Origin: Ferriphaselus amnicola
GTDB lineage: Bacteria; Pseudomonadota; Gammaproteobacteria; Burkholderiales; Gallionellaceae
Direction of reading: 5' to 3'
Length of the DNA stretch: 64,000 nucleotides
Assembly: GCF_000974685.2 (NCBI RefSeq)
Contig: NZ_AP018738.1
Span: forward strand, 1,736,001-1,800,000
Shown here: positions 1-64,000 of the stretch, in pieces
Layout of the letters: each line of letters begins with the position of its first letter
Position numbering within the stretch: the first letter of the stretch is position 1
Notes under the pieces: generated by a model
What the model saw: only the letters and a program-made list of their open reading frames with translations
What the model was told of the DNA's origin: nothing
Database searches by the model: none
Program-made: the position numbers and the translations under genes

Positions 1-10
1 CCTCATCGGG

Positions 11-439
11 TTAAAGCTTCAACCTCATTTCAATATGCGGTATCCCCGCATCCATGAATCTTTCGCCGTGCTCAACAAAGTCAAAACGACGATAGAACGG
101 AATGGCATGCACTTGCGCATGAACCTTGACCTCTGGCATGCGTCGCCCGCGCGCATCAGCTAACAACGCTTCGATCATCGCCGTCCCGACTTTCAACTGC
201 CGCCATTGCGGCAACACACTCATACGTCCGATCTGAGCTTGTGGTGTCAAACGGGCACAACCGATAGCATCGCCTTGGTGGCTAAGCGCCAAAATATGGC
301 GGCACTCGGCATCCAACCCATCCCACTCCAATTCTTCCGGCACCTGTTGCTCACGAATGAACACGGACTCACGCACGGCGCGCAACAATGGCTCGCCATC
401 ATGCCAAGAAACAGGATGAACAGTAAAGGCAGGACACAT
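11..439 (-). CDS. GNAT family N-acetyltransferase
   Basis: Predicted acetyl-CoA-dependent N-acetyltransferase of about 142 residues, the usual length of a single GNAT domain. The N-terminal half has the VPEELEWDGLD...CRHILA pattern typical of the ElaA/YjcF-like GNAT subgroup. The acetyl-CoA loop follows as IGRMSVLPQWRQLKVGTAMIE (motif A), and the fold closes with a FYRRFDFVEHGERF segment. An AAGGAG ribosome site lies just upstream of the ATG, which supports this start. It reads in the same direction as the L,D-transpeptidase, whose stop is only 11 bases upstream, so the two may be co-transcribed. The acceptor substrate cannot be told from sequence. Family assignment is firm; function is generic. 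Confidence 0.85.
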   Translation of the reverse strand: MCPAFTVHPVSWHDGEPLLRAVRESVFIREQQVPEELEWDGLDAECRHILALSHQGDAIGCARLTPQAQIGRMSVLPQWRQLKVGTAMIEALLADARGRRMPEVKVHAQVHAIPFYRRFDFVEHGERFMDAGIPHIEMRLKL

Positions 440-450
440 AGTGACTCCTT

Positions 451-930
451 TCAGGCAAGGATATTGACGGGGGTGCCCACCGGCACCTGCTCGAACAGCT
501 CGATCAAATCTCGATTACGCATGCGCACACAGCCATGCGAACCGGGTTTGCCCAGCTCCGTTTCATCAGGCGTGCCGTGGATATACACATAACGGCGCAT
601 GGTATCGCAAGTGCCCGACCGGTTATAGCCTGATTCGCAACCCGATAGCCACAGGATACGCGTCAATATCCAGTCTCTACCCGGATAAGCAGCCCCCAGT
701 TCGGGTGAGTAGATTTCACCCGTTGGCCGCCGCCTCACGAACACCGTATTCTCCGGCTGCCCCGCCCCCACTTTGGCACGAATGACGTGCCGACCGCGCG
801 GTGTGCAAAAACTGCCGCTCTCTTCGCCCGCGCCGCTCGCCCCAGTCGAAACCGGATAACGACGCAGCAGAGTTCCGGTATCGTCAGATAACTCAAGTAG
901 TTGACAAGGAATATGGATAACGATCTTCAT
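451..930 (-). CDS. YkuD-type L,D-transpeptidase
   Basis: Predicted L,D-transpeptidase of about 159 residues. This family makes meso-DAP crosslinks in peptidoglycan or attaches proteins to it. The C-terminal half carries the catalytic motif, with HGTPDE followed about 14 residues later by GSHGCVRM, where Cys is the nucleophile. The longer open frame beginning at 1104 adds 58 residues with no family resemblance, so the ATG at 930 (MKIVIHIPCQLLEL) is chosen. Its ribosome site is weak. No signal peptide is visible at this start, which is odd for an enzyme acting in the periplasm; several short YkuD proteins share this. It lies upstream of the GNAT gene on the same strand and is divergent from the diguanylate cyclase. 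Confidence 0.8.
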   Translation of the reverse strand: MKIVIHIPCQLLELSDDTGTLLRRYPVSTGASGAGEESGSFCTPRGRHVIRAKVGAGQPENTVFVRRRPTGEIYSPELGAAYPGRDWILTRILWLSGCESGYNRSGTCDTMRRYVYIHGTPDETELGKPGSHGCVRMRNRDLIELFEQVPVGTPVNILA

Positions 931-1040
931 AGGAGCTTGGATTTTTGCTCGGCAATAATTTCGTGGGCAGTATATCAACCACGACAATAGTGCGTCTTTA
1001 AATGAAAGTAGATTTTCTAAAGAGCCCGTAAGAGCGGCAG

Positions 1041-1065
1041 ATACTCTGATCCGAGTATGTATAAT
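1041..1065 (+). promoter_or_regulatory. Putative promoter with operator-like palindrome upstream of the GGDEF gene
   Basis: A perfect -10 hexamer TATAAT occupies 1060-1065. Directly before it is an inverted repeat, ATACTC (1041-1046) and GAGTAT (1053-1058), separated by six bases. No good -35 hexamer is visible, which would fit a promoter that needs an activator bound at the repeat. The TTG start of the cyclase gene follows 32 bases later. The hexamer and repeat are seen directly; regulation is inferred. Confidence 0.45.
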
Positions 1066-1097
1066 GCAAGTCAGTTTATCGTCTCGAGGGGCGAGAG

Positions 1098-2876
1098 TTG
1101 GCAAAGAACAGTAACAAGTCGCGACACAAAACCATGCTCACCTTCGTGCTGGGCGTGTTTCTGTGCACAAGCATAGTTGCTTATTTTGTCATCAGGGACA
1201 CGGTCAGAGAAACCATCGAGAACCAAGCGGTCGCTTTCGCTGAGATCGCCACGGTGCAGGCGACAACGGCACGCTCGGTCTATGCTAAGGAAGTTGCCGA
1301 AAAACTCCGACAAGACGGCTTTGGTCCTAGCGTCGATTACGCACACATGAAGGGCTACGTGCCCATCCCCGCACAATTCCTGAAGATGCTTGGTCAGGCA
1401 TCCAACACGAACACCTCTCATCTGTTCCAGTACAAGCCCGTAAGCAAGTGGAATCTGGATGCAGGACAAGGATTGGGTGACGATTTCCTGCGCTGGGCGT
1501 GGCCCCAGATCGAGCAACAGGATAAAGCCAACCCCGACGGGCCGATCGCTTGGAAACCTATTTGGCGCTTCGAACAACAACAAGGACAGCGGGTCTTGCG
1601 CTATCTGAGCGCAGATGCGGCGACACAGCCTTCGTGCATCGCCTGTCACAATGCTTACGAAAGTAAGCCGGAGATCGTAGAGCGGCGCAAGAGCCAACAT
1701 ATTCAAGCCGGCAAGCAATGGCATCAATATCAGTTACTTGGCGCGATTTCCATCACCATTCCGCTGAGCAAAGTCGAAACCTTGGCCGTCGCCCGCGTAC
1801 AACGAACCAGCATACTGATTTTCGGCATTCTCTTCGCCAGCCTGATCCTAGCCATTTGGTTCAGCCGCAGACTGGTGAAGCAAGAGGTCAGCCTGCAAGA
1901 AGTCGAACGCGAGCTACTTAGGTCGGAAAAAGAGATGCAGGATGCGAAAGAGCTGCTCCTCGCCAAGCAGGATGTAGAACGCGCTTTCAGCGAGCTTTCT
2001 GCTTATCTTCAGGCGATCGACCAACATGCCATTGTTTCGGTTGCCACCCCAGACGGACGCATCATTCAGGTCAACCAGAAGTTCTGCGAGGTTAGCGGTT
2101 ATAGCGAACAGGAGCTGATTGGCCAAGATCACAACATCGTGAACTCTGGCACCCATCCCTCCAGCTTCTTTAGCGAAATGTGGCAAACCATCGCTCGCGG
2201 TGACATTTGGAGCGGCGAGATCTGCAACCGCACCAAGTCTGGCGCTTTGTACTGGGTGGATTCCAGCATCGTGCCGCTCAAGGACCAAGACGGAAAGATC
2301 GTGCGCTACATTTCGATCCGGTTGGACATCACTGGCCGCAAGAAGACTGAGCTACACATGGCGCATCTGGCCAATCATGACGCTCTGACCGGCTTACCCA
2401 ATCGATATCTGTTGCAAGATCGCTTCAAGGCGATACTGGCTAGGTGTCGCCGCAGCAACATGCAAACAGCTGTCATCTTTGTCGATCTGGATAAATTCAA
2501 ACCTATCAATGACACCTTAGGGCACAAGGTCGGCGACCTACTATTGATCGAGGTGTCGCAGCGACTGCGCTCCGGCATACGTGAAGTCGATACCGTGTCG
2601 CGTCATGGTGGCGACGAATTCATCATTTTGTTAGCCGACATCGCCAACATCGAAGATGCGGCGATGCTGGCACAAAAACTACTGCACTCACTCATCGAAC
2701 CGTATCAGATCATGGGGCATGAGCTATCTATCAGTGCCAGCATGGGCATCTCGATATTCCCTCAAGATGGGGATGACATGGAAGGATTGCTAAAGCACAG
2801 CGATCTCGCCATGTACTATGCCAAGCGGAACGGTGGCAACAACTGCCAGTTCTACACCCCTGACATGCACAAGTAA
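1098..2876 (+). CDS. Membrane diguanylate cyclase with heme-c sensor (DUF3365/Tll0287-like), PAS and GGDEF domains
   Basis: Predicted to make cyclic di-GMP from two GTP. Order of parts: membrane segment (about residues 13-32), periplasmic Tll0287-like/DUF3365 region with a c-type heme motif CIACH at about 180-184, second membrane segment (about 238-255), coiled linker (about 262-300), PAS domain (about 303-415, ending ITGRKK) and GGDEF domain (about 425-592). The active site is an intact GGDEF at 504-508. A product-inhibition site RxxD (REVD, 495-498) stands five residues before it. No EAL domain follows. The TTG start at 1098 is favoured because GAGGGG lies about seven bases upstream; an ATG twelve codons later is possible. 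The periplasmic heme suggests redox or gas sensing, which is inferred. Confidence 0.88.
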   Translation: MAKNSNKSRHKTMLTFVLGVFLCTSIVAYFVIRDTVRETIENQAVAFAEIATVQATTARSVYAKEVAEKLRQDGFGPSVDYAHMKGYVPIPAQFLKMLGQASNTNTSHLFQYKPVSKWNLDAGQGLGDDFLRWAWPQIEQQDKANPDGPIAWKPIWRFEQQQGQRVLRYLSADAATQPSCIACHNAYESKPEIVERRKSQHIQAGKQWHQYQLLGAISITIPLSKVETLAVARVQRTSILIFGILFASLILAIWFSRRLVKQEVSLQEVERELLRSEKEMQDAKELLLAKQDVERAFSELSAYLQAIDQHAIVSVATPDGRIIQVNQKFCEVSGYSEQELIGQDHNIVNSGTHPSSFFSEMWQTIARGDIWSGEICNRTKSGALYWVDSSIVPLKDQDGKIVRYISIRLDITGRKKTELHMAHLANHDALTGLPNRYLLQDRFKAILARCRRSNMQTAVIFVDLDKFKPINDTLGHKVGDLLLIEVSQRLRSGIREVDTVSRHGGDEFIILLADIANIEDAAMLAQKLLHSLIEPYQIMGHELSISASMGISIFPQDGDDMEGLLKHSDLAMYYAKRNGGNNCQFYTPDMHK

Positions 2877-2892
2877 GTAGCGCCGCCTAAGC

Positions 2893-4141
<1,249 letters not shown>

Positions 4142-4142
<1 letters not shown>

Positions 4143-5161
4143 CAGCGTGTGGGATAACAGTGTTGATAGGCCGCAAACAGCGACTCAAGGAATAAGCGGG
4201 GATTCAGCGGGTGATGCGACTCACGGCGGGCAGTGAGTAGATCGCGCTGGAAGTTCATCAGCTGGATAGGCTCGACTTTGGCAGCCAGTTTGCGCAGCGT
4301 CGCTTCATGGGCAAGGTGATAACGCACGCTGTCGCTGAAACGCATGCTCGCCAGATCGTGGCACCATTGTTGCAGCCCGTGCACCACCTGCGGCAGCTCG
4401 GTACGTTGCAGCTTTTCTGCCAGCGCCAGCCAGTCGAATCCACTCTGCTGAACCAAGGCATCCAACAAGATGCTGCGCACAGCACCTTTGTCCTGTGACG
4501 ACAGCTCCAGCGCCAACAACGGCGCGAATCCCGCTTGCGCCAGCATCTCAGCGGGCTGGGCAACGCCCTGCTCCGCCAGCCAGCGCTGCGCTGATGCGGC
4601 GTCCGGCTGGGTGACGGCGAACGACAGACAGCGACTGAGGATGGTGGGCAACAGTTGCTGCGGCTTGTGCGTCACCAACAGGAAGATCAGGCCCTTGCCC
4701 GGCTCTTCCAACGTTTTGAGCAACGCGTTGGCCGCTGCCGTAGGCATGGATTCCGCCGGATAGATCAGCACCACGCGATGCCGCCCTTGGTGCGCAGTCT
4801 GGGTAAAGAAGTCCTCCAGCGCACGCAGTTGCTCTACCTTAATGATTTTCGAGGCTTTCTTGCCCGAGCCACTTTCGACGACCTCGCCAGCATCAGCCGC
4901 CTCGATACTGGCAGCCTCTGGGCGCAACAAACGAAAATCAGGATGACTGGCCTGCGCAAACCAGTGACACGAAGAGCAATGCTGACAGGCTTGACCCTGC
5001 GCATCCGGCTGTTCGCATAGCAAAGAGCAAGCGAAACTCAGCGCCAGATCGAACTTGCCGATGCCCTGCCCACCCTTGAACAACAACGCGTGCGGCAAAC
5101 GCTGCCGTAATTCCTGCAAGCGCTTCCAGTCGCTGTTTTGCCAAGGGTAGAGTGCGTTCAT
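4142..5161 (-). CDS. holB: DNA polymerase III subunit delta prime
   Basis: Clamp-loader subunit of the replicative polymerase, 339 residues. It has an AAA+ N-terminal domain with the Walker-A-like [15 protein letters not shown], a four-cysteine zinc module ([17 protein letters not shown], about residues 49-65) and the sensor region [12 protein letters not shown] (about 139-150). The helical C-terminal domain follows. As in other delta prime proteins the nucleotide site is degenerate and ATP hydrolysis is not expected. It overlaps tmk by four bases upstream and ycfH by one base downstream, so it is an internal gene of the operon. Confidence 0.93.
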
Positions 5162-5769
5162 AGCTGATCGAATACCGCTTTCAGTTGGGCGCGCACCTGC
5201 TCCTGCGACTGCGCCGCATCGATGATGGCGAAGCGCTGCGGCTGCTGACGGGCGCGTTGCAGATACGCATCACGCACGCGCTGGAAAAAGCCGGACTGCT
5301 CGCGCTCAAACTTGTCAGGCTCACGCGCATCGGCGAGACGCAGCTTGGCAACCTCCACGGGAAGATCGAACAATAGTGTCAGTTCTGGCTGAAAACCGCG
5401 ACACGCCCAGTCTTCCAGCGCCGACAAGCGGGTGATGTCCATGCCGCGCCCGCCGCCCTGATAGGCAAAACTGGCATCGCTGAAGCGATCCGACACCACC
5501 CAAGCACCACGTTCCAGTGCTGGTTTGATGACCTGTTCGATGTGCTCGACTCGCCCAGCGAACATCAGCATCGCCTCAGTATCCATGTGCATGGGCTGAT
5601 GCAATACCAGCTCACGCAACTGCTCACCTAGCGGCGTACCACCCGGCTCGCGCGTCAGCACGACCTCGATGCCACGCTGACGCAAGGCCTCGACGAACCA
5701 CGCCAGATGCGTGCTCTTGCCGGCACCGTCCACGCCTTCAAATGTGATGAACCTTCCTTTGTTGCTCAT
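5158..5769 (-). CDS. tmk: Thymidylate kinase
   Basis: Phosphorylates dTMP to dTDP for DNA synthesis. The 203-residue product from the ATG at 5769 begins [20 protein letters not shown], which carries the P-loop; the longer open frame (to 5850) has unrelated residues in front. An AGGAAG ribosome site precedes this ATG. The DR motif appears in [19 protein letters not shown] (about residue 95), along with the [11 protein letters not shown] dTMP-binding segment. It ends overlapping holB by four bases and starts 13 bases after mltG, the same order as in E. coli (yceG-tmk-holB). Confidence 0.95.
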
Positions 5770-5782
5770 AGTCTTCCTATCA

Positions 5783-6748
5783 TTACTTCTGGTAACGGCT
5801 GACTGCACGATTGTGCTGCTCCAGCGTCTCTGAAAACTCTGACGTACCATCGCCGCGCGCCACGAAATAGAGTGCCTGCGATTTGGCCGGATGCAGCACT
5901 GCTTGCAACGCGGCCACGCCAGGCAGCGAGATCGGTGTCGGTGTCAGCCCACCGCGCGTGTAGGTATTGTACGGAGTGTCGGCCAGCAAATCTTTCCGGC
6001 GCAGATTTCCGTCGAAGCGTTCGCCCAGCCCATAAATCACCGTGGGATCGGTTTGCAGCATCATGCCGATGCGCAAACGGTTCTCGAACACCGATGCGAT
6101 CATGGCTCGGTCTGAAGGTGCACCTGTTTCCTTCTCAACAATCGAAGCCAGTGTCAGTGCCTGATACGGCATATCGAAGGGCAGTCCCTGCTCGCGCGTT
6201 TCCCATTGTTCACTCAGATTGCGCTGCATCGCCTGATAGGCCTGCTTCAACACTGCTAGGTCGCTCTCGCCCTTGCTGAACAAATAGGTATCAGGAAAGA
6301 ACAGGCCTTCAGCCTGCGTTTCGCTGGCACCGATGCGGCGCAGTATCTCGGCTTCGCTTAGATTCACACTGTCGTGCACCACGTCTGGGCTGGCATTCAG
6401 CGCCGTGCGCAACTGACGGAAGCTCCAGCCCTCGATCACACTGAGCTGCGCCATGCTGACTTCGCCGTTGCTCAACATCTCCAACAAACGCAAAGGCGTC
6501 ACCGGCCGAGTTAGCTCGTAACTACCCGCCTTGAGCTGCTGCGCCTTGCCGAGTGCGCGCGCCAGCAGAGTGAAGGGAAGCTCAAGTTGTAGCACACCCG
6601 CCTCGCTCATCTGGTGAGCGGCAGACTTCAGGCTGCTACCGGGCTTGAGCGTGAAGCTGATCGGGGCCTGCACCAAAGTCAGCGGCGTCATCACGTAATA
6701 GCCCGCCAAGCCGCACAGAACAACGATCAACAACAGAATGCGCTTCAT
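5783..6748 (-). CDS. mltG: Endolytic murein transglycosylase MltG
   Basis: Inner-membrane lytic transglycosylase that cleaves nascent glycan strands and is thought to end their growth. The ATG at 6748 gives 321 residues beginning with a membrane anchor ([20 protein letters not shown]). A LysM-like segment follows, and the YceG catalytic domain holds the family glutamate in ASIVEKETG and the closing PNT/P-type motif near [16 protein letters not shown]. The start overlaps the end of pabC by four bases. The open frame continues upstream to 6832, but that part lies inside pabC and has no signal sequence. Confidence 0.93.
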
Positions 6749-7551
6749 GCAGCCAATTCCAATTGTGCGGCCAAGCGGCGGGCCAGTGGAAACTCGCACC
6801 AGTGTTTTCCGACCAGCTCTCGCACCGGCCACAGACCGAACACGCTATTGCACACCAGCACCTCGTCCGCTGTCAGCACCTCATCCAAGGTCATATCTCG
6901 TACTTCCAAAGACTGACCGCTTTGTAGCGCCCATTCGATGATGCGCTGGCGCTGTACTCCGGCGACACCGCAGCGCGACAACTCGGGCGTAAGCAACACA
7001 TCGTTGTGCCAGCAGAATACGTTGCTACGCACACCGCCGATGACGTGCCCGGCCCCGTCCAGCAACAGGCCTTCCGCAATGGCAGGATCGTTCCACTCGA
7101 CAGCGGCCAGCACGTTCTCCAGCCGGTTGAGGTGCTTGATCCCTGCCAATCGCGGCTGCGCCGCAAGACGCAACTGGCACAGGTGCAAGCGCACGCCCTG
7201 CTCCACCCATTCAGGTGGATAGATCGGTGCTGGCGAGAAGCTAAAAATACGTGTAGGCATGGGCGCATCAGACGGTGCATAGCCGCGCTTGCCCACGCCC
7301 CGTGTCAGGGTCAGACGCACTACACCATCCGGCTGCTCCCAAGCGAGTTGCTCGATCTCGGCTTCGAGCAGATGCACGTCTGGGCAGGGCAGCAGCAAAG
7401 CAGCACAGTCTTGCTGGAGTTTTTGATAATGGTGCGACCAATGAACAATGCGCCTGTCGAGCAGGCGCATTGTGCGAAAGACGCCGTCGCCATACATCAG
7501 GCCACGGTCGGCTGCGCTGATCGATTCACCGGGCAGGCCGTTGATCAGCAT
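6745..7551 (-). CDS. pabC: Aminodeoxychorismate lyase
   Basis: PLP enzyme of the branched-chain aminotransferase fold that converts 4-amino-4-deoxychorismate to p-aminobenzoate and pyruvate, feeding folate synthesis. The 268-residue protein starts MLINGLPGESISAADRGLMY, typical for the family. The likely Schiff-base lysine lies in GIKHLNRLENV (about residue 139). It sits between fabF and mltG as in E. coli, eight bases after fabF and overlapping mltG by four. Together with folA at 16 kb it gives the window two folate genes, though they are in different operons. Confidence 0.9.
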   Translation of the reverse strand: MLINGLPGESISAADRGLMYGDGVFRTMRLLDRRIVHWSHHYQKLQQDCAALLLPCPDVHLLEAEIEQLAWEQPDGVVRLTLTRGVGKRGYAPSDAPMPTRIFSFSPAPIYPPEWVEQGVRLHLCQLRLAAQPRLAGIKHLNRLENVLAAVEWNDPAIAEGLLLDGAGHVIGGVRSNVFCWHNDVLLTPELSRCGVAGVQRQRIIEWALQSGQSLEVRDMTLDEVLTADEVLVCNSVFGLWPVRELVGKHWCEFPLARRLAAQLELAA

Positions 7552-7559
7552 GAGTCAGA

Positions 7560-8792
7560 TCAGATCTTGCGGAACACCAGCGAGCCGTTGGTTCCACCGA
7601 AGCCGAAGTTGTTGTTGACCGCCACATCGATCTTCATATCGCGAGCGGTGTTGGCACAATAGTCCAGATCGCACTCGGGATCTTGCTCGAAGATGTTGAT
7701 GGTCGGGGGCGACACCTGATGATGCACGGCCAATGCACAGAATAAGGATTCAATCCCGCCTGCACCGCCCAGCAAGTGACCGATCATGGACTTGGTCGAG
7801 TTCACCACCAGCTTGCTGGAGTGATCGCCAAAAGCCAGTTTAATGGCTTCAGTCTCATTCTTGTCGCCCAGCGGGGTAGAAGTGCCGTGCGCATTGACGT
7901 ATTGCACCTGATCAGGATTGACCTCAGCATTGCGCAAGGCATTCAACATGCTGCGCTTTGGCCCATCGGTGCTCGGTGCAGTCATGTGGTAAGCGTCGGC
8001 ACTCATTCCGTAGCCCGCCAGCTCCGCATAGATACGTGCGCCACGTGCCTTGGCATGTTCGTACTCTTCCAACACCAGCACGCCCGCGCCCTCGCCCATG
8101 ACGAAACCATCACGCCCCTTGTCCCAAGGACGAGAAGCCGTAGCCGGATCATCATTGCGGGTGGAAAGTGCACGAGCAGAAGCGAAACCGCCCACCGCCA
8201 ACGCAGAAATCGTTGCTTCAGCGCCACCTGCGACCATCACATCAGCATCGCCGTACTCGATCATCCGAGCCGACTCACCGATGCAATGCGTACCCGTGGT
8301 ACACGCCGTGACCACCGCCAGATTCGGCCCTTTCAGTCCAAACATGATGGACAGGTTGCCGGAGATCATGTTGATGATAGTGCCGGGAATGAAGAACGGT
8401 GAGATCTTGCGCGGACCGGCTGCGAGGTAATCGTCGTGAGTCTCTTCGATCATCGGCAAACCGCCGATGCCGGAGCCGATGTTCACTCCGATGCGCTCAG
8501 CATTCTGCTCGGTAACTTCCAGACCAGAATCCTTGAAGGCTTCGATGCCAGCCGCCAATCCGAAATGGATGAAACGGCCCATGCGGCGGGCATCCTTGGC
8601 GGGCAGGAACTGGGTGACATCAAAGTTTTTGATCTCACCCGCCACCTGACAAGCGAATGCAGTCGGGTCGAAGTGCTCGATCCGGCTGATGCCGGACTTG
8701 CCGTTAACGATATTTTGCCAAGTTTCGGCAACCCCGATACCAACTGGGGTAACCGCTCCCAAGCCAGTGATAACTACTCTGCGTCTTGCCAA
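7560..8792 (-). CDS. fabF: Beta-ketoacyl-ACP synthase II
   Basis: Condensing enzyme that elongates acyl-ACP with malonyl-ACP, 410 residues. The catalytic triad is present: Cys 164 in VTACTTGTH, one His in YVNAHGTSTPLGD (about 300) and another in SMIGHLLGGAGG (about 340). The C-terminal glycine loop is NNNFGFGGTNGSLVF. It follows acpP by 35 bases in the conserved acpP-fabF-pabC order. A small inverted repeat (CAACC/GGTTG) in the spacer could form a weak hairpin that tunes the acpP:fabF ratio, but this is a guess. Confidence 0.96.
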   Translation of the reverse strand: MARRRVVITGLGAVTPVGIGVAETWQNIVNGKSGISRIEHFDPTAFACQVAGEIKNFDVTQFLPAKDARRMGRFIHFGLAAGIEAFKDSGLEVTEQNAERIGVNIGSGIGGLPMIEETHDDYLAAGPRKISPFFIPGTIINMISGNLSIMFGLKGPNLAVVTACTTGTHCIGESARMIEYGDADVMVAGGAEATISALAVGGFASARALSTRNDDPATASRPWDKGRDGFVMGEGAGVLVLEEYEHAKARGARIYAELAGYGMSADAYHMTAPSTDGPKRSMLNALRNAEVNPDQVQYVNAHGTSTPLGDKNETEAIKLAFGDHSSKLVVNSTKSMIGHLLGGAGGIESLFCALAVHHQVSPPTINIFEQDPECDLDYCANTARDMKIDVAVNNNFGFGGTNGSLVFRKI

Positions 8793-8827
8793 ACTAGACT
8801 CCGTTCCTGCAACCGAATGAGAGGTTG

Positions 8828-9064
8828 TTACTTTTGATTAGCGTTAACGTAGTCAACAGCCTGTTGCACGGTAGTGATCTTCTCAGCTTGATCGTCCGGG
8901 ATTTCGCACTCGAACTCTTCTTCTAGCGCCATCACCAACTCAACGGTATCCAGAGAATCTGCACCCAAGTCATTGACGAAAGAGGATTCGATTTTGACTT
9001 CAGACTCGTTGACACCCAGTTGCTCGGCAACAATCTTCTTAACGCGCTGTTCAATGCTAGACAT
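8828..9064 (-). CDS. acpP: Acyl carrier protein
   Basis: Carrier of growing acyl chains on a phosphopantetheine arm, 78 residues, very acidic. Ser 37 in [18 protein letters not shown] is the attachment site. A strong GGGAGAA ribosome site precedes the ATG, as expected for one of the most abundant cell proteins. It lies between fabG and fabF with a separate promoter-like sequence in the 79-base gap upstream. Confidence 0.98.
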
Positions 9065-9108
9065 GTATTTCTCCCTAACTCAAATTAACAACTAAAAAAG
9101 GCTGCGGC

Positions 9109-9136
9109 ATTCTACCAAACTTACCGCATTTTCCAA
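9109..9136 (-). promoter_or_regulatory. Putative sigma70 promoter for acpP
   Basis: On the minus strand TTGGAA (9131-9136) and TAGAAT (9109-9114) are separated by 16 bases and lie 45 bases before the acpP start. This matches five of six -10 consensus bases. A dedicated acpP promoter inside the fab cluster is known in E. coli, which raises the likelihood here. Confidence 0.45.
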
Positions 9137-9143
9137 AATTACC

Positions 9144-9887
9144 TTATTCCATCACCATGCCGCCATTGACGTGCAGGGTCGCTCCGGTGATGTAGGCCGC
9201 ACCGGAGCCAGCTAGAAACGCAGCTGCGGCAGCGATGTCGGACACCTGCCCGAGACGACGCAGGGGCACATTCTCAACCAATTTAGCTTTCTGTTCTTCG
9301 CTCAAACCATGGGTCATATCAGTATCGATGAACCCTGGGGCGATGCAGTTCACCGTGATATTGCGACTACCGACTTCGCGTGCCAACGACTTGGAAAAGC
9401 CAACCATCCCCGCCTTGGAAGCGGCGTAGTTGGCTTGCCCTGCATTGCCCATACTGCCCACCACCGACGAGATATTGATGATACGACCGGTACGAGCCTT
9501 CATCATGGCACGCAGTACAGCACGACTCAGGCGGAACACCGAGGTCAGATTGGTGGCGATGATGTCGTCCCACTCCTCGTCCGACATCCGCGCCAGCAGG
9601 TTGTCGCGAGTGATGCCAGCGTTGTTGACCAAGATGCCGATCTCGCCGAACTGAGAACGAATCGCACCCAGCACGTGCTCGACTTGCGCCACGTCATTCA
9701 CGTTCAGAGCCATACCAGCCCCCTTGACACCTGCCGCCGCCAGATATTCACCGATAGCCGCCGCACCCTTTTCAGTGGTGGCAGTACCAACCACGGTGGC
9801 ACCCAACCTCCCCAACTCCAGAGCGATCGCCTGCCCGATGCCGCGCGATGCGCCAGTCACCAGTGCAACCTGTCCTTGCAAACTCAT
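9144..9887 (-). CDS. fabG: 3-oxoacyl-ACP reductase
   Basis: NADPH-dependent short-chain dehydrogenase that reduces beta-ketoacyl-ACP, 247 residues. The cofactor loop is VTGASRGIGQAIAL near the N-terminus, followed by the NNAGITRDNLL segment. The catalytic Ser lies in ISSVVGSMGN (about 141), and Tyr and Lys in NYAASKAGM (about 154-158). It is ten bases downstream of fabD, with an AAGGAG ribosome site, and precedes acpP. Full length with all active-site residues. Confidence 0.97.
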   Translation of the reverse strand: MSLQGQVALVTGASRGIGQAIALELGRLGATVVGTATTEKGAAAIGEYLAAAGVKGAGMALNVNDVAQVEHVLGAIRSQFGEIGILVNNAGITRDNLLARMSDEEWDDIIATNLTSVFRLSRAVLRAMMKARTGRIINISSVVGSMGNAGQANYAASKAGMVGFSKSLAREVGSRNITVNCIAPGFIDTDMTHGLSEEQKAKLVENVPLRRLGQVSDIAAAAAFLAGSGAAYITGATLHVNGGMVME

Positions 9888-9897
9888 CTTCGTCTCC

Positions 9898-10830
9898 TTA
9901 TGCCAGCGCAGCCAACGCTGCCTGAATTGCGGCGCTGTCGTTGAGCGCCAACGCTTGTTGATTGGTATCGATACGCTTATTCAAGCCCGCCAAAACCTTG
10001 CCCGGTGCGCACTCGGCGTTGATCGTCACGCCCATGCCGCCGAATGCCTGCACCGTCTCGACCCAGCGCACCGGTGAATACAACTGACGCACCAGCGCGT
10101 CGCGGATACTGGCAGCGTGGCTATAGCTGGCGACATCGGCGTTGTGCAACACGGGAATGCTGGCTGCTTGCACGGCCACGCCATCCAGATAACTACGAAG
10201 ACGCTCAGCCGCACCCTTGAGAAGCGCGCAATGCGATGGCACACTCATCGGCAACATGATGGCGCGTTTCGCGCCCTTAGCCTTAGCCAGCTCCATGCCA
10301 CGCTCCACCGCAGCACGGTTGCCCGCGATCACCACCTGCCCCGGGGAATTGAAGTTCACCGCTTCCAGCACCTCACCTTGCGCGCCTTCGATACAGACAG
10401 CGCGCACGCTGTCGTCATCCAACCCAAGAATCGCGGCAATGGCACCCACACCTTCCGGCACCGCTTGCTGCATACACTCGGCACGATAGCGCACCAACGG
10501 CAGTGCATCACGGAAGCAGATCGCCCCGCCCGCCACCAGCGCGGTGTACTCACCCAGACTGTGACCTGCCAACACGGCTGGCTGCGGTGCATTCAAAGAC
10601 TGCCAAGCGCGCCAGACGGCAACGCCCGCCGTCAACATCAACGGCTGCGTGTTCACGGTGGAATTCAGTTCAGCGTCCTCGCCTGCCTCGACCAGTTGCC
10701 ATAAGTCTTGACCCAGCACGTCGGAAGCTTCAGCGAATGTCTCACGCACCACAGCGAAATCGGCGTAGCCGTTCATCATGCCGCGCGATTGGGAACCTTG
10801 CCCGGGAAATACGAAAGCGAATTTAGTCAT
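9898..10830 (-). CDS. fabD: Malonyl-CoA:ACP transacylase
   Basis: Transfers malonyl from CoA to ACP, 310 residues. GQGSQ at residues 10-14 and the nucleophile elbow GHSLGEYTAL with Ser 91 mark the acyltransferase fold. The second catalytic His lies in VPSHCALL (about residue 200). It sits 73 bases after fabH; that gap carries a seven-base-period repeat described separately. Gene order fabH-fabD-fabG is the usual one. Confidence 0.97.
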   Translation of the reverse strand: MTKFAFVFPGQGSQSRGMMNGYADFAVVRETFAEASDVLGQDLWQLVEAGEDAELNSTVNTQPLMLTAGVAVWRAWQSLNAPQPAVLAGHSLGEYTALVAGGAICFRDALPLVRYRAECMQQAVPEGVGAIAAILGLDDDSVRAVCIEGAQGEVLEAVNFNSPGQVVIAGNRAAVERGMELAKAKGAKRAIMLPMSVPSHCALLKGAAERLRSYLDGVAVQAASIPVLHNADVASYSHAASIRDALVRQLYSPVRWVETVQAFGGMGVTINAECAPGKVLAGLNKRIDTNQQALALNDSAAIQAALAALA

Positions 10831-10835
10831 AACAA

Positions 10836-10868
10836 CAGTCGTTAGTTGGTAGTCATTAGTCGTCAGTT
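10836..10868. repeat. Heptanucleotide-period tandem repeat in the fabD-fabH gap
   Basis: Read on the minus strand, the gap contains five ACT trinucleotides spaced exactly seven bases apart (ACTGACG, ACTAATG, ACTACCA, ACTAACG, ACTG), that is ACT followed by four variable bases. The tract ends just six bases before the fabD start, so it overlaps the ribosome-binding region. A related seven-base-period block occurs inside dnaE. Confidence 0.6.
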
Positions 10869-10903
10869 AAAACACGCCCGTCAACCAGCGACGGGCAGCT
10901 ACT

Positions 10904-11863
10904 TCACCAGCTCAGTAGCACCGCACCCCACACAAAACCACCACCCACCGCCTCCAGCAAAACCTTTTGGCCGGGTTTGATCTTGCCGGAACGAACGGCG
11001 CTGTCCAACGCCAGCGGAATCGAGCCAGCGGACGTATTGCCATGCTGAGCGACGGTCAACACGACCTTGTCCATGCTGAGGCCGAGCTTCTTGGCGGTGG
11101 CTTCGATGATACGAATATTAGCCTGATGGGGCACCAACCAATCAATGTCGGCATAGCCCAACTTAAGGTCGGCCAGCAGCTCATCGACCACTTCCGCCAG
11201 CACTTTGACTGCGAATTTGAACACCGCCTGACCATCCATGTACATAAAGGGCGAGCCTTCGATCTTGCCGTGTCCGATGCGCGCATCGGCCTTCAACATG
11301 CCGCGATGGCGACCATCGGAATGCAGCTTCGCACCCAGTATGCCCGGTGTTTCTGACGCTTGCAGAATGACTGCTCCCGCCCCGTCACCGAACAATACGC
11401 AGGTACTGCGATCATTCCAGTCAAGCAAACGGGTCAGCGCTTCAGCACCGACCACCAGCGCAGTCCGCGCTTGCCCAGCACGGATATACAGGTCTGCCGT
11501 ATTCAGCGCAAAAACGAAACCACCGCACACCGCTTGCATATCGAATGCAGCACCGCCAGTACGAATGCCTAGCTTGTCTTGCAAGATGCAGGCGGTGCTC
11601 GGAAAAATCTGATCGGGCGTGGTTGTAGCGACGATGACGAGATCGATGTCTTCAGGCTTGACGCCCGCCATCTCCATCGCGCGCAGACTCGCCTGTAGCG
11701 CCAGATCGCTGGTCAGCTCCTGTTCGGCAGCCACATGACGCTCGGCGATGCCGCTACGGGTGAAAATCCAGTCGTGCGTAGTATCTACGATCTTCTCGAG
11801 ATCGTAGTTGGTCAGCACTTTTTCGGGCAAATAACTACCGGTACCGATAATCCTTGAATACAT
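10904..11863 (-). CDS. fabH: Beta-ketoacyl-ACP synthase III
   Basis: Starts fatty-acid synthesis by condensing acetyl-CoA with malonyl-ACP. The ATG at 11863 gives 319 residues beginning [15 protein letters not shown]; it overlaps the plsX stop by one base (TGATG), so translation is probably coupled. Active-site Cys 113 lies in [11 protein letters not shown], the His in VPHQANIRI (about 245) and the Asn in [13 protein letters not shown] (about 275). The longer frame to 11899 would run into plsX and is not used. Confidence 0.96.
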
Positions 11864-12894
11864 CAGGCCACCTCTTTTGGTTGGCGCGCGAGATGCCACT
11901 TCTCGACGTGTTCGCTAATATGCTGCAACATGCCGCCACGCACTTCCTCAGCAGCTCGCTCAATGGCACAACGGAAAGCGTAAATATCAGCTGAACCGTG
12001 GCTCTTCACCACAATACCGCGCAAACCCAAGAAGCTCGCGCCGTTATAACGACGATGATCGACGCGATGCTTGAATGCTTTTAGCACCGGCATCGCAATC
12101 GCTGCCATCGCCTTAGTAAACACGTTGCGATTGAATTCCTCGCGCAGAAAACTGCCTAGCATCTGAGCCAGACCTTCGGTCGTCTTCAGCGCCACATTGC
12201 CGACGAACCCATCACACACCACGACATGGGTAATGCCCTTGAAGATGTCGTTACCTTCCACGTTACCGTAGAAATTGAGGTCGCTTTCCTGCAACAGCTT
12301 GGCCGCCTGCTTAACCACTTCGTTGCCCTTGATATCTTCGCTACCGATGTTCAACAAGCCGACGGAAGGATTGTCGATATGATCGACGGCACTGACTAAG
12401 GTCGATCCCATCAAGGCAAACTGCAACAGGTGCTCAGCATTGCAATCAACATTAGCACCGAGATCGAGCATGCAAACCTCGCCCTTGACCGTAGGCAGGA
12501 ACGAGGCGATCGCCGGACGATCAATACCGGGCAACGTCTTCAACACGTAACGAGCGGTCGCCATCAGCGCCCCCGTATTGCCGGCACTGACGCAGGCTCC
12601 CGCCTGAGCCTCTTTGACCAGATTGATCGCCAAGCGCATGGACGACTGCTTCTTATTGCGCAAAGCCAGCTGCGGCGACTCATCCATCCCCACGACCTCA
12701 GTCGCGTGATGAACCATCAGGCGTGAACTCTGCGAGACATTCAATACCTGAAGTTCAGCCTGAATCTCCACCTCTAAGCCCACTAGAATGATGGTGTCTT
12801 CTGGATGCTGCTGTAAATACTGAACAGCAGCGGGTACGGTGACTTTGCTACCATGATCACCACCCATGGCATCAATCGCTAAGGTAACCCCCAC
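11863..12894 (-). CDS. plsX: Phosphate acyltransferase PlsX
   Basis: Converts acyl-ACP to acyl-phosphate, the first step of the PlsX/PlsY route to lysophosphatidic acid, at the inner face of the membrane. At 343 residues it is full length, with the N-terminal [11 protein letters not shown] signature and the conserved [10 protein letters not shown] and [12 protein letters not shown] segments. It lies between rpmF and fabH as in many proteobacteria. An internal hairpin in the rpmF-plsX gap may lower read-through from rpmF. Confidence 0.96.
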
Positions 12895-12921
12895 TTTACA
12901 GCACTCCCAGATTCAATAGAC

Positions 12922-12957
12922 AGAACAAAGCCCGGCCTGCTACGCAACGACCGGGCT
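12922..12957 (-). terminator. Hairpin between rpmF and plsX (possible partial terminator)
   Basis: AGCCCGG (12929-12935) pairs with CCGGGCT (12951-12957) around a 15-base loop. On the minus strand it is followed by TTTGTTCT. Lying inside an operon, it more likely attenuates than stops transcription, leaving more L32 message than plsX message. Confidence 0.45.
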
Positions 12958-12974
12958 CAGCGAAACGGTGGGAA

Positions 12975-13154
12975 TCAATCACCCTTGGTCTTAACGACCT
13001 TCTTGCCGCGATAGAAACCTGTCGGGCTGATGTGGTGACGCAAATGAGTTTCACCAGTGGATGGCTCAATCGCTGTCGCCGGGCTGGTCAGGAAATCATG
13101 CGCACGGTGCATCCCACGCTTGGATGGGGACTTCTTATTCTGCTGAACTGCCAT
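12975..13154 (-). CDS. rpmF: 50S ribosomal protein L32
   Basis: Small basic ribosomal protein of 59 residues. The minus strand reads [20 protein letters not shown] at the N-terminus, followed by the family's [20 protein letters not shown] region and the FYRGKKVV tail. It lacks the four zinc-binding cysteines of the C+ form. A TTTTTAGGAG ribosome site precedes the ATG. The yceD-rpmF-plsX order is conserved across proteobacteria. Confidence 0.97.
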
Positions 13155-13178
13155 TTCGTACTCCTAAAAATAAATAAA

Positions 13179-13667
13179 CTACTTACTCTTCAATCCTGCC
13201 AGCACAGCAAACGGATTCGCTTCCGGCCGACTCAATCCCGCACTATTCGCCTCACATTCACCCTCGGCATGGCGCGGGGCGAATGGCAACGCCAACAATA
13301 ATTCATCCTCGATCAATCCTGCCACATCTAACTGTGGTGACGCAGCGATACTATCGAACTCTTCGTCCTCATCTGCAAACTCATCCAGCTCGCCTTCCGC
13401 CAAATGCAAACGCGACATCAGCAACACAGGGAAAGTCATCGCTTCTAAGCAACGCTGGCAGCGGGGCTGACAACCACCTTCCAGCAACAACTCCAGCATG
13501 AGCTTCTCGTCTTTACTCTGGAAGCCGCGCAGATGAAAAACGATGTTTCCTTCCTGCGTAGCCAATACATCCTGCAGACGCGACAACGCAGAAACCGGCA
13601 ACTCACCGCGTAACTCCTTGCCTTGACGGGCAAATTCCAGACTATCGATGAAAGGCTGTGCAAACAT
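13179..13667 (-). CDS. yceD: YceD family protein (DUF177), 23S rRNA accumulation factor
   Basis: Small acidic protein of the DUF177/YceD family; E. coli and plant members are needed for normal 23S rRNA accumulation. The ATG at 13667 gives 162 residues starting MFAQPFIDSLEFARQGKEL. The CQPRCQRCLEAM segment (about residues 66-77) holds the paired cysteines typical of the family, followed by a very acidic stretch (DEFADEDEEFD). The longer frame to 13937 runs antisense through maf and is rejected. It is the first gene of the rpmF-plsX-fab cluster and is divergent from maf. Confidence 0.9.
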   Translation of the reverse strand: MFAQPFIDSLEFARQGKELRGELPVSALSRLQDVLATQEGNIVFHLRGFQSKDEKLMLELLLEGGCQPRCQRCLEAMTFPVLLMSRLHLAEGELDEFADEDEEFDSIAASPQLDVAGLIEDELLLALPFAPRHAEGECEANSAGLSRPEANPFAVLAGLKSK

Positions 13668-13676
13668 GAGGCGCGC

Positions 13677-14306
13677 ATGATATATATTTCGCCCTCCCCT
13701 GTCAAAAATCACGGAAAAATTTTGAATTCTCAGCCGCTTGTTCTTGCCTCGACCTCCCCTTACCGTTGCGAACTCCTGTCGCGCCTGCGCATTCCGTTTG
13801 AGACCGCTGCGCCCGATGTGGACGAAACGCCGTTGCTCGGCGAGTCTGCCCGCGAAACTTCGCGCCGCTTGTCGCACGAAAAAGCGCTGGCTGTCGCCAG
13901 CCGCTTCCCGAATGCCCTGATCATCGGATCCGATCAAGTGGCACTACTTGATGGCCAGCAGATCGGCAAACCTGGCAATCACGACAACGCCGTACGCCAG
14001 TTACAAGCCATGCGCGGCAAAACCGTCGTTTTTTATACCGCACTCACTTTACTCAATGCCCGCAACGGCGAGATACAGACTGAAGTAGCCGAGAATCGCG
14101 TCAGCTTCCGCCAACTTAGCGACGAAGAAATTGAGTCCTACCTACACTTAGAGCAACCCTACAACTGCGCCGGCAGCGCCAAGTCTGAAGGGCTAGGCAT
14201 CGCCCTCATCCAACGCATGGAGGGCGACGATCCTAACGCATTGGTCGGCCTACCATTGATCCTGCTAATCTCCATGCTAAAAAATCAGGGCGTCAGCCTA
14301 TTTTAA
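13677..14306 (+). CDS. yceF: Maf family nucleotide pyrophosphatase (YceF type)
   Basis: House-cleaning nucleotide pyrophosphatase; the E. coli YceF subgroup hydrolyses m7GTP. The LASTSPYRCELL nucleotide-binding motif, the IIGSDQVALLDGQQIGKP segment and the CAGSAKSEGLGIAL region match YceF rather than YhdE. The ATG at 13677 gives 209 residues, but 15 of these precede the usual family start. A TTG at 13722 (LNSQPLVLAS) would give a more typical N-terminus and leave room for divergent promoters with yceD, whose ATG is only ten bases away. Which start is used is unresolved. Confidence 0.9.
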   Translation: MIYISPSPVKNHGKILNSQPLVLASTSPYRCELLSRLRIPFETAAPDVDETPLLGESARETSRRLSHEKALAVASRFPNALIIGSDQVALLDGQQIGKPGNHDNAVRQLQAMRGKTVVFYTALTLLNARNGEIQTEVAENRVSFRQLSDEEIESYLHLEQPYNCAGSAKSEGLGIALIQRMEGDDPNALVGLPLILLISMLKNQGVSLF

Positions 14307-14329
14307 TGCTTCACACGCCGCCTGATTTT
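14281..14329 (+). terminator. Inverted repeat at the end of maf
   Basis: AAAATCAGG (14281-14289) pairs with CCTGATTTT (14321-14329), extended by an imperfect GCGT/ACGC. The loop is long (about 25 bases) and overlaps the maf stop codon, so this is a weak terminator candidate separating maf from trxA. Confidence 0.3.
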
Positions 14330-14405
14330 AGTTAGGATGCCAACTGATTACGAAACTTCCATCTAGCAACACCCCAAACAACCCTAGAAATAAGCGAGAA
14401 AAATC

Positions 14406-14732
14406 ATGAGTGAGCACATTAGTTATGTGACAGACCAGAGCTTTGCAGCTGACGTGTTGCAATCACCGATCCCCGTACTAGTTGATTACTGGGCAGAATG
14501 GTGCGGCCCTTGCCGCATGATCGCCCCGATTCTGGAAGAAGTCGCCAAAGATTACGCCGGCCGTCTGGCCGTGGCCAAACTAAACGTGGACGAAAACCAA
14601 GCCACGCCTCAGAAATACGGCATCCGCGGCATCCCCACATTGATGTTATTCAAGAATGGCAACATCGAAGCCACCAAGGTTGGCGCTTTATCCAAGTCGC
14701 AACTCACTGCTTTCATTGACAGCCACATCTGA
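14406..14732 (+). CDS. trxA: Thioredoxin 1
   Basis: Cytoplasmic dithiol reductant of 108 residues. The active site WCGPC has Cys 33 and Cys 36, the cis-proline loop is [11 protein letters not shown], and the fold is complete. It is followed by rho after 133 bases, the classic trxA-rho arrangement. Thioredoxin reductase (trxB) is also in this window at 63 kb, and methionine sulfoxide reductase (msrA, 60 kb) is a usual client, although MsrA here seems to be exported. Confidence 0.97.
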
Positions 14733-14865
14733 ACCATTTAACCTCGCGCCTGCATTCACCCCGCTGCACGACCAAACCAATACAAACAGCGGCAATGCGG
14801 GCGCTTCCCGTCTGATTCACCATTCCCCGGTTTCAACCTAAGTAGCCTCCATCCATACCCACACC

Positions 14866-16122
14866 ATGCACTTATCCGACCTCAAGACCAAGCACGTCAC
14901 TGAACTCGTCGAAATGGCCGTCGCCAACTCCATCGACAACGCCAATCGTATGCGCAAGCAAGATCTGATCTTCGCCTTGCTGAAGAACCAAGCCAAGAAG
15001 GGCGAAAGCATCTTCGGCGACGGTACACTAGAAGTGCTGCCGGACGGCTTCGGATTCCTACGTTCGCCAGACACCTCATATCTGGCAGGCCCAGACGACA
15101 TCTATGTCAGCCCCAGCCAGATCCGCCGCTTTAACTTGCACACAGGCGACTCGATCGAAGGCGAGATTCGCACGCCCAAGGATGGCGAGCGTTACGTAGC
15201 TCTAGTCAAGGTCGATCGGGTCAATAGCGAACCGCCAGAGAACGCCAAAAACAAGATCCTGTTCGAGAACCTGACGCCGCTTTTCCCAAGAGAACCGCTC
15301 AAGCTGGAGCGTGATATCAAGTCCGAGGAGAACATCACCGGACGCATCATCGACATCGTCGCTCCCATCGGCAAGGGACAGCGCGGCTTGCTGGTCGCCT
15401 CGCCCAAGTCCGGCAAGACGGTGATGCTGCAACACATCGCACACTCCATTTCGGCGAACAATCCCGATGCAACCTTGATCGTACTATTGATCGATGAGCG
15501 CCCTGAAGAGGTGACGGAAATGACCCGAACCGTGCGCGGAGAGGTAGTCGCCTCCACTTTCGACGAGCCCGCCACCCGTCACGTACAGGTCGCTGAAATG
15601 GTGCTGGAAAAAGCCAAGCGCTTAGTCGAACACAAAAAAGATGTCATCATCCTGCTCGACTCGATCACTCGCTTGGCGCGCGCCTACAACACCGTCATCC
15701 CCTCCTCCGGCAAAGTATTGACCGGCGGCGTCGATGCCAATGCGCTGCAAAAACCCAAGCGTTTCTTCGGCGCGGCGCGCAACATCGAAGAGGGAGGCTC
15801 GCTGACCATCATCGCTACCGCGCTGGTCGATACCGGCAGCCGTATGGACGACGTGATCTACGAAGAATTCAAGGGTACCGGCAACATGGAGATCCATCTG
15901 GATCGCCGCATGGCCGAGAAGCGCATCTACCCAGCGATCAACGTCAACCGTTCCGGAACCCGCAAGGAAGAGCTACTGATCAAGGCCGACATCCTGCAAC
16001 GCATCTGGGTGCTACGCAAGCTGCTCTACCCGATGGACGAATTGGACGCGATGGAATTCCTGCTCGACAAGATCAAGGCGACCAAGAACAACGCCGACTT
16101 CTTCGATTCGATGCGCCGTTAA
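14866..16122 (+). CDS. rho: Transcription termination factor Rho
   Basis: Hexameric RNA helicase that ends transcription, 418 residues, the usual length. It has the N-terminal RNA-binding domain with [22 protein letters not shown] (about residues 62-83), the Walker A loop ASPKSGKT (about 178-185), Walker [17 protein letters not shown] and the Q/R loops in [17 protein letters not shown]. There is no clear ribosome site before the ATG, and the 133-base leader is rich in C and poor in G, as expected of a Rho-loading site. This would fit the known autoregulation of rho in E. coli. The trxA-rho order is widely conserved. Confidence 0.97.
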
Positions 16123-16141
16123 TCCGCACCTGATCGAAGCG

Positions 16142-16645
16142 ATGAACCGCCCCTCTTTGGCGATCGTGGTGGCGATGGCGCAGAACCGCACCATCGGCAT
16201 CAATAATACCCTGCCTTGGCGCTGCCCAGAAGACCTGAAGCACTTCAAGGCACTGACTATGGGGCATCACCTCATCATGGGGCGAAAAACCTTTGATTCG
16301 ATCGGCAAAGCATTGCCGGGACGGACTACTGTTGTAGTGACACGAAATACCACATGGTCGGCGGAAGGCTGTATTGCAGCTCACTCATTGCAGCAAGCAA
16401 TCGACGCCTGCAATGGTGATAACTCTGCCTTCATTGTGGGCGGGGCGGAGCTGTATGCTCAGGCATTGCCACTGGTCGAGACACTCTTCATCACCGAGAT
16501 CGACCAAATCGTTGACGGCGATGCCTACTTCCCCTCTTTTTCTCGCACAGAGTGGATAGAAACCGAGCGTAGGAGCAGCGCGCAGGAAACCCCTCAGCCG
16601 TTGCACTACGATTTTGTGACGTACCGTAGAAAGCCGACTAATTAG
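16142..16645 (+). CDS. folA: Dihydrofolate reductase
   Basis: Reduces dihydrofolate to tetrahydrofolate with NADPH, 167 residues. The N-terminus SLAIVVAMAQNRTIGINNTLPW contains the Met20-loop region. The substrate-binding acid lies in CPEDLKHFK, the cofactor loop is HLIMGRKTFDSIGKALPGR, and the late IVGGAELY glycine motif is intact. It starts 20 bases after rho and reads in the same direction, so it may be expressed by read-through from the rho promoter. Confidence 0.95.
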   Translation: MNRPSLAIVVAMAQNRTIGINNTLPWRCPEDLKHFKALTMGHHLIMGRKTFDSIGKALPGRTTVVVTRNTTWSAEGCIAAHSLQQAIDACNGDNSAFIVGGAELYAQALPLVETLFITEIDQIVDGDAYFPSFSRTEWIETERRSSAQETPQPLHYDFVTYRRKPTN

Positions 16646-16732
16646 CGGCACGAAAGCGAATCTTCTTGCACCACAAAGAGGATTCTGTTAATAAAGCGCG
16701 TTTTGTAAATTCCCCTGATTCTGGAGACGTAA

Positions 16733-17152
16733 ATGCCTCAACCCAGCAAGCCTGTTGCCCCGTACAAACCCAAGAAGGGTGAAGCCTATATGAGCCCAGC
16801 TCAGCTTGAGCACTTCCGCACCATGCTGAACGGCATCAAAACTGAACTTAGCCAAGACATCGACCGCACCGTGCATACCATGCAGGACGAAGCCACCGTG
16901 TTCGCCGACCCGAACGACCGTGCTAGCCAAGAGTCTGACATGAGCTTGGAGCTACGCAACCGCGACCGCGAACGCAAGCTTATCAAGAACATCGACAAGA
17001 TTCTGATTCGCATCGACGAGGGCGACTACGGCTATTGCGACAAATGTGGCATCGAAATCGGCCTAAGCCGCTTGGAAGCCCGCCCGACTGCCACACTCTG
17101 TATCGACTGCAAAACGCTGGAAGAAATCCGCGAAAAACAGATGGCGCGCTAA
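16733..17152 (+). CDS. dksA: RNA polymerase-binding transcription factor DksA
   Basis: Partner of ppGpp in the stringent response; it inserts a coiled coil into the RNA polymerase secondary channel. Of 139 residues, the coiled coil runs over about 20-95. The tip acids Asp 59 and Asp 62 with Ala 64 (DPNDRAS) match the functional DxxDxA of E. coli. The zinc site is complete: Cys 102, 105, 123 and 126. A GGAG ribosome site precedes the ATG. A likely target lies in the window: the tRNA-Gly/tRNA-Cys promoter with its GC-rich discriminator. Confidence 0.96.
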   Translation: MPQPSKPVAPYKPKKGEAYMSPAQLEHFRTMLNGIKTELSQDIDRTVHTMQDEATVFADPNDRASQESDMSLELRNRDRERKLIKNIDKILIRIDEGDYGYCDKCGIEIGLSRLEARPTATLCIDCKTLEEIREKQMAR

Positions 17153-17170
17153 ATCGCACGCATCAAATAG

Positions 17171-17193
17171 ACAGGCCGCAGAACGCGGCCTGT
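17171..17193. terminator. Perfect hairpin between convergent dksA and rlmD
   Basis: ACAGGCCGC (17171-17179) and GCGGCCTGT (17185-17193) form a nine-base-pair stem with a five-base loop, midway between convergent genes. Neither side has a strong T run, so it may act as a weak two-way terminator or simply protect 3' ends. Confidence 0.5.
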
Positions 17194-17195
17194 AA

Positions 17196-18509
17196 TCAAT
17201 CCTCCCGCACAAACAAGGCGATCGACTCGACGTGCGAGGTATGCGGAAACATATTCATCACACCTGCTTCACTCAACTTGTAGCCATGGTTTTGCACCAG
17301 CAGGCCTGCATCACGCGCCAGCGTCGCTGGATTACAGCTCACATAGACGATGCGCTTAGGCGCGGTCTCTGGCGTGATCGCCTTGACCAGTTCAATGGCT
17401 CCATCTCGCGGCGGGTCGATCAGCCAACGGTCGAACTTGCCTAGTCTGACCAAAGCAACCTCGTCCATCTCGAACAAATTCATCGCCATGAAATCGGTAT
17501 TTGCCGACAAACCATTGTGCGCAGCATTCTGCGCGGCACGTTTCACCAGCGCTGCACTTCCCTCGATACCCAACACCTGAGCGCCGCTGCGTGCAATCGG
17601 CAGCGTGAAATTGCCCAAACCACAGAAGAAATCGGCAATGCGTTCGCCTGCCTGTGGTGCCAGCAGTCGTATAGCGCGATGCACCATCACCCGATTAAGC
17701 TGGTGATTCACTTGGGTGAACTCAGTCGGTGCGAACGGCATCTCGATGCCGAACTCAGGCAAGGTGTAAGTCAGCGCAGGCGCGTCCAGCGGATAGAACG
17801 GCTGTACCGTTTCCGGCCCCTTGGTCTGCGTCCAGAACTGCACCTTGAACTCGTCAGCGAAAGCGCGCAGTTCGACTTCATCCTGACGGCTAAGTGGCTC
17901 TAGGATGCGCAGCACCAGCGCATCGACGTTGTCGCCGCAAGCCACCTCAATCTGCGGCAGCTTGTCACGAATAGAAAGTCTGTCCATCAGCTGCACCAAG
18001 TCCGTCAGCATGTAGCCGATCTTGGGCGGCAAGATTTCGCAGTGGGTCATATCGGCCACATAGCTACTGCGTTTTTCGTGGAACCCGACGATGGTCTTGT
18101 TCTTTTTGATGACGTGCTTCACCGATAGCCGCGCACGCTGGCGATAGCCCCAAATCAGCCCGTGCATAGGCGGCAAGATAGTCTCTGCCTTGACCTTGCC
18201 GATGTGCCACAGATTGTCTTCCAGAATGCGCTGCTTGGCCGCAACTTGGCCACGCGCGTCCTGATGCTGCATCGAGCAGCCACCACACACACCGAAGTGC
18301 TGACACTTGGGCTGAACGCGCATGAACGATGATTTAAAAATCTGGCCGATCTGCGCCATCTCGAAATTCGGCTTCTTGCGATAGGATGAATACGTCACGC
18401 GCTCGCCCGGCAAGGCACCTTCGATGAAGATCGTTTTTCCTTCGTACCGCGCAACTCCACGCCCTTCGTAGTCGAGCGACTCAACCGCTACCTGATGTAT
18501 TTCCGCCAT
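17196..18509 (-). CDS. rlmD: 23S rRNA (uracil-1939-C5)-methyltransferase RlmD
   Basis: SAM-dependent methyltransferase with a 4Fe-4S cluster, 437 residues. It has an N-terminal TRAM domain (about residues 1-60) and iron-sulfur cysteines in [10 protein letters not shown] plus a fourth in MTHCEIL. The SAM-binding motif is [16 protein letters not shown] (about 290), and the catalytic cysteine lies in [13 protein letters not shown] (about 390). The ATG follows AGGGAAT as ribosome site. It is convergent with dksA and seven bases downstream of the vanZ-like gene. Confidence 0.93.
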
Positions 18510-18515
18510 GATTCC

Positions 18516-18893
18516 CTACCGTTTTAGCTGCGCTGTCGCAGCCTCTATCCACAATAAAATCCGTCCAGCCGAGCGACCTGCCAGCCACCACCCCAGCAAC
18601 ACGCCGGCGCTATTCGCCAACATATCGGCATACTCGAAGTAGCGATAGCCTGTCATACCCTGCAAGAACTCGATGCCGACACCCATCGCAACGAACACCA
18701 CGACCAGCCGCACCCGCAAATACTCAAGCTGACAGAACCACAGCATCAGTAGTGCGTAAGCTAGTGCGTGTTCCAACTTATCCACGCTCCAGAAATGAAC
18801 TGGCTCAGGCGGGTGCGGTGTCAACGAAAGGTAGAAGATAACCGCCACCCACAGCCAGCCCAAGGCTAGCCAAATCTTGCGAATAGTCATCAT
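18516..18893 (-). CDS. VanZ-like membrane protein
   Basis: Small integral membrane protein of 125 residues with about four hydrophobic segments (roughly 7-23, 41-56, 62-80 and 91-107). The pattern SLTPHPPEP...DKLEHALAYALLMLWF matches the VanZ-like family, named after the teicoplanin-resistance protein, whose biochemical role is unknown. Resistance should not be inferred here. It lies between the exonuclease and rlmD with almost no gaps, so the three are probably one transcript. Confidence 0.8.
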   Translation of the reverse strand: MMTIRKIWLALGWLWVAVIFYLSLTPHPPEPVHFWSVDKLEHALAYALLMLWFCQLEYLRVRLVVVFVAMGVGIEFLQGMTGYRYFEYADMLANSAGVLLGWWLAGRSAGRILLWIEAATAQLKR

Positions 18894-18894
18894 C

Positions 18895-19671
18895 TCAAAC
18901 AGGCCAAGCAGCCAGATACTCTTGCCAGTGCGGCGCCTCCTGCTTGCCTAGCGTGGCGCGTACCAAATCACATTCCCGCTGATACTGTTCGCGGGTGAGT
19001 TGCCCGCGCATCAGCTGAAAGCGCAGATAGACCAGCCAGGTGTTCACCACATCGGTCTCACAGTAGTTGCGTATCTCGGCGAGACGACCTTGCTGATACG
19101 CCTCCCACACCTTACTGCCATCCATACCCAGCTTGCCGGGGAAGCCGATCAGCTTAGCCAATTCATCCAACGGCGCGTTAGCACGCCCGGTGTACATCGC
19201 CAGCAGATCCATCAGATCAAGGTGACGCGTGTGGTAGCGACTGATGTAGTTGTTCCACTTGAACTCGCGGTCATCCTCGCCCATATCCCAGTAGCGCGGA
19301 CTTTGTACTCCGTGGATCAGGCCGCGATAGTGCAGCACTGGCAGGTCGAAGCCGCCGCCGTTCCAGCTCACCAGTTGCGGAGTGTATTTCTCGATGCCGT
19401 CGAAGAAGCGCTGGACCAGGCTGCCTTCGCCCTCCTCCAAGCCGCCCAACGTCCACACGCGAAAGCTGTCGCCCTCGCGCAAGGTGCAGGAGATCGCCAC
19501 CACCCGTTGCAAATGATGTTGCAAGAAATCGCTGCCCGTCCTCTGGCGACGCATCTGAAATGCCATCTCGGCGACTTCGGTATCACTGACAGCACTATCG
19601 ACCTCATACAGGGTGCGCAAGCCCGCGATATCGGGGATGGTTTCGATGTCAAACACTAGGGTGGGAGTCAT
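18895..19671 (-). CDS. Predicted 3'-5' exonuclease, PolB-like (DnaQ superfamily)
   Basis: 258 residues with DEDD exonuclease motifs: TLVFDIETIPD at the N-terminus (motif I, Asp and Glu), LVSWNGGGFDLPVL (motif II, about residues 100-113) and a final YCETDVVNTWLVY (motif III, about 205-217). This arrangement matches the predicted PolB-like exonucleases that stand alone from a polymerase. The natural substrate is unknown; DNA repair is a reasonable guess. The open frame begins at the ATG at 19671. Confidence 0.85.
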   Translation of the reverse strand: MTPTLVFDIETIPDIAGLRTLYEVDSAVSDTEVAEMAFQMRRQRTGSDFLQHHLQRVVAISCTLREGDSFRVWTLGGLEEGEGSLVQRFFDGIEKYTPQLVSWNGGGFDLPVLHYRGLIHGVQSPRYWDMGEDDREFKWNNYISRYHTRHLDLMDLLAMYTGRANAPLDELAKLIGFPGKLGMDGSKVWEAYQQGRLAEIRNYCETDVVNTWLVYLRFQLMRGQLTREQYQRECDLVRATLGKQEAPHWQEYLAAWPV

Positions 19672-19732
19672 GTACGGTTCCGTCGCCCTCCACTGAACAG
19701 GGGAAGGCGAGTCTATTCAATTCAAGGATGGA

Positions 19733-20149
19733 TTATTTTTTCGACCAAGCACCGCCGCTCTGCACCCACCAGCCCGCTTGGGCGCGTTGGATCCAGCGTT
19801 GCGCGAAGGTGCTGCGTATCTCGGCCAGCCACTCGGGGTGCCCGTTCGCACGGGCGATCTCAGCGTACAGACCATTGCGATCCTGATTCTCGGCAGCAAC
19901 CAAGCCATTCACCGCCTGACGTTGCGCCAAAGGCACAGCGCTAGCATCGTGCACGGCGATCAGACCATCTGCCGTCAGACCGACTGCACCGCTGGCATAC
20001 AAGCCTGCCAACTGAGCATGGCGAGCCTGCATGGACTGTTTCAGCGCGACGATGCCGGGCGTATTCACTTCAAGATCGGCTTGCGCCATCGCGGTGACCG
20101 AGAAACACAACGCTAGAATAGCTAGGCAATACTTCAGTAAGCGATTCAT
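19733..20149 (-). CDS. ydbL: YdbL family periplasmic protein (DUF1318)
   Basis: Predicted periplasmic protein of 138 residues with a signal peptide (MNRLLKYCLAILALCFSVTAMAQA). The rest matches the YdbL/DUF1318 family: LKQSMQARHAQLAGLYASGAVGLTADGLIAV, then GLVAAENQDRNGLYAEIARANG. In E. coli YdbL assists assembly of the YnbE/YdbH bridge. The ATG at 20149 overlaps the ynbE stop by four bases and has a GGAGGAG ribosome site, so expression is coupled. It is the last gene of the ydbH-ynbE-ydbL operon. Confidence 0.88.
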   Translation of the reverse strand: MNRLLKYCLAILALCFSVTAMAQADLEVNTPGIVALKQSMQARHAQLAGLYASGAVGLTADGLIAVHDASAVPLAQRQAVNGLVAAENQDRNGLYAEIARANGHPEWLAEIRSTFAQRWIQRAQAGWWVQSGGAWSKK

Positions 20150-20316
20150 TTCGTCTCCTCCTTCTTCACGTCCTGAGCAGGACGCTGTGTTTGCCAAACT
20201 TCGTCGATGATCTTGTCTGCCGCTTTTTCCGCTGCTGCTGCGGGGAAATAGATGTTAATGGTGACGCAGGCGGTCAAGACTGCACCCGCCAAAGGTATCG
20301 CGATCCAGTTCTTCAT
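20146..20316 (-). CDS. ynbE: YnbE-like small outer-membrane lipoprotein
   Basis: Short gene of 56 residues. It begins MKNWIAIPLAGAVLTAC, with a lipobox LTAC placing the lipidated Cys at 17. A VTINIYFPAAAAEKAADKII segment follows, which is the signature of the YnbE family, then a charged tail. An AAGGAG ribosome site precedes the ATG. E. coli YnbE multimerises and extends the beta-sheet groove of YdbH to reach the outer membrane. It lies ten bases after ydbH and overlaps ydbL. Confidence 0.9.
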   Translation of the reverse strand: MKNWIAIPLAGAVLTACVTINIYFPAAAAEKAADKIIDEVWQTQRPAQDVKKEETK

Positions 20317-20326
20317 TCGAGCTCCT

Positions 20327-22306
20327 TCATTTGACTACTGCCTGCACATTGTCCTGCATCACGCGCTTCAAGCGCGCCAGCAGTTCGTCCCAACCCACGG
20401 CGCGATTGTAGCCCATCACAGTGATAGCTGGTATGCCTCCGCCCTGTACGATGACGTAGCCATCCTTGCTGTTCGCCACGCCGCCCATCTGGCACACGCC
20501 ATTGCGCAGCACACAGCTCAGACCAATCTCGTGGTAGCCGAAGTTCTCGAACACCCGCAGGAAGCTGCGCTGCAACGCTGCCGTTGCTCCGGAGCCACCG
20601 AGTGACGAAATATTCTCCACCGCCTTCTGGCTGATCTTTTTACGGTAGCTACCGGGACTGCTGACCACCTTGGCATCGAAACGCACTGGCTGCCAATTCG
20701 CCAGTTCCAGATCGTTGACGCTAACATCAAGCTTGCCTTGGATGTTGCCAAAGGAAAATGTACGAGTGAGCAGATCCAAGTCCAAGCCACGCATATCTAG
20801 ATTGCCACTCAGTCGTGGCGCACGCCCGAAAGCGTCGTGAAGCTGCAACTGGTTCGCCACGATGGTGCCGTCAAAAACTCGAAAAAGCAGCGCGCCATCC
20901 ACCCTCATCACCCCATCAACGTAGCTCACTTGGGGGATCATGCCAGACAACGTACCGTGCATCTCGGGCAACCCGAGCGCCACGCTCAATGGTTGCATTG
21001 AAATCGGCGCCAGATTACCCGCAAAACTCCAATGCCAAGCATCGCCTTCTTGGTGGAGATGGAAGTCTCGTAACGAGAGTGCCCCATCTAGGATGGGTAA
21101 CGTTGCGGCAGCGAGCGTCAGCTCCAGCCCGCGCATCGTAATAGTCAGCTGCGTCGCTCCCAGTGGCACCTTGAGCAGCTCACCGCCCACCCAACGGATA
21201 TTCGCCTGCGTTTCAGCATTTGCCTGCCAAGGAATCGCAGCATTGACCCCGCGCAAGCCATAGTGGTGCTCGGAATCAGCGATGCCAGCATCGTATAGAT
21301 TGAGATTTAATGACTCGGTCGCGCCAGCACGATAGCGCCAATCCACGTCAGCGTGACCGGATAGCTCAGCCGTCGCCAGTGTACTCTTTTCCGATAGTGG
21401 CTTGATCCATGAAGCAAACAATGGAGCCAATGCAATCTGCTGACCTTGTAGGTCACAGCTTTCCAGCGACTTGCTTTGTTCGTTCCAAATGCCAGCCAGC
21501 TTGAACTCTCCAACTTCGGCCAGATTCGCGGTTGCCTGGGTGATTTCGACGTGATCCCCGTGGACTGTGCCTGCCGCCTGCAAGCGATGTCCACCACGCA
21601 GGTAGAGCGGTTGCCAGAACAGTTCGCCGCCTTGCCATTCCAAATTGCCCTTCCACGCCCAACGTCCGCCGCTATTCGTAGCATAAACCTGCAATCTGCC
21701 AGCCAATCCCTCGGCGGCATGCACGCCGGCAGCATCGCTGAAAGCCATTTCGGATAATTGAATATCTGACTCTAGCGAACGGAGTCCGGCAGCATCACCA
21801 CTAGCTCGGAGCGTTCCATCCAGCCTCCCCTGACTCGGCTGCGGCATGGAGGCAGGCAGAAAGTCAGCCAAACGCTTGGCCTGCGCATGATGCAAGTCCA
21901 TCGCGATTTTCCAGCGTGGTGTGCCGAATTCGGCTGTCACCAGCCAACTCCCCCCCCCCTCCTTTAGCGACAGTTCCAACTGCTGATGTAGCAGGTCGAA
22001 GTTGAATTCGACAGATACCGCTGATTTGCCCGGTAAGCTGCCGCGCTGGCAAGCGAATGCTCGGCCATCAAAATCGAAGTGGGCACAGTGCAAGCCTAGG
22101 TTCCGCCACATCCGCCCCTGAATACTCAGTTCGCCCAAGGTGAGATCAGCACCACCCCCGAGAGGGAATGTGAGTCGCACATCGCGCGCAGAAAACGTGT
22201 CCGCACTGATGTCGGCGATACTCAAAGCAAGACTGGCAGCATGGACGACTGAAGTGGCAGCCGACCAGACAAGCAGGAATAGCAGCCAACGCAAGTAAGT
22301 AAACAT
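20327..22306 (-). CDS. ydbH: YdbH family AsmA-like intermembrane transport protein
   Basis: AsmA-like protein of 659 residues, shorter than the roughly 880 of E. coli YdbH. YdbH, TamB and YhdP are redundant bridges thought to move phospholipids to the outer membrane. An N-terminal anchor (MFTYLRWLLFLLVWSAATSVVHA) is followed by long beta-rich periplasmic repeats. The C-terminal part, VRFDAKVVSSPGSYRKKISQKAVENISSLGG, matches the family's conserved end. A run of ten G residues (coding strand) occurs near residues 116-119 (EGGGSW), a possible slippage site. Adjacency to ynbE and ydbL makes the assignment strong. Confidence 0.88.
   Translation of the reverse strand: MFTYLRWLLFLLVWSAATSVVHAASLALSIADISADTFSARDVRLTFPLGGGADLTLGELSIQGRMWRNLGLHCAHFDFDGRAFACQRGSLPGKSAVSVEFNFDLLHQQLELSLKEGGGSWLVTAEFGTPRWKIAMDLHHAQAKRLADFLPASMPQPSQGRLDGTLRASGDAAGLRSLESDIQLSEMAFSDAAGVHAAEGLAGRLQVYATNSGGRWAWKGNLEWQGGELFWQPLYLRGGHRLQAAGTVHGDHVEITQATANLAEVGEFKLAGIWNEQSKSLESCDLQGQQIALAPLFASWIKPLSEKSTLATAELSGHADVDWRYRAGATESLNLNLYDAGIADSEHHYGLRGVNAAIPWQANAETQANIRWVGGELLKVPLGATQLTITMRGLELTLAAATLPILDGALSLRDFHLHQEGDAWHWSFAGNLAPISMQPLSVALGLPEMHGTLSGMIPQVSYVDGVMRVDGALLFRVFDGTIVANQLQLHDAFGRAPRLSGNLDMRGLDLDLLTRTFSFGNIQGKLDVSVNDLELANWQPVRFDAKVVSSPGSYRKKISQKAVENISSLGGSGATAALQRSFLRVFENFGYHEIGLSCVLRNGVCQMGGVANSKDGYVIVQGGGIPAITVMGYNRAVGWDELLARLKRVMQDNVQAVVK
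21950..21959 (-). repeat. Ten-base homopolymer (C10 on plus strand, G10 in ydbH coding strand)
   Basis: Ten consecutive C bases lie inside ydbH and encode part of the EGGGS stretch about 18% into the protein. Loss or gain of one base would shift the frame and truncate YdbH. This is either a phase-variation tract or a sequencing hazard. Confidence 0.85.
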
Positions 22307-22390
22307 GGATCCATCTTACCCAAGATGACCGACGCATGAACCGAGAAATGGGTCAAACAATCGGACAGAAAAAAATCCCCTCACTTTTTC

Positions 22391-22424
22391 TTGACACATT
22401 TTTGAAAAACCATATAATGCGCGC
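22391..22424 (+). promoter_or_regulatory. Consensus sigma70 promoter for tRNA-Gly/tRNA-Cys with GC-rich discriminator
   Basis: TTGACA (22391-22396) and TATAAT (22413-22418) are both perfect, separated by 16 bases. GCGCGC follows at once (22419-22424), the kind of discriminator that makes stable-RNA promoters sensitive to ppGpp and DksA. tRNA-Gly starts 24 bases further on. Confidence 0.92.
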
Positions 22425-22447
22425 ACTTCGTTGTTACGGAGTGATTC

Positions 22448-22523
22448 GCGGGAATAGCTCAGTTGGTAGAGCGATACCTTGCCAAGGTATAGGTCGAGAG
22501 TTCGAGTCTCTTTTCCCGCTCCA
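22448..22523 (+). tRNA. tRNA-Gly (GCC anticodon)
   Basis: A 76-base tRNA with acceptor GCGGGAA pairing TTCCCGC, D-arm AGCTCAGTTGGTAGAGC, anticodon stem-loop CCTTGCCAAGG with anticodon GCC, T-arm around GTTCGAGTC, and an encoded CCA end. It decodes GGC and GGU. Confidence 0.97.
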
Positions 22524-22580
22524 AATTACTTGGGAAAGCTTAACGGCTTTCCCAAAAGTTTTTCTAGCAGTACTCTCTGC

Positions 22581-22654
22581 GGTGCGATAGCAAAGCGGTT
22601 ATGCCCCGGATTGCAAATCCGGTTAGCCCAGTTCGACTCTGGGTCGCACCTCCA
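22581..22654 (+). tRNA. tRNA-Cys (GCA anticodon)
   Basis: A 74-base tRNA with acceptor GGTGCGA pairing TCGCACC, anticodon loop ATTGCAAAT with GCA, T-loop GTTCGACTC and an encoded CCA. It lies 57 bases after tRNA-Gly and is probably cut from the same precursor. The Gly-Cys tRNA pair is common in proteobacteria. Confidence 0.97.
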
Positions 22655-22692
22655 AAAACTCAATATCCAAGATAACGCCTCCGCTCAGCGCG

Positions 22693-23685
22693 TCACACCG
22701 ATACATCCTCTGTAAAGTACGCTCCCTCAATCTCTAACAACAGATCAGAGCGGCAAATGTCCGAATGTAAATAAACCACGCTCGCTCTATCACCAAACTC
22801 TTCCCGAACCTTGGCTTTCACCATCGCCAAGTGCTCCAGATGGCGCAAGTACACCTTGAGCAAGATACGCCCATGGGTCACATCGTAGAGAGGGATCTGC
22901 TGAAACAGCGTGCGCACATTCAATAACGTCTCACCAGCCTGCTTTTCAGCATCGCCTTGATGAACCGTCTCATAGCCGACAATACTCGCCGTACCTGAGA
23001 TAAAGAAACACTGCTGACCACTCAGTGTCGCAGACAAAGCTCTCACAAAAATTGGGCTGCGCGGGCCAAATAGCTGCGGGTAGTGATAAGCACTGGTTTG
23101 ACGCGGATTCTCCACTGCCTTGCCTGGTTGCTTGGCAGCCATGAAATATACCGTAAGCCCGCCACTCTTACTTCCCAACACGCTTGCAGCCGGAATACTT
23201 TCCTCGTTGATACTACGCGCACTAGCGACGAAAGCCTCATGCCGCCCGACATTGAAGCCGCGATAGCGCTCCAAACCATTTTCATCCTCAGTGATCTTGG
23301 GAAAATAGTGCCAGACTCGCAACAGACTAGGATAAGCGTGATGATCGAGAAAGCTGAAGATGCGCATATACGCCTGCTTAGCTAACATTTGCATGGTCTC
23401 ATCTGAACTCTGCGGCAAGATCACGCTACCAAAAAGGACATTGCCATCCGTCGCCCCGCAGACACCCTCATAGTCACAGGAGCTGACCTGCGCACTACTA
23501 ACCCAAACCTCTAAACTGGTGCCCGCTTCATCTAAGACTGGAATATCGATCCAAAGCGGAGAGCGCGCCGTCGCCGGTAGCTCAATCGGATAGCCAAAGC
23601 CGATCACTCCCAATACGTGCCCCTCATGCCTACCGAGATAGTCTTTGATCGTAAAGGGAGTTAAATAGTCCAGCCCAAATTTCAT
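22693..23685 (-). CDS. Chorismatase of the FkbO/Hyg5/XanB2 family
   Basis: Predicted to split chorismate into pyruvate and a hydroxybenzoate or dihydrobenzoate. The 330-residue protein has the family's RYRGFNVGRHEAF segment, the GLTVYFMAAKQPGKAVENPRQ region, and the FFISGTASIVGYETVHQGD active-site stretch near the C-terminus. XanB2-like members in Xanthomonas make 3- and 4-hydroxybenzoate and supply ubiquinone, so a UbiC-replacing role is plausible but inferred. The ATG at 23685 is chosen; a GTG at 23703 with GAGG close upstream is the alternative. It reads downstream of the FabMG-like gene with an 80-base gap and is convergent with the tRNA pair. Confidence 0.75.
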   Translation of the reverse strand: MKFGLDYLTPFTIKDYLGRHEGHVLGVIGFGYPIELPATARSPLWIDIPVLDEAGTSLEVWVSSAQVSSCDYEGVCGATDGNVLFGSVILPQSSDETMQMLAKQAYMRIFSFLDHHAYPSLLRVWHYFPKITEDENGLERYRGFNVGRHEAFVASARSINEESIPAASVLGSKSGGLTVYFMAAKQPGKAVENPRQTSAYHYPQLFGPRSPIFVRALSATLSGQQCFFISGTASIVGYETVHQGDAEKQAGETLLNVRTLFQQIPLYDVTHGRILLKVYLRHLEHLAMVKAKVREEFGDRASVVYLHSDICRSDLLLEIEGAYFTEDVSV

Positions 23686-23765
23686 CGCACAACCCGAGTC
23701 CACTGCCTCAACTTATCTAAGAGATGCCGACACTGAGATGTGCCAGCTGCCTCGCTATAGGCTAA

Positions 23766-25082
23766 TCAACCGTGCAACGAGTTAAGCTGCTTGGCAATAA
23801 TATCGTGATTCAGCCACAGCACCGGAGCTGCTGGATTAGATGTTTCGTGGAACATCAATGGACCGGTCCCTTCTAGCACCAAAGCACTTAGCAAGTCCGT
23901 CACCAAACTTTTCCGATCCTTGTGCATCTGGGTGATCTCCTCCGAAGTGCCGATCATCAGATTCGCCAGCTCAGCAGAGTTATCCATCGGCCACGCAGGA
24001 TAGTTACGGAACGACTTCATCACGTCATTGGCATTGTATGCGTCGATCTTCTGCAATAGGTCTTCCAACGAAGTACCTTCTTCCAACAGATCGCGACAGG
24101 CTTGCCATTGCTCGTCAGCCCACGCCCCCCCACCCTCTTTCTTAAGTGCGATGAGCAGCGGGAAAAGCGAAAGCTCGACACCCACAAAGATATCGGACGA
24201 GTTGGTGCGTATCTCAGGACAGTTATAGACCGTGGCCTTGATGCCCTGCGCCCAAGCGGCTTCGGCAACACGTTCGAGGCGCATCTTGGCCTGCCCTTGG
24301 GTATAGCTGGTGTAAGTCTGCCACTGATATTCGCCGTCAAGCAGAATCTCGGTACCGTGGTAGCCATAGGCGGTGTAGCGAATTTGCCCCCCTGTCGCTT
24401 CCAAGCGGTTACGAATAGCCGCGCTACCTTCGATCAGATACTGGAAAGTATTGGCCGTAACCTCGTCAAAATTCATGAGGATGAGCTTACCAAGGTCGCT
24501 GTCAAGCAGCGCCCGAGTGGACATGAAGCGATCTCCACGCCCCTTATAGATACGATTAGCGATCGCAAGAAATACTTTTACCTTGGGGATACCACCAGCC
24601 ATGGTGTGGGCGAAAAAGACGTTGCTGCCATCAGCGATCATCCCTTCCAACTCACCCATCACTTGCGCGACTGAGTCCTTGAACCGGTTGACGCCAACCG
24701 CGCGACATTTTTCGATATGCGCCCAGTCCAGCTTATCGTCTTGCCAGCCCTTGAGCGTCATGTCGGCGATGAGGTCCGTCGGCGTAAGCTCGCCTGTCGG
24801 TGCGTCCAGATCAAAACCTGCCATCAGCGGCACGTTGATGATACGCCCCCCCAGATTAGCCTCTGCGGTTGCAAGCTCTTCATCGGTCAAAGCACGCAGT
24901 ACGTTATTCTCATCACGCCGACCAACGGTAATACCGATAATAGTCATGCCAGCATTACGAGCTTCATTGATCAGGCCATTGGCATATCCTCGGCCAAACA
25001 GTTCGCCGAAAAGTACGAAGACATCACCCTTGCGAAAGATGTTGCCCTGTGGAATATTTCTCAGCGGTGTAAGTGCGGTCAT
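23766..25082 (-). CDS. Conserved protein, possibly FabMG-like enoyl-ACP reductase family
   Basis: A 438-residue soluble protein starting at the ATG at 25082, behind a GGAG ribosome site; a TTG at 25097 is possible but less likely. The N-terminal GDVFVLFGELFGRGYANGLINEA looks like a Rossmann-type dinucleotide loop. TVGRRDENNVLRALTDEEL and GYHGTEILLDGEYQWQTYTSYTQGQ are other strong landmarks. From memory this pattern resembles proteins named enoyl-ACP reductase FabMG family, but I cannot verify it. The window has no other enoyl-ACP reductase beside its fab cluster. It is upstream of the chorismatase on the same strand. Real gene with high certainty; function uncertain. Confidence 0.5.
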   Translation of the reverse strand: MTALTPLRNIPQGNIFRKGDVFVLFGELFGRGYANGLINEARNAGMTIIGITVGRRDENNVLRALTDEELATAEANLGGRIINVPLMAGFDLDAPTGELTPTDLIADMTLKGWQDDKLDWAHIEKCRAVGVNRFKDSVAQVMGELEGMIADGSNVFFAHTMAGGIPKVKVFLAIANRIYKGRGDRFMSTRALLDSDLGKLILMNFDEVTANTFQYLIEGSAAIRNRLEATGGQIRYTAYGYHGTEILLDGEYQWQTYTSYTQGQAKMRLERVAEAAWAQGIKATVYNCPEIRTNSSDIFVGVELSLFPLLIALKKEGGGAWADEQWQACRDLLEEGTSLEDLLQKIDAYNANDVMKSFRNYPAWPMDNSAELANLMIGTSEEITQMHKDRKSLVTDLLSALVLEGTGPLMFHETSNPAAPVLWLNHDIIAKQLNSLHG

Positions 25083-25162
25083 TGAAACGATCTCCAATCA
25101 GTGGTTGTGTTCAGTTACTGGAGGCGGATTGTATCAAGTTAAGCCGCTCTGCATGCAGTCTG

Positions 25163-25194
25163 GCAATAGAAAGGGCGCACGACTCGGTGCGCCC
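25163..25194 (-). terminator. Terminator of the flagellar flgB-flgL operon
   Basis: GGGCGCAC (25173-25180) and GTGCGCCC (25187-25194) form an eight-base-pair stem with a six-base loop. On the minus strand it is followed by TTTCTATT. It lies about 20 bases past the flgL stop. Confidence 0.7.
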
Positions 25195-25214
25195 TACGCT
25201 GTGAAGCAAACAAA

Positions 25215-26450
25215 TTACATATAGCTAAACAGCGACAACCCCGACACTTGAACAAACGATTTCTGTGCTGCTTGCAGCGAAAGTTGCTGCTGGCTCAGGT
25301 CACTCATAGCCTTATTGTAATCAAGATCCTGCAACTGCGAGAGCGTCTGCTGGAATTGCAAAGCCAAGCTATCGCCACTAGCCTTGAGCGAATCAGCCTC
25401 ATTCATCCGAGCCCCTACCGAGGCACGCACGGTCAACACTTTGTTCAATGCATTATCCAGACCGCTCAATGCGTCAGCCACACTCTGACTGACTGCCGCC
25501 GATGTGCTGGGAATGCCTGCAACGATAGGTTGCTTAAGTGCATTGATGAGGTTAGTCATAGTCTGAAATGCGCTTTGGTTGGTACTAGGCGCGACTGTGA
25601 AGGTGTCACCATTGGCGGGCGCCCCACTGATGCTCATCTGCAAACCATCAAAAGTGATAGCCTGCCCACTGACGTAAGCGGCCCCCGTCGCTGGCAATGC
25701 AGGCAATACCTGAGTCGGGGGCGCTGCCGTGGTATTAGTAACAGTATAGGTCGTTACTCCGGCAGCCACGGTGAATGCGACTTGATAGTTCGCACCGGTA
25801 AGGGAAGCCGGATTGATGACCTGACCGACATTAGCAACTCCAGATCCGGTATTCGCTACGCTAGGTGTAAACGAAACTGTACCATTACCATTCTTTACGC
25901 GCATAAAGACATCAGATCCCGGATCGGTAGAGGCTAGCTGGCGAGATGAGCTCACTTGTACCAATCGCTGTCCGTCATCACCGAAATATTGGACCCCAGC
26001 TGCAGTATTGACGAAGGGAATCGTCGAGCCCTGAAAGCCCGAGAACAAATACGTGCCCGCACCATCGGTACTATTGGCTTGCCCGACCAACTCCTGCAAT
26101 TGCCCCTCTAAATCGCTAGCCATCGCCAAGCGTTCAGCATTAGAGAGGATGGTATTCCCCGCCGCCGTAGCTACAGAGCGCATGCTTTGGTAAAGAAAAC
26201 TGACATTTTGCAAGGCACCATCCACCAGAGAAAGCGTATTAATCGCTGATGTTCGGTTCGTCGCATATTGAGTATTCATCGAGTCAGACTGACCGACTTC
26301 GAGCGCACGCGCAGCCGATGCCGGATCGTCAGCAGGAGTAACCATGCGCCGTCCTGTGGCAATCTGCTGTTGAGTCTGAAACAACTTTGATTGCTGTTGA
26401 TTCAGCAATGCGACATTACTGTCGTAGATAGAACTTGTACTGATTCTCAT
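25215..26450 (-). CDS. flgL: Flagellar hook-associated protein 3, FlgL
   Basis: Hook-filament junction protein of 411 residues. The N-terminal helix MRISTSSIYDSNVALLNQQQSKLFQTQQQIATGRR and the C-terminal coiled helix (ADSLKASGDSLALQFQQTLSQLQDLDYNKAMSDL) are those of the flagellin/FlgL superfamily. The middle (about residues 200-300) holds a beta-rich module ending in FDGLQMSISGAPANGDTFTVAP that recurs in FlgK. It is the last gene of the flg operon, 11 bases after flgK and directly before a terminator. Confidence 0.95.
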   Translation of the reverse strand: MRISTSSIYDSNVALLNQQQSKLFQTQQQIATGRRMVTPADDPASAARALEVGQSDSMNTQYATNRTSAINTLSLVDGALQNVSFLYQSMRSVATAAGNTILSNAERLAMASDLEGQLQELVGQANSTDGAGTYLFSGFQGSTIPFVNTAAGVQYFGDDGQRLVQVSSSRQLASTDPGSDVFMRVKNGNGTVSFTPSVANTGSGVANVGQVINPASLTGANYQVAFTVAAGVTTYTVTNTTAAPPTQVLPALPATGAAYVSGQAITFDGLQMSISGAPANGDTFTVAPSTNQSAFQTMTNLINALKQPIVAGIPSTSAAVSQSVADALSGLDNALNKVLTVRASVGARMNEADSLKASGDSLALQFQQTLSQLQDLDYNKAMSDLSQQQLSLQAAQKSFVQVSGLSLFSYM

Positions 26451-26461
26451 GGCATCACCTC

Positions 26462-28399
26462 TTATCTCAACGCCAACAAGGTATCGAACATCGTATTGGC
26501 GACCTTGATCGCCTGCCCAGCTGCTTGATATGCGCGTTGATAGCGCATCAGATTGGCGGCTTCCTCATCCAGATTGACTCCAGAAACAGCTTGTTGCTGT
26601 TGTATCGTATTGTTCACCAGCGTGGTCTGAGCTTGGCTAGTTACTTTCAGTTCCCGTGTTTTATTACCCACCTCACCAACCAATTGGGCATATGCACCTT
26701 CATAGCTGGCCGTACTATTGGATAGTGTCGCCCGCGTCTGCAATCCAGCCAAAATCAGAGCATTACTACCATCAGCACTCGACAATGAGTTTGCGCCTAC
26801 TGAGAACACATCGCCCGCATTCGGCACACCAGTGATCTGTACCGTCCAACCGTTATAGGTGATTGCTGAGCCAGCCGTAAAAGCGATATTAGTGCCCGGC
26901 GCAGGGACACCTGTTCCGGCAACATTAAACGTGGTCGGTGGGTTATTGAACGTGATCGTCACCGGCTGCTGAAGATTCAGATCAGTCGCTGGATGTGCTG
27001 GATTAGCCACGACGGGCGTGGCATTAACTGTCGCAGCACTCATCACACCCGTGCCAGTATTCGCAAGCGCAGCATTCGAGCGTATCGGCGATGCTGCCGC
27101 AATCAGATTGGTATCAGAGATCGCTAGACTGATGTTACCCGCCCCATTGGCGGTAGGGCGTATCAAGAAGGTATCACCGGCAACAGGCGTGCCACCCGTC
27201 AACGCAAAGGTCACACCATCCACGGTTTGCGGCAAGCCTGCAGGAAAGTTTGTAAGTGTATTATCGGACATACGCAGCACGCCATAGCTGGTGCCCCCAT
27301 TGAAAATCAACTGATAATCACTGGTTGTAAGCGCTGCAACGCTACTGATTGTCGCCCCAACTGCCCCCGTACCGGCGTTAACTGTCGAAGGCGCAACGGC
27401 TGGCGCCGGAACATTAAAAAGATTACCGCCCAATGCGCCATTGGCATCTAAACCGAACTGATGCTGAGTATTGAAATTGGTTGCCATACCGATCGCCAAA
27501 CGCCCCAGCGAATTCTGCGTTGCATCCAATGTTTGCGACCGAAAGCTCATCAAACCGCCAAGCTTTCCGCCCTGAATCGAACTTTGTGGCAAACGTATCA
27601 CCTGCCCATTCGAGCTATAGGCAACATCTAATCTTGAAGCATCCTGTTGATTCTGAGCAGTTTGCAGTGTGTAGGGATTTGCCCCGACCACCAATGCCTG
27701 ACCATTACCGATAAAAACGTTGTAACTACCATCTGACTGCTTAAGGACAGTGGCCTTCACTTCAACATTCAGTTGAGTGATAAGCTGATCACGTTGATCC
27801 AGTAGATCGTTTGCAGTCATGCCACCCGAAGTACCTTGCGCCAAAACGATGTTGTCGTTCAGCGCAGCGATTTGCTGCGCATAACCGTTGATGGCTGCCA
27901 CACTAGTAGTGATCTGGCTATTCAGGCCGGTATTGATATCCGTCACACGCTGCCCTAACGCTTGGAAGCGGGAGACTAACGTCTGCGCGCTACTCAGCAT
28001 GGTTTGCCGACCAGCCTGAGACTGTGGCGTCGTCGCTACTGTATTAACGCCGCTGAAAAAACCCTGTATCGCCGGAGCCAAGCCCGCAGAAGCATCCGCC
28101 AACAGGTTGTTGATCTGCTGAATTTCGTTGTAGTAAGTATCGAGCTGATTCGACTGCGATTGCTCTTGTAGCACCTGAGCACCCAAGAAATCACTGTACA
28201 TGCGCTTGATGGTGGTGACATTAACACCCCGACCAATGAAACCAGCTCCACTAAATTGAGGCGGGTTAGCACTCTGCACACTCTGTTGGCGACTAAAGCC
28301 AGGGGTGCTGGCATTCGCGATGTTGTGCTCGGTCGTGGTGATACCGATCTGCGCCGCATTGAGCGCCGTCACTCCAATTCCGAATATCGAGGTTCCCAT
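26462..28399 (-). CDS. flgK: Flagellar hook-associated protein 1, FlgK
   Basis: First junction protein on the hook, 645 residues. The N-terminal rod-type motif is IGVTALNAAQIGITTTEHNIANASTPGFSRQ, and the C-terminal LDEEAANLMRYQRAYQAAGQAIKVANTMFDTLLAL is the conserved end helix. It is longer than E. coli FlgK (about 547) because of a beta-rich middle with two copies of a DG...TG.P..GD.F module (about residues 395-420 and 510-535). It lies 62 bases after flgJ. Confidence 0.95.
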   Translation of the reverse strand: MGTSIFGIGVTALNAAQIGITTTEHNIANASTPGFSRQQSVQSANPPQFSGAGFIGRGVNVTTIKRMYSDFLGAQVLQEQSQSNQLDTYYNEIQQINNLLADASAGLAPAIQGFFSGVNTVATTPQSQAGRQTMLSSAQTLVSRFQALGQRVTDINTGLNSQITTSVAAINGYAQQIAALNDNIVLAQGTSGGMTANDLLDQRDQLITQLNVEVKATVLKQSDGSYNVFIGNGQALVVGANPYTLQTAQNQQDASRLDVAYSSNGQVIRLPQSSIQGGKLGGLMSFRSQTLDATQNSLGRLAIGMATNFNTQHQFGLDANGALGGNLFNVPAPAVAPSTVNAGTGAVGATISSVAALTTSDYQLIFNGGTSYGVLRMSDNTLTNFPAGLPQTVDGVTFALTGGTPVAGDTFLIRPTANGAGNISLAISDTNLIAAASPIRSNAALANTGTGVMSAATVNATPVVANPAHPATDLNLQQPVTITFNNPPTTFNVAGTGVPAPGTNIAFTAGSAITYNGWTVQITGVPNAGDVFSVGANSLSSADGSNALILAGLQTRATLSNSTASYEGAYAQLVGEVGNKTRELKVTSQAQTTLVNNTIQQQQAVSGVNLDEEAANLMRYQRAYQAAGQAIKVANTMFDTLLALR

Positions 28400-28461
28400 G
28401 ATGTCGTGCCCCTAAAACTTGAGCTCCGGTAGACATATCGACCCAAGCCCAGCAAACTTTA

Positions 28462-29310
28462 CTATCCCAAAGCGCTGACCTTGCCGATCACCTTAGTCAG
28501 CTTGTCCGCATATTGCGGGTCAGTGGCATAACCAGATCGTTGCAAAGCTTGCGAGAATCCTGCTGCATCAGACTGTTGCAACACACCGTTATAACGAGGA
28601 TTGCTACCTAGCATACGCGCATAATCTTGGAATGAGGCCGCATACGAATCATATGCACGAAATTTCTCCATTTGCTTCACCGGCACACCATTCACATATT
28701 CAGTGGTCATCACCTCCGCCACCTTGCCGTTCCAGCCCGCCCCTGCCTTGATGCCGAACAGATTGAAACTGTTACTTCCATCCGCCATCTTGATCTCACG
28801 CCTACCCCAACCACTTTCCAGCGCAGCCTGTCCCAGCATCAACTGAGGCGGAATGCCCGTAGTGCGACTAGCCTGCACCGCATGTGGCAACAAGCGCTGA
28901 ACAAAGTCCTGCTGAGCACTCTGACTATACGCCGATGGCACCGCCACTTGAGATTTAGTCGTTGCGCCTATCGCCGAGGGCGTCAGCGAAGATTGAACTC
29001 CGGCACCGGACATGCTCCGACTCAGCTGTTTAACCATCACATCGGCCAACCCAACGCCTCGTGAAGACATATCCTGAGACAGCTGCTGATCGAGCATTGA
29101 GGTGAACATACGCGTCTGATCGCTATCAAACATCCCCTCTTGCGGGGTTGCCTCACGCATGGATTTCAACATCATGTTCATAAACACTGCCTCGAACTGC
29201 TGCGCAGCTTTCTTAAGCGCGGCATCCGGTGACTGTTTGGCCTGTAACTTCAGTGCATCAAGACTCTGCACATCGGTCGCCAAACCCCCAATGTTAGACA
29301 TCGTGTACAT
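28462..29310 (-). CDS. flgJ: Flagellar rod assembly protein and muramidase, FlgJ
   Basis: Two-part protein of 282 residues: an N-terminal rod-cap domain (KKAAQQFEAVFMNMMLKSMRE, about residues 33-55) and a C-terminal glucosaminidase-type muramidase domain (about 135-280) with the catalytic Glu in LGQAALESGWG. It cuts peptidoglycan so that the rod can pass. The ATG at 29310 shares its A with the flgI stop (TGATG); the upstream TTG at 29313 is not needed. Confidence 0.95.
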   Translation of the reverse strand: MYTMSNIGGLATDVQSLDALKLQAKQSPDAALKKAAQQFEAVFMNMMLKSMREATPQEGMFDSDQTRMFTSMLDQQLSQDMSSRGVGLADVMVKQLSRSMSGAGVQSSLTPSAIGATTKSQVAVPSAYSQSAQQDFVQRLLPHAVQASRTTGIPPQLMLGQAALESGWGRREIKMADGSNSFNLFGIKAGAGWNGKVAEVMTTEYVNGVPVKQMEKFRAYDSYAASFQDYARMLGSNPRYNGVLQQSDAAGFSQALQRSGYATDPQYADKLTKVIGKVSALG

Positions 29311-30407
29311 CAAATGATCTCCAGATCAGCATGCAGCGCTCCGGCAGATTTCATCGCCTGCAGAATCACCAGCAGATCCTGAGGGGTTGCTCCGATGGCA
29401 TTGAGGGATTTGACCACATCACCCAACGACACGCCGCGTTTCAATGTAAGTATCTTGCCATCACTTGCCTTGATATCAATGTTCGAATTGGCGACCTTTT
29501 CCGTCTCTCCTCCTGACAACATCCCCGGCTGACTCACCGTGTTCTCGGTCTTGATGACCACAGTCAAGCTACCGTGCGACACAGCACAATCATCCAGAGT
29601 CACCGTCTGATTCATCACCACCGAGCCAGTACGTGCATTGATGATGACTTTAGCCGCCCCAGCTGCCGGCTCAACCTCGACATTTTCCATCTGCGAGACG
29701 AACGCCACACGAGCATTACCTGAGGGTGCGCTGACTTGCACCGTCCGCCCGTCCAGAGGGACCGCACTGTCCGCACCAAATTTCTGATTGATCGCCTCAG
29801 CGATCCGCGAAGCCGTAGTGAAATCCATCTTGTTTAGATTGAGCATGATCGAATCACCCTGCCCCAATGCGGTCGGCACAGCACGTTCCACCGTTGCACC
29901 GCCGGAGATGATACCCACGCTCAGATGATTGACTTGTGTCTTTGAGCCCCCCGATGACGCGCCCGCGCCCCCAACCAGCAGGCTACCTTGAGCCATCGCA
30001 TAGACCTGACCGTCAGCCCCCTTGAGAGGAGCCATCACCAGCGTGCCACCACGCAAGCTCTTGGCATTACCGACAGAAGAAACCGTCACATCAATGGTCT
30101 GACCGAGACGAGCAAACGGCGGCAGAGTCGCAGTCACGGTCACGGCTGCGACGTTTTTCAATTGCAACGTAGTCGTGGGCGGCAGATTCACCCCCATGTT
30201 GGACAACATGCTGATCACACTCTGAACGGTGAATGGTGTCTGCGTAGTTTGATCGCCGCTACCATCCAAACCCACGACCAAGCCATAGCCAATCAACTGG
30301 TTATCCCGCACACCCTGAATACTGGCGAGATCTTTGATCCGCTCAGCAGAGACCCCCAAGGGCAGCAACAGTGCCAGCATCAACAGGATTTTTTGTAGTA
30401 TCTTCAT
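29310..30407 (-). CDS. flgI: Flagellar P-ring protein, FlgI
   Basis: Periplasmic P-ring subunit, 365 residues from the ATG at 30407. A cleavable signal peptide (MKILQKILLMLALLLPLGVSA) precedes ERIKDLASIQGVRDNQLIGYGLVVGL, the family hallmark. The C-terminal KSLNAIGATPQDLLVILQAMKSAGALHADLEII is also diagnostic. The longer frame to 30551 lies within flgH and lacks a signal. It is 13 bases after flgH with a GGGAGAT ribosome site. Confidence 0.96.
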   Translation of the reverse strand: MKILQKILLMLALLLPLGVSAERIKDLASIQGVRDNQLIGYGLVVGLDGSGDQTTQTPFTVQSVISMLSNMGVNLPPTTTLQLKNVAAVTVTATLPPFARLGQTIDVTVSSVGNAKSLRGGTLVMAPLKGADGQVYAMAQGSLLVGGAGASSGGSKTQVNHLSVGIISGGATVERAVPTALGQGDSIMLNLNKMDFTTASRIAEAINQKFGADSAVPLDGRTVQVSAPSGNARVAFVSQMENVEVEPAAGAAKVIINARTGSVVMNQTVTLDDCAVSHGSLTVVIKTENTVSQPGMLSGGETEKVANSNIDIKASDGKILTLKRGVSLGDVVKSLNAIGATPQDLLVILQAMKSAGALHADLEII

Positions 30408-30420
30408 GCCATCATCTCCC

Positions 30421-31110
30421 TCAGAATGGCAATATGGACAGGAAGAAACGCCCCAACAATGAAGATGCCGAAGACGCATCCATGCTGTACTTGCTGCCCT
30501 TGTACTCCAAGTGTGCATCCGCCACCTGACTTGATTGCACCACATTCGCACCCGTAATCGTATTCGGGTTGACCACCCCAGAGAAGCGAATGAATTCGTT
30601 GTTCTGATTCACCACCACCTGCTTCTCGCCACTTACCAGCAGATTATTATTCGGCAGCACCTCAATCACTGTCACGGTGATCGTGCCAGTAAAGACATTG
30701 CTGCTCGCAGTATCACCCGAGTTCGCCAGCTTGTTGGATGTATTGCCTCCAAGACTCAAACTATTGAAGATCAACTTGGCAGGAGTGGCATTGCGGGTGA
30801 TGCTCGGGGTGGTGGCGTTGAGCGTACTACTGTGCGCCGCATTGTCGCTGGACTTTTCGGAGGCAGACGTCGATTCCACGATATTGATCGTCAGAATGTC
30901 GCCGACCATGCGGGCACGCCGATCCTCAAGCAAGGGACGAGAGTTCGAGGCATGGTAGATCGCCCCATCATTGTAGGCAATTTGATTGCGCTCCATCGGC
31001 CTAGCCGTCATCGGCTGATGGATACTGGTGCTGGGCTTGATGTCGGCACAGCCGACCAAGCCCAAAGCCACCAACACCGCACATCCCCCGAACAGATTAC
31101 GCATCATCAT
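30421..31110 (-). CDS. flgH: Flagellar L-ring lipoprotein, FlgH
   Basis: Outer-membrane L-ring subunit, about 229 residues. The N-terminal signal ends in a lipobox LVGCAD, so Cys 21 is lipidated. RARMVGDILTINIVE and the FIRFSGVVNPNTITGANVVQSSQVADA end match FlgH. Three successive ATG codons start the frame (31110, 31107, 31104). AAGGA abuts the first, so the third has the best spacing. It lies four bases after the flgG stop. Confidence 0.95.
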   Translation of the reverse strand: MMMRNLFGGCAVLVALGLVGCADIKPSTSIHQPMTARPMERNQIAYNDGAIYHASNSRPLLEDRRARMVGDILTINIVESTSASEKSSDNAAHSSTLNATTPSITRNATPAKLIFNSLSLGGNTSNKLANSGDTASSNVFTGTITVTVIEVLPNNNLLVSGEKQVVVNQNNEFIRFSGVVNPNTITGANVVQSSQVADAHLEYKGSKYSMDASSASSLLGRFFLSILPF

Positions 31111-31114
31111 TCCT

Positions 31115-31897
31115 TTACAGTTGAGTCAGGCGTTGCAACATCTGATCCGAGGTCTGAATCGATTTAGAGTTGATCTCGTAAGCGCGCTGCGTCTGAATCA
31201 TGTTCACCAGCTCTTCGACCACATTTACGTTAGAAGTTTCGACATACCCCTGATTCAGTACGCCCGTACCATTCAGACCTGGGACACTGGTCGAGGGAGT
31301 GCCGCTGGAAGCGGTCTCGACATACAGATTCTCCCCCTGACTTTGCAAACCAGCCGGATTAATGAATGAAGTGAGCTGCAATGCCCCGACTTGTACAGGC
31401 GCGGCCACCCCCGGCTGCGTCACCGAAACCACACCATCGCGCCCTACCGTCACCGTGATCGCATTTGCAGGAATAGTAATGGGTGGCTGCACTACAAAAC
31501 CGTTAGCCGTCACCATCTGCCCCTGATTGTCGGCTTGGAACGAACCGTCCCGCGTGTAGCCCGTCGTGCCGTCTGGCAACAGCACCGAGAAGAATCCTGG
31601 TCCGTTGATGGCGATATCCAAACTATTGCCCGTTTGTTGCAGATTTCCTTGGGTATGGATACGTTCTGCTGCCACAGGGCGAACACCCGTACCGATCTGT
31701 AAACCGGAAGGAATCTGCGTCTGCTGCGAGGATTGCGCACCCGGCTGACGGATGGTCTGGTACAACAAGTCCTCGAACACTGCACGGGAACGCTTGAACC
31801 CGTTGGTGCTGACGTTGGCCAAATTATTGGAGATGACGTCCATCTGAGTTTGCTGCGCATCCAGACCCGTCTTGGAAATCCACAGGGAGCGTATCAT
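31115..31897 (-). CDS. flgG: Flagellar distal rod protein, FlgG
   Basis: Distal rod subunit of exactly the usual 260 residues. The N-terminus [36 protein letters not shown] has the rod/hook signature, and the end [33 protein letters not shown] is the conserved C-terminal helix. AAGGAAAG precedes the ATG. It sits between flgF and flgH in the standard order. Confidence 0.97.
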
Positions 31898-31927
31898 TTT
31901 GCTTTCCTTTCAGCAGGTTGATCGAAA

Positions 31928-32671
31928 TCAACCATTGATATTGAATATCTGACTTGCCTGTCGCGCATTGGTATCGGCGTTCTGCAAGACCTTCATCTGC
32001 ATTTCAAACGAGCGTCCCAGCGAGATCATATTAACCATCGCTTCGACCACGTTCACGTTACTACTTTCCAAATGTCCAGGAACCACCGTCACCGCCGCAT
32101 CAGCAGTGGCTGGCTGCTTGTCCTGAGTGCGAAACAAACCATCTTCGCCACGAACCATCTGATTTTCAGGTGGATTCACCAGTTTCAAACGACCGACCAC
32201 CTGAACTTGAACCGGCGTGTTACCCGTAGGCACCGTGGTAAGAGTGCCATCCTTGGCGATGCTCACTTCGGTGTTAGGTGGGAGCGTGATCGGACCACCT
32301 TCGCCCATGACATTCAGGCCGCTACGCGTTTGCAAAATGCCATTCGGTGTCGATTGGAGACTGCCATTTCGCGTGTAGGCTTCGCTACCATCAGGCATTT
32401 GCACGACCAGCCAGCCCTTACCATTGACCGCCACATCCAGTTCACGTCCGGTAGGTTGCAACACACCCGAAGTGAAATCTGACCCTGCGGTGGAGTCCAC
32501 CACGAACGTGCGGGTTGGCAAACCCTGACCTTGCAGAGGTACGGCACGAAACGTGTTCAATGCTGAACGAAACCCTGGCGTACTGCTGTTGGCCAGATTC
32601 TCCGACACCGCAGCCTGCTGATGCAGGGTGTGCGATGCGCCGGTCATTGCAGTGTAGATCACGCGATCCAT
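31928..32671 (-). CDS. flgF: Flagellar proximal rod protein, FlgF
   Basis: Rod protein of 247 residues. The start MDRVIYTAMTGASHTLHQQAAVSENLANSSTPGFR and the SSNVNVVEAMVNMISLGRSFEMQMKVLQNADTNARQ end are typical of FlgF, as is the LDVAVNGKGWLVVQ middle. It follows flgE by 19 bases and precedes flgG by 30. Confidence 0.96.
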   Translation of the reverse strand: MDRVIYTAMTGASHTLHQQAAVSENLANSSTPGFRSALNTFRAVPLQGQGLPTRTFVVDSTAGSDFTSGVLQPTGRELDVAVNGKGWLVVQMPDGSEAYTRNGSLQSTPNGILQTRSGLNVMGEGGPITLPPNTEVSIAKDGTLTTVPTGNTPVQVQVVGRLKLVNPPENQMVRGEDGLFRTQDKQPATADAAVTVVPGHLESSNVNVVEAMVNMISLGRSFEMQMKVLQNADTNARQASQIFNING

Positions 32672-32690
32672 GTCAGTCTCCTGTCAGCGT

Positions 32691-33965
32691 TTAACGCATG
32701 TTCACCAAGGTCTGCAAGATCTGATCCTGCGTCTTGATGGTCTGCGCGTTCGCCTGATACACCCGCTGAGCCGTAATCATGTTGACCAACTCTCCAGTCA
32801 AATCGGTATTCGAGTCTTCCACCGCCCCCGACTGGATCGCGCCCAGCTGCGCCGTTCCGGGTGCGCCGACCAACGGCGAACCCGAGGTGGGCGACTGCGC
32901 CCAACCATTTCCGCCCAATGCCACTAAGCCTTGCGGATTAGCAAAATTCGCCAATACCACTTGCCCCAACACTTTGCTTTGTCCGTTGGAGTAGCGCCCC
33001 ATCACCGTACCATCAGCAGCGGTGCTGAATCCGCTCAACAGCCCTGAACCGTAGCCGTCTTGGGTCAGCGAGTTGACCCCGAAATTCGCGCCGAACTGGG
33101 TGGAGTTGGTAAAGTTGAATGTCAGCGTCTGATTGGGTGTCGCCCCCACCGAAGAAAACGGAGCTGTCGTCATCGTGCCACCTACTGGGGTGGCCAGCGT
33201 GCCATTGGTATTGAATACCAACGTACCGACTGGAGTCGCTGCCGCAGGCGCAACCACTGCGGGCACTTGTACGCCATCTACCGTGGCATACACATTCCAA
33301 GTATTAGCCGCAACTGGGGGAACGGCGGCGGGGTTGACTGCCTGCAACTGAAAATACAGAGTAGAAACGTGACTATTGCCCAAGCTGTCGTAAGTCGTCA
33401 CCGCCGTCGAGTTATTGAAGGAAGTCGGTACGGTGGGACTGAATGCAGCCGTGATCGGCACCGCCGAACGAGCATCTAGGTTCGCCACCATATTCACATT
33501 AGCCGATGGCTTGGCCGCCATGTTAGCCGTGGGGATCTGCAAAGGTGACGGTGTCGCCGCAACAATGGCACCTGTGGCAGGATTAACTTGGAATCCGGTC
33601 AACTTGGCTCCTTGGGAATTGACCATGAAGCCATTCTGGTCGATCTGAAATTGTCCGTTACGCGAATATGAGATCGCGCCATTGTTATCCATACGATAGA
33701 AACCTTGGCCATTGATCGCCATATCCATCGTGCTGTTGGTAACAGTGATGTTGCCCTGAGTGAACTGCTGCGCCACTGCCGCCAACCTCGCCCCCAAACC
33801 CACCTGATTACCGCCAGCGCCACTCAGCGATGCCGCATAGACATCGGCAAATTGTGCCTGCCCCATCTTGAAGCCGACGGTATTAGCATTGGCGATGTTA
33901 TTGCCGATCACGTCCAGTTGCTTAGCTGAAACGTTCAGTCCACTCAATCCTTGTTGAAAGCCCAT
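32691..33965 (-). CDS. flgE: Flagellar hook protein, FlgE
   Basis: Main hook subunit, 424 residues. MGFQQGLSGLNVSAKQLDVIGNNIANANTVGFK begins the conserved D0 region. FlgE-type middle domains follow (AVTTYDSLGNSHVSTLYFQL), then the EDSNTDLTGELVNMITAQRVYQANAQTIKTQDQILQTLVNMR end helix. Length is similar to other betaproteobacterial hooks. A GGAGACGG ribosome site precedes the ATG. Confidence 0.97.
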   Translation of the reverse strand: MGFQQGLSGLNVSAKQLDVIGNNIANANTVGFKMGQAQFADVYAASLSGAGGNQVGLGARLAAVAQQFTQGNITVTNSTMDMAINGQGFYRMDNNGAISYSRNGQFQIDQNGFMVNSQGAKLTGFQVNPATGAIVAATPSPLQIPTANMAAKPSANVNMVANLDARSAVPITAAFSPTVPTSFNNSTAVTTYDSLGNSHVSTLYFQLQAVNPAAVPPVAANTWNVYATVDGVQVPAVVAPAAATPVGTLVFNTNGTLATPVGGTMTTAPFSSVGATPNQTLTFNFTNSTQFGANFGVNSLTQDGYGSGLLSGFSTAADGTVMGRYSNGQSKVLGQVVLANFANPQGLVALGGNGWAQSPTSGSPLVGAPGTAQLGAIQSGAVEDSNTDLTGELVNMITAQRVYQANAQTIKTQDQILQTLVNMR

Positions 33966-33979
33966 GACCGTCTCCTTAG

Positions 33980-34672
33980 TTACATGATTTGTTTGATGTC
34001 AGCCAGCGAGAACGCGCCTAGCTGCCCCACTTCAAGTTGCGCACCTTGCGCACCCTGAGTCACCGCATTCACCGTACCGAAGGCCAGCATGGCAGGATTA
34101 CTACTCTGTCCGGCTAGCACTGCTTTGGCGGAAATCTGATATTTACCATCGGGAGCCTGTGCGCCAGAATCGGTCAGACCGTTCCAAGCGAGCGGAAGTA
34201 CACCCGCCTGTTGCGCGCCCAGATCCATCGTTCGCACCACCTCGCCGGCAGAGTTCTTGATGGTCAGTTGCACACTGTCTGCGGCTTGGGTGAGATTGAT
34301 GCCACCGAAACCTTGGCCGCTAGCCACCTCCATCTGATTGCCCGGAACCAACACACTGCGACCAATCATGGTGGTCGCGCTCAAGGATTGAGCGGATGTC
34401 ATGCTGGTACTCAACGCTTGCAAGGTCGTGTTCAACTTGTCGATGCCGCTGACCGTACTCAGTTGCGCCATCTGAGATGTGACTTGAGCGTTATCCATAG
34501 GATTGAGCGGATCCTGATTCTTCATCTGAGTCACCAGCAGCTTCAGAAAACGATCCTGCACATTGGCCGCTGAGTTTGCATCGCCCGTCGCCGAGGTGGC
34601 ACTACTGTTCTTTGCATTCAAAGAAGCATAAACCGACGATGCCGGATTGCTGTTTTGGGTAGAGGAGATCAT
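33980..34672 (-). CDS. flgD: Flagellar hook capping protein, FlgD
   Basis: Scaffold that caps the growing hook and is later lost, 230 residues. The conserved N-terminal FLKLLVTQMKNQDPLNPMDNAQVTSQMAQLSTVSGIDKLN is diagnostic. A FlgD Ig-like/Tudor region follows, with DLGAQQAGVLPLAWNGLTDSGAQAPDG. AAAGGATT precedes the ATG. It sits between flgC and flgE. Confidence 0.96.
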   Translation of the reverse strand: MISSTQNSNPASSVYASLNAKNSSATSATGDANSAANVQDRFLKLLVTQMKNQDPLNPMDNAQVTSQMAQLSTVSGIDKLNTTLQALSTSMTSAQSLSATTMIGRSVLVPGNQMEVASGQGFGGINLTQAADSVQLTIKNSAGEVVRTMDLGAQQAGVLPLAWNGLTDSGAQAPDGKYQISAKAVLAGQSSNPAMLAFGTVNAVTQGAQGAQLEVGQLGAFSLADIKQIM

Positions 34673-34693
34673 TTTCTAATCCTTTCTGAAAGA

Positions 34694-35098
34694 TTAAGCG
34701 CCAATGGTCAGCGTTTTAAGCAGCATGGATTTCGAGGTATTCAACATATCCACATTGTTTTGATACGAGCGCGAAGCAGAGATCATGTTGACCATCTCCT
34801 CCACCACATTCACATTCGGCAGGGTGACGTAACCGTTCTCATCCGCCATCGGATGTTTAGGGTCGTAAACCACCTTCATTGGCGAAGCATCCTCCACCAC
34901 TGCCGACACCTTCACCCCCGCGCCCGACTCGTTGCCCATAGGCACAGTATTGAACACCACCTGCTTAGCGCGATATGGCTTGCCATCAGGTCCGGTCGTG
35001 CTGTCGGCATTGGCCAGATTGCTGGCAACCACGTTCAGGCGCTGCGACTGAGCAGTCATACCCGAACCCGCGATGTTAAAAATATTGAATAGAGACAT
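34694..35098 (-). CDS. flgC: Flagellar proximal rod protein, FlgC
   Basis: Rod protein of 134 residues from the ATG at 35098 ([34 protein letters not shown]). The conserved end is [41 protein letters not shown] at 35107 lies in the same frame, but AAGGGTG is better spaced for the ATG. It starts just five bases after the flgB stop. Confidence 0.96.
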
Positions 35099-35103
35099 GA
35101 CGA

Positions 35104-35511
35104 TCACCCTTGCAAAGCTGTCAACACATCCTTGAGCTTGTCACCGGCGAATTTGACACTGGCTTCATAGCGCAGCGCGTTGTCGGCGAATTGAGCCCGC
35201 TCCACATCCATATCTACGGTATTGCCATCAGCAGAGGGCTGAACCACATTGCGATACTTCACCTGCCCCGCCATCAATGCCGATGTTTGCCCGCTACCTT
35301 CTAGATGACGCGACGAGGTAGTTGCCATACTCAAACCACCCGTCCGACCCGCCATCGCGCCTTGCAGGGCACTAGCGAAGTCAATATCTCTAGCCTTGTA
35401 GTTAGGCGTATCCGCATTGGCGATATTCGAAGCCAGCAACTCCTGACGCGCAGCACGCAAACTCAGTGCTGTCTGGTGGAACTGCATCACTTGGTCTATC
35501 CTGCTGCTCAT
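35104..35511 (-). CDS. flgB: Flagellar proximal rod protein, FlgB
   Basis: First gene of the flg operon, 135 residues from the ATG at 35511 ([45 protein letters not shown]). AAGGAG stands nearby, supporting this start over the longer frame to 35556. The end helix is [25 protein letters not shown]. It is divergent from flgA; the roughly 140-base gap should hold promoters for both, but I saw no convincing sigma28 or sigma54 element. Confidence 0.95.
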
Positions 35512-35653
35512 GGTCATACTCCTTGCATAACTAACTACCTTTTCCATGACGTGCATACTAGCGACAGCGAAGTCCAGACTATCATTCGATTAACGATGGA
35601 TTCCCGCCCCATTTCGCCCGTTTCCAGCGACCACTTGAGGACACAATAGCGCC

Positions 35654-36328
35654 ATGAAAACTCCGCTCACTCTCTGCTTCCTGATGTTCTCTTTGCCCGT
35701 CTGGGCCGGGATGCCCGTGCAAAGTCACGCCGAGATCCGCCTCAAAGTCAGCGAATTCGTGCAAGAACAGACGCAAGCCATGCCGGGGAAGGTCAGCCTC
35801 AAGGTGGATGGAATCGATCCGCGCATCGTGTTGCCGGCCTGCCCGGGATTTGAAGTATTTCTGCCTCAAGGCACGCAGCTAAGCGGCAAAACCAATGTCG
35901 GTGTGCGCTGCAAAGATAGTTGGTCGCTGTTCGTGCCAGTGCAGATCAAGATCACCCTGACCATGCTGATCGCCAGCCACCCGCTGCAACAGGGCCAAAC
36001 CTTAACGGCGACGGATATTTCGACTCAGAGCGGCGAAGTCAGCCAGCCGGGCATACTCACCGACCCAGCTCAAGCCCTCGGCAAGATACTCAAGTACAGC
36101 CTAGGATCAGGCCAGATTCTCAAACAGGATATGCTGCGCGCCCCGTGGAGTGTCACCCAAGGGCAAATGGTAAAGCTGAGGGTAAGGATGGAGGGATTTT
36201 TCGTCACCTCGGAAGGCAAAGCACTGAACAATGCCGCCGAGGGACAACCAGTTCAGGTCAGAACGGCATCAGGTCAAGTTATCGGAGGCACCGCTGGAGC
36301 CGATGGCGCAGTTGAAGTAAAACCGTAA
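35654..36328 (+). CDS. flgA: Flagellar P-ring assembly chaperone, FlgA
   Basis: Periplasmic chaperone for FlgI, 224 residues, with a signal peptide (MKTPLTLCFLMFSLPVWA). The SAF domain (about residues 100-165) includes HPLQQGQTLTATDIS, and the C-terminal KALNNAAEGQPVQVRTASGQVIGG is diagnostic. FlgA-type cysteines occur at LPACPGF and GVRCKDSW. It is divergent from flgB as in most proteobacteria. flgM and flgN, often next to flgA, are absent here. Confidence 0.95.
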   Translation: MKTPLTLCFLMFSLPVWAGMPVQSHAEIRLKVSEFVQEQTQAMPGKVSLKVDGIDPRIVLPACPGFEVFLPQGTQLSGKTNVGVRCKDSWSLFVPVQIKITLTMLIASHPLQQGQTLTATDISTQSGEVSQPGILTDPAQALGKILKYSLGSGQILKQDMLRAPWSVTQGQMVKLRVRMEGFFVTSEGKALNNAAEGQPVQVRTASGQVIGGTAGADGAVEVKP

Positions 36329-36486
36329 AGTGGGTTGCACCTCGCTCCCCGTGTGCCATAAGTCGCTGTTGGCAGCCTGTCGGACTTAAAGATCAGCGAC
36401 AGCACATTCGCTGACTTCAGCTGCCATCACATGGAGGCTTGGAACACTCAAGCCCATTATCAAGCGTGTTTAGCCCCCTCGCAGGA

Positions 36487-36876
36487 TCACTTAACTTCTT
36501 CGCCTTCGTCATCCAAGTAGAACTCGTTTAGCGCACGCTCGACTTCCGCCATGTGCGTCAAGACAGGACCGCCTCCCATCATGATGCCGATAGAGCAGAC
36601 TTCCATGATCTCTTCCAACGATACACCTGCATGCTTGCAAGCGCGGATGTGAAGGCCGATGCAGTAATGGCACTGTTGGGTAAGCGCCATACCTAAAGCT
36701 ATGCGCTCCTTCTCTTTCTTATCAAGCACCCCTGGGAGCATGGCTTCAGCCATAAAAGCTTGTATTTTCCCCATCAGCTTAGGACGAAACTCCGTCAGCA
36801 TCTGGATGCCGCGATGGGCATGCTCCAAGACTTTGCGTTCGCTATCTGATCCCTTGGTATGTTTAGTTGTAGTCAT
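36487..36876 (-). CDS. Carboxymuconolactone decarboxylase/AhpD-like protein
   Basis: Small all-helical protein of 129 residues from the ATG at 36876, behind GGAGG. It carries the AhpD-like redox signature: a CHYCIGLHIRACKHAGVS stretch, that is CxxC followed by a His three residues later, with GMALTQ just before. Such proteins are often peroxidatic partners or thiol reductases, but many are uncharacterised. The frame can extend to 36915, which would overlap dnaE by four bases. It is 35 bases after the dnaE stop and may be co-transcribed with it. Confidence 0.82.
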   Translation of the reverse strand: MTTTKHTKGSDSERKVLEHAHRGIQMLTEFRPKLMGKIQAFMAEAMLPGVLDKKEKERIALGMALTQQCHYCIGLHIRACKHAGVSLEEIMEVCSIGIMMGGGPVLTHMAEVERALNEFYLDDEGEEVK

Positions 36877-36911
36877 GTCGCCTCCATTCGAAAATTCAAT
36901 AGCCTGCATAC

Positions 36912-39900
36912 TCAATAGGTGATGCGAATATTCTGCCGCCCGAGTTCGCCGTTCAAACTATTCAGCAAATCATCATGCAAAGTCACCTTCCAATCCTCGC
37001 CCAATTTCAGCTGGACACTGGCTTGCGAGTTTCGATAATGTAACAGCACGGGGCAGCAGCCATCGCGGTACGGCATCAGCAGTTGTTGCAGCCGAGCTGA
37101 ACTCACGCCTGCCGCGTCGGTTACGGCGACATCGAGACATTTGGCGAACACCGAACGTGCTGAGGCGAAGTTGAACAGCTCTTCACCGCTCACCCGCATT
37201 CCGCCGGAGTATTCATCGAAGCCCGCTTTGCCGCGTACCACCAGCAACTCGTCCTCGCGTATCCACTGCTTACTGCCTTCATAAACATCATTGAACACCG
37301 TCAGTTCGAGCTGGGCACTGCCATCATCCAAAGTCACCGCAGCCATGCGCCCACGCCGGGTTTGCAAAATCCGGATGCTGGACACGATACCCGCCAGTAC
37401 CACTTGCACCCCAGGATTGCGCCGCCCACCGCCGCCACCGCCTTCGCCGTAGTTATTGTGACTGCGCCCCGCACCGGCCATCTGCGGGGTGACATCGGCT
37501 AGCTTGAATTTGACAAATTTAGCCAGCTCTTCGGCGTATTCCTGATAGGGATGACCGCTGAGATAGAAGCCCAGCGCAGTCTTTTCCTGCTGCAACTTTT
37601 CTCGCAGACTCCACGGCTCGACGTTCGCCATCGTCACCGGCAAGTCCGCGCCGTCGTCATCACCGAACAAGCTGTTCTGGTTGGCATGGCGGGCATGCTG
37701 GTCGGCGGCTTCCAGTGCCGCATCCAGCGAAGCCATCATCTGATGGCGGTGGTCGTTCATCGCATCGAACGCGCCGCCTCGGATCAGCGCTTCGATAGTG
37801 CGACGATTGACGATGCGTTTATCCACACGGCGGCAGAAGTCGAACAAATCAGTGAATGGGCCGTTCTTGCGCACGGCGGAGATGCTCTCGATAGCCGCCT
37901 GCCCCGTGCCCTTGATCGCGCCCAGGCCGTAGGCGATGGTCTTTTCATCGACCGGCGCGAAGCGATAGTTCGATGAGTTCACGTCCGGCGGCAGAATGGT
38001 CAAGCCTTGTTGCAGCGAGTCCTGATAGAAGAAACTCACCTTGTCGGTGTTGTCCATTTCCGAGGTCATGGTCGAAGCCATGAACGCAGCGGGGTGGTGA
38101 CACTTCAGGTAGGCGGTCTGGTAGGCGACCAGCGAATAGGCGGCGGCGTGCGACTTGTTGAAGCCGTAGCCCGCGAACTTCTCCATCACGTCGAAGATCT
38201 CGTTGGCTTGGCCTGCCTCGATATTGTTCTTGGCAGCACCTTCGACGAACTTGGCGCGCTCCTTCGCCATCTCCTCGACTTTCTTCTTACCCATCGCACG
38301 GCGCAGCATATCCGCGCCGCCAAGACTGTAGCCCGCCGCCACCTGCGCCGCCTGCATCACCTGCTCCTGATACACCATGATGCCGTAGGTAGTGGACAAC
38401 ACCTTTTCCAAACAAGGGTGCGGATAAATCACCTTCTCGCGGCCATGCTTACGGTTGATGAAGTCCGGGATGAAGTCCATCGGGCCGGGGCGGTACAGCG
38501 CATTCAGTGCAATCAGGTCTTCCAGACAGTCCGGCTTCGCCTTCACCAGCGTGTCCTTCATGCCCCGTGATTCGAACTGGAACACCGCCGTGGTATTCGC
38601 GGTCTTGAATATCTTGTCGTAGGTCGGTTTATCGTCGAGCGGAATCGTCTCGATAGAAAAGTGCTGAGTGCCAAGTGCTGAGTGCTGAGCATCTGCACCG
38701 CCCTCGGTTTTACTCAGTCCTGTGACCTCACTACTCAGTCCTTTAATGTAACGCACCGCCCAGTCGATGATAGTCAGCGTACGCAGGCCCAAGAAGTCGA
38801 ACTTCACTAGGCCGATGGCCTCCACGTCGTCTTTATCGAGCTGGCTGACCGGATTGCTGCCATCCGCCGTGTAGATCGGGCAAAAATCGGTGAGCTGACC
38901 GGGCGCGATCAACACGCCACCGGCGTGCATCCCGATGTTCCGCGTCAAATCTTCCAGCCGTTCAGCCAGTTCCAACAGTTCGGGCACGCCTTCTTCATCG
39001 TTGGCCAAGGCATTGATCTCAGGCTCAAGCTCACGTGCTTTAGCGAGTGAGACGGGTTTCACGCCCTCCACCGGGATGAGCTTGGACAGGCGGTCGCACA
39101 GGCCGTAGGGAAAATCCATCACGCGCCCGACATCGCGGATCACGCCCTTAGACGCCATGGTGCCGAAGGTGGCGATCTGCGACACGCACTGCGCGCCGTA
39201 GTTGTCGCGGACGTATTTGATAACCAGCTCGCGCCCGTCCTGACAAAAGTCCACGTCGAAGTCGGGCATGGAGACCCGCTCGGGATTCAGGAAACGCTCG
39301 AACAGCAAGTCGTAACGTAAGGGATCGAGGTCCGTGATGCCGAGCGAGTACGCCACCAACGAGCCCGCACCGGAACCCCGCCCCGGCCCCACTGGCACGC
39401 CATTGGGAAAGCGTTCATGGCGATAGGCTTTGGCCCAGCGAATAAAGTCCGCCACGATCAAGAAGTAGCCAGGGAATCCCATCGTGATGATGGTGTTCAC
39501 CTCGAACTTCAGACGCTCCATGTACTCGGGCAATTTCGCTGCGCGCTGGGCCTCATCCGGGTAGAGCTGCGCCATGCGCTGCATCAAACCACGCTCGGAT
39601 TCGTCGTACAGGAACTGATCCAGACTTTCGCCATTCGGCGTAGGGAACGCGGGCAGTTGCGGCTTGCCCAGTTTCAACGTGAGGTTGCAGCGTTTGGCGA
39701 TCTCGACACTGTTCTCCAAGGCCTCCGGCAGATCGCGGAACAGCTCGGCCATCTGAGCCTGCGTTTTGAAATACTGCTGCTCGGTGAATGCCTTGGCGCG
39801 GCGCTTGTCGTTCAGCACGTAGCCCTCGGCGATGCACACACGTGCCTCGTGCGCCTTGAATTCATCCTGCTCCATGAACTGCACTGGATGCGTCGCCACC

Positions 39901-40544
39901 AGTGGCAGATCCAACTCGCCCGCAAGCTGCGTCGCAGCCCGAATATGCTCTTCTTCGCGCGAAAAACCTGCGCGCTGCACTTCCAAGTAATAACGCTGCG
40001 GAAACAAGCCTGCCCAAGCCTCGGCATACTGGCGCGCCGCCTGCCGGTTGCCATTCAGCGATGCCGTACCGACGTCGCCCAGATGAGCACCCGACAGAGC
40101 GATCAGCCCCTCCGTACCTTCTTCCTGAAAGAACTCGCGGCGCAACTCGGCGCGCCCCAGATGCTGATTCTCCAGAAAAGCGCGCGTAAGCAAACGGCAC
40201 AAACGCAAATAGCCCGCATTGGACTGACACAGCAGCAACAAACGGTGCGGTTTGCTGCGATCGGCGTCGTTGGTGATGAACACATCCGCGCCGAGGATAG
40301 GCTTCACCCCCGCGCCCCGCGCCGCTTGGTAAAACTTGACCATGCCGAACACATTGGAAACATCGGTCAACGCCAGCGCAGGCATCCCATCCGCCCGAGC
40401 TGCTGCAACTGGTGGGCAGGTATGTACCTTGTAACTATTCCCGTCCGCGTCCTTCTTCTTTTCCTCGACATCTAGACGCACGATGCCATCGATGATCGAA
40501 TATTCGCTATGGAGACGGAGGTGGACGAAGGCAGGCTTAGACAT
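36912..40544 (-). CDS. dnaE: DNA polymerase III subunit alpha
   Basis: Replicative polymerase, 1210 residues (E. coli 1160). It has the N-terminal PHP domain (VHLRLHSEYSIIDG), the palm with catalytic Asp residues in PDFDVDFCQDGRE (about 445-457) and the PGRGSGAGSLVAY fingers region. HhH and OB-fold segments follow toward the C-terminus. Two oddities: residues about 600-629, just before the conserved IPLDDKPTYDKIF, are encoded by a seven-base-period repeat block and are absent from the E. coli alignment I recall; and a glycine run (GEGGGGGGRRN) sits before the OB fold. Both are in frame, so the gene should work. It stands alone with an AhpD-like gene downstream. Confidence 0.97.
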   Translation of the reverse strand: MSKPAFVHLRLHSEYSIIDGIVRLDVEEKKKDADGNSYKVHTCPPVAAARADGMPALALTDVSNVFGMVKFYQAARGAGVKPILGADVFITNDADRSKPHRLLLLCQSNAGYLRLCRLLTRAFLENQHLGRAELRREFFQEEGTEGLIALSGAHLGDVGTASLNGNRQAARQYAEAWAGLFPQRYYLEVQRAGFSREEEHIRAATQLAGELDLPLVATHPVQFMEQDEFKAHEARVCIAEGYVLNDKRRAKAFTEQQYFKTQAQMAELFRDLPEALENSVEIAKRCNLTLKLGKPQLPAFPTPNGESLDQFLYDESERGLMQRMAQLYPDEAQRAAKLPEYMERLKFEVNTIITMGFPGYFLIVADFIRWAKAYRHERFPNGVPVGPGRGSGAGSLVAYSLGITDLDPLRYDLLFERFLNPERVSMPDFDVDFCQDGRELVIKYVRDNYGAQCVSQIATFGTMASKGVIRDVGRVMDFPYGLCDRLSKLIPVEGVKPVSLAKARELEPEINALANDEEGVPELLELAERLEDLTRNIGMHAGGVLIAPGQLTDFCPIYTADGSNPVSQLDKDDVEAIGLVKFDFLGLRTLTIIDWAVRYIKGLSSEVTGLSKTEGGADAQHSALGTQHFSIETIPLDDKPTYDKIFKTANTTAVFQFESRGMKDTLVKAKPDCLEDLIALNALYRPGPMDFIPDFINRKHGREKVIYPHPCLEKVLSTTYGIMVYQEQVMQAAQVAAGYSLGGADMLRRAMGKKKVEEMAKERAKFVEGAAKNNIEAGQANEIFDVMEKFAGYGFNKSHAAAYSLVAYQTAYLKCHHPAAFMASTMTSEMDNTDKVSFFYQDSLQQGLTILPPDVNSSNYRFAPVDEKTIAYGLGAIKGTGQAAIESISAVRKNGPFTDLFDFCRRVDKRIVNRRTIEALIRGGAFDAMNDHRHQMMASLDAALEAADQHARHANQNSLFGDDDGADLPVTMANVEPWSLREKLQQEKTALGFYLSGHPYQEYAEELAKFVKFKLADVTPQMAGAGRSHNNYGEGGGGGGRRNPGVQVVLAGIVSSIRILQTRRGRMAAVTLDDGSAQLELTVFNDVYEGSKQWIREDELLVVRGKAGFDEYSGGMRVSGEELFNFASARSVFAKCLDVAVTDAAGVSSARLQQLLMPYRDGCCPVLLHYRNSQASVQLKLGEDWKVTLHDDLLNSLNGELGRQNIRITY
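38658..38745. repeat. In-frame palindromic block of heptanucleotide repeats in dnaE
   Basis: About 88 bases built from seven-base-period units. Toward the low-coordinate end the minus strand reads CAGCACT, CAGCACT, TGGCACT, CAGCACT; toward the other end it reads GGACTGA, GTAGTGA, GGTCACA, GGACTGA. The outer ends are near-inverted copies (AAAGGACTGAGT and ACTCAGCACTTT). The block stays in frame and codes for GLSSEVTGLSK and AQHSALGTQHF, in which motifs recur every seven residues, as a 21-base super-period predicts. Confidence 0.75.
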
Positions 40545-40631
40545 GGTGAACTTGATTTCTGACTGAGCAGAATTCTACCATTTGGCGGCATCGATTCCGC
40601 CGATGTTTCTGCTACCGAGACTGTGTAAGGT

Positions 40632-40985
40632 GAAGCTGGCCGATAAGCCGGGTTCTGTCGTGGACAGTCATTCCTCTAGGCGTTTCGTTACCTGACGCTC
40701 AAGCAATCTACCCGCTGACGACGCGAGCAACGTCATAGTCAGCCTATTTGATCTTGCTCCGAATGGGGTTTACCGTGCCACTCCCGTTACCGGCAGCGCG
40801 GTGGGCTCTTACCCCACCGTTTCACCCTTACCTGTCTCTGACCGAAATCAGCTCATCGGCGGTCTATTCTCTGTTGCACTTTCCATCGCCTCACGGCGTC
40901 CGGCCATTAACCGGCATTCTGCTCTGTGGAGCCCGGACTTTCCTCTCCGAGCACAAGGCTCGCAGCGACTGTCTAGCCAGCTTCG
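40632..40985 (-). ncRNA. rnpB: RNase P RNA, bacterial class A
   Basis: Catalytic RNA of RNase P, which matures tRNA 5' ends. On the minus strand it begins GAAGCTGGCTAGACAGTCGC and ends CCGGCTTATCGGCCAGCTTC, the two ends pairing as helix P1. The universally conserved GAGGAAAGTCCGGGCTCC block near the 5' end, GGTAAGGGTGAAACGGTG in the middle and ACAGAACCCGGCTTA at the 3' end are all present. About 354 bases, normal for class A. Ends are accurate to a few bases. Open frames across it are artefacts. Confidence 0.97.
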
Positions 40986-40991
40986 GCGCGG

Positions 40992-41000
40992 AGTCTAACA
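40992..41000 (-). promoter_or_regulatory. Putative extended -10 promoter for rnpB
   Basis: The minus strand reads TGTTAGACT, an extended -10 (TG, one base, TAGACT). A GC-rich CCGCGCC follows, and the RNA begins about eight bases downstream. No clear -35 is visible. Position relative to the RNA start is right for a stable-RNA promoter. Confidence 0.4.
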
Positions 41001-41011
41001 CAGAGGCAAGG

Positions 41012-43153
41012 TCAACTCCCCTGCGCCCGGTTACGCAACATCCGCCACAGCCAGAATCCGCCTAGCAGCGTCAGCAATCCCGCCAACCACAATGGCCAAC
41101 GTATCGGTTGATTCCAGCGACGACGCTGTTGATCGCGCTGAACCGCATCGACTCGCAGATATTTGAGATAGTTGCTGGCCATGTTGTTGGGCTTGCTGTT
41201 GAACAGCCAGGCGTGGTGTAGCGAGTATTCCTTGGGATGAAAGCCAAACAGCCAAGGCGAATCATGCCGCAGGATCTCCAGCATTTGATTGATGATGCGC
41301 TGCCGCTCGTCGTCGTTATCCATGTTCTTCATTTGCTCGAACAAGGCATCGTAGTGCGGGTTCTTGTAATTGGCGGCGTTCTCGCCCGCAAACTTCACCT
41401 TGCCCTGGGGGCCATGCAGCAGGAACAAGAAGTTCTCGGGGTCCGGATAGTCGGCGTTCCAGCCGTAATAGAACATCTGCGTATCACCGCGCCGCACCTT
41501 GTCCTGGAAGCGGTTGTAGTCCGTGCTGCGTATCACCAGTTGCACATTGATCTCGGCAAACTGTTTGCGTAGCCAGTCCAGTCGCGCCTTGTCACCCACG
41601 CCATTGGATGTGGAATCGAGATGGATCACCAAGGGTTGACGCGTCTTCTTATTCACACCACCGGGATAGCCCGCTTCGGCCAACAGGCGCTTGGCCTCAG
41701 CGATGGATTTGCGGCGTGGCGCGCCGTTCACCCAGTCATAGACGTAATGATTGATGCCCGCCTCATCTTCCAAATAACCGAAGATGCCGGGCGGCAGGGG
41801 CGACTGGGCTGCGATGCCGCGCCCGTTGGCGAAGATGGAGATGAACTCCTCGAAATCGACCGCGATAGCGATGGCCAACCGCAGCTTGCGCGAGCGTTCG
41901 CCGCCCGCCCCGCCCACGACCGGATCAAGCCAGTTGAACCCCATGTAACTGGTGGACGTGGCGACCGAGGTTGCAAGCGTGATACCCTGCCTCTGCATTT
42001 CCTCACTGACGTTGGCCTCCCCGCCCACGCTCACTTGCACTGCCTGATCGAAGCTATCCGAACCGATGCCCGAGGAGTCATACCAGCCTTGCAAGAACTT
42101 GTTCCAATACGGAATGGTTTCCTTTTCCAGGGTGAACACCACCTTGTCCACCAACGGCAACGGCTTGCCCGCATCTGCCAGCAAACCGGCAGCTTGATCT
42201 TCGTCCTCCCCTTCCGAGGGATAGAACTCGCCGCTGAAGTTTGGATTTTTGGTCAACACCATGCGCTGATTTGGATCGTTTTCCGACAGGTAGTAAGGGC
42301 CGCTGCCTATCGGCCACCAGTCCAGACTCAGATTACGCTCACGCATCCCCGGTTGGGCGTAGAAGCGCTCGGCTTCCCACGGCATGGGCGCGAAGAACGG
42401 CATCGCCAGCCAGTAGGCGAACTGCGGATATTTGCCGCGCACCTTGATGCGGTAGCGGCTGGCATCGACCACTTCAACGCCGCGCAGCGGATAGGCGTTC
42501 AGGTCGATCCAGCCTTCCGGCTGCCGCTTGCGCGCTGCCTTCAAAGTCTCGGCGTACTCCTTCATGCCGACGATGTATTCCGCCATCACACCGAAAATGG
42601 GCGAATGCAAATCAGGATGGGCCAGCCGCTTGATCTGGTAAGCGTAGTCCTCCGCCGTTACAGCGCGGGTGCCCGTCTCATCGAAATCGGTCAGCTTGCG
42701 GATACCCGTTAGATCGCTCTCGTCCAGCCCCACATAGCGTGGCTGCCCAGCTTCATCTCTAGCCAAAGCCGGATGCGGCTGGTATTTCAAGCCCTCCCGC
42801 AGATGGATCTCGTAGATGGTGTAGGCAACTTGGCTGGCCGAAGCATCCTCCGGCAAGGGGTGCAGTTGTGCATCGAGATACATGACCAAAGGCATCTCTT
42901 TCGCCGACTGGGGCACCAACTCGTAAGGGCGTTTGAAGAAATGATATTGCAGCGGCGAGTAATAGATCTGCTCGATCACCGCAAACTCGTTCTGGCTATA
43001 GGCCTGCACCGGGTCGAAATGCTTGGGACGGCCGGAAAAAGCCGTGTACAAGATCGACTTTCCCTCATCCGATGCCGGGTAGGGGTTGTTCCACACAGCA
43101 TCGTCGCAGGCGATGAGTAACAAGGGAAGAATGAGGCAGAGCAAGCGTTTCAT
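41012..43153 (-). CDS. Family 5 extracellular solute-binding lipoprotein with C-terminal membrane helix
   Basis: A 713-residue protein of the peptide/nickel-binding (SBP family 5, OppA-like) class. It starts at the ATG at 43153 with a lipoprotein signal (MKRLLCLILPLLLIAC). Binding-domain landmarks are FSGRPKHFDPVQAYSQNEF, WPIGSGPYYLSENDPNQRMVL, and the ligand-cleft region YGWNADYPDPENFLFLLHG. The end has a hydrophobic helix (PLWLAGLLTLLGGFWLWRML, about 686-705) with a positive tail, unusual for an SBP. No ABC permease or ATPase genes are near. It may serve a distant transporter or a sensory role. The rnpB promoter lies just downstream. Confidence 0.85.
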   Translation of the reverse strand: MKRLLCLILPLLLIACDDAVWNNPYPASDEGKSILYTAFSGRPKHFDPVQAYSQNEFAVIEQIYYSPLQYHFFKRPYELVPQSAKEMPLVMYLDAQLHPLPEDASASQVAYTIYEIHLREGLKYQPHPALARDEAGQPRYVGLDESDLTGIRKLTDFDETGTRAVTAEDYAYQIKRLAHPDLHSPIFGVMAEYIVGMKEYAETLKAARKRQPEGWIDLNAYPLRGVEVVDASRYRIKVRGKYPQFAYWLAMPFFAPMPWEAERFYAQPGMRERNLSLDWWPIGSGPYYLSENDPNQRMVLTKNPNFSGEFYPSEGEDEDQAAGLLADAGKPLPLVDKVVFTLEKETIPYWNKFLQGWYDSSGIGSDSFDQAVQVSVGGEANVSEEMQRQGITLATSVATSTSYMGFNWLDPVVGGAGGERSRKLRLAIAIAVDFEEFISIFANGRGIAAQSPLPPGIFGYLEDEAGINHYVYDWVNGAPRRKSIAEAKRLLAEAGYPGGVNKKTRQPLVIHLDSTSNGVGDKARLDWLRKQFAEINVQLVIRSTDYNRFQDKVRRGDTQMFYYGWNADYPDPENFLFLLHGPQGKVKFAGENAANYKNPHYDALFEQMKNMDNDDERQRIINQMLEILRHDSPWLFGFHPKEYSLHHAWLFNSKPNNMASNYLKYLRVDAVQRDQQRRRWNQPIRWPLWLAGLLTLLGGFWLWRMLRNRAQGS

Positions 43154-43265
43154 GGCGGCAGAGTTTATCCGAAACGCCCATGCCTCGCCGCGCAAATTGC
43201 CGCAACTCGCAACGAGCTTCGGGTTAAGATTTGACCTTGATTCCGTCAACTATTCAGAACCCCAC

Positions 43266-44291
43266 ATGAACTCAGCATGGCGACTTTTCCTCGAACAGCA
43301 AGGCGCTCGTTTCGATGACCATACCGCACAAGACTTCGGCGACCCAAGCGCTGAGATCGTAGCGACCCGCGAAGGTGATACCCTCGCCTCACTGGATCAA
43401 TTCGGTACGCTCAAAGTGAGCGGCGAAGATGCGCAGACCTTCTTGCAGAGTCTGCTCAGCAACGACATCCGCACCGTCAGTCCTCAGCAGGCGCAGCGCA
43501 GCAGTTTCAACACCGCCAAAGGGCGGATGTTGGCGACCTTTTTGATCTGGCAGCGCGACGGCGACTACTTCTTGCAACTCTCCCGCGCGCTCACCGCACC
43601 GGTTCAGAAAAAGCTCTCGATGTACGTGCTGCGCAGCAAGGTCAAGGTCAGCGATGTCAGCGATGAATTCGTCGCTCTCGGTATCTCTGATGCACTGCTT
43701 ACGGCAAAACTGGGATTGCCGGAAAGTACACTGGCGACCACCTCCAGCGATGCTGCTCAGCTCATCCGTATAGGTGACCGACGCTTCCAGCTCATTTGCC
43801 CAGCCGATCAAGCCTGTGCATGGTGGCAGCGGCTGCGCGCCGAGAGCGGGAGTCTGCATCCAGTCGGCGCAGCTTGCTGGGACTGGCAGGACATCCATGC
43901 CGGCATCCCCCTCGTCACTTTGGCTACGCAGGAACAATTCGTCCCGCAGATGGCGAACATGGAGGTCATCGGCGGCGTCAATTTCAAGAAGGGCTGCTAT
44001 CCCGGCCAAGAGATCGTGGCGCGCATGCAATATCTGGGCAAAGCCAAGCGCCGCATGTATCTGGCACACATTGGAGGCGACACTTTGCCACGCCCCGGCG
44101 ACACGCTGTTCAGCAACAGTCCCGACGAGAACGCGCATGGCCTCGTCGTGAACGCTGCGCCTAGCCCCGACGGCGGCTTCGATCTGCTGGGCGTGTTGCC
44201 CATCGCCAGCCGCGAACATAACGCTGTGCACTTGGGCAGCGCCGCAGGCGAGCGTCTGGATTTCCTCCCGCTGCCTTACGCGCTTCAATGA
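43266..44291 (+). CDS. ygfZ: Folate-binding protein YgfZ
   Basis: Tetrahydrofolate-dependent factor for iron-sulfur cluster enzymes such as MiaB. The ATG at 43266 gives 341 residues. The family signature NFKKGCYPGQEIVARMQYLG, with the essential Cys, is at about 240-260, and the N-terminal LDQFGTLKVSGEDAQTFLQ is typical of the GcvT-like fold. The longer frame from 43086 overlaps the divergent lipoprotein gene and is rejected. It ends overlapping the next gene by four bases. Confidence 0.94.
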   Translation: MNSAWRLFLEQQGARFDDHTAQDFGDPSAEIVATREGDTLASLDQFGTLKVSGEDAQTFLQSLLSNDIRTVSPQQAQRSSFNTAKGRMLATFLIWQRDGDYFLQLSRALTAPVQKKLSMYVLRSKVKVSDVSDEFVALGISDALLTAKLGLPESTLATTSSDAAQLIRIGDRRFQLICPADQACAWWQRLRAESGSLHPVGAACWDWQDIHAGIPLVTLATQEQFVPQMANMEVIGGVNFKKGCYPGQEIVARMQYLGKAKRRMYLAHIGGDTLPRPGDTLFSNSPDENAHGLVVNAAPSPDGGFDLLGVLPIASREHNAVHLGSAAGERLDFLPLPYALQ

Positions 44292-44956
44292 ACCTGCCCG
44301 CCCAGCTCTTTCCGAGTGACTTACTGTGGCTGGCGAATTTCCTGTTCGCCGCCCTACTCGGAAAAGCGCTGTGGCGCGCGCGTTTCAGCGCCCTGCTAGA
44401 CAATCAATGGCGCGTCCACGCCCTGATCGGCTTAACCATCTGGGTGTTCCTGTTCTGGCAACTGAGTGCCGGCGTGCGCCCCGGCTTCAATTTCCACCTG
44501 ATCGGCGCGACCCTGCTCATGCTGCTGTTCGGTAGGCACGTCGCCATCGTACTGCTCAGCCTCGTGATGATCGCCACCTTCTGGCGCAACGGCTTCGACT
44601 ATCTCTCGCTCGGCCTCAACGGACTGGTGATGATCGCCCTGCCGGTCTATTTCAGCGAACAGGTATTGCACTTCACCCAGCGCAATCTACCCAAAAATCT
44701 GTTCATGTTCGTACTCGGCAACGGCTTCGTTTGTGGCGGAGTCTCCATGCTGCTGATCGTACTGACCGGCTCCTTCCTACTCGCGGCTTTCACCCATTAC
44801 ACTTGGGATAACGTACTGAATAACTACCTAGTGTTCTCGCCCATCATCATCTTGGTCGAGGCCTTCACCTGCGGCATCCTCACCACCGCATTCACCGTTT
44901 TCGCCCCTCAATGCGTGCTGCATTTCAGCGACAAGGAATATTTGCACGGCAAGTAG
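44288..44956 (+). CDS. CbiM-like energy-coupling factor permease
   Basis: Membrane protein of 222 residues with about six hydrophobic segments and the CbiM/NikM landmark GVRPGFNFHLIGATLLMLLFG. In cobalt and nickel uptake systems this family is the substrate-specific component. No EcfT, EcfA or CbiN gene lies near, so it may act alone or be something other than a metal importer. Its ATG overlaps ygfZ by four bases, so the two are translationally coupled. The link to ygfZ has no known functional basis. Confidence 0.75.
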   Translation: MNLPAQLFPSDLLWLANFLFAALLGKALWRARFSALLDNQWRVHALIGLTIWVFLFWQLSAGVRPGFNFHLIGATLLMLLFGRHVAIVLLSLVMIATFWRNGFDYLSLGLNGLVMIALPVYFSEQVLHFTQRNLPKNLFMFVLGNGFVCGGVSMLLIVLTGSFLLAAFTHYTWDNVLNNYLVFSPIIILVEAFTCGILTTAFTVFAPQCVLHFSDKEYLHGK

Positions 44957-45147
44957 CGCGTAGCGCAAAGCATCTCGCCATCAACTCGCGTCCTAATGGA
45001 TTATTCGGGTTAAAATCGCGGCAGGACGAAACGAACTCTAAACATTACAAACCGTTTCAGATTCATCCTCAAAATCCATGACTGATCTGGTCAGGCACTC
45101 GCCGCCAGGGTGGTTTTTCTCGTCAGCACAAGCGAGCAAGGTAGGGC

Positions 45148-47118
45148 ATGAACACAACATACGACGAGTCGTCATTCAAAGTCTTGCGCGGGCTGGAGCC
45201 TGTCCGTCAGCGTCCCGGCATGTACACGACACTGGACAACCCCAACCACATCATCGCCGAAGTGGTGGACAACGCCTGTGACGAGGCACTCGCGGGCTAT
45301 GCCAAGAACATCATTGTCACGGCGCATGCCGATGGTTCGGTGTCGGTGAGCGATGACGGACGCGGCATCCCAGTCGGCCTCCATCCCGAGGAAGGTGTGT
45401 CCGTAGTCGAGGTCGCGTTCACCGTTTTGCACTCCGGCGGCAAGTTCGACAAGGAAGCGGGTGGCGCGTACAAATTCGCGGGCGGCCTGCATGGCGTCGG
45501 CGTGGCGGTGACCAACGCCCTCTCCACCGCCGTTGAGGTCAAGGTCTATCGCGAAGGTGGCGAACATCAGCTGCGCTTTGAAAATGGGCTCGCTACCCGT
45601 CCCCTCGCCCGCATCGCTGACTGCGCCAAGCGCAAGACCGGCACCGTCGTTCGTGCTTGGCCTGACAGCAAATATTTCGACGCGCCTGCCGTCAATCTAG
45701 CACAACTGGAGCGAGCATTGCGCTCCAAGGCCGTGCTGCTACCCGGCGTGACCGTCACGCTGGTACTTGAAAAGTCGGGCGAATCCAAATCATGGAACTA
45801 TCCCGACGGTTTGCGCGGCTACCTCACCGAAGCGCTGAGCGCACAGGACACGGACTCAACACTCGCGGCACCGATCTTTGCAGGTGAGCGCTACATCGGC
45901 CGCAACGACGATGCCTTTGCTGAAGGCGAAGGCGCAGCCTGGGCGTTCGCGTGGACGGAGGAAGGCGCGCTCACTCGCGAATCCTACGTCAACCTGATTC
46001 CCACCTGGTCCGGCGGCACGCATGAGTCTGGCCTGCGCGATGGCGTGTTCAATGCCGTGCGCAGTTTCATCGAATTGCACAGCATGTTGCCCAAAGGCGT
46101 AAAACTCACCTCGGATGACGTGTTTGCGCGCGTCAGCTTAGTGCTTTCCGCCAAAGTGCTCGATCCGTCCTTCCAAGGCCAGACCAAAGATAAACTGGTC
46201 TCGCGCGGTGCATTGAAACTGGTGTCCAGCATGGTCAGCGACCCGCTGCTGCTGTGGCTGAACGAGCACATCGACTACGGCAAGCGCATCGCCGAGCTGT
46301 CCATCAAGCAGGCGCAGAGCCGCATGAAATCGGCGCAAAAGGTGGAAAAGAAAAAAGGCTCATCCGTCGCCGTGCTGCCGGGCAAACTCACCGATGCCGC
46401 CGAATTCAATCCCGAGCGCAATGAGCTGTTCTTGGTCGAAGGCGATTCCGCTGGCGGCTCGGCCAAGCAAGGACGCAGCAAGGAATTCCAAGCGATCCTG
46501 CCCTTGCGAGGCAAGGTGCTGAACACGCTGGAAGTGGATCGCAACCGTTTGTTCGCCAACGCCGAAGTGCACGACATCGCGGTCGCCATCGGCGTCGATC
46601 CGCATGATCTGAACGACAACGTGGACTTGTCAGGTCGCCGCTATCGCGGCATCTACATCATGGCCGATGCCGACGTGGACGGCTCGCACATCTCCACCCT
46701 GCTGCTGACGCTGTTCTTCCGCCACTTCCCCAAGCTGATCGAAGCCGGTCACATCTTCCTCGCGCAACCGCCGCTGTTCCGCGTAGATGTTCCCGCTCAA
46801 GGCAAGAAGCCGATGCGCAAGCTGTATGCGCTGAACGAAGACGAACTGATCTCGATCCAGGATCGCTTGCGACAGGAAAAAGTGCGTGAAGGCGCGTGGT
46901 CGATCTCGCGCTTCAAAGGTTTGGGCGAGATGAATCCCGAGCAGCTTTGGGAGACCACGATGAACCCGGACACCCGGCGCGCATTGTGTGTGGAACTCAC
47001 TCAGGCGTCGTTCGACGAGACGCAGAAGATCATGAGCATGTTGATGGCAAAACAGGAGTCCGGTTCGCGCCGCTTGTGGCTGGAATTCCACGGTAACGAG
47101 GTGACGGGCGATGTCTGA
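45148..47118 (+). CDS. parE: DNA topoisomerase IV subunit B
   Basis: ATPase subunit of topoisomerase IV, which unlinks daughter chromosomes, 656 residues. The GHKL ATPase motifs are [12 protein letters not shown] (about residue 47), DDGRGIPVG and [10 protein letters not shown]. The TOPRIM motif is [26 protein letters not shown] (about 430), with DADVDGSHI later. The end [10 protein letters not shown] overlaps parC by eight bases. AAGGTAGGG precedes the ATG. The ParE-specific tail is more likely than GyrB because it is next to parC. Confidence 0.95.
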
Positions 47119-49537
47119 TATTCCACAAGGCCAACTGTTCGAGTCTGATGAAATCGCACCGATCGAGGCCACCCCCGAACTAATTCCTGAAGAGATCAAG
47201 CCGGAAACCACCGGAGGCAAGGGCAACGTGCGCCAGTTTTCTGCCCTGCCCCCGCTGCCCGAAGGCGACTCGGTGCCGTTGGCGATGTATGCCGAGCGCG
47301 CCTACCTTGAATACGCCGTTTCGGTAGTCAAAGGCCGCGCGCTGCCGGATGTCTGCGACGGTCAAAAGCCGGTGCAGCGCCGCATCCTGTATGCGATGCG
47401 CGAGATGGGCTTGGCGCACAACAGCAAGCACGTCAAATCGGCTCGCGTGGTCGGCGAAGTGCTGGGTAAGTTCCACCCGCACGGTGATTCCTCGGCCTAC
47501 GATGCCATGGTCAGACTGGCGCAGAGCTTCTCCATGCGCTATCCCTTGGTCGATGGACAAGGCAATTTCGGCTCGCGCGACGGCGACAATGCGGCGGCGA
47601 TGCGCTACACCGAGACCCGCCTCACGCCCATCGCCGACCTGCTGCTGGCCGAGCTGGACATGGGCACAGTGGATATGGTGCCCAACTACGACGGCCATTT
47701 CATGGAGCCGTCCATGTTGCCCGCACGTTTGCCAATGGTGCTGCTCAACGGCGCGTCCGGCATTGCCGTGGGCATGGCGACCGAGATTCCCTCGCACAAT
47801 CTGCGCGAAGTCGGCGCGGCAGCGGCCTTGTGCGTGCGCAAACCCGATAGCTCTGACGAGGAATTGCTAAGTTCGGTACTGGGCCCCGATCTCCCCGGCG
47901 GCGGCCAGATCATTTCGTCGGCCAGCGACATCCGCGAATGCTACCGCAGCGGTCGCGGCTCACTGAAGATGCGCGCCCGCTGGAAGGTCGAGGAACTGGC
48001 ACGCGGCCATTGGCGCGTCGCGGTGTACGAGTTGCCGCATGGCACCTCGGCCAAAAAGATCATGGAAGAGATCGAGGAGCTGACCAATCCCAAGATCCGC
48101 GCCAACAAGAAAGCCTTGTCGCAAGAGCAGGTGCAGAACAAGCAACTGCTGCTCTCGGTGCTGGATCGCGTGGTGGACGAGTCTGACAAGGACAATGCGG
48201 TGCGGCTGGTGTTCGAGCCGAAATCCAGCCGCCAGACTGTCGATGCGCTGATGACCGTGCTGCTGGCACACACCAGTCTTGAGTGCTCGCTCCAGATCAA
48301 CATGGTGATGATAGGCATCGACGGTCGCCCCAAGCAGAAGCCGCTGGCCGAGATCATCCGCGAATGGGCGCAGTTCCGTCTGGTGACGGTACGCCGTCGT
48401 TGCGAGCATAGGCTGGCGCAGGTCAACGACCGCATCCACATCCTCGAAGGCCGCATGACGGTCTATCTGAATCTGGACGAAGTGATCGCGCTGATCCGCG
48501 AGTCGGACGATCCCAAGCAGGCGCTGATCGCCCGCTTCGAGCTATCCGAGCGGCAAGCTGAAGACATTCTAGAGATCCGTCTGCGCCAGTTAGCGCGCAT
48601 GGAAGGCATCAAGATCGAACGCGAACTGGCTCAGTTGCGTGACGAAGGCGCGGAACTGCTGCGGCTGTTAGGTTCCGATGCCGCCCTGCGCAAGCGCGTA
48701 GCCAAAGAGATCGACGATGCCATCAAGACGCATGGCGACGCACGACGCACGCTGATCGAACAAGCCGAGCGCGTGGCACTCACCGCCCAAGTCGTGGATG
48801 AACCAGTCACGGTCGTCATTTCCAAGAAACACTGGGCGCGCACCCGTCAGGGGCACGGGGTCGATCTGTCGGCGGTGAGTTTCAAAGAGGGCGATGGACT
48901 GCTCGCCAGTTTCGAGTGCCGCACCACCGACTACTGCATCGTCATCGCCAGCAACGGCAGAGTGTGCAGCATTCCGGTTCACCAGTTGCCGACTGGGCGT
49001 GGCGACGGTGCGCCGCTGGCCACCTTCATCGAGATCGACACCAACACGCGCATCGCGCAAGTCATCTGCGGTTCGGCCTCGCAACACCTGCTACTCGCCA
49101 CGTCCGCTGGCTACGGCTTCACCTGCACCTTGGGCGACATGCTGGGGCGGAACAAGGCTGGCAAACAATTCCTCTCGGTCGAAAGTGAAAAGATACTGCC
49201 GCCTGTACTGTTCGAGCCTAGCGAGCGTGCTTTAGTCATCACGGTCTCGAATACAGGCCGCCTACTCGTCTTCCCTCTAGCCGAAGTGAAGACGCTGGCT
49301 GGCGGTGGAAAAGGCGTGATTCTGATGGGGCAAGAAGAAGCCAGTGAACTGGTCGCGGCTTTGGTCTGTGAGGCACGAGAGATCACCGTCATCACCCTCA
49401 GTCGCTCCGTTGAAAAAGCCCTGCGTGTCAGCGAAAAAGAGCTGCCGAGTTATCTGAGTCGGCGTGCTCGCATGGGCAAGGCGTTACCGCTCAAAAGCAC
49501 ACACAAAGTCATCGGTTTGCTTGCGCCTATTAAATGA
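47111..49537 (+). CDS. parC: DNA topoisomerase IV subunit A
   Basis: DNA-cutting subunit, 808 residues. The quinolone-determining region [19 protein letters not shown] and the catalytic Tyr in [16 protein letters not shown] (about residue 162) are intact. The position equivalent to Ser 80 of E. coli ParC is Ser, as in quinolone-sensitive enzymes. The C-terminal domain is a five-to-six-blade pinwheel. An N-terminal extension of about 50 residues ([21 protein letters not shown]) precedes the conserved core. It overlaps parE by eight bases. Confidence 0.95.
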
Positions 49538-49622
49538 ACGATGCTGGATGGGTGACTTTAGTCACTGTGACTTGCCGACGCAGACGGTACAGTGCGCACC
49601 CGTTCATCCTCAGGAGTCACCC

Positions 49623-50177
49623 ATGCAGCGTTCTCTCTATTCGATCATCTTGGGCTTCGGCCTTGTCGCCTCTGGCTCCGCAGTGGCGGGCGAGTGGAAA
49701 GCCTTCCCCGTGCGCGATGCCGACTACAAACCCGAGATGACCCTTTCGCTCGTCGGCGGCAATATGAATCCCAGCCACGTAGCCAGTGGCAGCTACGTCG
49801 GCGCTGAACTGGCTTTCAACTGCATCGCAATTCAGCCACCTACCGGCATCATTCGTAGCAAGGTGTCGCTGGGCAGCTTCGACAAGAACGGCATGAAGAT
49901 CACCACGTTCGAAGTCAATCCACGCTGGACGACTCATCTGAGCGACAACCTGACCTTCGGCATCGGCCCCGGCATCGGTTATGTGAAGACCGACATGGCA
50001 GGGCAGACCACCAACATGGCTGCATTGCAAGCAGGTGTGGATCTAGACTATCGCATCGGCGCACTGAATCTGGGTCTGGGTGCGCGTTGGCAAGGCACGC
50101 AGAACAAGCTAGTGAATAACACTCTGCGTGGCGCGGACAATACGTTGATCCAAGCTAAGCTCGGCATCAATTTCTAA
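49623..50177 (+). CDS. Small outer-membrane beta-barrel protein
   Basis: Exported protein of 184 residues from the ATG at 49623, behind AGGAG. The signal peptide is MQRSLYSIILGFGLVASGSAVAG. Alternating hydrophobic strands (MTLSLVGGNMN, YVGAELAFNCIAI, TFGIGPGIGYVKT, LNLGLGARWQG) and a terminal Phe (AKLGINF) are typical of eight-strand OmpW/OmpX-like barrels. The open frame upstream lies inside parC and is not used. It is followed by the rhodanese gene after 13 bases. The transported or bound substrate is unknown. Confidence 0.75.
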   Translation: MQRSLYSIILGFGLVASGSAVAGEWKAFPVRDADYKPEMTLSLVGGNMNPSHVASGSYVGAELAFNCIAIQPPTGIIRSKVSLGSFDKNGMKITTFEVNPRWTTHLSDNLTFGIGPGIGYVKTDMAGQTTNMAALQAGVDLDYRIGALNLGLGARWQGTQNKLVNNTLRGADNTLIQAKLGINF

Positions 50178-50190
50178 GAGGGACTATGGC

Positions 50191-50577
50191 ATGACTAGCA
50201 ACGGATTTGTACTTGGAATCATCGCCGTTCTCGGCGTCTTTTTCCTGATGCGGCAACTTCAGGCGGCTGACGGGATCGATGTAACGGAAGCCCAAAAAAT
50301 GAATCAGAACGGCGCATTGCTGCTGGATGTCCGTGAGCCTGGCGAATACGCCTCGGGGCACGCACCGAACGCCGTGCTGATCCCGCTCGGCCAGTTAGGC
50401 TCACGCATGCAAGAGATCACCGCCTACAAGGACAAGCCGGTCGCCGTCATGTGCCGCTCGGGTCGTCGCTCAGCTTCAGCCACCAAGCAACTGGCCGAAG
50501 CGGGCTTCTCCCAAGTGAAGAACGTGAATGGCGGAATCATGGCATGGGAACAAGCTGGCCTGCCCGTAGTACGCTAA
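50191..50577 (+). CDS. Membrane-anchored rhodanese-domain protein
   Basis: Sulfurtransferase-like protein of 128 residues. An N-terminal membrane segment (GFVLGIIAVLGVFFLMRQL) precedes a single rhodanese domain with LLDVREPGEYASGHAPNAVLIPLGQL and the active-site loop VMCRSGRRSASA containing the catalytic Cys. It closely resembles YgaP/GlpE-type single-domain proteins. It ends just before a strong hairpin terminator. The topology of the domain (cytoplasmic or periplasmic) cannot be settled by eye. Confidence 0.88.
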   Translation: MTSNGFVLGIIAVLGVFFLMRQLQAADGIDVTEAQKMNQNGALLLDVREPGEYASGHAPNAVLIPLGQLGSRMQEITAYKDKPVAVMCRSGRRSASATKQLAEAGFSQVKNVNGGIMAWEQAGLPVVR

Positions 50578-50602
50578 TCCCGCCTAGCTGTACTGAAATA
50601 CG

Positions 50603-50630
50603 AACGCCCCGAGACTCTCGGGGCGTTTCT
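50603..50630 (+). terminator. Rho-independent terminator, copy 1
   Basis: The palindrome AACGCCCCGAGA/TCTCGGGGCGTT (50603-50627) forms an 11-base-pair stem followed by TTTCTC. It lies 25 bases after the rhodanese stop. A near-identical copy is found at 51558-51582. Confidence 0.9.
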
Positions 50631-50715
50631 CATTCCGCTCAGCCGTATTGCGGGAGACAGACCGGATTCCAGTTCTTGATATACTGCGATCACTCCTTAC
50701 TAGATGGTAATCGTC

Positions 50716-50823
50716 ATGCCTCGTCGAGCCCGGATTTCATTGCCGAATGGTCCCTGCCCAAGTCGCCAACGCGTTACGCTGGGAAAGTCTGGGCAACCGC
50801 ACAAAGTGGATAAAGTGGTAAGT
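50716..50823 (+). pseudogene. Collapsed REP-associated (RAYT/IS200-like) transposase remnant
   Basis: The ATG at 50716 encodes MPRRARISLP, the typical N-terminus of REP-associated tyrosine transposases. It is fused in frame to RQRVTLGKSGQPHKVDKVV, which resembles their basic C-terminal tail. Everything between, including the HUH and tyrosine motifs, is missing, so only about 36 codons remain. The match is from pattern memory of the family. Reading continues to 50898 through unrelated residues. Confidence 0.5.
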
Positions 50824-50900
50824 GGGGAGGTATGTGTGAATGCAAGACCTGTCTCTATTTTTCATTCCGACCCTATCCAGGTTAAGGTTAATTATTAGTT

Positions 50901-51413
50901 ATGGCCATATCGCCTATATCCCGAGTATTTTTTATCGTAGCTCTCTTGTTGTTCATCATGTTAGGTACTCTGTGGATGGTAACTGCCAGACCCTGGCAAA
51001 GTAATGAGCAGATTCTCGAGTATTTTTACTCTGCTACTGCCTCAGAGGAGGAGCTAATGGACCCTCTTATTCTGCGGGGAGAGGAGATCGTACCAATGGT
51101 AATCAGTAACGTCATGCGTCCAGATATGCCGCGCCGTCGCTACGGAATTGCGTTCCTTGGAAACGGAAGCTACGTCACTGCGCTTCCTACTCTTAGGAGT
51201 ATTACTGAGGGGGAGGAGCCAGACTATATTCGAGCGGATGCGCTAGAAGCCATTTATCGGATAGATCAACAAGTTGGCCTTAGTTATGCAAGGTTATATG
51301 CGGATCGTGAGGATTGGCTTGGAAATGTGGCACGGCAGGTTATAAAAGAACCTTCAAGTATTGGAAGCCATCGATCCTATATTGAGGCATTACTAGGATT
51401 GACCAGTGGATAA
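50901..51413 (+). CDS. Unrecognised membrane-anchored protein with HEAT-like region
   Basis: I do not recognise this 170-residue protein. The N-terminus has one membrane segment (VFFIVALLLFIMLGTLWMV, about residues 9-27) with the rest probably outside. The C-terminal two thirds resemble HEAT-type helices (RRYGIAFLGNGSYVTALPTLRSITEG, then YIRADALEAIYRI). It is richer in A and T and uses different codons (many TTA, AGG, CTT, GTT) from neighbouring genes, suggesting transfer. It sits between the two terminator copies and after the transposase relic. Start: ATG at 50901 with an AAGG about 13 bases upstream. Probably a real gene. Confidence 0.6.
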   Translation: MAISPISRVFFIVALLLFIMLGTLWMVTARPWQSNEQILEYFYSATASEEELMDPLILRGEEIVPMVISNVMRPDMPRRRYGIAFLGNGSYVTALPTLRSITEGEEPDYIRADALEAIYRIDQQVGLSYARLYADREDWLGNVARQVIKEPSSIGSHRSYIEALLGLTSG

Positions 51414-51431
51414 TGCAGCCAGCAAGGTAGG

Positions 51432-51450
51432 GTGCACTCGATAAGTGCAC
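51432..51450. repeat. Hairpin within the accessory segment
   Basis: GTGCACT (51432-51438) and AGTGCAC (51444-51450) pair around CGATA, following GTAGG. The GTAGGGTGC... form resembles interspersed palindromic elements common in beta- and gammaproteobacteria. The nearby GGGTCTGGTCTTGCA (51474-51488) is a sequence I associate with RAYT surroundings, from memory only. Confidence 0.4.
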
Positions 51451-51557
51451 TGCACATCGGGCGGGAAGCAACAGGGTCTGGTCTTGCACCCGAACATGTC
51501 CCAAAAAATAGGGAACCCCAGTTTCTTAACCCCGCCTCTAGCTGTAGCTTAAACTCT

Positions 51558-51590
51558 AACGCCCCGAGATTCTCGGGGCGTTTCCATTCT
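51558..51590. terminator. Terminator, copy 2 (probably the original shared with the antiporter gene)
   Basis: AACGCCCCGAGA/TCTCGGGGCGTT with one base at the centre, followed on the plus strand by TTTCC. Its surroundings (51530-51597) repeat those of copy 1 (50578-50643). It stands 24 bases from the end of the convergent antiporter gene. Confidence 0.8.
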
Positions 51591-51605
51591 GCCCAGCTAA
51601 GTGAC

Positions 51606-52682
51606 TCAGACCAGCCCCATGCTCACCAGCGCAATGAACGCAGCGAATAAGGCAAAGTGGCTGATGCCTTCGATGGCGTTCGTTTCACCATCGTGCAGGT
51701 TGTTCATCACCGTCAGGAAAGTGAGCAGCAACAGGCCGCCCTGAACGGGTGTGAGCGCCATGACGATGCGATCGCCGCTGAACAAGGCGATGGCTTCGAT
51801 CACCGGCAAGGTCAGCAGCACCGTGGCGAGTGAAGCACCGAGCGCGATATTGACTGTGGTCTGCATCCGATTCTGCTGCGCGGCCTTGAGCGCGGTGAGT
51901 ATCTCGGGACTGGCGGAGATGAGCGCGACCAGCACCGCCGGAATCGACTTGGGCAAACCGCTGCCGGTCAGTCCGGCATCCAGTAGCACCGACAATACCT
52001 CGGACAGCAAGCCCACCAACACGATAGCGCCGACCATCACCGCCACATGCAGCCGGTTCGGGCTATTGGCCTCGTCATGTGACTCTTCTTCCGTCTCGCT
52101 GGAATACTCGAAGAAGGTGCGGTGCTCGACCGTTTGCAGCCGCAGGAATCCGGCGTACATCAGCGCCATCACCGCGATTGAAAATACTGAATAGGCTTGC
52201 CATTGCACATCCGGCACGAAATCAGGGATGAACATGCCGATGCCGACCGCCACCATCAGCATCGCGATGAAGGAGTTACCGGAGTCCACGTTGTATTTGG
52301 CGCTGCCATGCTTCAGCCCGCCGACGATGGCCGCCAAGCCGAGGATGCCGTTGATATCGAACATGACCGCCGCGAACACCGTATCGCGCGCCAAGGTCGG
52401 ATTCGGCTCGCCTTGCAGCAACACCACAAGGATCACCACCTCCACCGACACGGCGGCCAGCGTCAGGATCAAGGTGCCATAAGGCTCGCCCAAGCGTAGC
52501 GCCAGCACCTCCGCATGATGCGCGATACGAAACGCCACACCGATGATCGCCGCGAGTATCACCAGCAACAGCCCCCACAACGCTAGTCCGCCATGTTCGA
52601 CCGCACTGTGCTCGGCCATCAAGCCTAGCCCCAGAACAACGAAAGCAATGGCGAGGGGGAATTCTGATTTGAGATATTTCAT
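51606..52682 (-). CDS. chaA: Ca2+/H+ antiporter-like membrane protein
   Basis: Cation exchanger of 358 residues with about eleven membrane helices, from the ATG at 52682 (MKYLKSEFPLAIAFVVLGL). The two inverted CaCA-type repeats are visible: YGTLILTLAAVSVEVVILV with FAAVMFDINGILGLAAI in the first half, and VALISASPEILTALKAAQQNRMQTTVNIALGASLATVLLTLPVIEA in the second, each with the conserved acidic residue. E. coli ChaA moves Na+/K+/Ca2+ out in exchange for H+. A GTG at 52694 is an alternative start. It is convergent with the rhodanese side of the accessory insert. Confidence 0.85.
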   Translation of the reverse strand: MKYLKSEFPLAIAFVVLGLGLMAEHSAVEHGGLALWGLLLVILAAIIGVAFRIAHHAEVLALRLGEPYGTLILTLAAVSVEVVILVVLLQGEPNPTLARDTVFAAVMFDINGILGLAAIVGGLKHGSAKYNVDSGNSFIAMLMVAVGIGMFIPDFVPDVQWQAYSVFSIAVMALMYAGFLRLQTVEHRTFFEYSSETEEESHDEANSPNRLHVAVMVGAIVLVGLLSEVLSVLLDAGLTGSGLPKSIPAVLVALISASPEILTALKAAQQNRMQTTVNIALGASLATVLLTLPVIEAIALFSGDRIVMALTPVQGGLLLLTFLTVMNNLHDGETNAIEGISHFALFAAFIALVSMGLV

Positions 52683-52726
52683 AGATGTCACCAAAAGTCA
52701 GTGGATGGCTGTGTTAGCCGCAAGAG

Positions 52727-53500
52727 TTAGTTACGCTGCCGTACTGCCTCGAACACGCAAATCGCTGCTGCGGATGCGGCGTTCAGCGACTCGACCTGCC
52801 CCGGCATGGGAATGATGAACGGCTGGCAAACGGCCTGTAACTCTGCCGTCAGCCCTGCCCCTTCGTTACCGATAGCGAAACCGACTCGACCGCGCAGATC
52901 GCACTCGAACAGCGTGACTTTACCAGCCAGAGAGGCGGCGAACACGCTTCCGCCGAAATGTGCGGCGACCATCAGCAAGTCGGCATCCTCAACGATGTTG
53001 AGCACGAAATGGCCTCCCATCGCCGCCCGCAACACCTTGGGCGACCAGGCATCGGCGCAGCCGCTGGACAAGAATACTGCATCGCACCCCGCTGCCGCTG
53101 CCGAACGCAGCATGGAGCCTAAGTTTCCGGGATCTTGAATGTCTTCCAGCAGCAAGCAAAAGCCACTGCGTTCCGGCGCGAAATCCGCCTCGGGCAACGC
53201 GACCAAGGCCAACAGTCCGCTCACCGTCTTCAGCTCCGACAACTCCGCAAACAGCGCGTCGTCCAGCAAGGTCTGCGGTACGTCAGGGAACAATCTCAGC
53301 AGCTCGGCAACTTCTTCGTTTTGCAGCGCCGCGCCTGTATGCAGCAAGTGCAGAGGCTTGCCGCCGCAGGCGTGGTAAGCCGCGACCAGATGCGCGCCGT
53401 CAAGCAAAGTCTGCCCCGCCTTACGCCGCTGCCGCGCGTTACCAGTCAGCTTGAGCAAACCCTTGTAGAAAGCGTTATCGCGTGATGTGATGTGTTTCAA
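52727..53500 (-). CDS. TrmH/SpoU family RNA 2'-O-methyltransferase
   Basis: Knotted (SPOUT) methyltransferase of 257 residues. An N-terminal substrate-binding domain ([21 protein letters not shown]) precedes the catalytic domain with [23 protein letters not shown] (motif 1), [14 protein letters not shown] (motif 2) and [18 protein letters not shown] (motif 3). Members modify tRNA G18 or 23S rRNA G2251; the N-terminal type points to an rRNA target, but this is uncertain. It overlaps scpB by four bases. Confidence 0.9.
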
Positions 53501-54054
53501 TTTGCCTCCTCAGTTTCGAGCAAGCCGCTCATGTCTGCCAATGGCGGCAGTTCGCTCAGAGAGCGCAGGTTGAGGTCGTCCAGTAGTCGCGCCGTCGTGC
53601 CCAGTAGTTCGGGGCGTCCCGGCACTTCGCGGGTGCCGATGACTTCGATCCAGCCGCGCGCTTCCAGTGTCTTGATGATCTGGCTGGCAACTTGCACGCC
53701 GCGTATCTCTTCGATGTCGCCGCGCGTCACTGGCTGGCGATAGGCGATGATGGCTAGGGTTTCCATCACGGCGCGCGAGTAGCGCGGGGCTTTTTCAGGG
53801 GTGAGCCGGTCGAGGTATTCCTGCAATTCTGGACGCGAGCGGAAGCGCCAACCGCTGGCGACTTGCACCAGCTCCACGCCTCGACCAGCGTAGCTCGCTG
53901 CCAGTGTAGCCAGCATCTGCTCCAGTTCGCGGCTACTGATAGCCGCATCGAATAGGCGCTTCAACTCGTTGATCGAAAGCGATTCCTGCGCCGTCAGTAG
54001 CGCTGCCTCCAGCACCAAGAGTAGCTTATTGGGCAGTGACGTAGGCTCGGACAT
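53497..54054 (-). CDS. scpB: Segregation and condensation protein B
   Basis: Subunit of the SMC-ScpAB condensin, 185 residues, built of two winged-helix domains. The conserved [29 protein letters not shown] (about 93-121) and [17 protein letters not shown] segments mark ScpB. It starts 29 bases inside the end of scpA and ends overlapping the methyltransferase gene. SMC itself is not in this window. Confidence 0.94.
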
Positions 54055-54829
54055 AGATTTTTCCCAGCGTCTCGGATTGAGTGATTTCCAGCAAGTTCTC
54101 TTTGGCCAGTTCCAACAAAGCGATGAAGGTCACCACCAGTTGCGGGATGCCGCCTTTGATTTCGAACAGGGACTCGAAAGCCTCGAATCCACCGTGTTGC
54201 AAACGCCGCAGCAAGTAGCTCATGCGCTCACGCACCGACAACTCTTCGCGCCGCACCTTGTGATGAGCGAACTGCTTGGCTCGCACCAGCAAACCCATCC
54301 ACGCCTGACGTAGGTCTTCGACGTTCACCTCGGGCAAGCGCGCCTCGACGGTACGTTCGATCAACACCTGCGCCAACTCAAAATCGCGTCCAGCTTGCGG
54401 AAGTTCGTTCAGCGCCTGCGCCGCCAGCTTGATCTGCTCGTATTCCAACAGCCGCCGCATCAGCTCGGCGCGAGGGTCTTCGCCGCCCTCCTCGCTCACC
54501 CGCTTGGGGCGCGGCAGCAACATACTCGACTTGATCTCGATCAGCAGCGCCGCCATCAGCAGGTATTCGGACGCCAACTCCAGACTGTGTTGCTGCATCA
54601 ACTCGACATAGCCCATGTACTGCCGCGTCAGCTCAGCCATCGGGATGTCGAGCACGTCGAGATTGTGTTTGCGGATCAGATACAACAAAAGGTCGATCGG
54701 CCCCTGGAACGTCGCCAGCACCACCTCTAAAGCATCCGCCGGAATGTACAGATCCTGCGGCAACTCCAGCAGCGGCTCGCCGTGGATACGGGCGAATGAC
54801 GCCAGCGGAAGTTGGGCGTGCCCCGTCAT
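54026..54829 (-). CDS. scpA: Segregation and condensation protein A
   Basis: Kleisin subunit of condensin, 267 residues. The N-terminal kleisin helix [31 protein letters not shown] is followed by [22 protein letters not shown] (about 84-105) and a C-terminal winged helix with [17 protein letters not shown]. It joins trpS with a two-base gap and overlaps scpB. The trpS-scpA-scpB order is common in betaproteobacteria. Confidence 0.94.
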
Positions 54830-54831
54830 AC

Positions 54832-56034
54832 CTAGCTGTAGCTCAACCCCATCGCTTCGCGCACGTCGCGCATGGTGTCACGCGCCAGCTCTCGGGCCTT
54901 CTCGCAACCGTCGGCGATGATGTTCTTCACCAGCGTCGGATCGTCGAGGTAGTACTGAGCGCGTTCGCGCATCGGACGTTGCTCGTCGAGCACGCCTTGT
55001 ATCACCGGTTGTTTGCATTCGATGCAACCGATGCCGGCGCTGGTGCAGCCTTGCTGCACCCAGTTCTTCACGTCGTCGCTGGAGTAAACCTGATGCAATT
55101 GCCAGACCGGACATTTCTCCGGCGTGCCGGGGTCGGTGCGACGGATACGTGCCGGGTCGGTGGGCATGGTGCGGATCTTCTTGCTGACGCTGTCTTCGTC
55201 CTCGCGCATGGTGATCGTGTTGCCGTAGGACTTGGACATCTTCTGCCCGTCCAGCCCCGGCATCCTTGACGCGGCGGTGAGCATGGATTGCGGCTCGGAC
55301 AGAATCATCTTGCCGCTGCCTTCGAGGTAGCCGAACAGGCGTTCGCGGTCGCCGTGCGAGAGGTTCTGCTGTTCATCCAGCAGCGCCTTGGCGGCCAGCA
55401 GCGCCTCGTCGTCGCCCTGCTCCTGATACTTGGTGCGCAACTCACTGTACAGACGGCCTTTCTTGCTTCCCATCTTCTTCACGGCGGACTCGGCCTTTTC
55501 CTCGAAACCGATCTCGCGTCCGTAAATGTGGTTGAAGCGGCGCGCGATCTCGCGGGTGAATTCGATGTGCGGCACTTGGTCTTCGCCGACCGGCACTTGC
55601 GTGGCGCGGTAGATCAGAATGTCCGCGCTTTGCAGCAGCGGATAACCGAGAAAACCATAAGTGGACAAGTCCTTGCCGGACAACTTTTCCTGCTGATCCT
55701 TGTAAGTCGGCATCCGTTCCAGCCAGCCCAGCGGGGTGATCATGGAGAGCAGCAGATGCAGTTCGGCGTGCTCCGGCACGCGGCTCTGGATGAATAAGGT
55801 CGCATGTGCGGGATCGACGCCCGCCGCTAGCCAGTCGATCACCATGTCCCACACGCTTTGCTCGATCACCTGCGGCGTGTCGTAATGCGTGGTCAGCGCG
55901 TGCCAGTCGGCGACGAAGAACAGGCACTCCATCTCGTGCTGCATCTTCACCCAGTTCTTCAACACGCCGTGGTAATGGCCGAGATGCAGGCTGCCGGTGG
56001 GGCGCATGCCTGACAAGACGCGATCAGCAAACAT
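54832..56034 (-). CDS. trpS: Tryptophanyl-tRNA synthetase
   Basis: Class I synthetase charging tRNA-Trp, 400 residues, longer than the about 334 of E. coli. The HIGH-like motif is GSLHLGHYHG (about residue 16), and KMSKSYGNT (about 235) is the second signature. A cysteine-bearing insert (VQQGCTSAGIGCIECKQP, about 322-340) is typical of the beta/gamma subtype. It is nine bases after the M50 protease gene and just before scpA. Confidence 0.95.
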   Translation of the reverse strand: MFADRVLSGMRPTGSLHLGHYHGVLKNWVKMQHEMECLFFVADWHALTTHYDTPQVIEQSVWDMVIDWLAAGVDPAHATLFIQSRVPEHAELHLLLSMITPLGWLERMPTYKDQQEKLSGKDLSTYGFLGYPLLQSADILIYRATQVPVGEDQVPHIEFTREIARRFNHIYGREIGFEEKAESAVKKMGSKKGRLYSELRTKYQEQGDDEALLAAKALLDEQQNLSHGDRERLFGYLEGSGKMILSEPQSMLTAASRMPGLDGQKMSKSYGNTITMREDEDSVSKKIRTMPTDPARIRRTDPGTPEKCPVWQLHQVYSSDDVKNWVQQGCTSAGIGCIECKQPVIQGVLDEQRPMRERAQYYLDDPTLVKNIIADGCEKARELARDTMRDVREAMGLSYS

Positions 56035-56043
56035 GATATTCCT

Positions 56044-56691
56044 TTAGATTCCGAAAATTAGACTCAAAACGTACACAAATCCGCGATACAGCGGCGACAG
56101 TATCCAGCTCAACACCGGCGTCACCGCAAGCACGATCAAGATCATCATGCCGTAAGGCTCGACCTTGGAAAGCTGGAACGCCTGCCGGTAGGGCAACATG
56201 CTCACAGCGATGCGTCCGCCATCCAGCGGCGGCAAGGGCAGCAGGTTGAGCACCATCAGCACCGCATTGATCTTGATGCCGATCTGCGCCATCTCCAACA
56301 TGGGCTCGGCGTAATAGCTGTCAGGGAACGCCCACGACACTTTGGCGACGATGGCCCAGCCTATGGCCATGAGCAAGTTGGAAGCTGGCCCTGCCAGCGC
56401 GACCCACAGCATGTCCTTCTTGGGATGGCGCAAAGCAGAGAAATTGACCGGCACGGGCTTGGCCCAGCCGAACAGGATGCCGCCCACAGCCAGCGTCAAC
56501 AGCGGCAGCAAAATCGTGCCGACCGGGTCGATGTGACGAATCGGATTTAGGCTGATACGTCCAGCCGCATGCGCCGTCATGTCGCCGAAATGGCGCGCCA
56601 CGTAGCCGTGCGCGGCTTCGTGCAAAGTGATGGCGAACAGTACTGGGATGGCCGCGATGACGATGGTCTGGATGAGTTGATCCAAGGTCAA
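56044..56691 (-). CDS. Site-2-protease-like membrane metalloprotease (M50)
   Basis: Integral membrane protein of 215 residues. The zinc motif HEAAHGYVARHFGD (about 24-37, HExxH) sits in the first membrane region, and the third ligand in NLLPLPPLDGGRI (about 149-161). About five helices are expected. This short form lacks a PDZ domain. Such proteins are placed near trpS/scpA and yciO in many betaproteobacteria, but substrates are unknown. It overlaps yciO by four bases. Confidence 0.9.
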   Translation of the reverse strand: MTLDQLIQTIVIAAIPVLFAITLHEAAHGYVARHFGDMTAHAAGRISLNPIRHIDPVGTILLPLLTLAVGGILFGWAKPVPVNFSALRHPKKDMLWVALAGPASNLLMAIGWAIVAKVSWAFPDSYYAEPMLEMAQIGIKINAVLMVLNLLPLPPLDGGRIAVSMLPYRQAFQLSKVEPYGMMILIVLAVTPVLSWILSPLYRGFVYVLSLIFGI

Positions 56692-57317
56692 TCCTCGCTC
56701 GCAAAGGCGGAGGCATCCCCCGCCCCGGTGCGCAACACTTTAGGCGTAGCTCCGGTCATATCCACCACCGTGGTCGGGTTGATGCCGACGATGCCGCCCT
56801 CGATGAACAGATCAACCTGATATTCCAAAATCTCACGGATCTCCATGATGTCGGTCAGCGGATGATGCTCTTCCGGCAGGATCAGCGTGGAACTCAGCAG
56901 CGGCTCGTTCAACTCTTCTAGCAGCGCCAGCGCCACCGGATGATCGGGGATGCGCACACCAACGGTGCTGCGCTTGGGGTGCTGCAAGCGACGCGGCACT
57001 TCCTTGGTCGCTTCCAGAATAAAGGTGAAGCTACCCGGCGTGTTGTTCTTCATCAGCCGAAAGTGTGTGTTGCTCACCTTGGCATACGTCGAAAGCTCGG
57101 ACAGATCGCGGCACACCAGCGTCAGCAGGTGCTTATCATCTTTGCCCCGGATGCGACGGATGCGATTGACCGCGTCCTTGTCGTCCAAGTGGCAGCCGAG
57201 CGCGTAACCGGAATCGGTGGGATAGACGATCACCGCGCCGTCGCGCAGCATCTCGGCGGCCTGACGGATCAGGCGCAGATTAGGATTGTCGGGATGGATC
57301 GTAAAAAGATGGGACAT
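56688..57317 (-). CDS. yciO: YciO/YrdC/Sua5 family protein
   Basis: Homologue of the threonylcarbamoyl-AMP synthases, 209 residues from the ATG at 57317. The nucleotide-binding motif VIVYPTDSGYALGC and the KDDKHLLTLVCRDLSEL segment are in place. Residues NNTPGSFTFILEATKEVPRRL match the YciO subgroup, whose role in t6A tRNA modification is disputed in E. coli. The ATG overlaps the stop of the PHP gene (TGATG). The rnm-yciO pairing is the same as in E. coli. Confidence 0.88.
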   Translation of the reverse strand: MSHLFTIHPDNPNLRLIRQAAEMLRDGAVIVYPTDSGYALGCHLDDKDAVNRIRRIRGKDDKHLLTLVCRDLSELSTYAKVSNTHFRLMKNNTPGSFTFILEATKEVPRRLQHPKRSTVGVRIPDHPVALALLEELNEPLLSSTLILPEEHHPLTDIMEIREILEYQVDLFIEGGIVGINPTTVVDMTGATPKVLRTGAGDASAFASED

Positions 57318-58189
57318 CAGGCGACTTTCTGCAAAGGTTGGTTCTCCCACAGCTGCCATACCGGACGGCAGTCCAGCGGCAGATCGGGCAAACGCCCGAT
57401 GTCGAAATAGCTTTCACCGGGGCCGTGGAAGTCTGAGCCACAGGAAGCGTACAGATTGAACTCGCTGGCATAGCGAGTGAACTCGGCATATTGCTCGGGC
57501 GTGTGGCTGCTGGTCACCACCTCCAGCGCATCACCACCCAGCGCGGCGAATTCACCCAGCAGCGAGCGCATGGTCGGCTTGCCCATGCCGTGCCGCCCCG
57601 TCATGTAACGACCGGGATGCGCCAGCACCGCCACCCCGCCACTACCGCGTATCCAGCCGACCGCATCGGTCAGCGTCGCCCACTGGTGCGGCACGTAACC
57701 CGGCTTGCCCTTCACCAGAAAGCGCTTGAAGACGTTCTTCACTTCCTTGGCTTGCCCCGCTTCGACCAGATAACGGGCGAAATGGGTGCGACCGATCATG
57801 TTGGGATTGGCCGCGTAACGCAGCGCGCCTTGCAACACGCCGCCGACACCGGCACGCGCCAGCGACTCGGCCATCAGTTCGGCACGCGCACGGCGACCAC
57901 CGCGCACCGTGGCCAGCCCAGCTGCCAGCGCCGGATGATCAGGATTCACATTGAGGCCGACGACATGGACGGTGTGGGTGCGCCAAGTCACCGAAACCTC
58001 GCAGCCGTTGATGAGGGTGATGCCGTGTTCCAGCGCGGCGATACGCGCTTCGGCCAGCCCGTCGGTATCGTCGTGATCGGTCAAAGCCAACACGCGCACA
58101 CCGCGACCCGCCGCGCGCGCCACCACTTCGGCAGGGGGCAGCAGTCCGTCAGAGATATTGGAATGGCAGTGCAGGTCGTAATCGAGCAT
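57317..58189 (-). CDS. rnm: PHP-domain 5'-3' exoribonuclease/nucleotide phosphatase RNase AM
   Basis: PHP phosphoesterase of 290 residues (YciV/TrpH-like), which in E. coli removes nucleotides from rRNA 5' ends and hydrolyses 3',5'-bisphosphates. The metal ligands are DLHCHSNISDGLLPP at the start, LTDHDDTDGL (about 36-45), AVLAHPGRY (about 195) and CGSDFHGPGE (about 256). It ends overlapping yciO by one base and starts three bases after ratB. Confidence 0.9.
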   Translation of the reverse strand: MLDYDLHCHSNISDGLLPPAEVVARAAGRGVRVLALTDHDDTDGLAEARIAALEHGITLINGCEVSVTWRTHTVHVVGLNVNPDHPALAAGLATVRGGRRARAELMAESLARAGVGGVLQGALRYAANPNMIGRTHFARYLVEAGQAKEVKNVFKRFLVKGKPGYVPHQWATLTDAVGWIRGSGGVAVLAHPGRYMTGRHGMGKPTMRSLLGEFAALGGDALEVVTSSHTPEQYAEFTRYASEFNLYASCGSDFHGPGESYFDIGRLPDLPLDCRPVWQLWENQPLQKVA

Positions 58190-58192
58190 GGA

Positions 58193-58510
58193 TCAGGCGT
58201 CGCCGCCGCCCTTTTTCATCACTTTGCCTTCTTCGGCGCGGCGCTTGCGCACTTCCTTGGGGTCGGCCAGCAAGGGTCGATAGATTTCGATGCGGTCTTG
58301 TTCGCGCAGCTCGGTGTCGGTCTTGGAGAGCTTGCCGAAGATGCCGAACTTGCCCTTATCCAAATCAATCTCGGGATACTTATCCATGATGCCGGACAGC
58401 TTCACGCCTTCGCCCAGCGAGGTGCCAGACGGCACTTGCACTTTGAGCAAAGTCTGTTCGTGAGGCAATCCGTAAACCACCTCGATATTGATCTTGTTAG
58501 AGTCCGGCAT
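58193..58510 (-). CDS. ratB: RnfH/RatB family ubiquitin-like protein
   Basis: Small beta-grasp protein of 105 residues from the ATG at 58510 (MPDSNKINIEVVYGLPHEQTLL). GTSLGEGVKLSGIMDKYPEIDL and DTELREQDRIEIYRPLLADPKEVRKRRAEE are the UPF0125 signature. It overlaps the end of ratA by 14 bases. E. coli RatB (PasI) was described as antitoxin partner of RatA, though a coenzyme-Q or membrane role is also argued. Confidence 0.9.
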   Translation of the reverse strand: MPDSNKINIEVVYGLPHEQTLLKVQVPSGTSLGEGVKLSGIMDKYPEIDLDKGKFGIFGKLSKTDTELREQDRIEIYRPLLADPKEVRKRRAEEGKVMKKGGGDA

Positions 58511-58934
58511 AGACTTTCTCCGCGCGTTTAACGAACGCATCGACAAAACTGTTGGCAACATGGCTGAACACCGGCCCGACCAACTTTTCCAGCATATGGC
58601 TAGAAAACTCATAGTGCAGACGGAATTCGACTTTGCAGGCAGAATCGGACAAGGGCACAAAGCGCCAGCCGCCATCCAGATGGCGGAACGGCCCATCTTG
58701 CAGCGTCATGCCAATGGAATAGGGCGCCTCGCGTGCATTCTCAGTGGTGAAACTCTGCTTGAGACCGTGGTAATCGATCTGCACCGAAGCGTGCACCACG
58801 TCACCTTCCAGCGAAGTCACCGACGAACCACCACACCAAGGCAGGAACTCGGGATAGCGCTCTACGCCATCCACCAGCACGAACATTTGCGCACAACTGT
58901 ACGGCACCAACACCGATTTTTCGACCAACGCCAT
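58497..58934 (-). CDS. ratA: RatA/Coq10-like START-domain protein
   Basis: Polyketide-cyclase/START-fold protein of 145 residues starting at the ATG at 58934 (MALVEKSVLVPYSCAQMFVLVDGVERYPEFLPWCGGS). The C-terminal FSHVANSFVDAFVKRAEKVY is family-specific. RatA blocks 70S ribosome formation in E. coli, while homologues such as Coq10 bind ubiquinone; which applies here is open. It is divergent from smpB, the standard arrangement. Confidence 0.92.
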   Translation of the reverse strand: MALVEKSVLVPYSCAQMFVLVDGVERYPEFLPWCGGSSVTSLEGDVVHASVQIDYHGLKQSFTTENAREAPYSIGMTLQDGPFRHLDGGWRFVPLSDSACKVEFRLHYEFSSHMLEKLVGPVFSHVANSFVDAFVKRAEKVYAGL

Positions 58935-59009
58935 CGTAACTTCGACCGCCTTCACAAAACTGCGTAGAATTATACGGGTTTCCAGCCGCTAACCGAACAC
59001 CAATCCGCC

Positions 59010-59459
59010 ATGAGCATCATCCAGAACAAAAAAGCCTTTCACGACTTCTTCATCGAAGACCGCCACGAAGCGGGCCTCATGCTAGAGGGCTGGGAAGTCA
59101 AATCCATCCGCGCCGGTCGCGTGCAGATCAAAGAAGCGTATGTTCTAGCCAAAGACGGCGCGCTGTGGTTGTTCGGCTGCCACATCAGCCCGCTCCCCAC
59201 CGCCTCCACCCACATCCACCCCGACCCCACCCGCACCCGTAAACTGCTGCTGCACAAGAACGAGATCGAAAAACTCAGCGGAAAAGTACAGCGCGCCGGT
59301 TACACCCTGATGCCGCTGGACATGCACTACAAGGGTGGACGGGTAAAACTGGACATCGGGCTGGCCAAAGGCAAGAAGGAACATGATAAAAGAGACACCG
59401 AGCGGGAACGGGATGCGAAACGCGAAGTGGCACAGGCTATGAAGAAAGAGCGAAAGTAG
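59010..59459 (+). CDS. smpB: tmRNA-binding protein SmpB
   Basis: Partner of tmRNA in freeing stalled ribosomes, 149 residues. [40 protein letters not shown] forms the OB fold start. The C-terminal [28 protein letters not shown] tail is the basic helix that enters the mRNA channel. It is divergent from ratA. No tmRNA gene (ssrA) was recognised in the 130 bases downstream or elsewhere in the window. Confidence 0.96.
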
Positions 59460-59664
59460 TTCAGACTGGTCGCGCTTGCAGTGTGTGGCGACCGGAGGCA
59501 CATGCACTCCACTTGCCAAGCACTTGCTTTGCGACTCGTAGATACCGTGTTAGACCTCAGCATGGCTCGATGAGTCAAAAGGTTAGGATCGTATGATTCA
59601 GATTTTACTAGGAGAGCTGTTAGATGCTTCACGGCGACCATTCCATCAAATAATCACTAGGACA

Positions 59665-60081
59665 ATGGTCTCCGCACGCATAGCCACTGCTTGTCTTCTT
59701 TTTTCCCTGCCTGCATGGGCGCATGGAGCTGCGTGCTCCGAACATTACTTCCTTGAGTTTTTTGTCCGTTACGCCAATGAAGAGGCCTTCAGCGAAGAAA
59801 GAACCGACTGGCCACTACGGGTAACCATCGAACAGTTTGGAGAGCCAAAAACACGAACCGTCAGCCACATCCGGTCACGAAATGAGCATTGGGGCATGAG
59901 CAAAACGATCTCGGATTTTTTGAAAGAAAATCCAAACATGCGCGTCTATGTCAGCTCTGACACCAAATCGAAAGTTGTCCTGACATTCGGGATCGAAGAT
60001 GCCGACATAGTGTTCGATCTGAAATTTCGCAAGCGCAACGGCTGTTGGAAACTATATGAAGTACGTGATTTCGATCGATAA
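59665..60081 (+). CDS. Unrecognised exported protein
   Basis: I do not recognise this protein. The ATG at 59665 gives 138 residues with a clear signal peptide (MVSARIATACLLFSLPAWAHG), so the mature form should be periplasmic. The frame can be read from 59593. Two cysteines (ACSEHY and NGCWKLYEVRDFDR) could form a disulfide. The end, VFDLKFRKRNGCWKLYEVRD, resembles small NTF2-like or DUF exported proteins in which a final Trp-Lys-Leu strand is common. It lies alone between smpB and msrA. A perfect 14-base palindrome (60085-60098) follows the stop. Confidence 0.6.
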   Translation: MVSARIATACLLFSLPAWAHGAACSEHYFLEFFVRYANEEAFSEERTDWPLRVTIEQFGEPKTRTVSHIRSRNEHWGMSKTISDFLKENPNMRVYVSSDTKSKVVLTFGIEDADIVFDLKFRKRNGCWKLYEVRDFDR

Positions 60082-60200
60082 ATCTTGGGCGCGCCCAACT
60101 ATTGACCCGCCCCTGCCTTCGAGGCGATCTGCGCGGGAAGCCACACAGAATGCCTTGATCTCCACGTTAATACTAATCTGGTAGAAGATAAGATTAAACA

Positions 60201-60782
60201 ATGCCCCACCTCCTCCTAATCCTACTCTCCCTCTTCACCCTCAACGGCTACGCCGCTACGAAAGGAACCACCATGCCCAGCACTTACCAAACCGCTTACC
60301 TCGCCGGGGGGTGTTTCTGGGGCATGGAGGAGTTGGTGCGCCAAATTCCGGGCGTGATGGAGACTGAGGTGGGCTACACCGGTGGCGATACGCCGCAGGC
60401 GCGGTACGAGCAGGTGAAGACAGGCCGCACCGGCCATGCGGAATCGCTGAAGATCGTGTTCGATCCCAAGCGGCTAACTTACCGCCATCTGCTGTTTGAG
60501 TTCTTCCGCATGCACAACCCGACCACGGCCAACCGGCAGGGCAATGACCTCGGTACGCAATACCGCTCGGCCATCTTCACCACCAGCGCCGAGCAACAAG
60601 CCACCGCCGCTGAGGTGATCCGCACGGTGGATGCGTCAGGGGAATGGGGTGCGAAAGTGGTGACCGCCGTCACGCCGTTCAAGGAATTCTGGCGCGCCGA
60701 GGAGTATCACCAGAAGTATCTGGTCAAGCATCCTGACGGCTATACCTGCCACGCTATCCGCCACTTCCGCCTCGGCGAATGA
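60201..60782 (+). CDS. msrA: Peptide methionine (S)-S-oxide reductase, probably exported
   Basis: Repairs oxidised methionine, 193 residues. The active site AGGCFWGMEELVRQIPGV has the catalytic Cys (about residue 36), and GNDLGTQYRSAIFT and EEYHQKYLVKHPDGYTCH are the standard landmarks. Unusually, the first 19 residues (MPHLLLILLSLFTLNGYAA) form a signal peptide. A methionine at 25 could start a cytoplasmic form. An exported MsrA would need reducing power from the periplasm. No thiol-disulfide partner gene is adjacent. Confidence 0.9.
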   Translation: MPHLLLILLSLFTLNGYAATKGTTMPSTYQTAYLAGGCFWGMEELVRQIPGVMETEVGYTGGDTPQARYEQVKTGRTGHAESLKIVFDPKRLTYRHLLFEFFRMHNPTTANRQGNDLGTQYRSAIFTTSAEQQATAAEVIRTVDASGEWGAKVVTAVTPFKEFWRAEEYHQKYLVKHPDGYTCHAIRHFRLGE

Positions 60783-60911
60783 GCATCCGTCATCGCCAGT
60801 TGACATTGTGCGTACTTATTCTGCCATGACATAATCGGCAGGTTCGCGCGCGCGGTCAAGCAAGAGAAAATTCGTGGAAATTGTAGTGAGATTCCAGCAG
60901 GAAAAAGTTTG

Positions 60912-61880
60912 ATGAGCACACATCGTGGCAACACCAAGATGTGTGGCGTCCTTTTTGTGAGCATCGTCGGATATTCACAGCAGAGCAATCTCGAACAAAT
61001 AGCGCTGAAAGAGCAATTCGTCTCGTTCTGGAAGCGAGCCATCAGTGAAGTGCCTGCCAGTGATGTGCTGGTAGTCGATACGGGCGACGGCGCTGCCATG
61101 ACAGCGCTGGTCGAACCGGAAGATTCCTTACGCGTGGCGCTGAGGCTAGGCGAGCTGGTGGAGTCTGAACCTTACGCTCCCATGCCGCTGCATATGGGGA
61201 TCAATTTTGGGCCGATCCAATTATCCACGGATGTGCATGACAATCCGTGCGCGGTGGGTGATGCCCTTAATGTCGCACAACGAGTGATGAGCATCGCATC
61301 CCCCGGACAAATCACGGTATCGAGAGCTTATTACGATGTAATTCTTCCGTTGTCGCACAAATACGCGAAGATGTTCTTCCACCTCGGCAAGCGCGCAGAC
61401 TCGCAAGCGCGTTACCACGATGTTTATGGCTGGGGGTCGGCCAGCCCTGCCGCACCACACGCCACTCAGGAACAGGTAAAACCCCAAGAGATCGCTGCCA
61501 CCGAAAGGCCTAAAGCGGCAAAAGTGAATACCGAGTGGTCGCCGCCTAAGCGCTCCTTGCTCAGCCGCATGCTGGGCAAGGTATTTGGCCTGATCGAGAC
61601 CCTGTTCGCGCTGATCAAGTTCGCCATCTTGCTGATCGTGATCTATGAATTGTTTGTGCTGATCCCGATTCTGAAAGAGCCGGAGCATGTGCGGAAAGAG
61701 CTCAGCAGCCAGATCAACCAAGTCAAAAGCATCTGGTCTGGGCTGATCGCCGCAGAGGAAACCATCCACCCACCGGCCAAGGAAAGCAAGAAGCAAAAGC
61801 CGCCCAAACAGCCTTCTCACGCCACACCTAAGCACACTGAGCCAGCCGATCAGCCCATCGTTCCGGCTGATGAGCCATAG
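60912..61880 (+). CDS. Class III nucleotidyl cyclase-like membrane protein with degenerate metal site
   Basis: A 322-residue protein from the ATG at 60912 (AGGAAA upstream). The N-terminal 175 residues are a class III cyclase fold: GVLFVSIVGYSQQS, VVDTGDGAAMTAL, LHMGINFGPIQL, and AVGDALNVAQRVMSIASPGQITVS. The first metal aspartate of active cyclases (FxDIxGY) is Ser here (about residue 17), while the second Asp (about 59) and the Asn/Arg pair (about 120-124) remain. Catalysis is therefore doubtful. A charged linker follows, then one membrane helix (about 231-252), a helix and a Lys/Pro-rich tail. Nucleotide binding or scaffolding is possible. No promoter is obvious. Confidence 0.75.
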   Translation: MSTHRGNTKMCGVLFVSIVGYSQQSNLEQIALKEQFVSFWKRAISEVPASDVLVVDTGDGAAMTALVEPEDSLRVALRLGELVESEPYAPMPLHMGINFGPIQLSTDVHDNPCAVGDALNVAQRVMSIASPGQITVSRAYYDVILPLSHKYAKMFFHLGKRADSQARYHDVYGWGSASPAAPHATQEQVKPQEIAATERPKAAKVNTEWSPPKRSLLSRMLGKVFGLIETLFALIKFAILLIVIYELFVLIPILKEPEHVRKELSSQINQVKSIWSGLIAAEETIHPPAKESKKQKPPKQPSHATPKHTEPADQPIVPADEP

Positions 61881-61890
61881 CTTGCGGTAA

Positions 61891-62850
61891 CTATTGCGCC
61901 TCGCGGAACGCCGCCTTGACCGCTGTCGCCAGTTGAAAAACCGACATGGCGTAATACGTGCTGTTGTTGTATTTGGTAATGGCGCCAAAGTTAGCGAAGG
62001 TCAGCCAAGATTCCTTGCCATCATCCATAGCAAACTCCAACAGGGCTGCATTTTGAGCGGCCTCCACCGCGACGGAGTCTAGTGGACTGACCCCGCTGTT
62101 CGACCACTCAGCCACGAGGCGAGGCGACTTATCCCCGTCCCCCGAAAATTCGCTGGAACGCACGGCCACCGATTCACCCCGTTTCCAGCCGTATTGCTCA
62201 AGATAGTTCGCCACGCTGCCAATCGCATCCACTGTGTCAGCCAGCAGGTCCATTTTGCCGTCCTGATCGAAATCCACCGCATAGCGACGGTAGCTGCCGG
62301 GCATGAACTGCGGGATTCCCATCGCGCCCGCATACGAACCTTTCACCTCAGATAACTCAAAGCCCTGCTCACGCGACAACAACAGGAATTGCTCCAACTC
62401 ACCTCGAAAGAAATCAGCACGTCGCGGATAATCAAACGCCAGCGTGGTCAGTGCATCCAGCGTGGGAACCTTCCCCGTATCGCGCCCGTAATACGTTTCG
62501 ATCCCGATCAGCGCGACCACGATCTCGGCAGGTACGCCGTATCGCTGCTCGGCACGCGCGAGCGCCTCCCGGTGCTGCAACCAAAATGCCACGCCACGAC
62601 GGATGCGCCGCGACTCGACGAAATTGGCACGATACTCTGGCCAAGGTTTGCGTGTAGCCGGGCCGGAAAAGGCATTGATGATCGACTGACGATGCTTGGC
62701 CTGAGCAAAAGCCGACTCCAAAGCGCCACGATCAAACTGGTGGCGTTGCACCATCTCGTCGATGAAGGCATCCAGCCCTGGCAACTGCACGGCGCGGGCT
62801 TCCGGCAATAAAGCCAGCAGCATCAGAAAGGCAAGGGATCGGTTTCGCAT
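61891..62850 (-). CDS. mltB: Lytic murein transglycosylase B
   Basis: Cleaves peptidoglycan glycan strands to 1,6-anhydro ends, 319 residues from the ATG at 62850. It has a signal peptide (MRNRSLAFLMLLALLPEARA) with no lipobox Cys, so it looks soluble and periplasmic rather than a lipoprotein. The catalytic Glu lies in ALIGIETYYGRDTGKVPTLDALTTLAFDYPRR (about 115). SYAGAMGIPQFMPGSYRRYAVDFDQDGKMDL (about 185) is the family EF-hand-like site. It is convergent with the cyclase-like gene and divergent from trxB. Confidence 0.93.
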   Translation of the reverse strand: MRNRSLAFLMLLALLPEARAVQLPGLDAFIDEMVQRHQFDRGALESAFAQAKHRQSIINAFSGPATRKPWPEYRANFVESRRIRRGVAFWLQHREALARAEQRYGVPAEIVVALIGIETYYGRDTGKVPTLDALTTLAFDYPRRADFFRGELEQFLLLSREQGFELSEVKGSYAGAMGIPQFMPGSYRRYAVDFDQDGKMDLLADTVDAIGSVANYLEQYGWKRGESVAVRSSEFSGDGDKSPRLVAEWSNSGVSPLDSVAVEAAQNAALLEFAMDDGKESWLTFANFGAITKYNNSTYYAMSVFQLATAVKAAFREAQ

Positions 62851-62891
62851 GGCCGCGATTTTATCTCGACAGAAGAGTGCGCCGCTGTTAA

Positions 62892-63887
<996 letters not shown>

Positions 63888-63895
63888 GGTTCCGC

Positions 63896-63923
63896 CGTCA
63901 TTCCGGCATCCGCTGGAATGACG
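63896..63923. terminator. Palindromic hairpin after trxB
   Basis: CGTCATTCC (63896-63904) and GGAATGACG (63915-63923) form a nine-base-pair stem with a ten-base loop. The GTCATTCCGGC form resembles widespread extragenic palindromes. It may end trxB transcription, but there is no T run. Confidence 0.55.
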
Positions 63924-63939
63924 TTCTACGCGCCATCCC

Positions 63940-64000
63940 ATGCCCCAAGAGAGTGATATCTTCCAGCAAGCCATGCAGGGTGTCACTCCACTGACGCCCG
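63940..64000 (+). CDS. Smr-domain protein, N-terminus only (cut by window edge)
   Basis: The final 61 bases start an open frame MPQESDIFQQAMQGVTPLTP at the ATG at 63940. The pattern of a short acidic start followed by FQQAMxxVxPL resembles the N-terminus of Smr/MutS2-C-like proteins found after trxB in betaproteobacteria. Only 20 codons are visible, so the call rests on pattern recall. Confidence 0.5.
   Translation, partial: MPQESDIFQQAMQGVTPLTP

What the first reader, a model, noticed from the sequence alone, without database searches (positions are those of the whole stretch)
38658..38745. Seven-base-period repeat block carried in frame inside dnaE
About 88 bases of dnaE consist of inverted sets of heptanucleotide units (CAGCACT-like at one end, GGACTGA-like at the other), with near-matching inverted ends. 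They add about 30 residues just before a conserved motif of an essential polymerase. Heptanucleotide short tandem repeats are known from filamentous cyanobacteria (STRR sequences), and in-frame palindromic inserts are known from Rickettsia (RPEs). Such a block in a betaproteobacterial dnaE could be a mobile or expanding repeat tolerated within a loop.
Basis: partly seen in the sequence, partly recalled or inferred. Interest (0 to 1): 0.62.

Follow-up and report, generated by a model that had tools for sequence, protein, structure and literature searches.

The report
Seven-base hairpin repeat inside dnaE
A relative of iron-oxidising Gallionella carries a hairpin built of seven-base repeats inside its essential replication polymerase gene; in nearly a third of the family members read, the same loop holds such a hairpin, often built of the unit scattered through the rest of that genome, so a poorly understood class of repeats can be watched changing at one fixed site.

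Summary
The dnaE block is a hairpin of degenerate heptads, GAGTGCT-type on one arm and the complement on the other. It adds 20 residues compared with the nearest relative, which lacks it, in a linker predicted to be disordered between the Pfam NTPase and finger domains. The same heptads occur at about 13 other places in this genome, at least six of them inside open frames.

New here: the loop is a hotspot. Of 103 Gallionellaceae dnaE loops read, 35 are long; lag 7 is the best period in 29 of these, with seven unit types assigned by eye. Heptad inserts need at least 19 changes on the tree used. For three tested unit types the dnaE unit tends to match the unit elsewhere in the genome, in 11 of 16 genomes; a fourth type (GGGGAAG) does not show this. 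A second site has different units in two genomes.

Best reading: a passenger member of the known dispersed heptanucleotide repeats (Xanthomonas, Nostoc), kept in frame by selection. RAYT and reverse transcriptase show no association. What homogenises the units is unknown.

The parts
36912..40544 (-). dnaE, DNA polymerase III alpha subunit, 1210 aa
   Evidence: ORF; Pfam PHP, DNA_pol3_alpha 317-586, DNA_pol3_finger 626-774, HHH_6, OB, C-terminal domain; E. coli alpha chain 2hnh E 5.7e-91 for a 300-aa segment
38661..38747 (-). Inserted loop, 29 codons (IKGLSSEVTGLSKTEGGADAQHSALGTQH) where the closest relative has 9 (VRQTLGVPD)
   Evidence: absent in G001; aligned with 17 gap positions in E. coli 2hnh; residues 608-624 have pLDDT under 50
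38659..38690 (+). G-rich heptad arm (AGTGCTG)n on the strand opposite to dnaE (reads as the second, C-rich arm in the sense strand)
   Evidence: TRF 38659-38685 and 38660-38689; lag-7 19 of 26 in 38658-38690, 0 of 5000 shuffles as high
38706..38711 (-). Inner motif AAAACC in the dnaE sense strand (GGTTTT on the + strand)
   Evidence: AAAACC lies within 20 nt 3' of the G-rich array in 8 of 86 arrays versus 1 of 86 on the outer side, background 0.4%
38711..38743 (+). C-rich arm with ACTCAGT heptads, i.e. GGACTGA-type heptads in the dnaE sense strand
   Evidence: direct repeat TACTCAGTCCT at 38711 and 38732; weak alone, 111 of 5000 shuffles

Best explanation
The block is one copy of a dispersed heptanucleotide hairpin element: a G-rich heptad array, a short spacer, and the complementary array. 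It sits as a passenger in a linker of DnaE between the NTPase (palm-side) and finger domains. Shown: heptad hairpin structure, open frame, absence in close relatives, other copies in the genome, a repeat hotspot in relatives, co-variation of the two arms, and a partial agreement of the dnaE unit with the unit used elsewhere in the genome. Inferred: copies arise or spread at tolerated sites; arrays grow and shrink by slippage; the arms are kept alike by hairpin-templated correction; units are homogenised between loci of one genome by copying from other arrays. Selection against stop codons decides which variants survive in the frame. No role of the repeat in DnaE function is proposed.
For: Heptad hairpin; sense RNA fold z -2.87, DNA z -2.04. 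Copies in the genome: 12 places with up to 3 mismatches, dnaE included, and 0 hits for the reversed control; two more places. Hotspot: 35 of 103 loops at 45 aa or longer; pooled lag 7, 14, 21 and 28 identity 0.473, 0.392, 0.339 and 0.293 against 0.232-0.311 at other lags 3-30; lag 7 is the best of lags 4-12 in 29 of 35. Turnover: heptad inserts need at least 19 changes, 9 forced by starred branches; G067 (insert) and G095 (none) have identical flank protein, and sister rows G130/G084 and G022/G015 differ in unit. Dialect: hits outside dnaE are higher in genomes whose dnaE has that unit (GGATTTN p 1.7e-4, GGATWCR p 4.8e-3, GGATYGA p 7e-5; 11 of 16 concordant, permutation p 2e-4). For GAGTNNT, G000 (12) and G069 (35) have the unit in dnaE and elsewhere. 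Arms match within a genome better than between genomes (10.6 versus 9.1 of 12, p 2e-4, 33 loops). Second site with switched unit: G000 versus G059 at 998940; copy-number change at 1716350.
Against: No transposition intermediate, target duplication or enzyme was found, so movement is inferred from patchiness; loss or exchange of dnaE alleles could give the same pattern. Units were assigned by eye, and genome relatedness was not corrected for. The dialect match is partial: 5 of 16 genomes disagree, and GGATWCR also occurs in 13 of 26 genomes of other classes. GGGGAAG does not show it: of the five genomes with this dnaE unit only G014 has an exact hit outside dnaE, while G006, G063 and G067, whose dnaE lacks this unit, have 1-2. 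Genomes rich in GAGTNNT can lack a dnaE insert (G052 26 hits, G046 12, G001 7). Only 17 of 97 inner branches of the tree are starred. The right arm here is weak by itself. Most relatives are draft assemblies.
Confidence: 0.7

Rival explanations
1. Purely local microsatellite: replication slippage inside dnaE made a heptad array without any link to other loci.
For: Heptamers are the most abundant tandem repeats in prokaryote intergenic DNA (PMC6344855, passage seen); array length changes at an orthologous site; the GGGGAAG class has almost no exact copies elsewhere.
Against: The same unit is scattered over this genome, the dnaE unit tends to follow the genome's unit for three classes, arms are inverted, and the same loop is hit in many relatives.
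Confidence: 0.1
2. The patchy distribution reflects homologous exchange of dnaE segments between species (alleles with and without insert), not new insertion.
For: G000 and G069 share unit and a near-identical spacer although G001 is the sister row of G000. Identity of the first 60 nt compared on either side of the loop is slightly higher to G069 than to G001 (0.87 and 0.83 versus 0.85 and 0.77).
Against: No longer tract of raised identity on the right side (the left side was misaligned across an indel beyond 60 nt, so this is inconclusive); units tend to match each genome's own dialect.
Confidence: 0.12
3. A selected, functional linker extension of the polymerase.
For: Recurrent expansion at one position in an essential enzyme.
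Against: Sequence, length (+10 to +48 residues over a 38-residue floor in 34 loops) and unit are not conserved, 68 of 103 loops are short, and the segment has low predicted confidence.
Confidence: 0.05
4. A non-autonomous transposable element moved by a Y1 (RAYT-like) transposase or made by a reverse transcriptase.
For: Dispersed hairpins, some with a shared inner AAAACC.
Against: Y1_Tnp counts do not follow GAGTNNT counts (rho -0.04, p 0.77, 60 genomes); G067, G072 and G075 have heptads without it. RVT_1 does not either (rho -0.16, p 0.22; 10 of 16 genomes with GAGTNNT have none), and it is absent from this complete genome and from G063. Only the GAGTNNT unit was correlated.
Confidence: 0.05

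Closest known systems
GGGAATC (Xanthomonas) and GGGGAYT (Nostoc) heptamer repeats, Rehm et al. 2015, PMC4692102
   Same: Seven-base units with fixed and variable positions, dispersed over the genome; in Xanthomonas inverted pairs in convergent orientation in 70 and 75 cases; [quoted passage not shown]
   Different: Those units have G-tracts and are 89-93% intergenic in Xanthomonas; here GAGTNNT has no G-tract and at least 7 of 14 places lie inside open frames
Nostoc trnL intron P6b stem repeats, class II NNTGAGT / class I TDNGATT, PMC4476775
   Same: Class II consensus fits the unit here (GCTGAGT, ACTGAGT, TCTGAGT); both arms of a stem from one class; repeated class switches at one site (abstract and passages)
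   Different: There an RNA stem of a group I intron; here a protein-coding gene and dispersed sites
TAACTGA repeats of Beggiatoaceae, PMC4679880
   Same: Dispersed heptads, some in coding regions
   Different: 169 direct sets and one indirect in the main genome, mostly just upstream of start codons (abstract)
Rickettsia palindromic elements (recalled; only listings seen)
   Same: Palindromic, in frame inside protein genes (recalled)
   Different: RPE families have a conserved consensus and are not heptad arrays (recalled)
STRR sequences of heterocystous cyanobacteria (recalled; papers seen only in listings)
   Same: Tandem heptanucleotides dispersed in the genome (recalled)
   Different: Different host group; inverted-arm design not checked there

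Membership tests
Dispersed heptanucleotide repeats (general kind) | Tandem units of seven bases | tested here: met
   37 of 81 lag-7 matches in the block; lag 7 best in 29 of 35 long loops of the family
Dispersed heptanucleotide repeats (general kind) | Copies dispersed over the genome | tested here: met
   12 places, two further
Xanthomonas GGGAATC-type G-quadruplex repeats | Unit with a run of three or more G | tested here: not met
   Unit GAGTNNT has no G-run
Xanthomonas GGGAATC-type G-quadruplex repeats | Inverted pairs in convergent (G-rich first) orientation | tested here: met
   25 of 26 distinct host hairpins, 0 reversed, 1 tie
Xanthomonas GGGAATC-type G-quadruplex repeats | Mostly intergenic | tested here: not met
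   At least 7 of 14 places in this genome are interior to open stretches of 120 codons or more
Nostoc trnL class II repeats | Unit NNTGAGT | tested here: met
   Matched strings GCTGAGT, ACTGAGT, TCTGAGT; consensus as printed in PMC4476775
Nostoc trnL class II repeats | Located in the P6b stem of the tRNA-Leu group I intron | tested here: not met
   The block lies in the dnaE coding frame
REP/REPIN elements | Associated with a RAYT (Y1 family) transposase | tested here: not met
   No correlation with GAGTNNT over 60 genomes (counts); this genome itself has 3 Y1_Tnp matches
Rickettsia palindromic elements | In-frame palindromic insert in a protein gene | tested here: met
   (imperfect palindrome)
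Rickettsia palindromic elements | One conserved element consensus | tested here: not met
   Seven unit types, assigned by eye, at the same site in relatives

The most novel reading that the evidence does not exclude
Heptads are written in trans: each lineage has a cell-wide process with its own seven-base dialect that adds G-rich units to 3' ends on both sides of a break or hairpin and so makes the G-rich-first hairpin; when the dialect changes, arrays at fixed sites, dnaE included, are rewritten to the new unit. It would be telomere-like repeat addition inside a bacterial chromosome, without a recognisable RVT_1 reverse transcriptase.
Probability: 0.1. Interest if true: 0.92.

Novelty: new variant of a known kind. 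Interest (0 to 1): 0.6.

Why it matters
Heptamer repeats are reported as the most abundant tandem repeats in prokaryote intergenic DNA, with no clear function (PMC6344855, passage). A single conserved coding site that has been hit, changed and emptied many times in one family, with easily aligned flanks, makes the question of how units spread and switch directly testable. It also shows an essential polymerase tolerating about +10 to +48 variable residues at one linker.

Tried and rejected
RAYT as driver: Y1_Tnp over 60 genomes, no association with GAGTNNT. Reverse transcriptase as driver: RVT_1 over 60 genomes, no association. Recombination tract from a G069-like donor: inconclusive, the left side was misaligned beyond 60 nt. 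A universal inner motif: AAAACC is enriched (8 of 86 arrays) but absent from most copies. Target-site duplication: none visible by eye in the listed loops. CCCTCAC as a heptad unit: I first classed G057, G128 and G007 so, but lag 7 is not their best lag and G057 and G128 read C-rich first by eye, so I no longer count them; G129 and G018 also show no heptads. G002 has lag 6 as best (lag 7 0.41) and is kept as GGGGAAG by eye. The first tree count, 22 changes, included the CCCTCAC loops; without them it is 19, or 18 with the five non-heptad long loops left out.

Rows dropped: of 117 matched genomes seven partial ones were not fetched and seven of the 110 fetched loops failed the anchor pattern, leaving 103; one short row (G124) was left out of the tree. 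Built-in reversed-pattern controls are not informative because those arrays read backwards give nearly the same array; controls were zero, one search had 2 in G067, one search had 2 in G067. One search counts for G084 include an N run; the corrected count is. At the lower threshold lag 9 is also frequent (G101 10, G084 7, G065 8), as expected in coding DNA.

Full report
What is there. The window is positions 1736001-1800000 of a single-contig genome of 2,717,229 bases. The best named records by DnaE similarity are Sideroxydans, Gallionella and other Gallionellaceae or unnamed Proteobacteria. dnaE runs from 40544 to 36912 on the minus strand. Between Tyr599 and Phe629 it carries 29 codons made of a degenerate heptad hairpin: on the plus strand AGTGCTG-type units at 38659-38690, a spacer that ends in GGTTTT (38706-38711), and ACTCAGT-type units at 38711-38743. 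The block has 37 of 81 lag-7 matches, reached by 2 of 5000 shuffles; the left arm is strong (0 of 5000), the right arm weak by itself (111 of 5000). Only stretches starting at 38652-38660 reach this in the window. Of 200 shuffles each, 1 folds as well as the sense RNA and 7 as well as the DNA strand.

Where it sits in the protein. Pfam places DNA_pol3_alpha at residues 317-586 and the finger domain from 626, with the insert between. Against E. coli alpha chain 2hnh the alignment opens 17 gap positions there. An AlphaFold2 model of residues 271-940 made with 44 homologues (mean pLDDT 84.9, pTM 0.82) gives pLDDT under 50 for residues 608-624, after a helix ending near residue 607; one other stretch, 553-566, is also under 50. 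I read this as a disordered linker; its surface exposure is inferred.

Other copies in this genome. AGTGCTG x3 with up to three mismatches gives 29 overlapping hits at 12 places, dnaE included, and none for the reversed control. GAGTNNT x3 with one mismatch adds 998940 and 2614331; by my own estimate about one chance hit is expected there, and 2614331 may be it. Of the 14 places, seven are clearly interior to long open stretches: dnaE, an FAD-type oxidase (296654), a nucleotidyltransferase (1041808), two places in one UDP-glucose dehydrogenase-like gene (110015, 110553), its paralogue (1465098) and a purL-like gene (1899981); 2614331 also lies in one, and three (1716350, 1871861, 2062052) lie near the ends of open stretches (gene names other than dnaE are my reading of the translations). 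In-frame copies often read SALSTQHS because the C-rich strand (ACTCAGC)n has no stop in any frame.

The loop is a hotspot. A 300-residue DnaE segment matched in 117 of 120 family genomes. I could read the loop in 103: 68 are short, 35 are 45 residues or longer between the anchors. Pooled, the 35 have lag identity 0.473 at 7, 0.392 at 14, 0.339 at 21 and 0.293 at 28, against 0.232-0.311 at the other lags from 3 to 30; the short loops have no peak at 7. Singly, lag 7 is the best of lags 4-12 in 29 of 35; the exceptions are G002, G007, G018, G057, G128 and G129. With G002 kept by eye, 30 loops are heptad inserts. Their units, read by eye, are GAGTGCT, GGACTGA, GGATYGA, GGATWCR, GGATTTN, GGGGAAG and GTGAAAN types. 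In most of them the C-rich arm ends right before the Phe codon of the F[SN]I motif (by eye).

Turnover. On a tree of 102 flank proteins with the loop left out, heptad inserts (29 rows) need at least 19 changes, 9 of them forced by starred branches; only 17 of 97 inner branches are starred, so the count is for this tree. G067 (insert) and G095 (none) have identical kept flank columns (95% in DNA); sister rows G130 and G084, and G022 and G015, have different units. Inserts come, go and change unit; the direction of each change is not shown.

Dialect. In 33 genomes with long loops (30 heptad, three later set aside) I counted three unit patterns and removed the hits within dnaE. GGATTTN outside dnaE: 10, 2 and 2 in the three genomes whose dnaE has this unit; otherwise only G084 (2), G090 (14) and G124 (4). 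GGATYGA: 104, 4, 14, 8, 37 and 27 in its six genomes; nine others have 1-14. GGATWCR: 0-143 in its seven genomes; 13 of 26 others have 1-38. One-sided Mann-Whitney p values are 1.7e-4, 7e-5 and 4.8e-3. In 11 of 16 genomes the dnaE unit is the commonest of the three elsewhere; permutation p 2e-4. G022, G083, G086, G090 and G096 do not agree. GAGTNNT (60 genomes): 12 hits in G000 and 35 in G069, whose dnaE has this unit, but also 26 in G052, 12 in G046 and 7 in G001, whose dnaE has no insert. GGGGAAG: of its five genomes in that search (G002, G012, G014, G015, G023) only G014 has an exact triple outside dnaE, so this class gives no support. G022's exact GGGATNC triple lies in dnaE alone. The agreement is therefore real for three units but partial, and relatedness was not corrected for. 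Samples of 400 kb agree in kind: lag-7 arrays at threshold 13 number 5 (G000), 7 (G101), 4 (G084) and 0 (G065, where two arrays of its own GGATTTN type appear at threshold 10), against 0 in G073 of genus g9, whose dnaE has no insert.

Orientation and arms. Among 87 arrays of host loci there are 26 distinct hairpins: 25 have the G-rich arm first, none the C-rich arm, one is tied; in the samples taken without regard to unit 8 of 8 (four of the 80 sample stretches hold places known before). This does not depend on strand, since the reverse complement of a G-first hairpin is G-first. Against it: in one phage record 11 of 14 are G-first and 3 C-first, and G057 and G128, whose dnaE inserts are not heptad by the lag test, read C-rich first. 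In the 35 long dnaE loops the first half is G-rich in 33, C-rich in G128 and G101 (in G101 extra sequence precedes the array). Rehm et al. describe their Xanthomonas pairs as convergent (PMC4692102). In dnaE the two arms complement each other better within a genome than between genomes (10.64 versus 9.10 of 12; p 2e-4; 33 loops). AAAACC lies within 20 nt inside the G-rich array in 8 of 86 arrays, versus 1 of 86 outside; background 0.4%.

Other orthologous sites. The nucleotidyltransferase array is shared by G000, G003 and G046; the hairpin beside iscS by G000, G052 and G072; the array beside folP by G000 and G001, 42 and 56 nt long with nearly the same spacer, not seen in G084; and at 998940 G000 has a GAGTNNT hairpin where G059 has a GGGATAC hairpin between aligned flanks (gene names are my reading). 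So sites can persist while the unit changes. This recalls the class I and class II switches at the Nostoc trnL P6b stem (PMC4476775), whose class II consensus NNTGAGT fits the unit here.

Reading frame. Over 34 long loops frame 0 has no stop, as it must in an open frame, while frames 1 and 2 would have 68 and 96. In the six GGATYGA genomes the sense strand uses GATCGA 11 times and GATTGA, which contains TGA, 4 times; the antisense strand 3 and 10 (Fisher p 0.02; counts within one gene are not independent). This fits selection for an open frame.

Mechanism. Shown: copy-number change, arm co-variation, partial agreement of units within a genome, a strong orientation bias. Inferred: slippage for copy number, hairpin-templated correction between arms, copying between loci for the dialect. 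Neither Y1 transposases nor RVT_1 follow the GAGTNNT repeats; RVT_1 is missing from this complete genome and from G063, which has the most hits. I found no enzyme.

What is known. [quoted passage not shown] The nearest published cases are the Xanthomonas and Nostoc repeats (PMC4692102: abstract, three sections and passages read), the Beggiatoaceae TAACTGA repeats (PMC4679880: abstract, introduction and one section) and the Nostoc trnL stem (PMC4476775: abstract start and passages). PMC4692102 marks dnaE as a repeat-associated gene in a figure legend; where the repeat lies there I did not see. A search for 'heptanucleotide' with 'dnaE' gave five papers, of which only that one looks relevant by title. 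I did not see the dnaE loop hotspot or the genome dialect described in the listings; the library lacks most subscription papers.

Verdict. It is a new variant of a known kind: a dispersed heptad hairpin family that enters coding frames and, for several units, shares the unit within a genome. What rewrites the units is open.

Noticed in passing
L408, L412, L413, L415, L417 (IMGVR_UViG_3300005578_000008): An uncultured bacteriophage record carries 35 lag-7 arrays (GAGTGCT/GAGTCCT/GGACTGA units) in 38.1 kb and none of lags 4-6 or 8-12 at the same threshold, one of them in frame in a head maturation protease; 11 of its 14 hairpins are G-rich first, 3 C-rich first.
   Followed up: partly
L335:16478-16572 (G000 about 1466478): A long array of TCAAGGT/CAAGGGG heptads, 95 nt, a different unit from the GAGTNNT copies of this genome.
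   Followed up: no
L331:7160-7193 (G000 about 937160): A GGGAAGG-type array followed by TAAAACC in a genome whose main unit is GAGTNNT: two dialects side by side.
   Followed up: no
G000:110015, 110553 and 1465098: Two paralogous UDP-glucose dehydrogenase-like genes both carry an in-frame array at the same position; one has a second array.
   Followed up: partly
G022 dnaE (L034, L205): The match holds one in-frame TAG; sequencing error or real is unknown.
   Followed up: no
L298-L300, L302, L303, L305, L307 (genus g9): Seven dnaE loops without heptads are a few residues longer than their kin through a repeated IEN motif (IENRFSIEN) at the same loop, another sign that it tolerates length change.
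   Followed up: no
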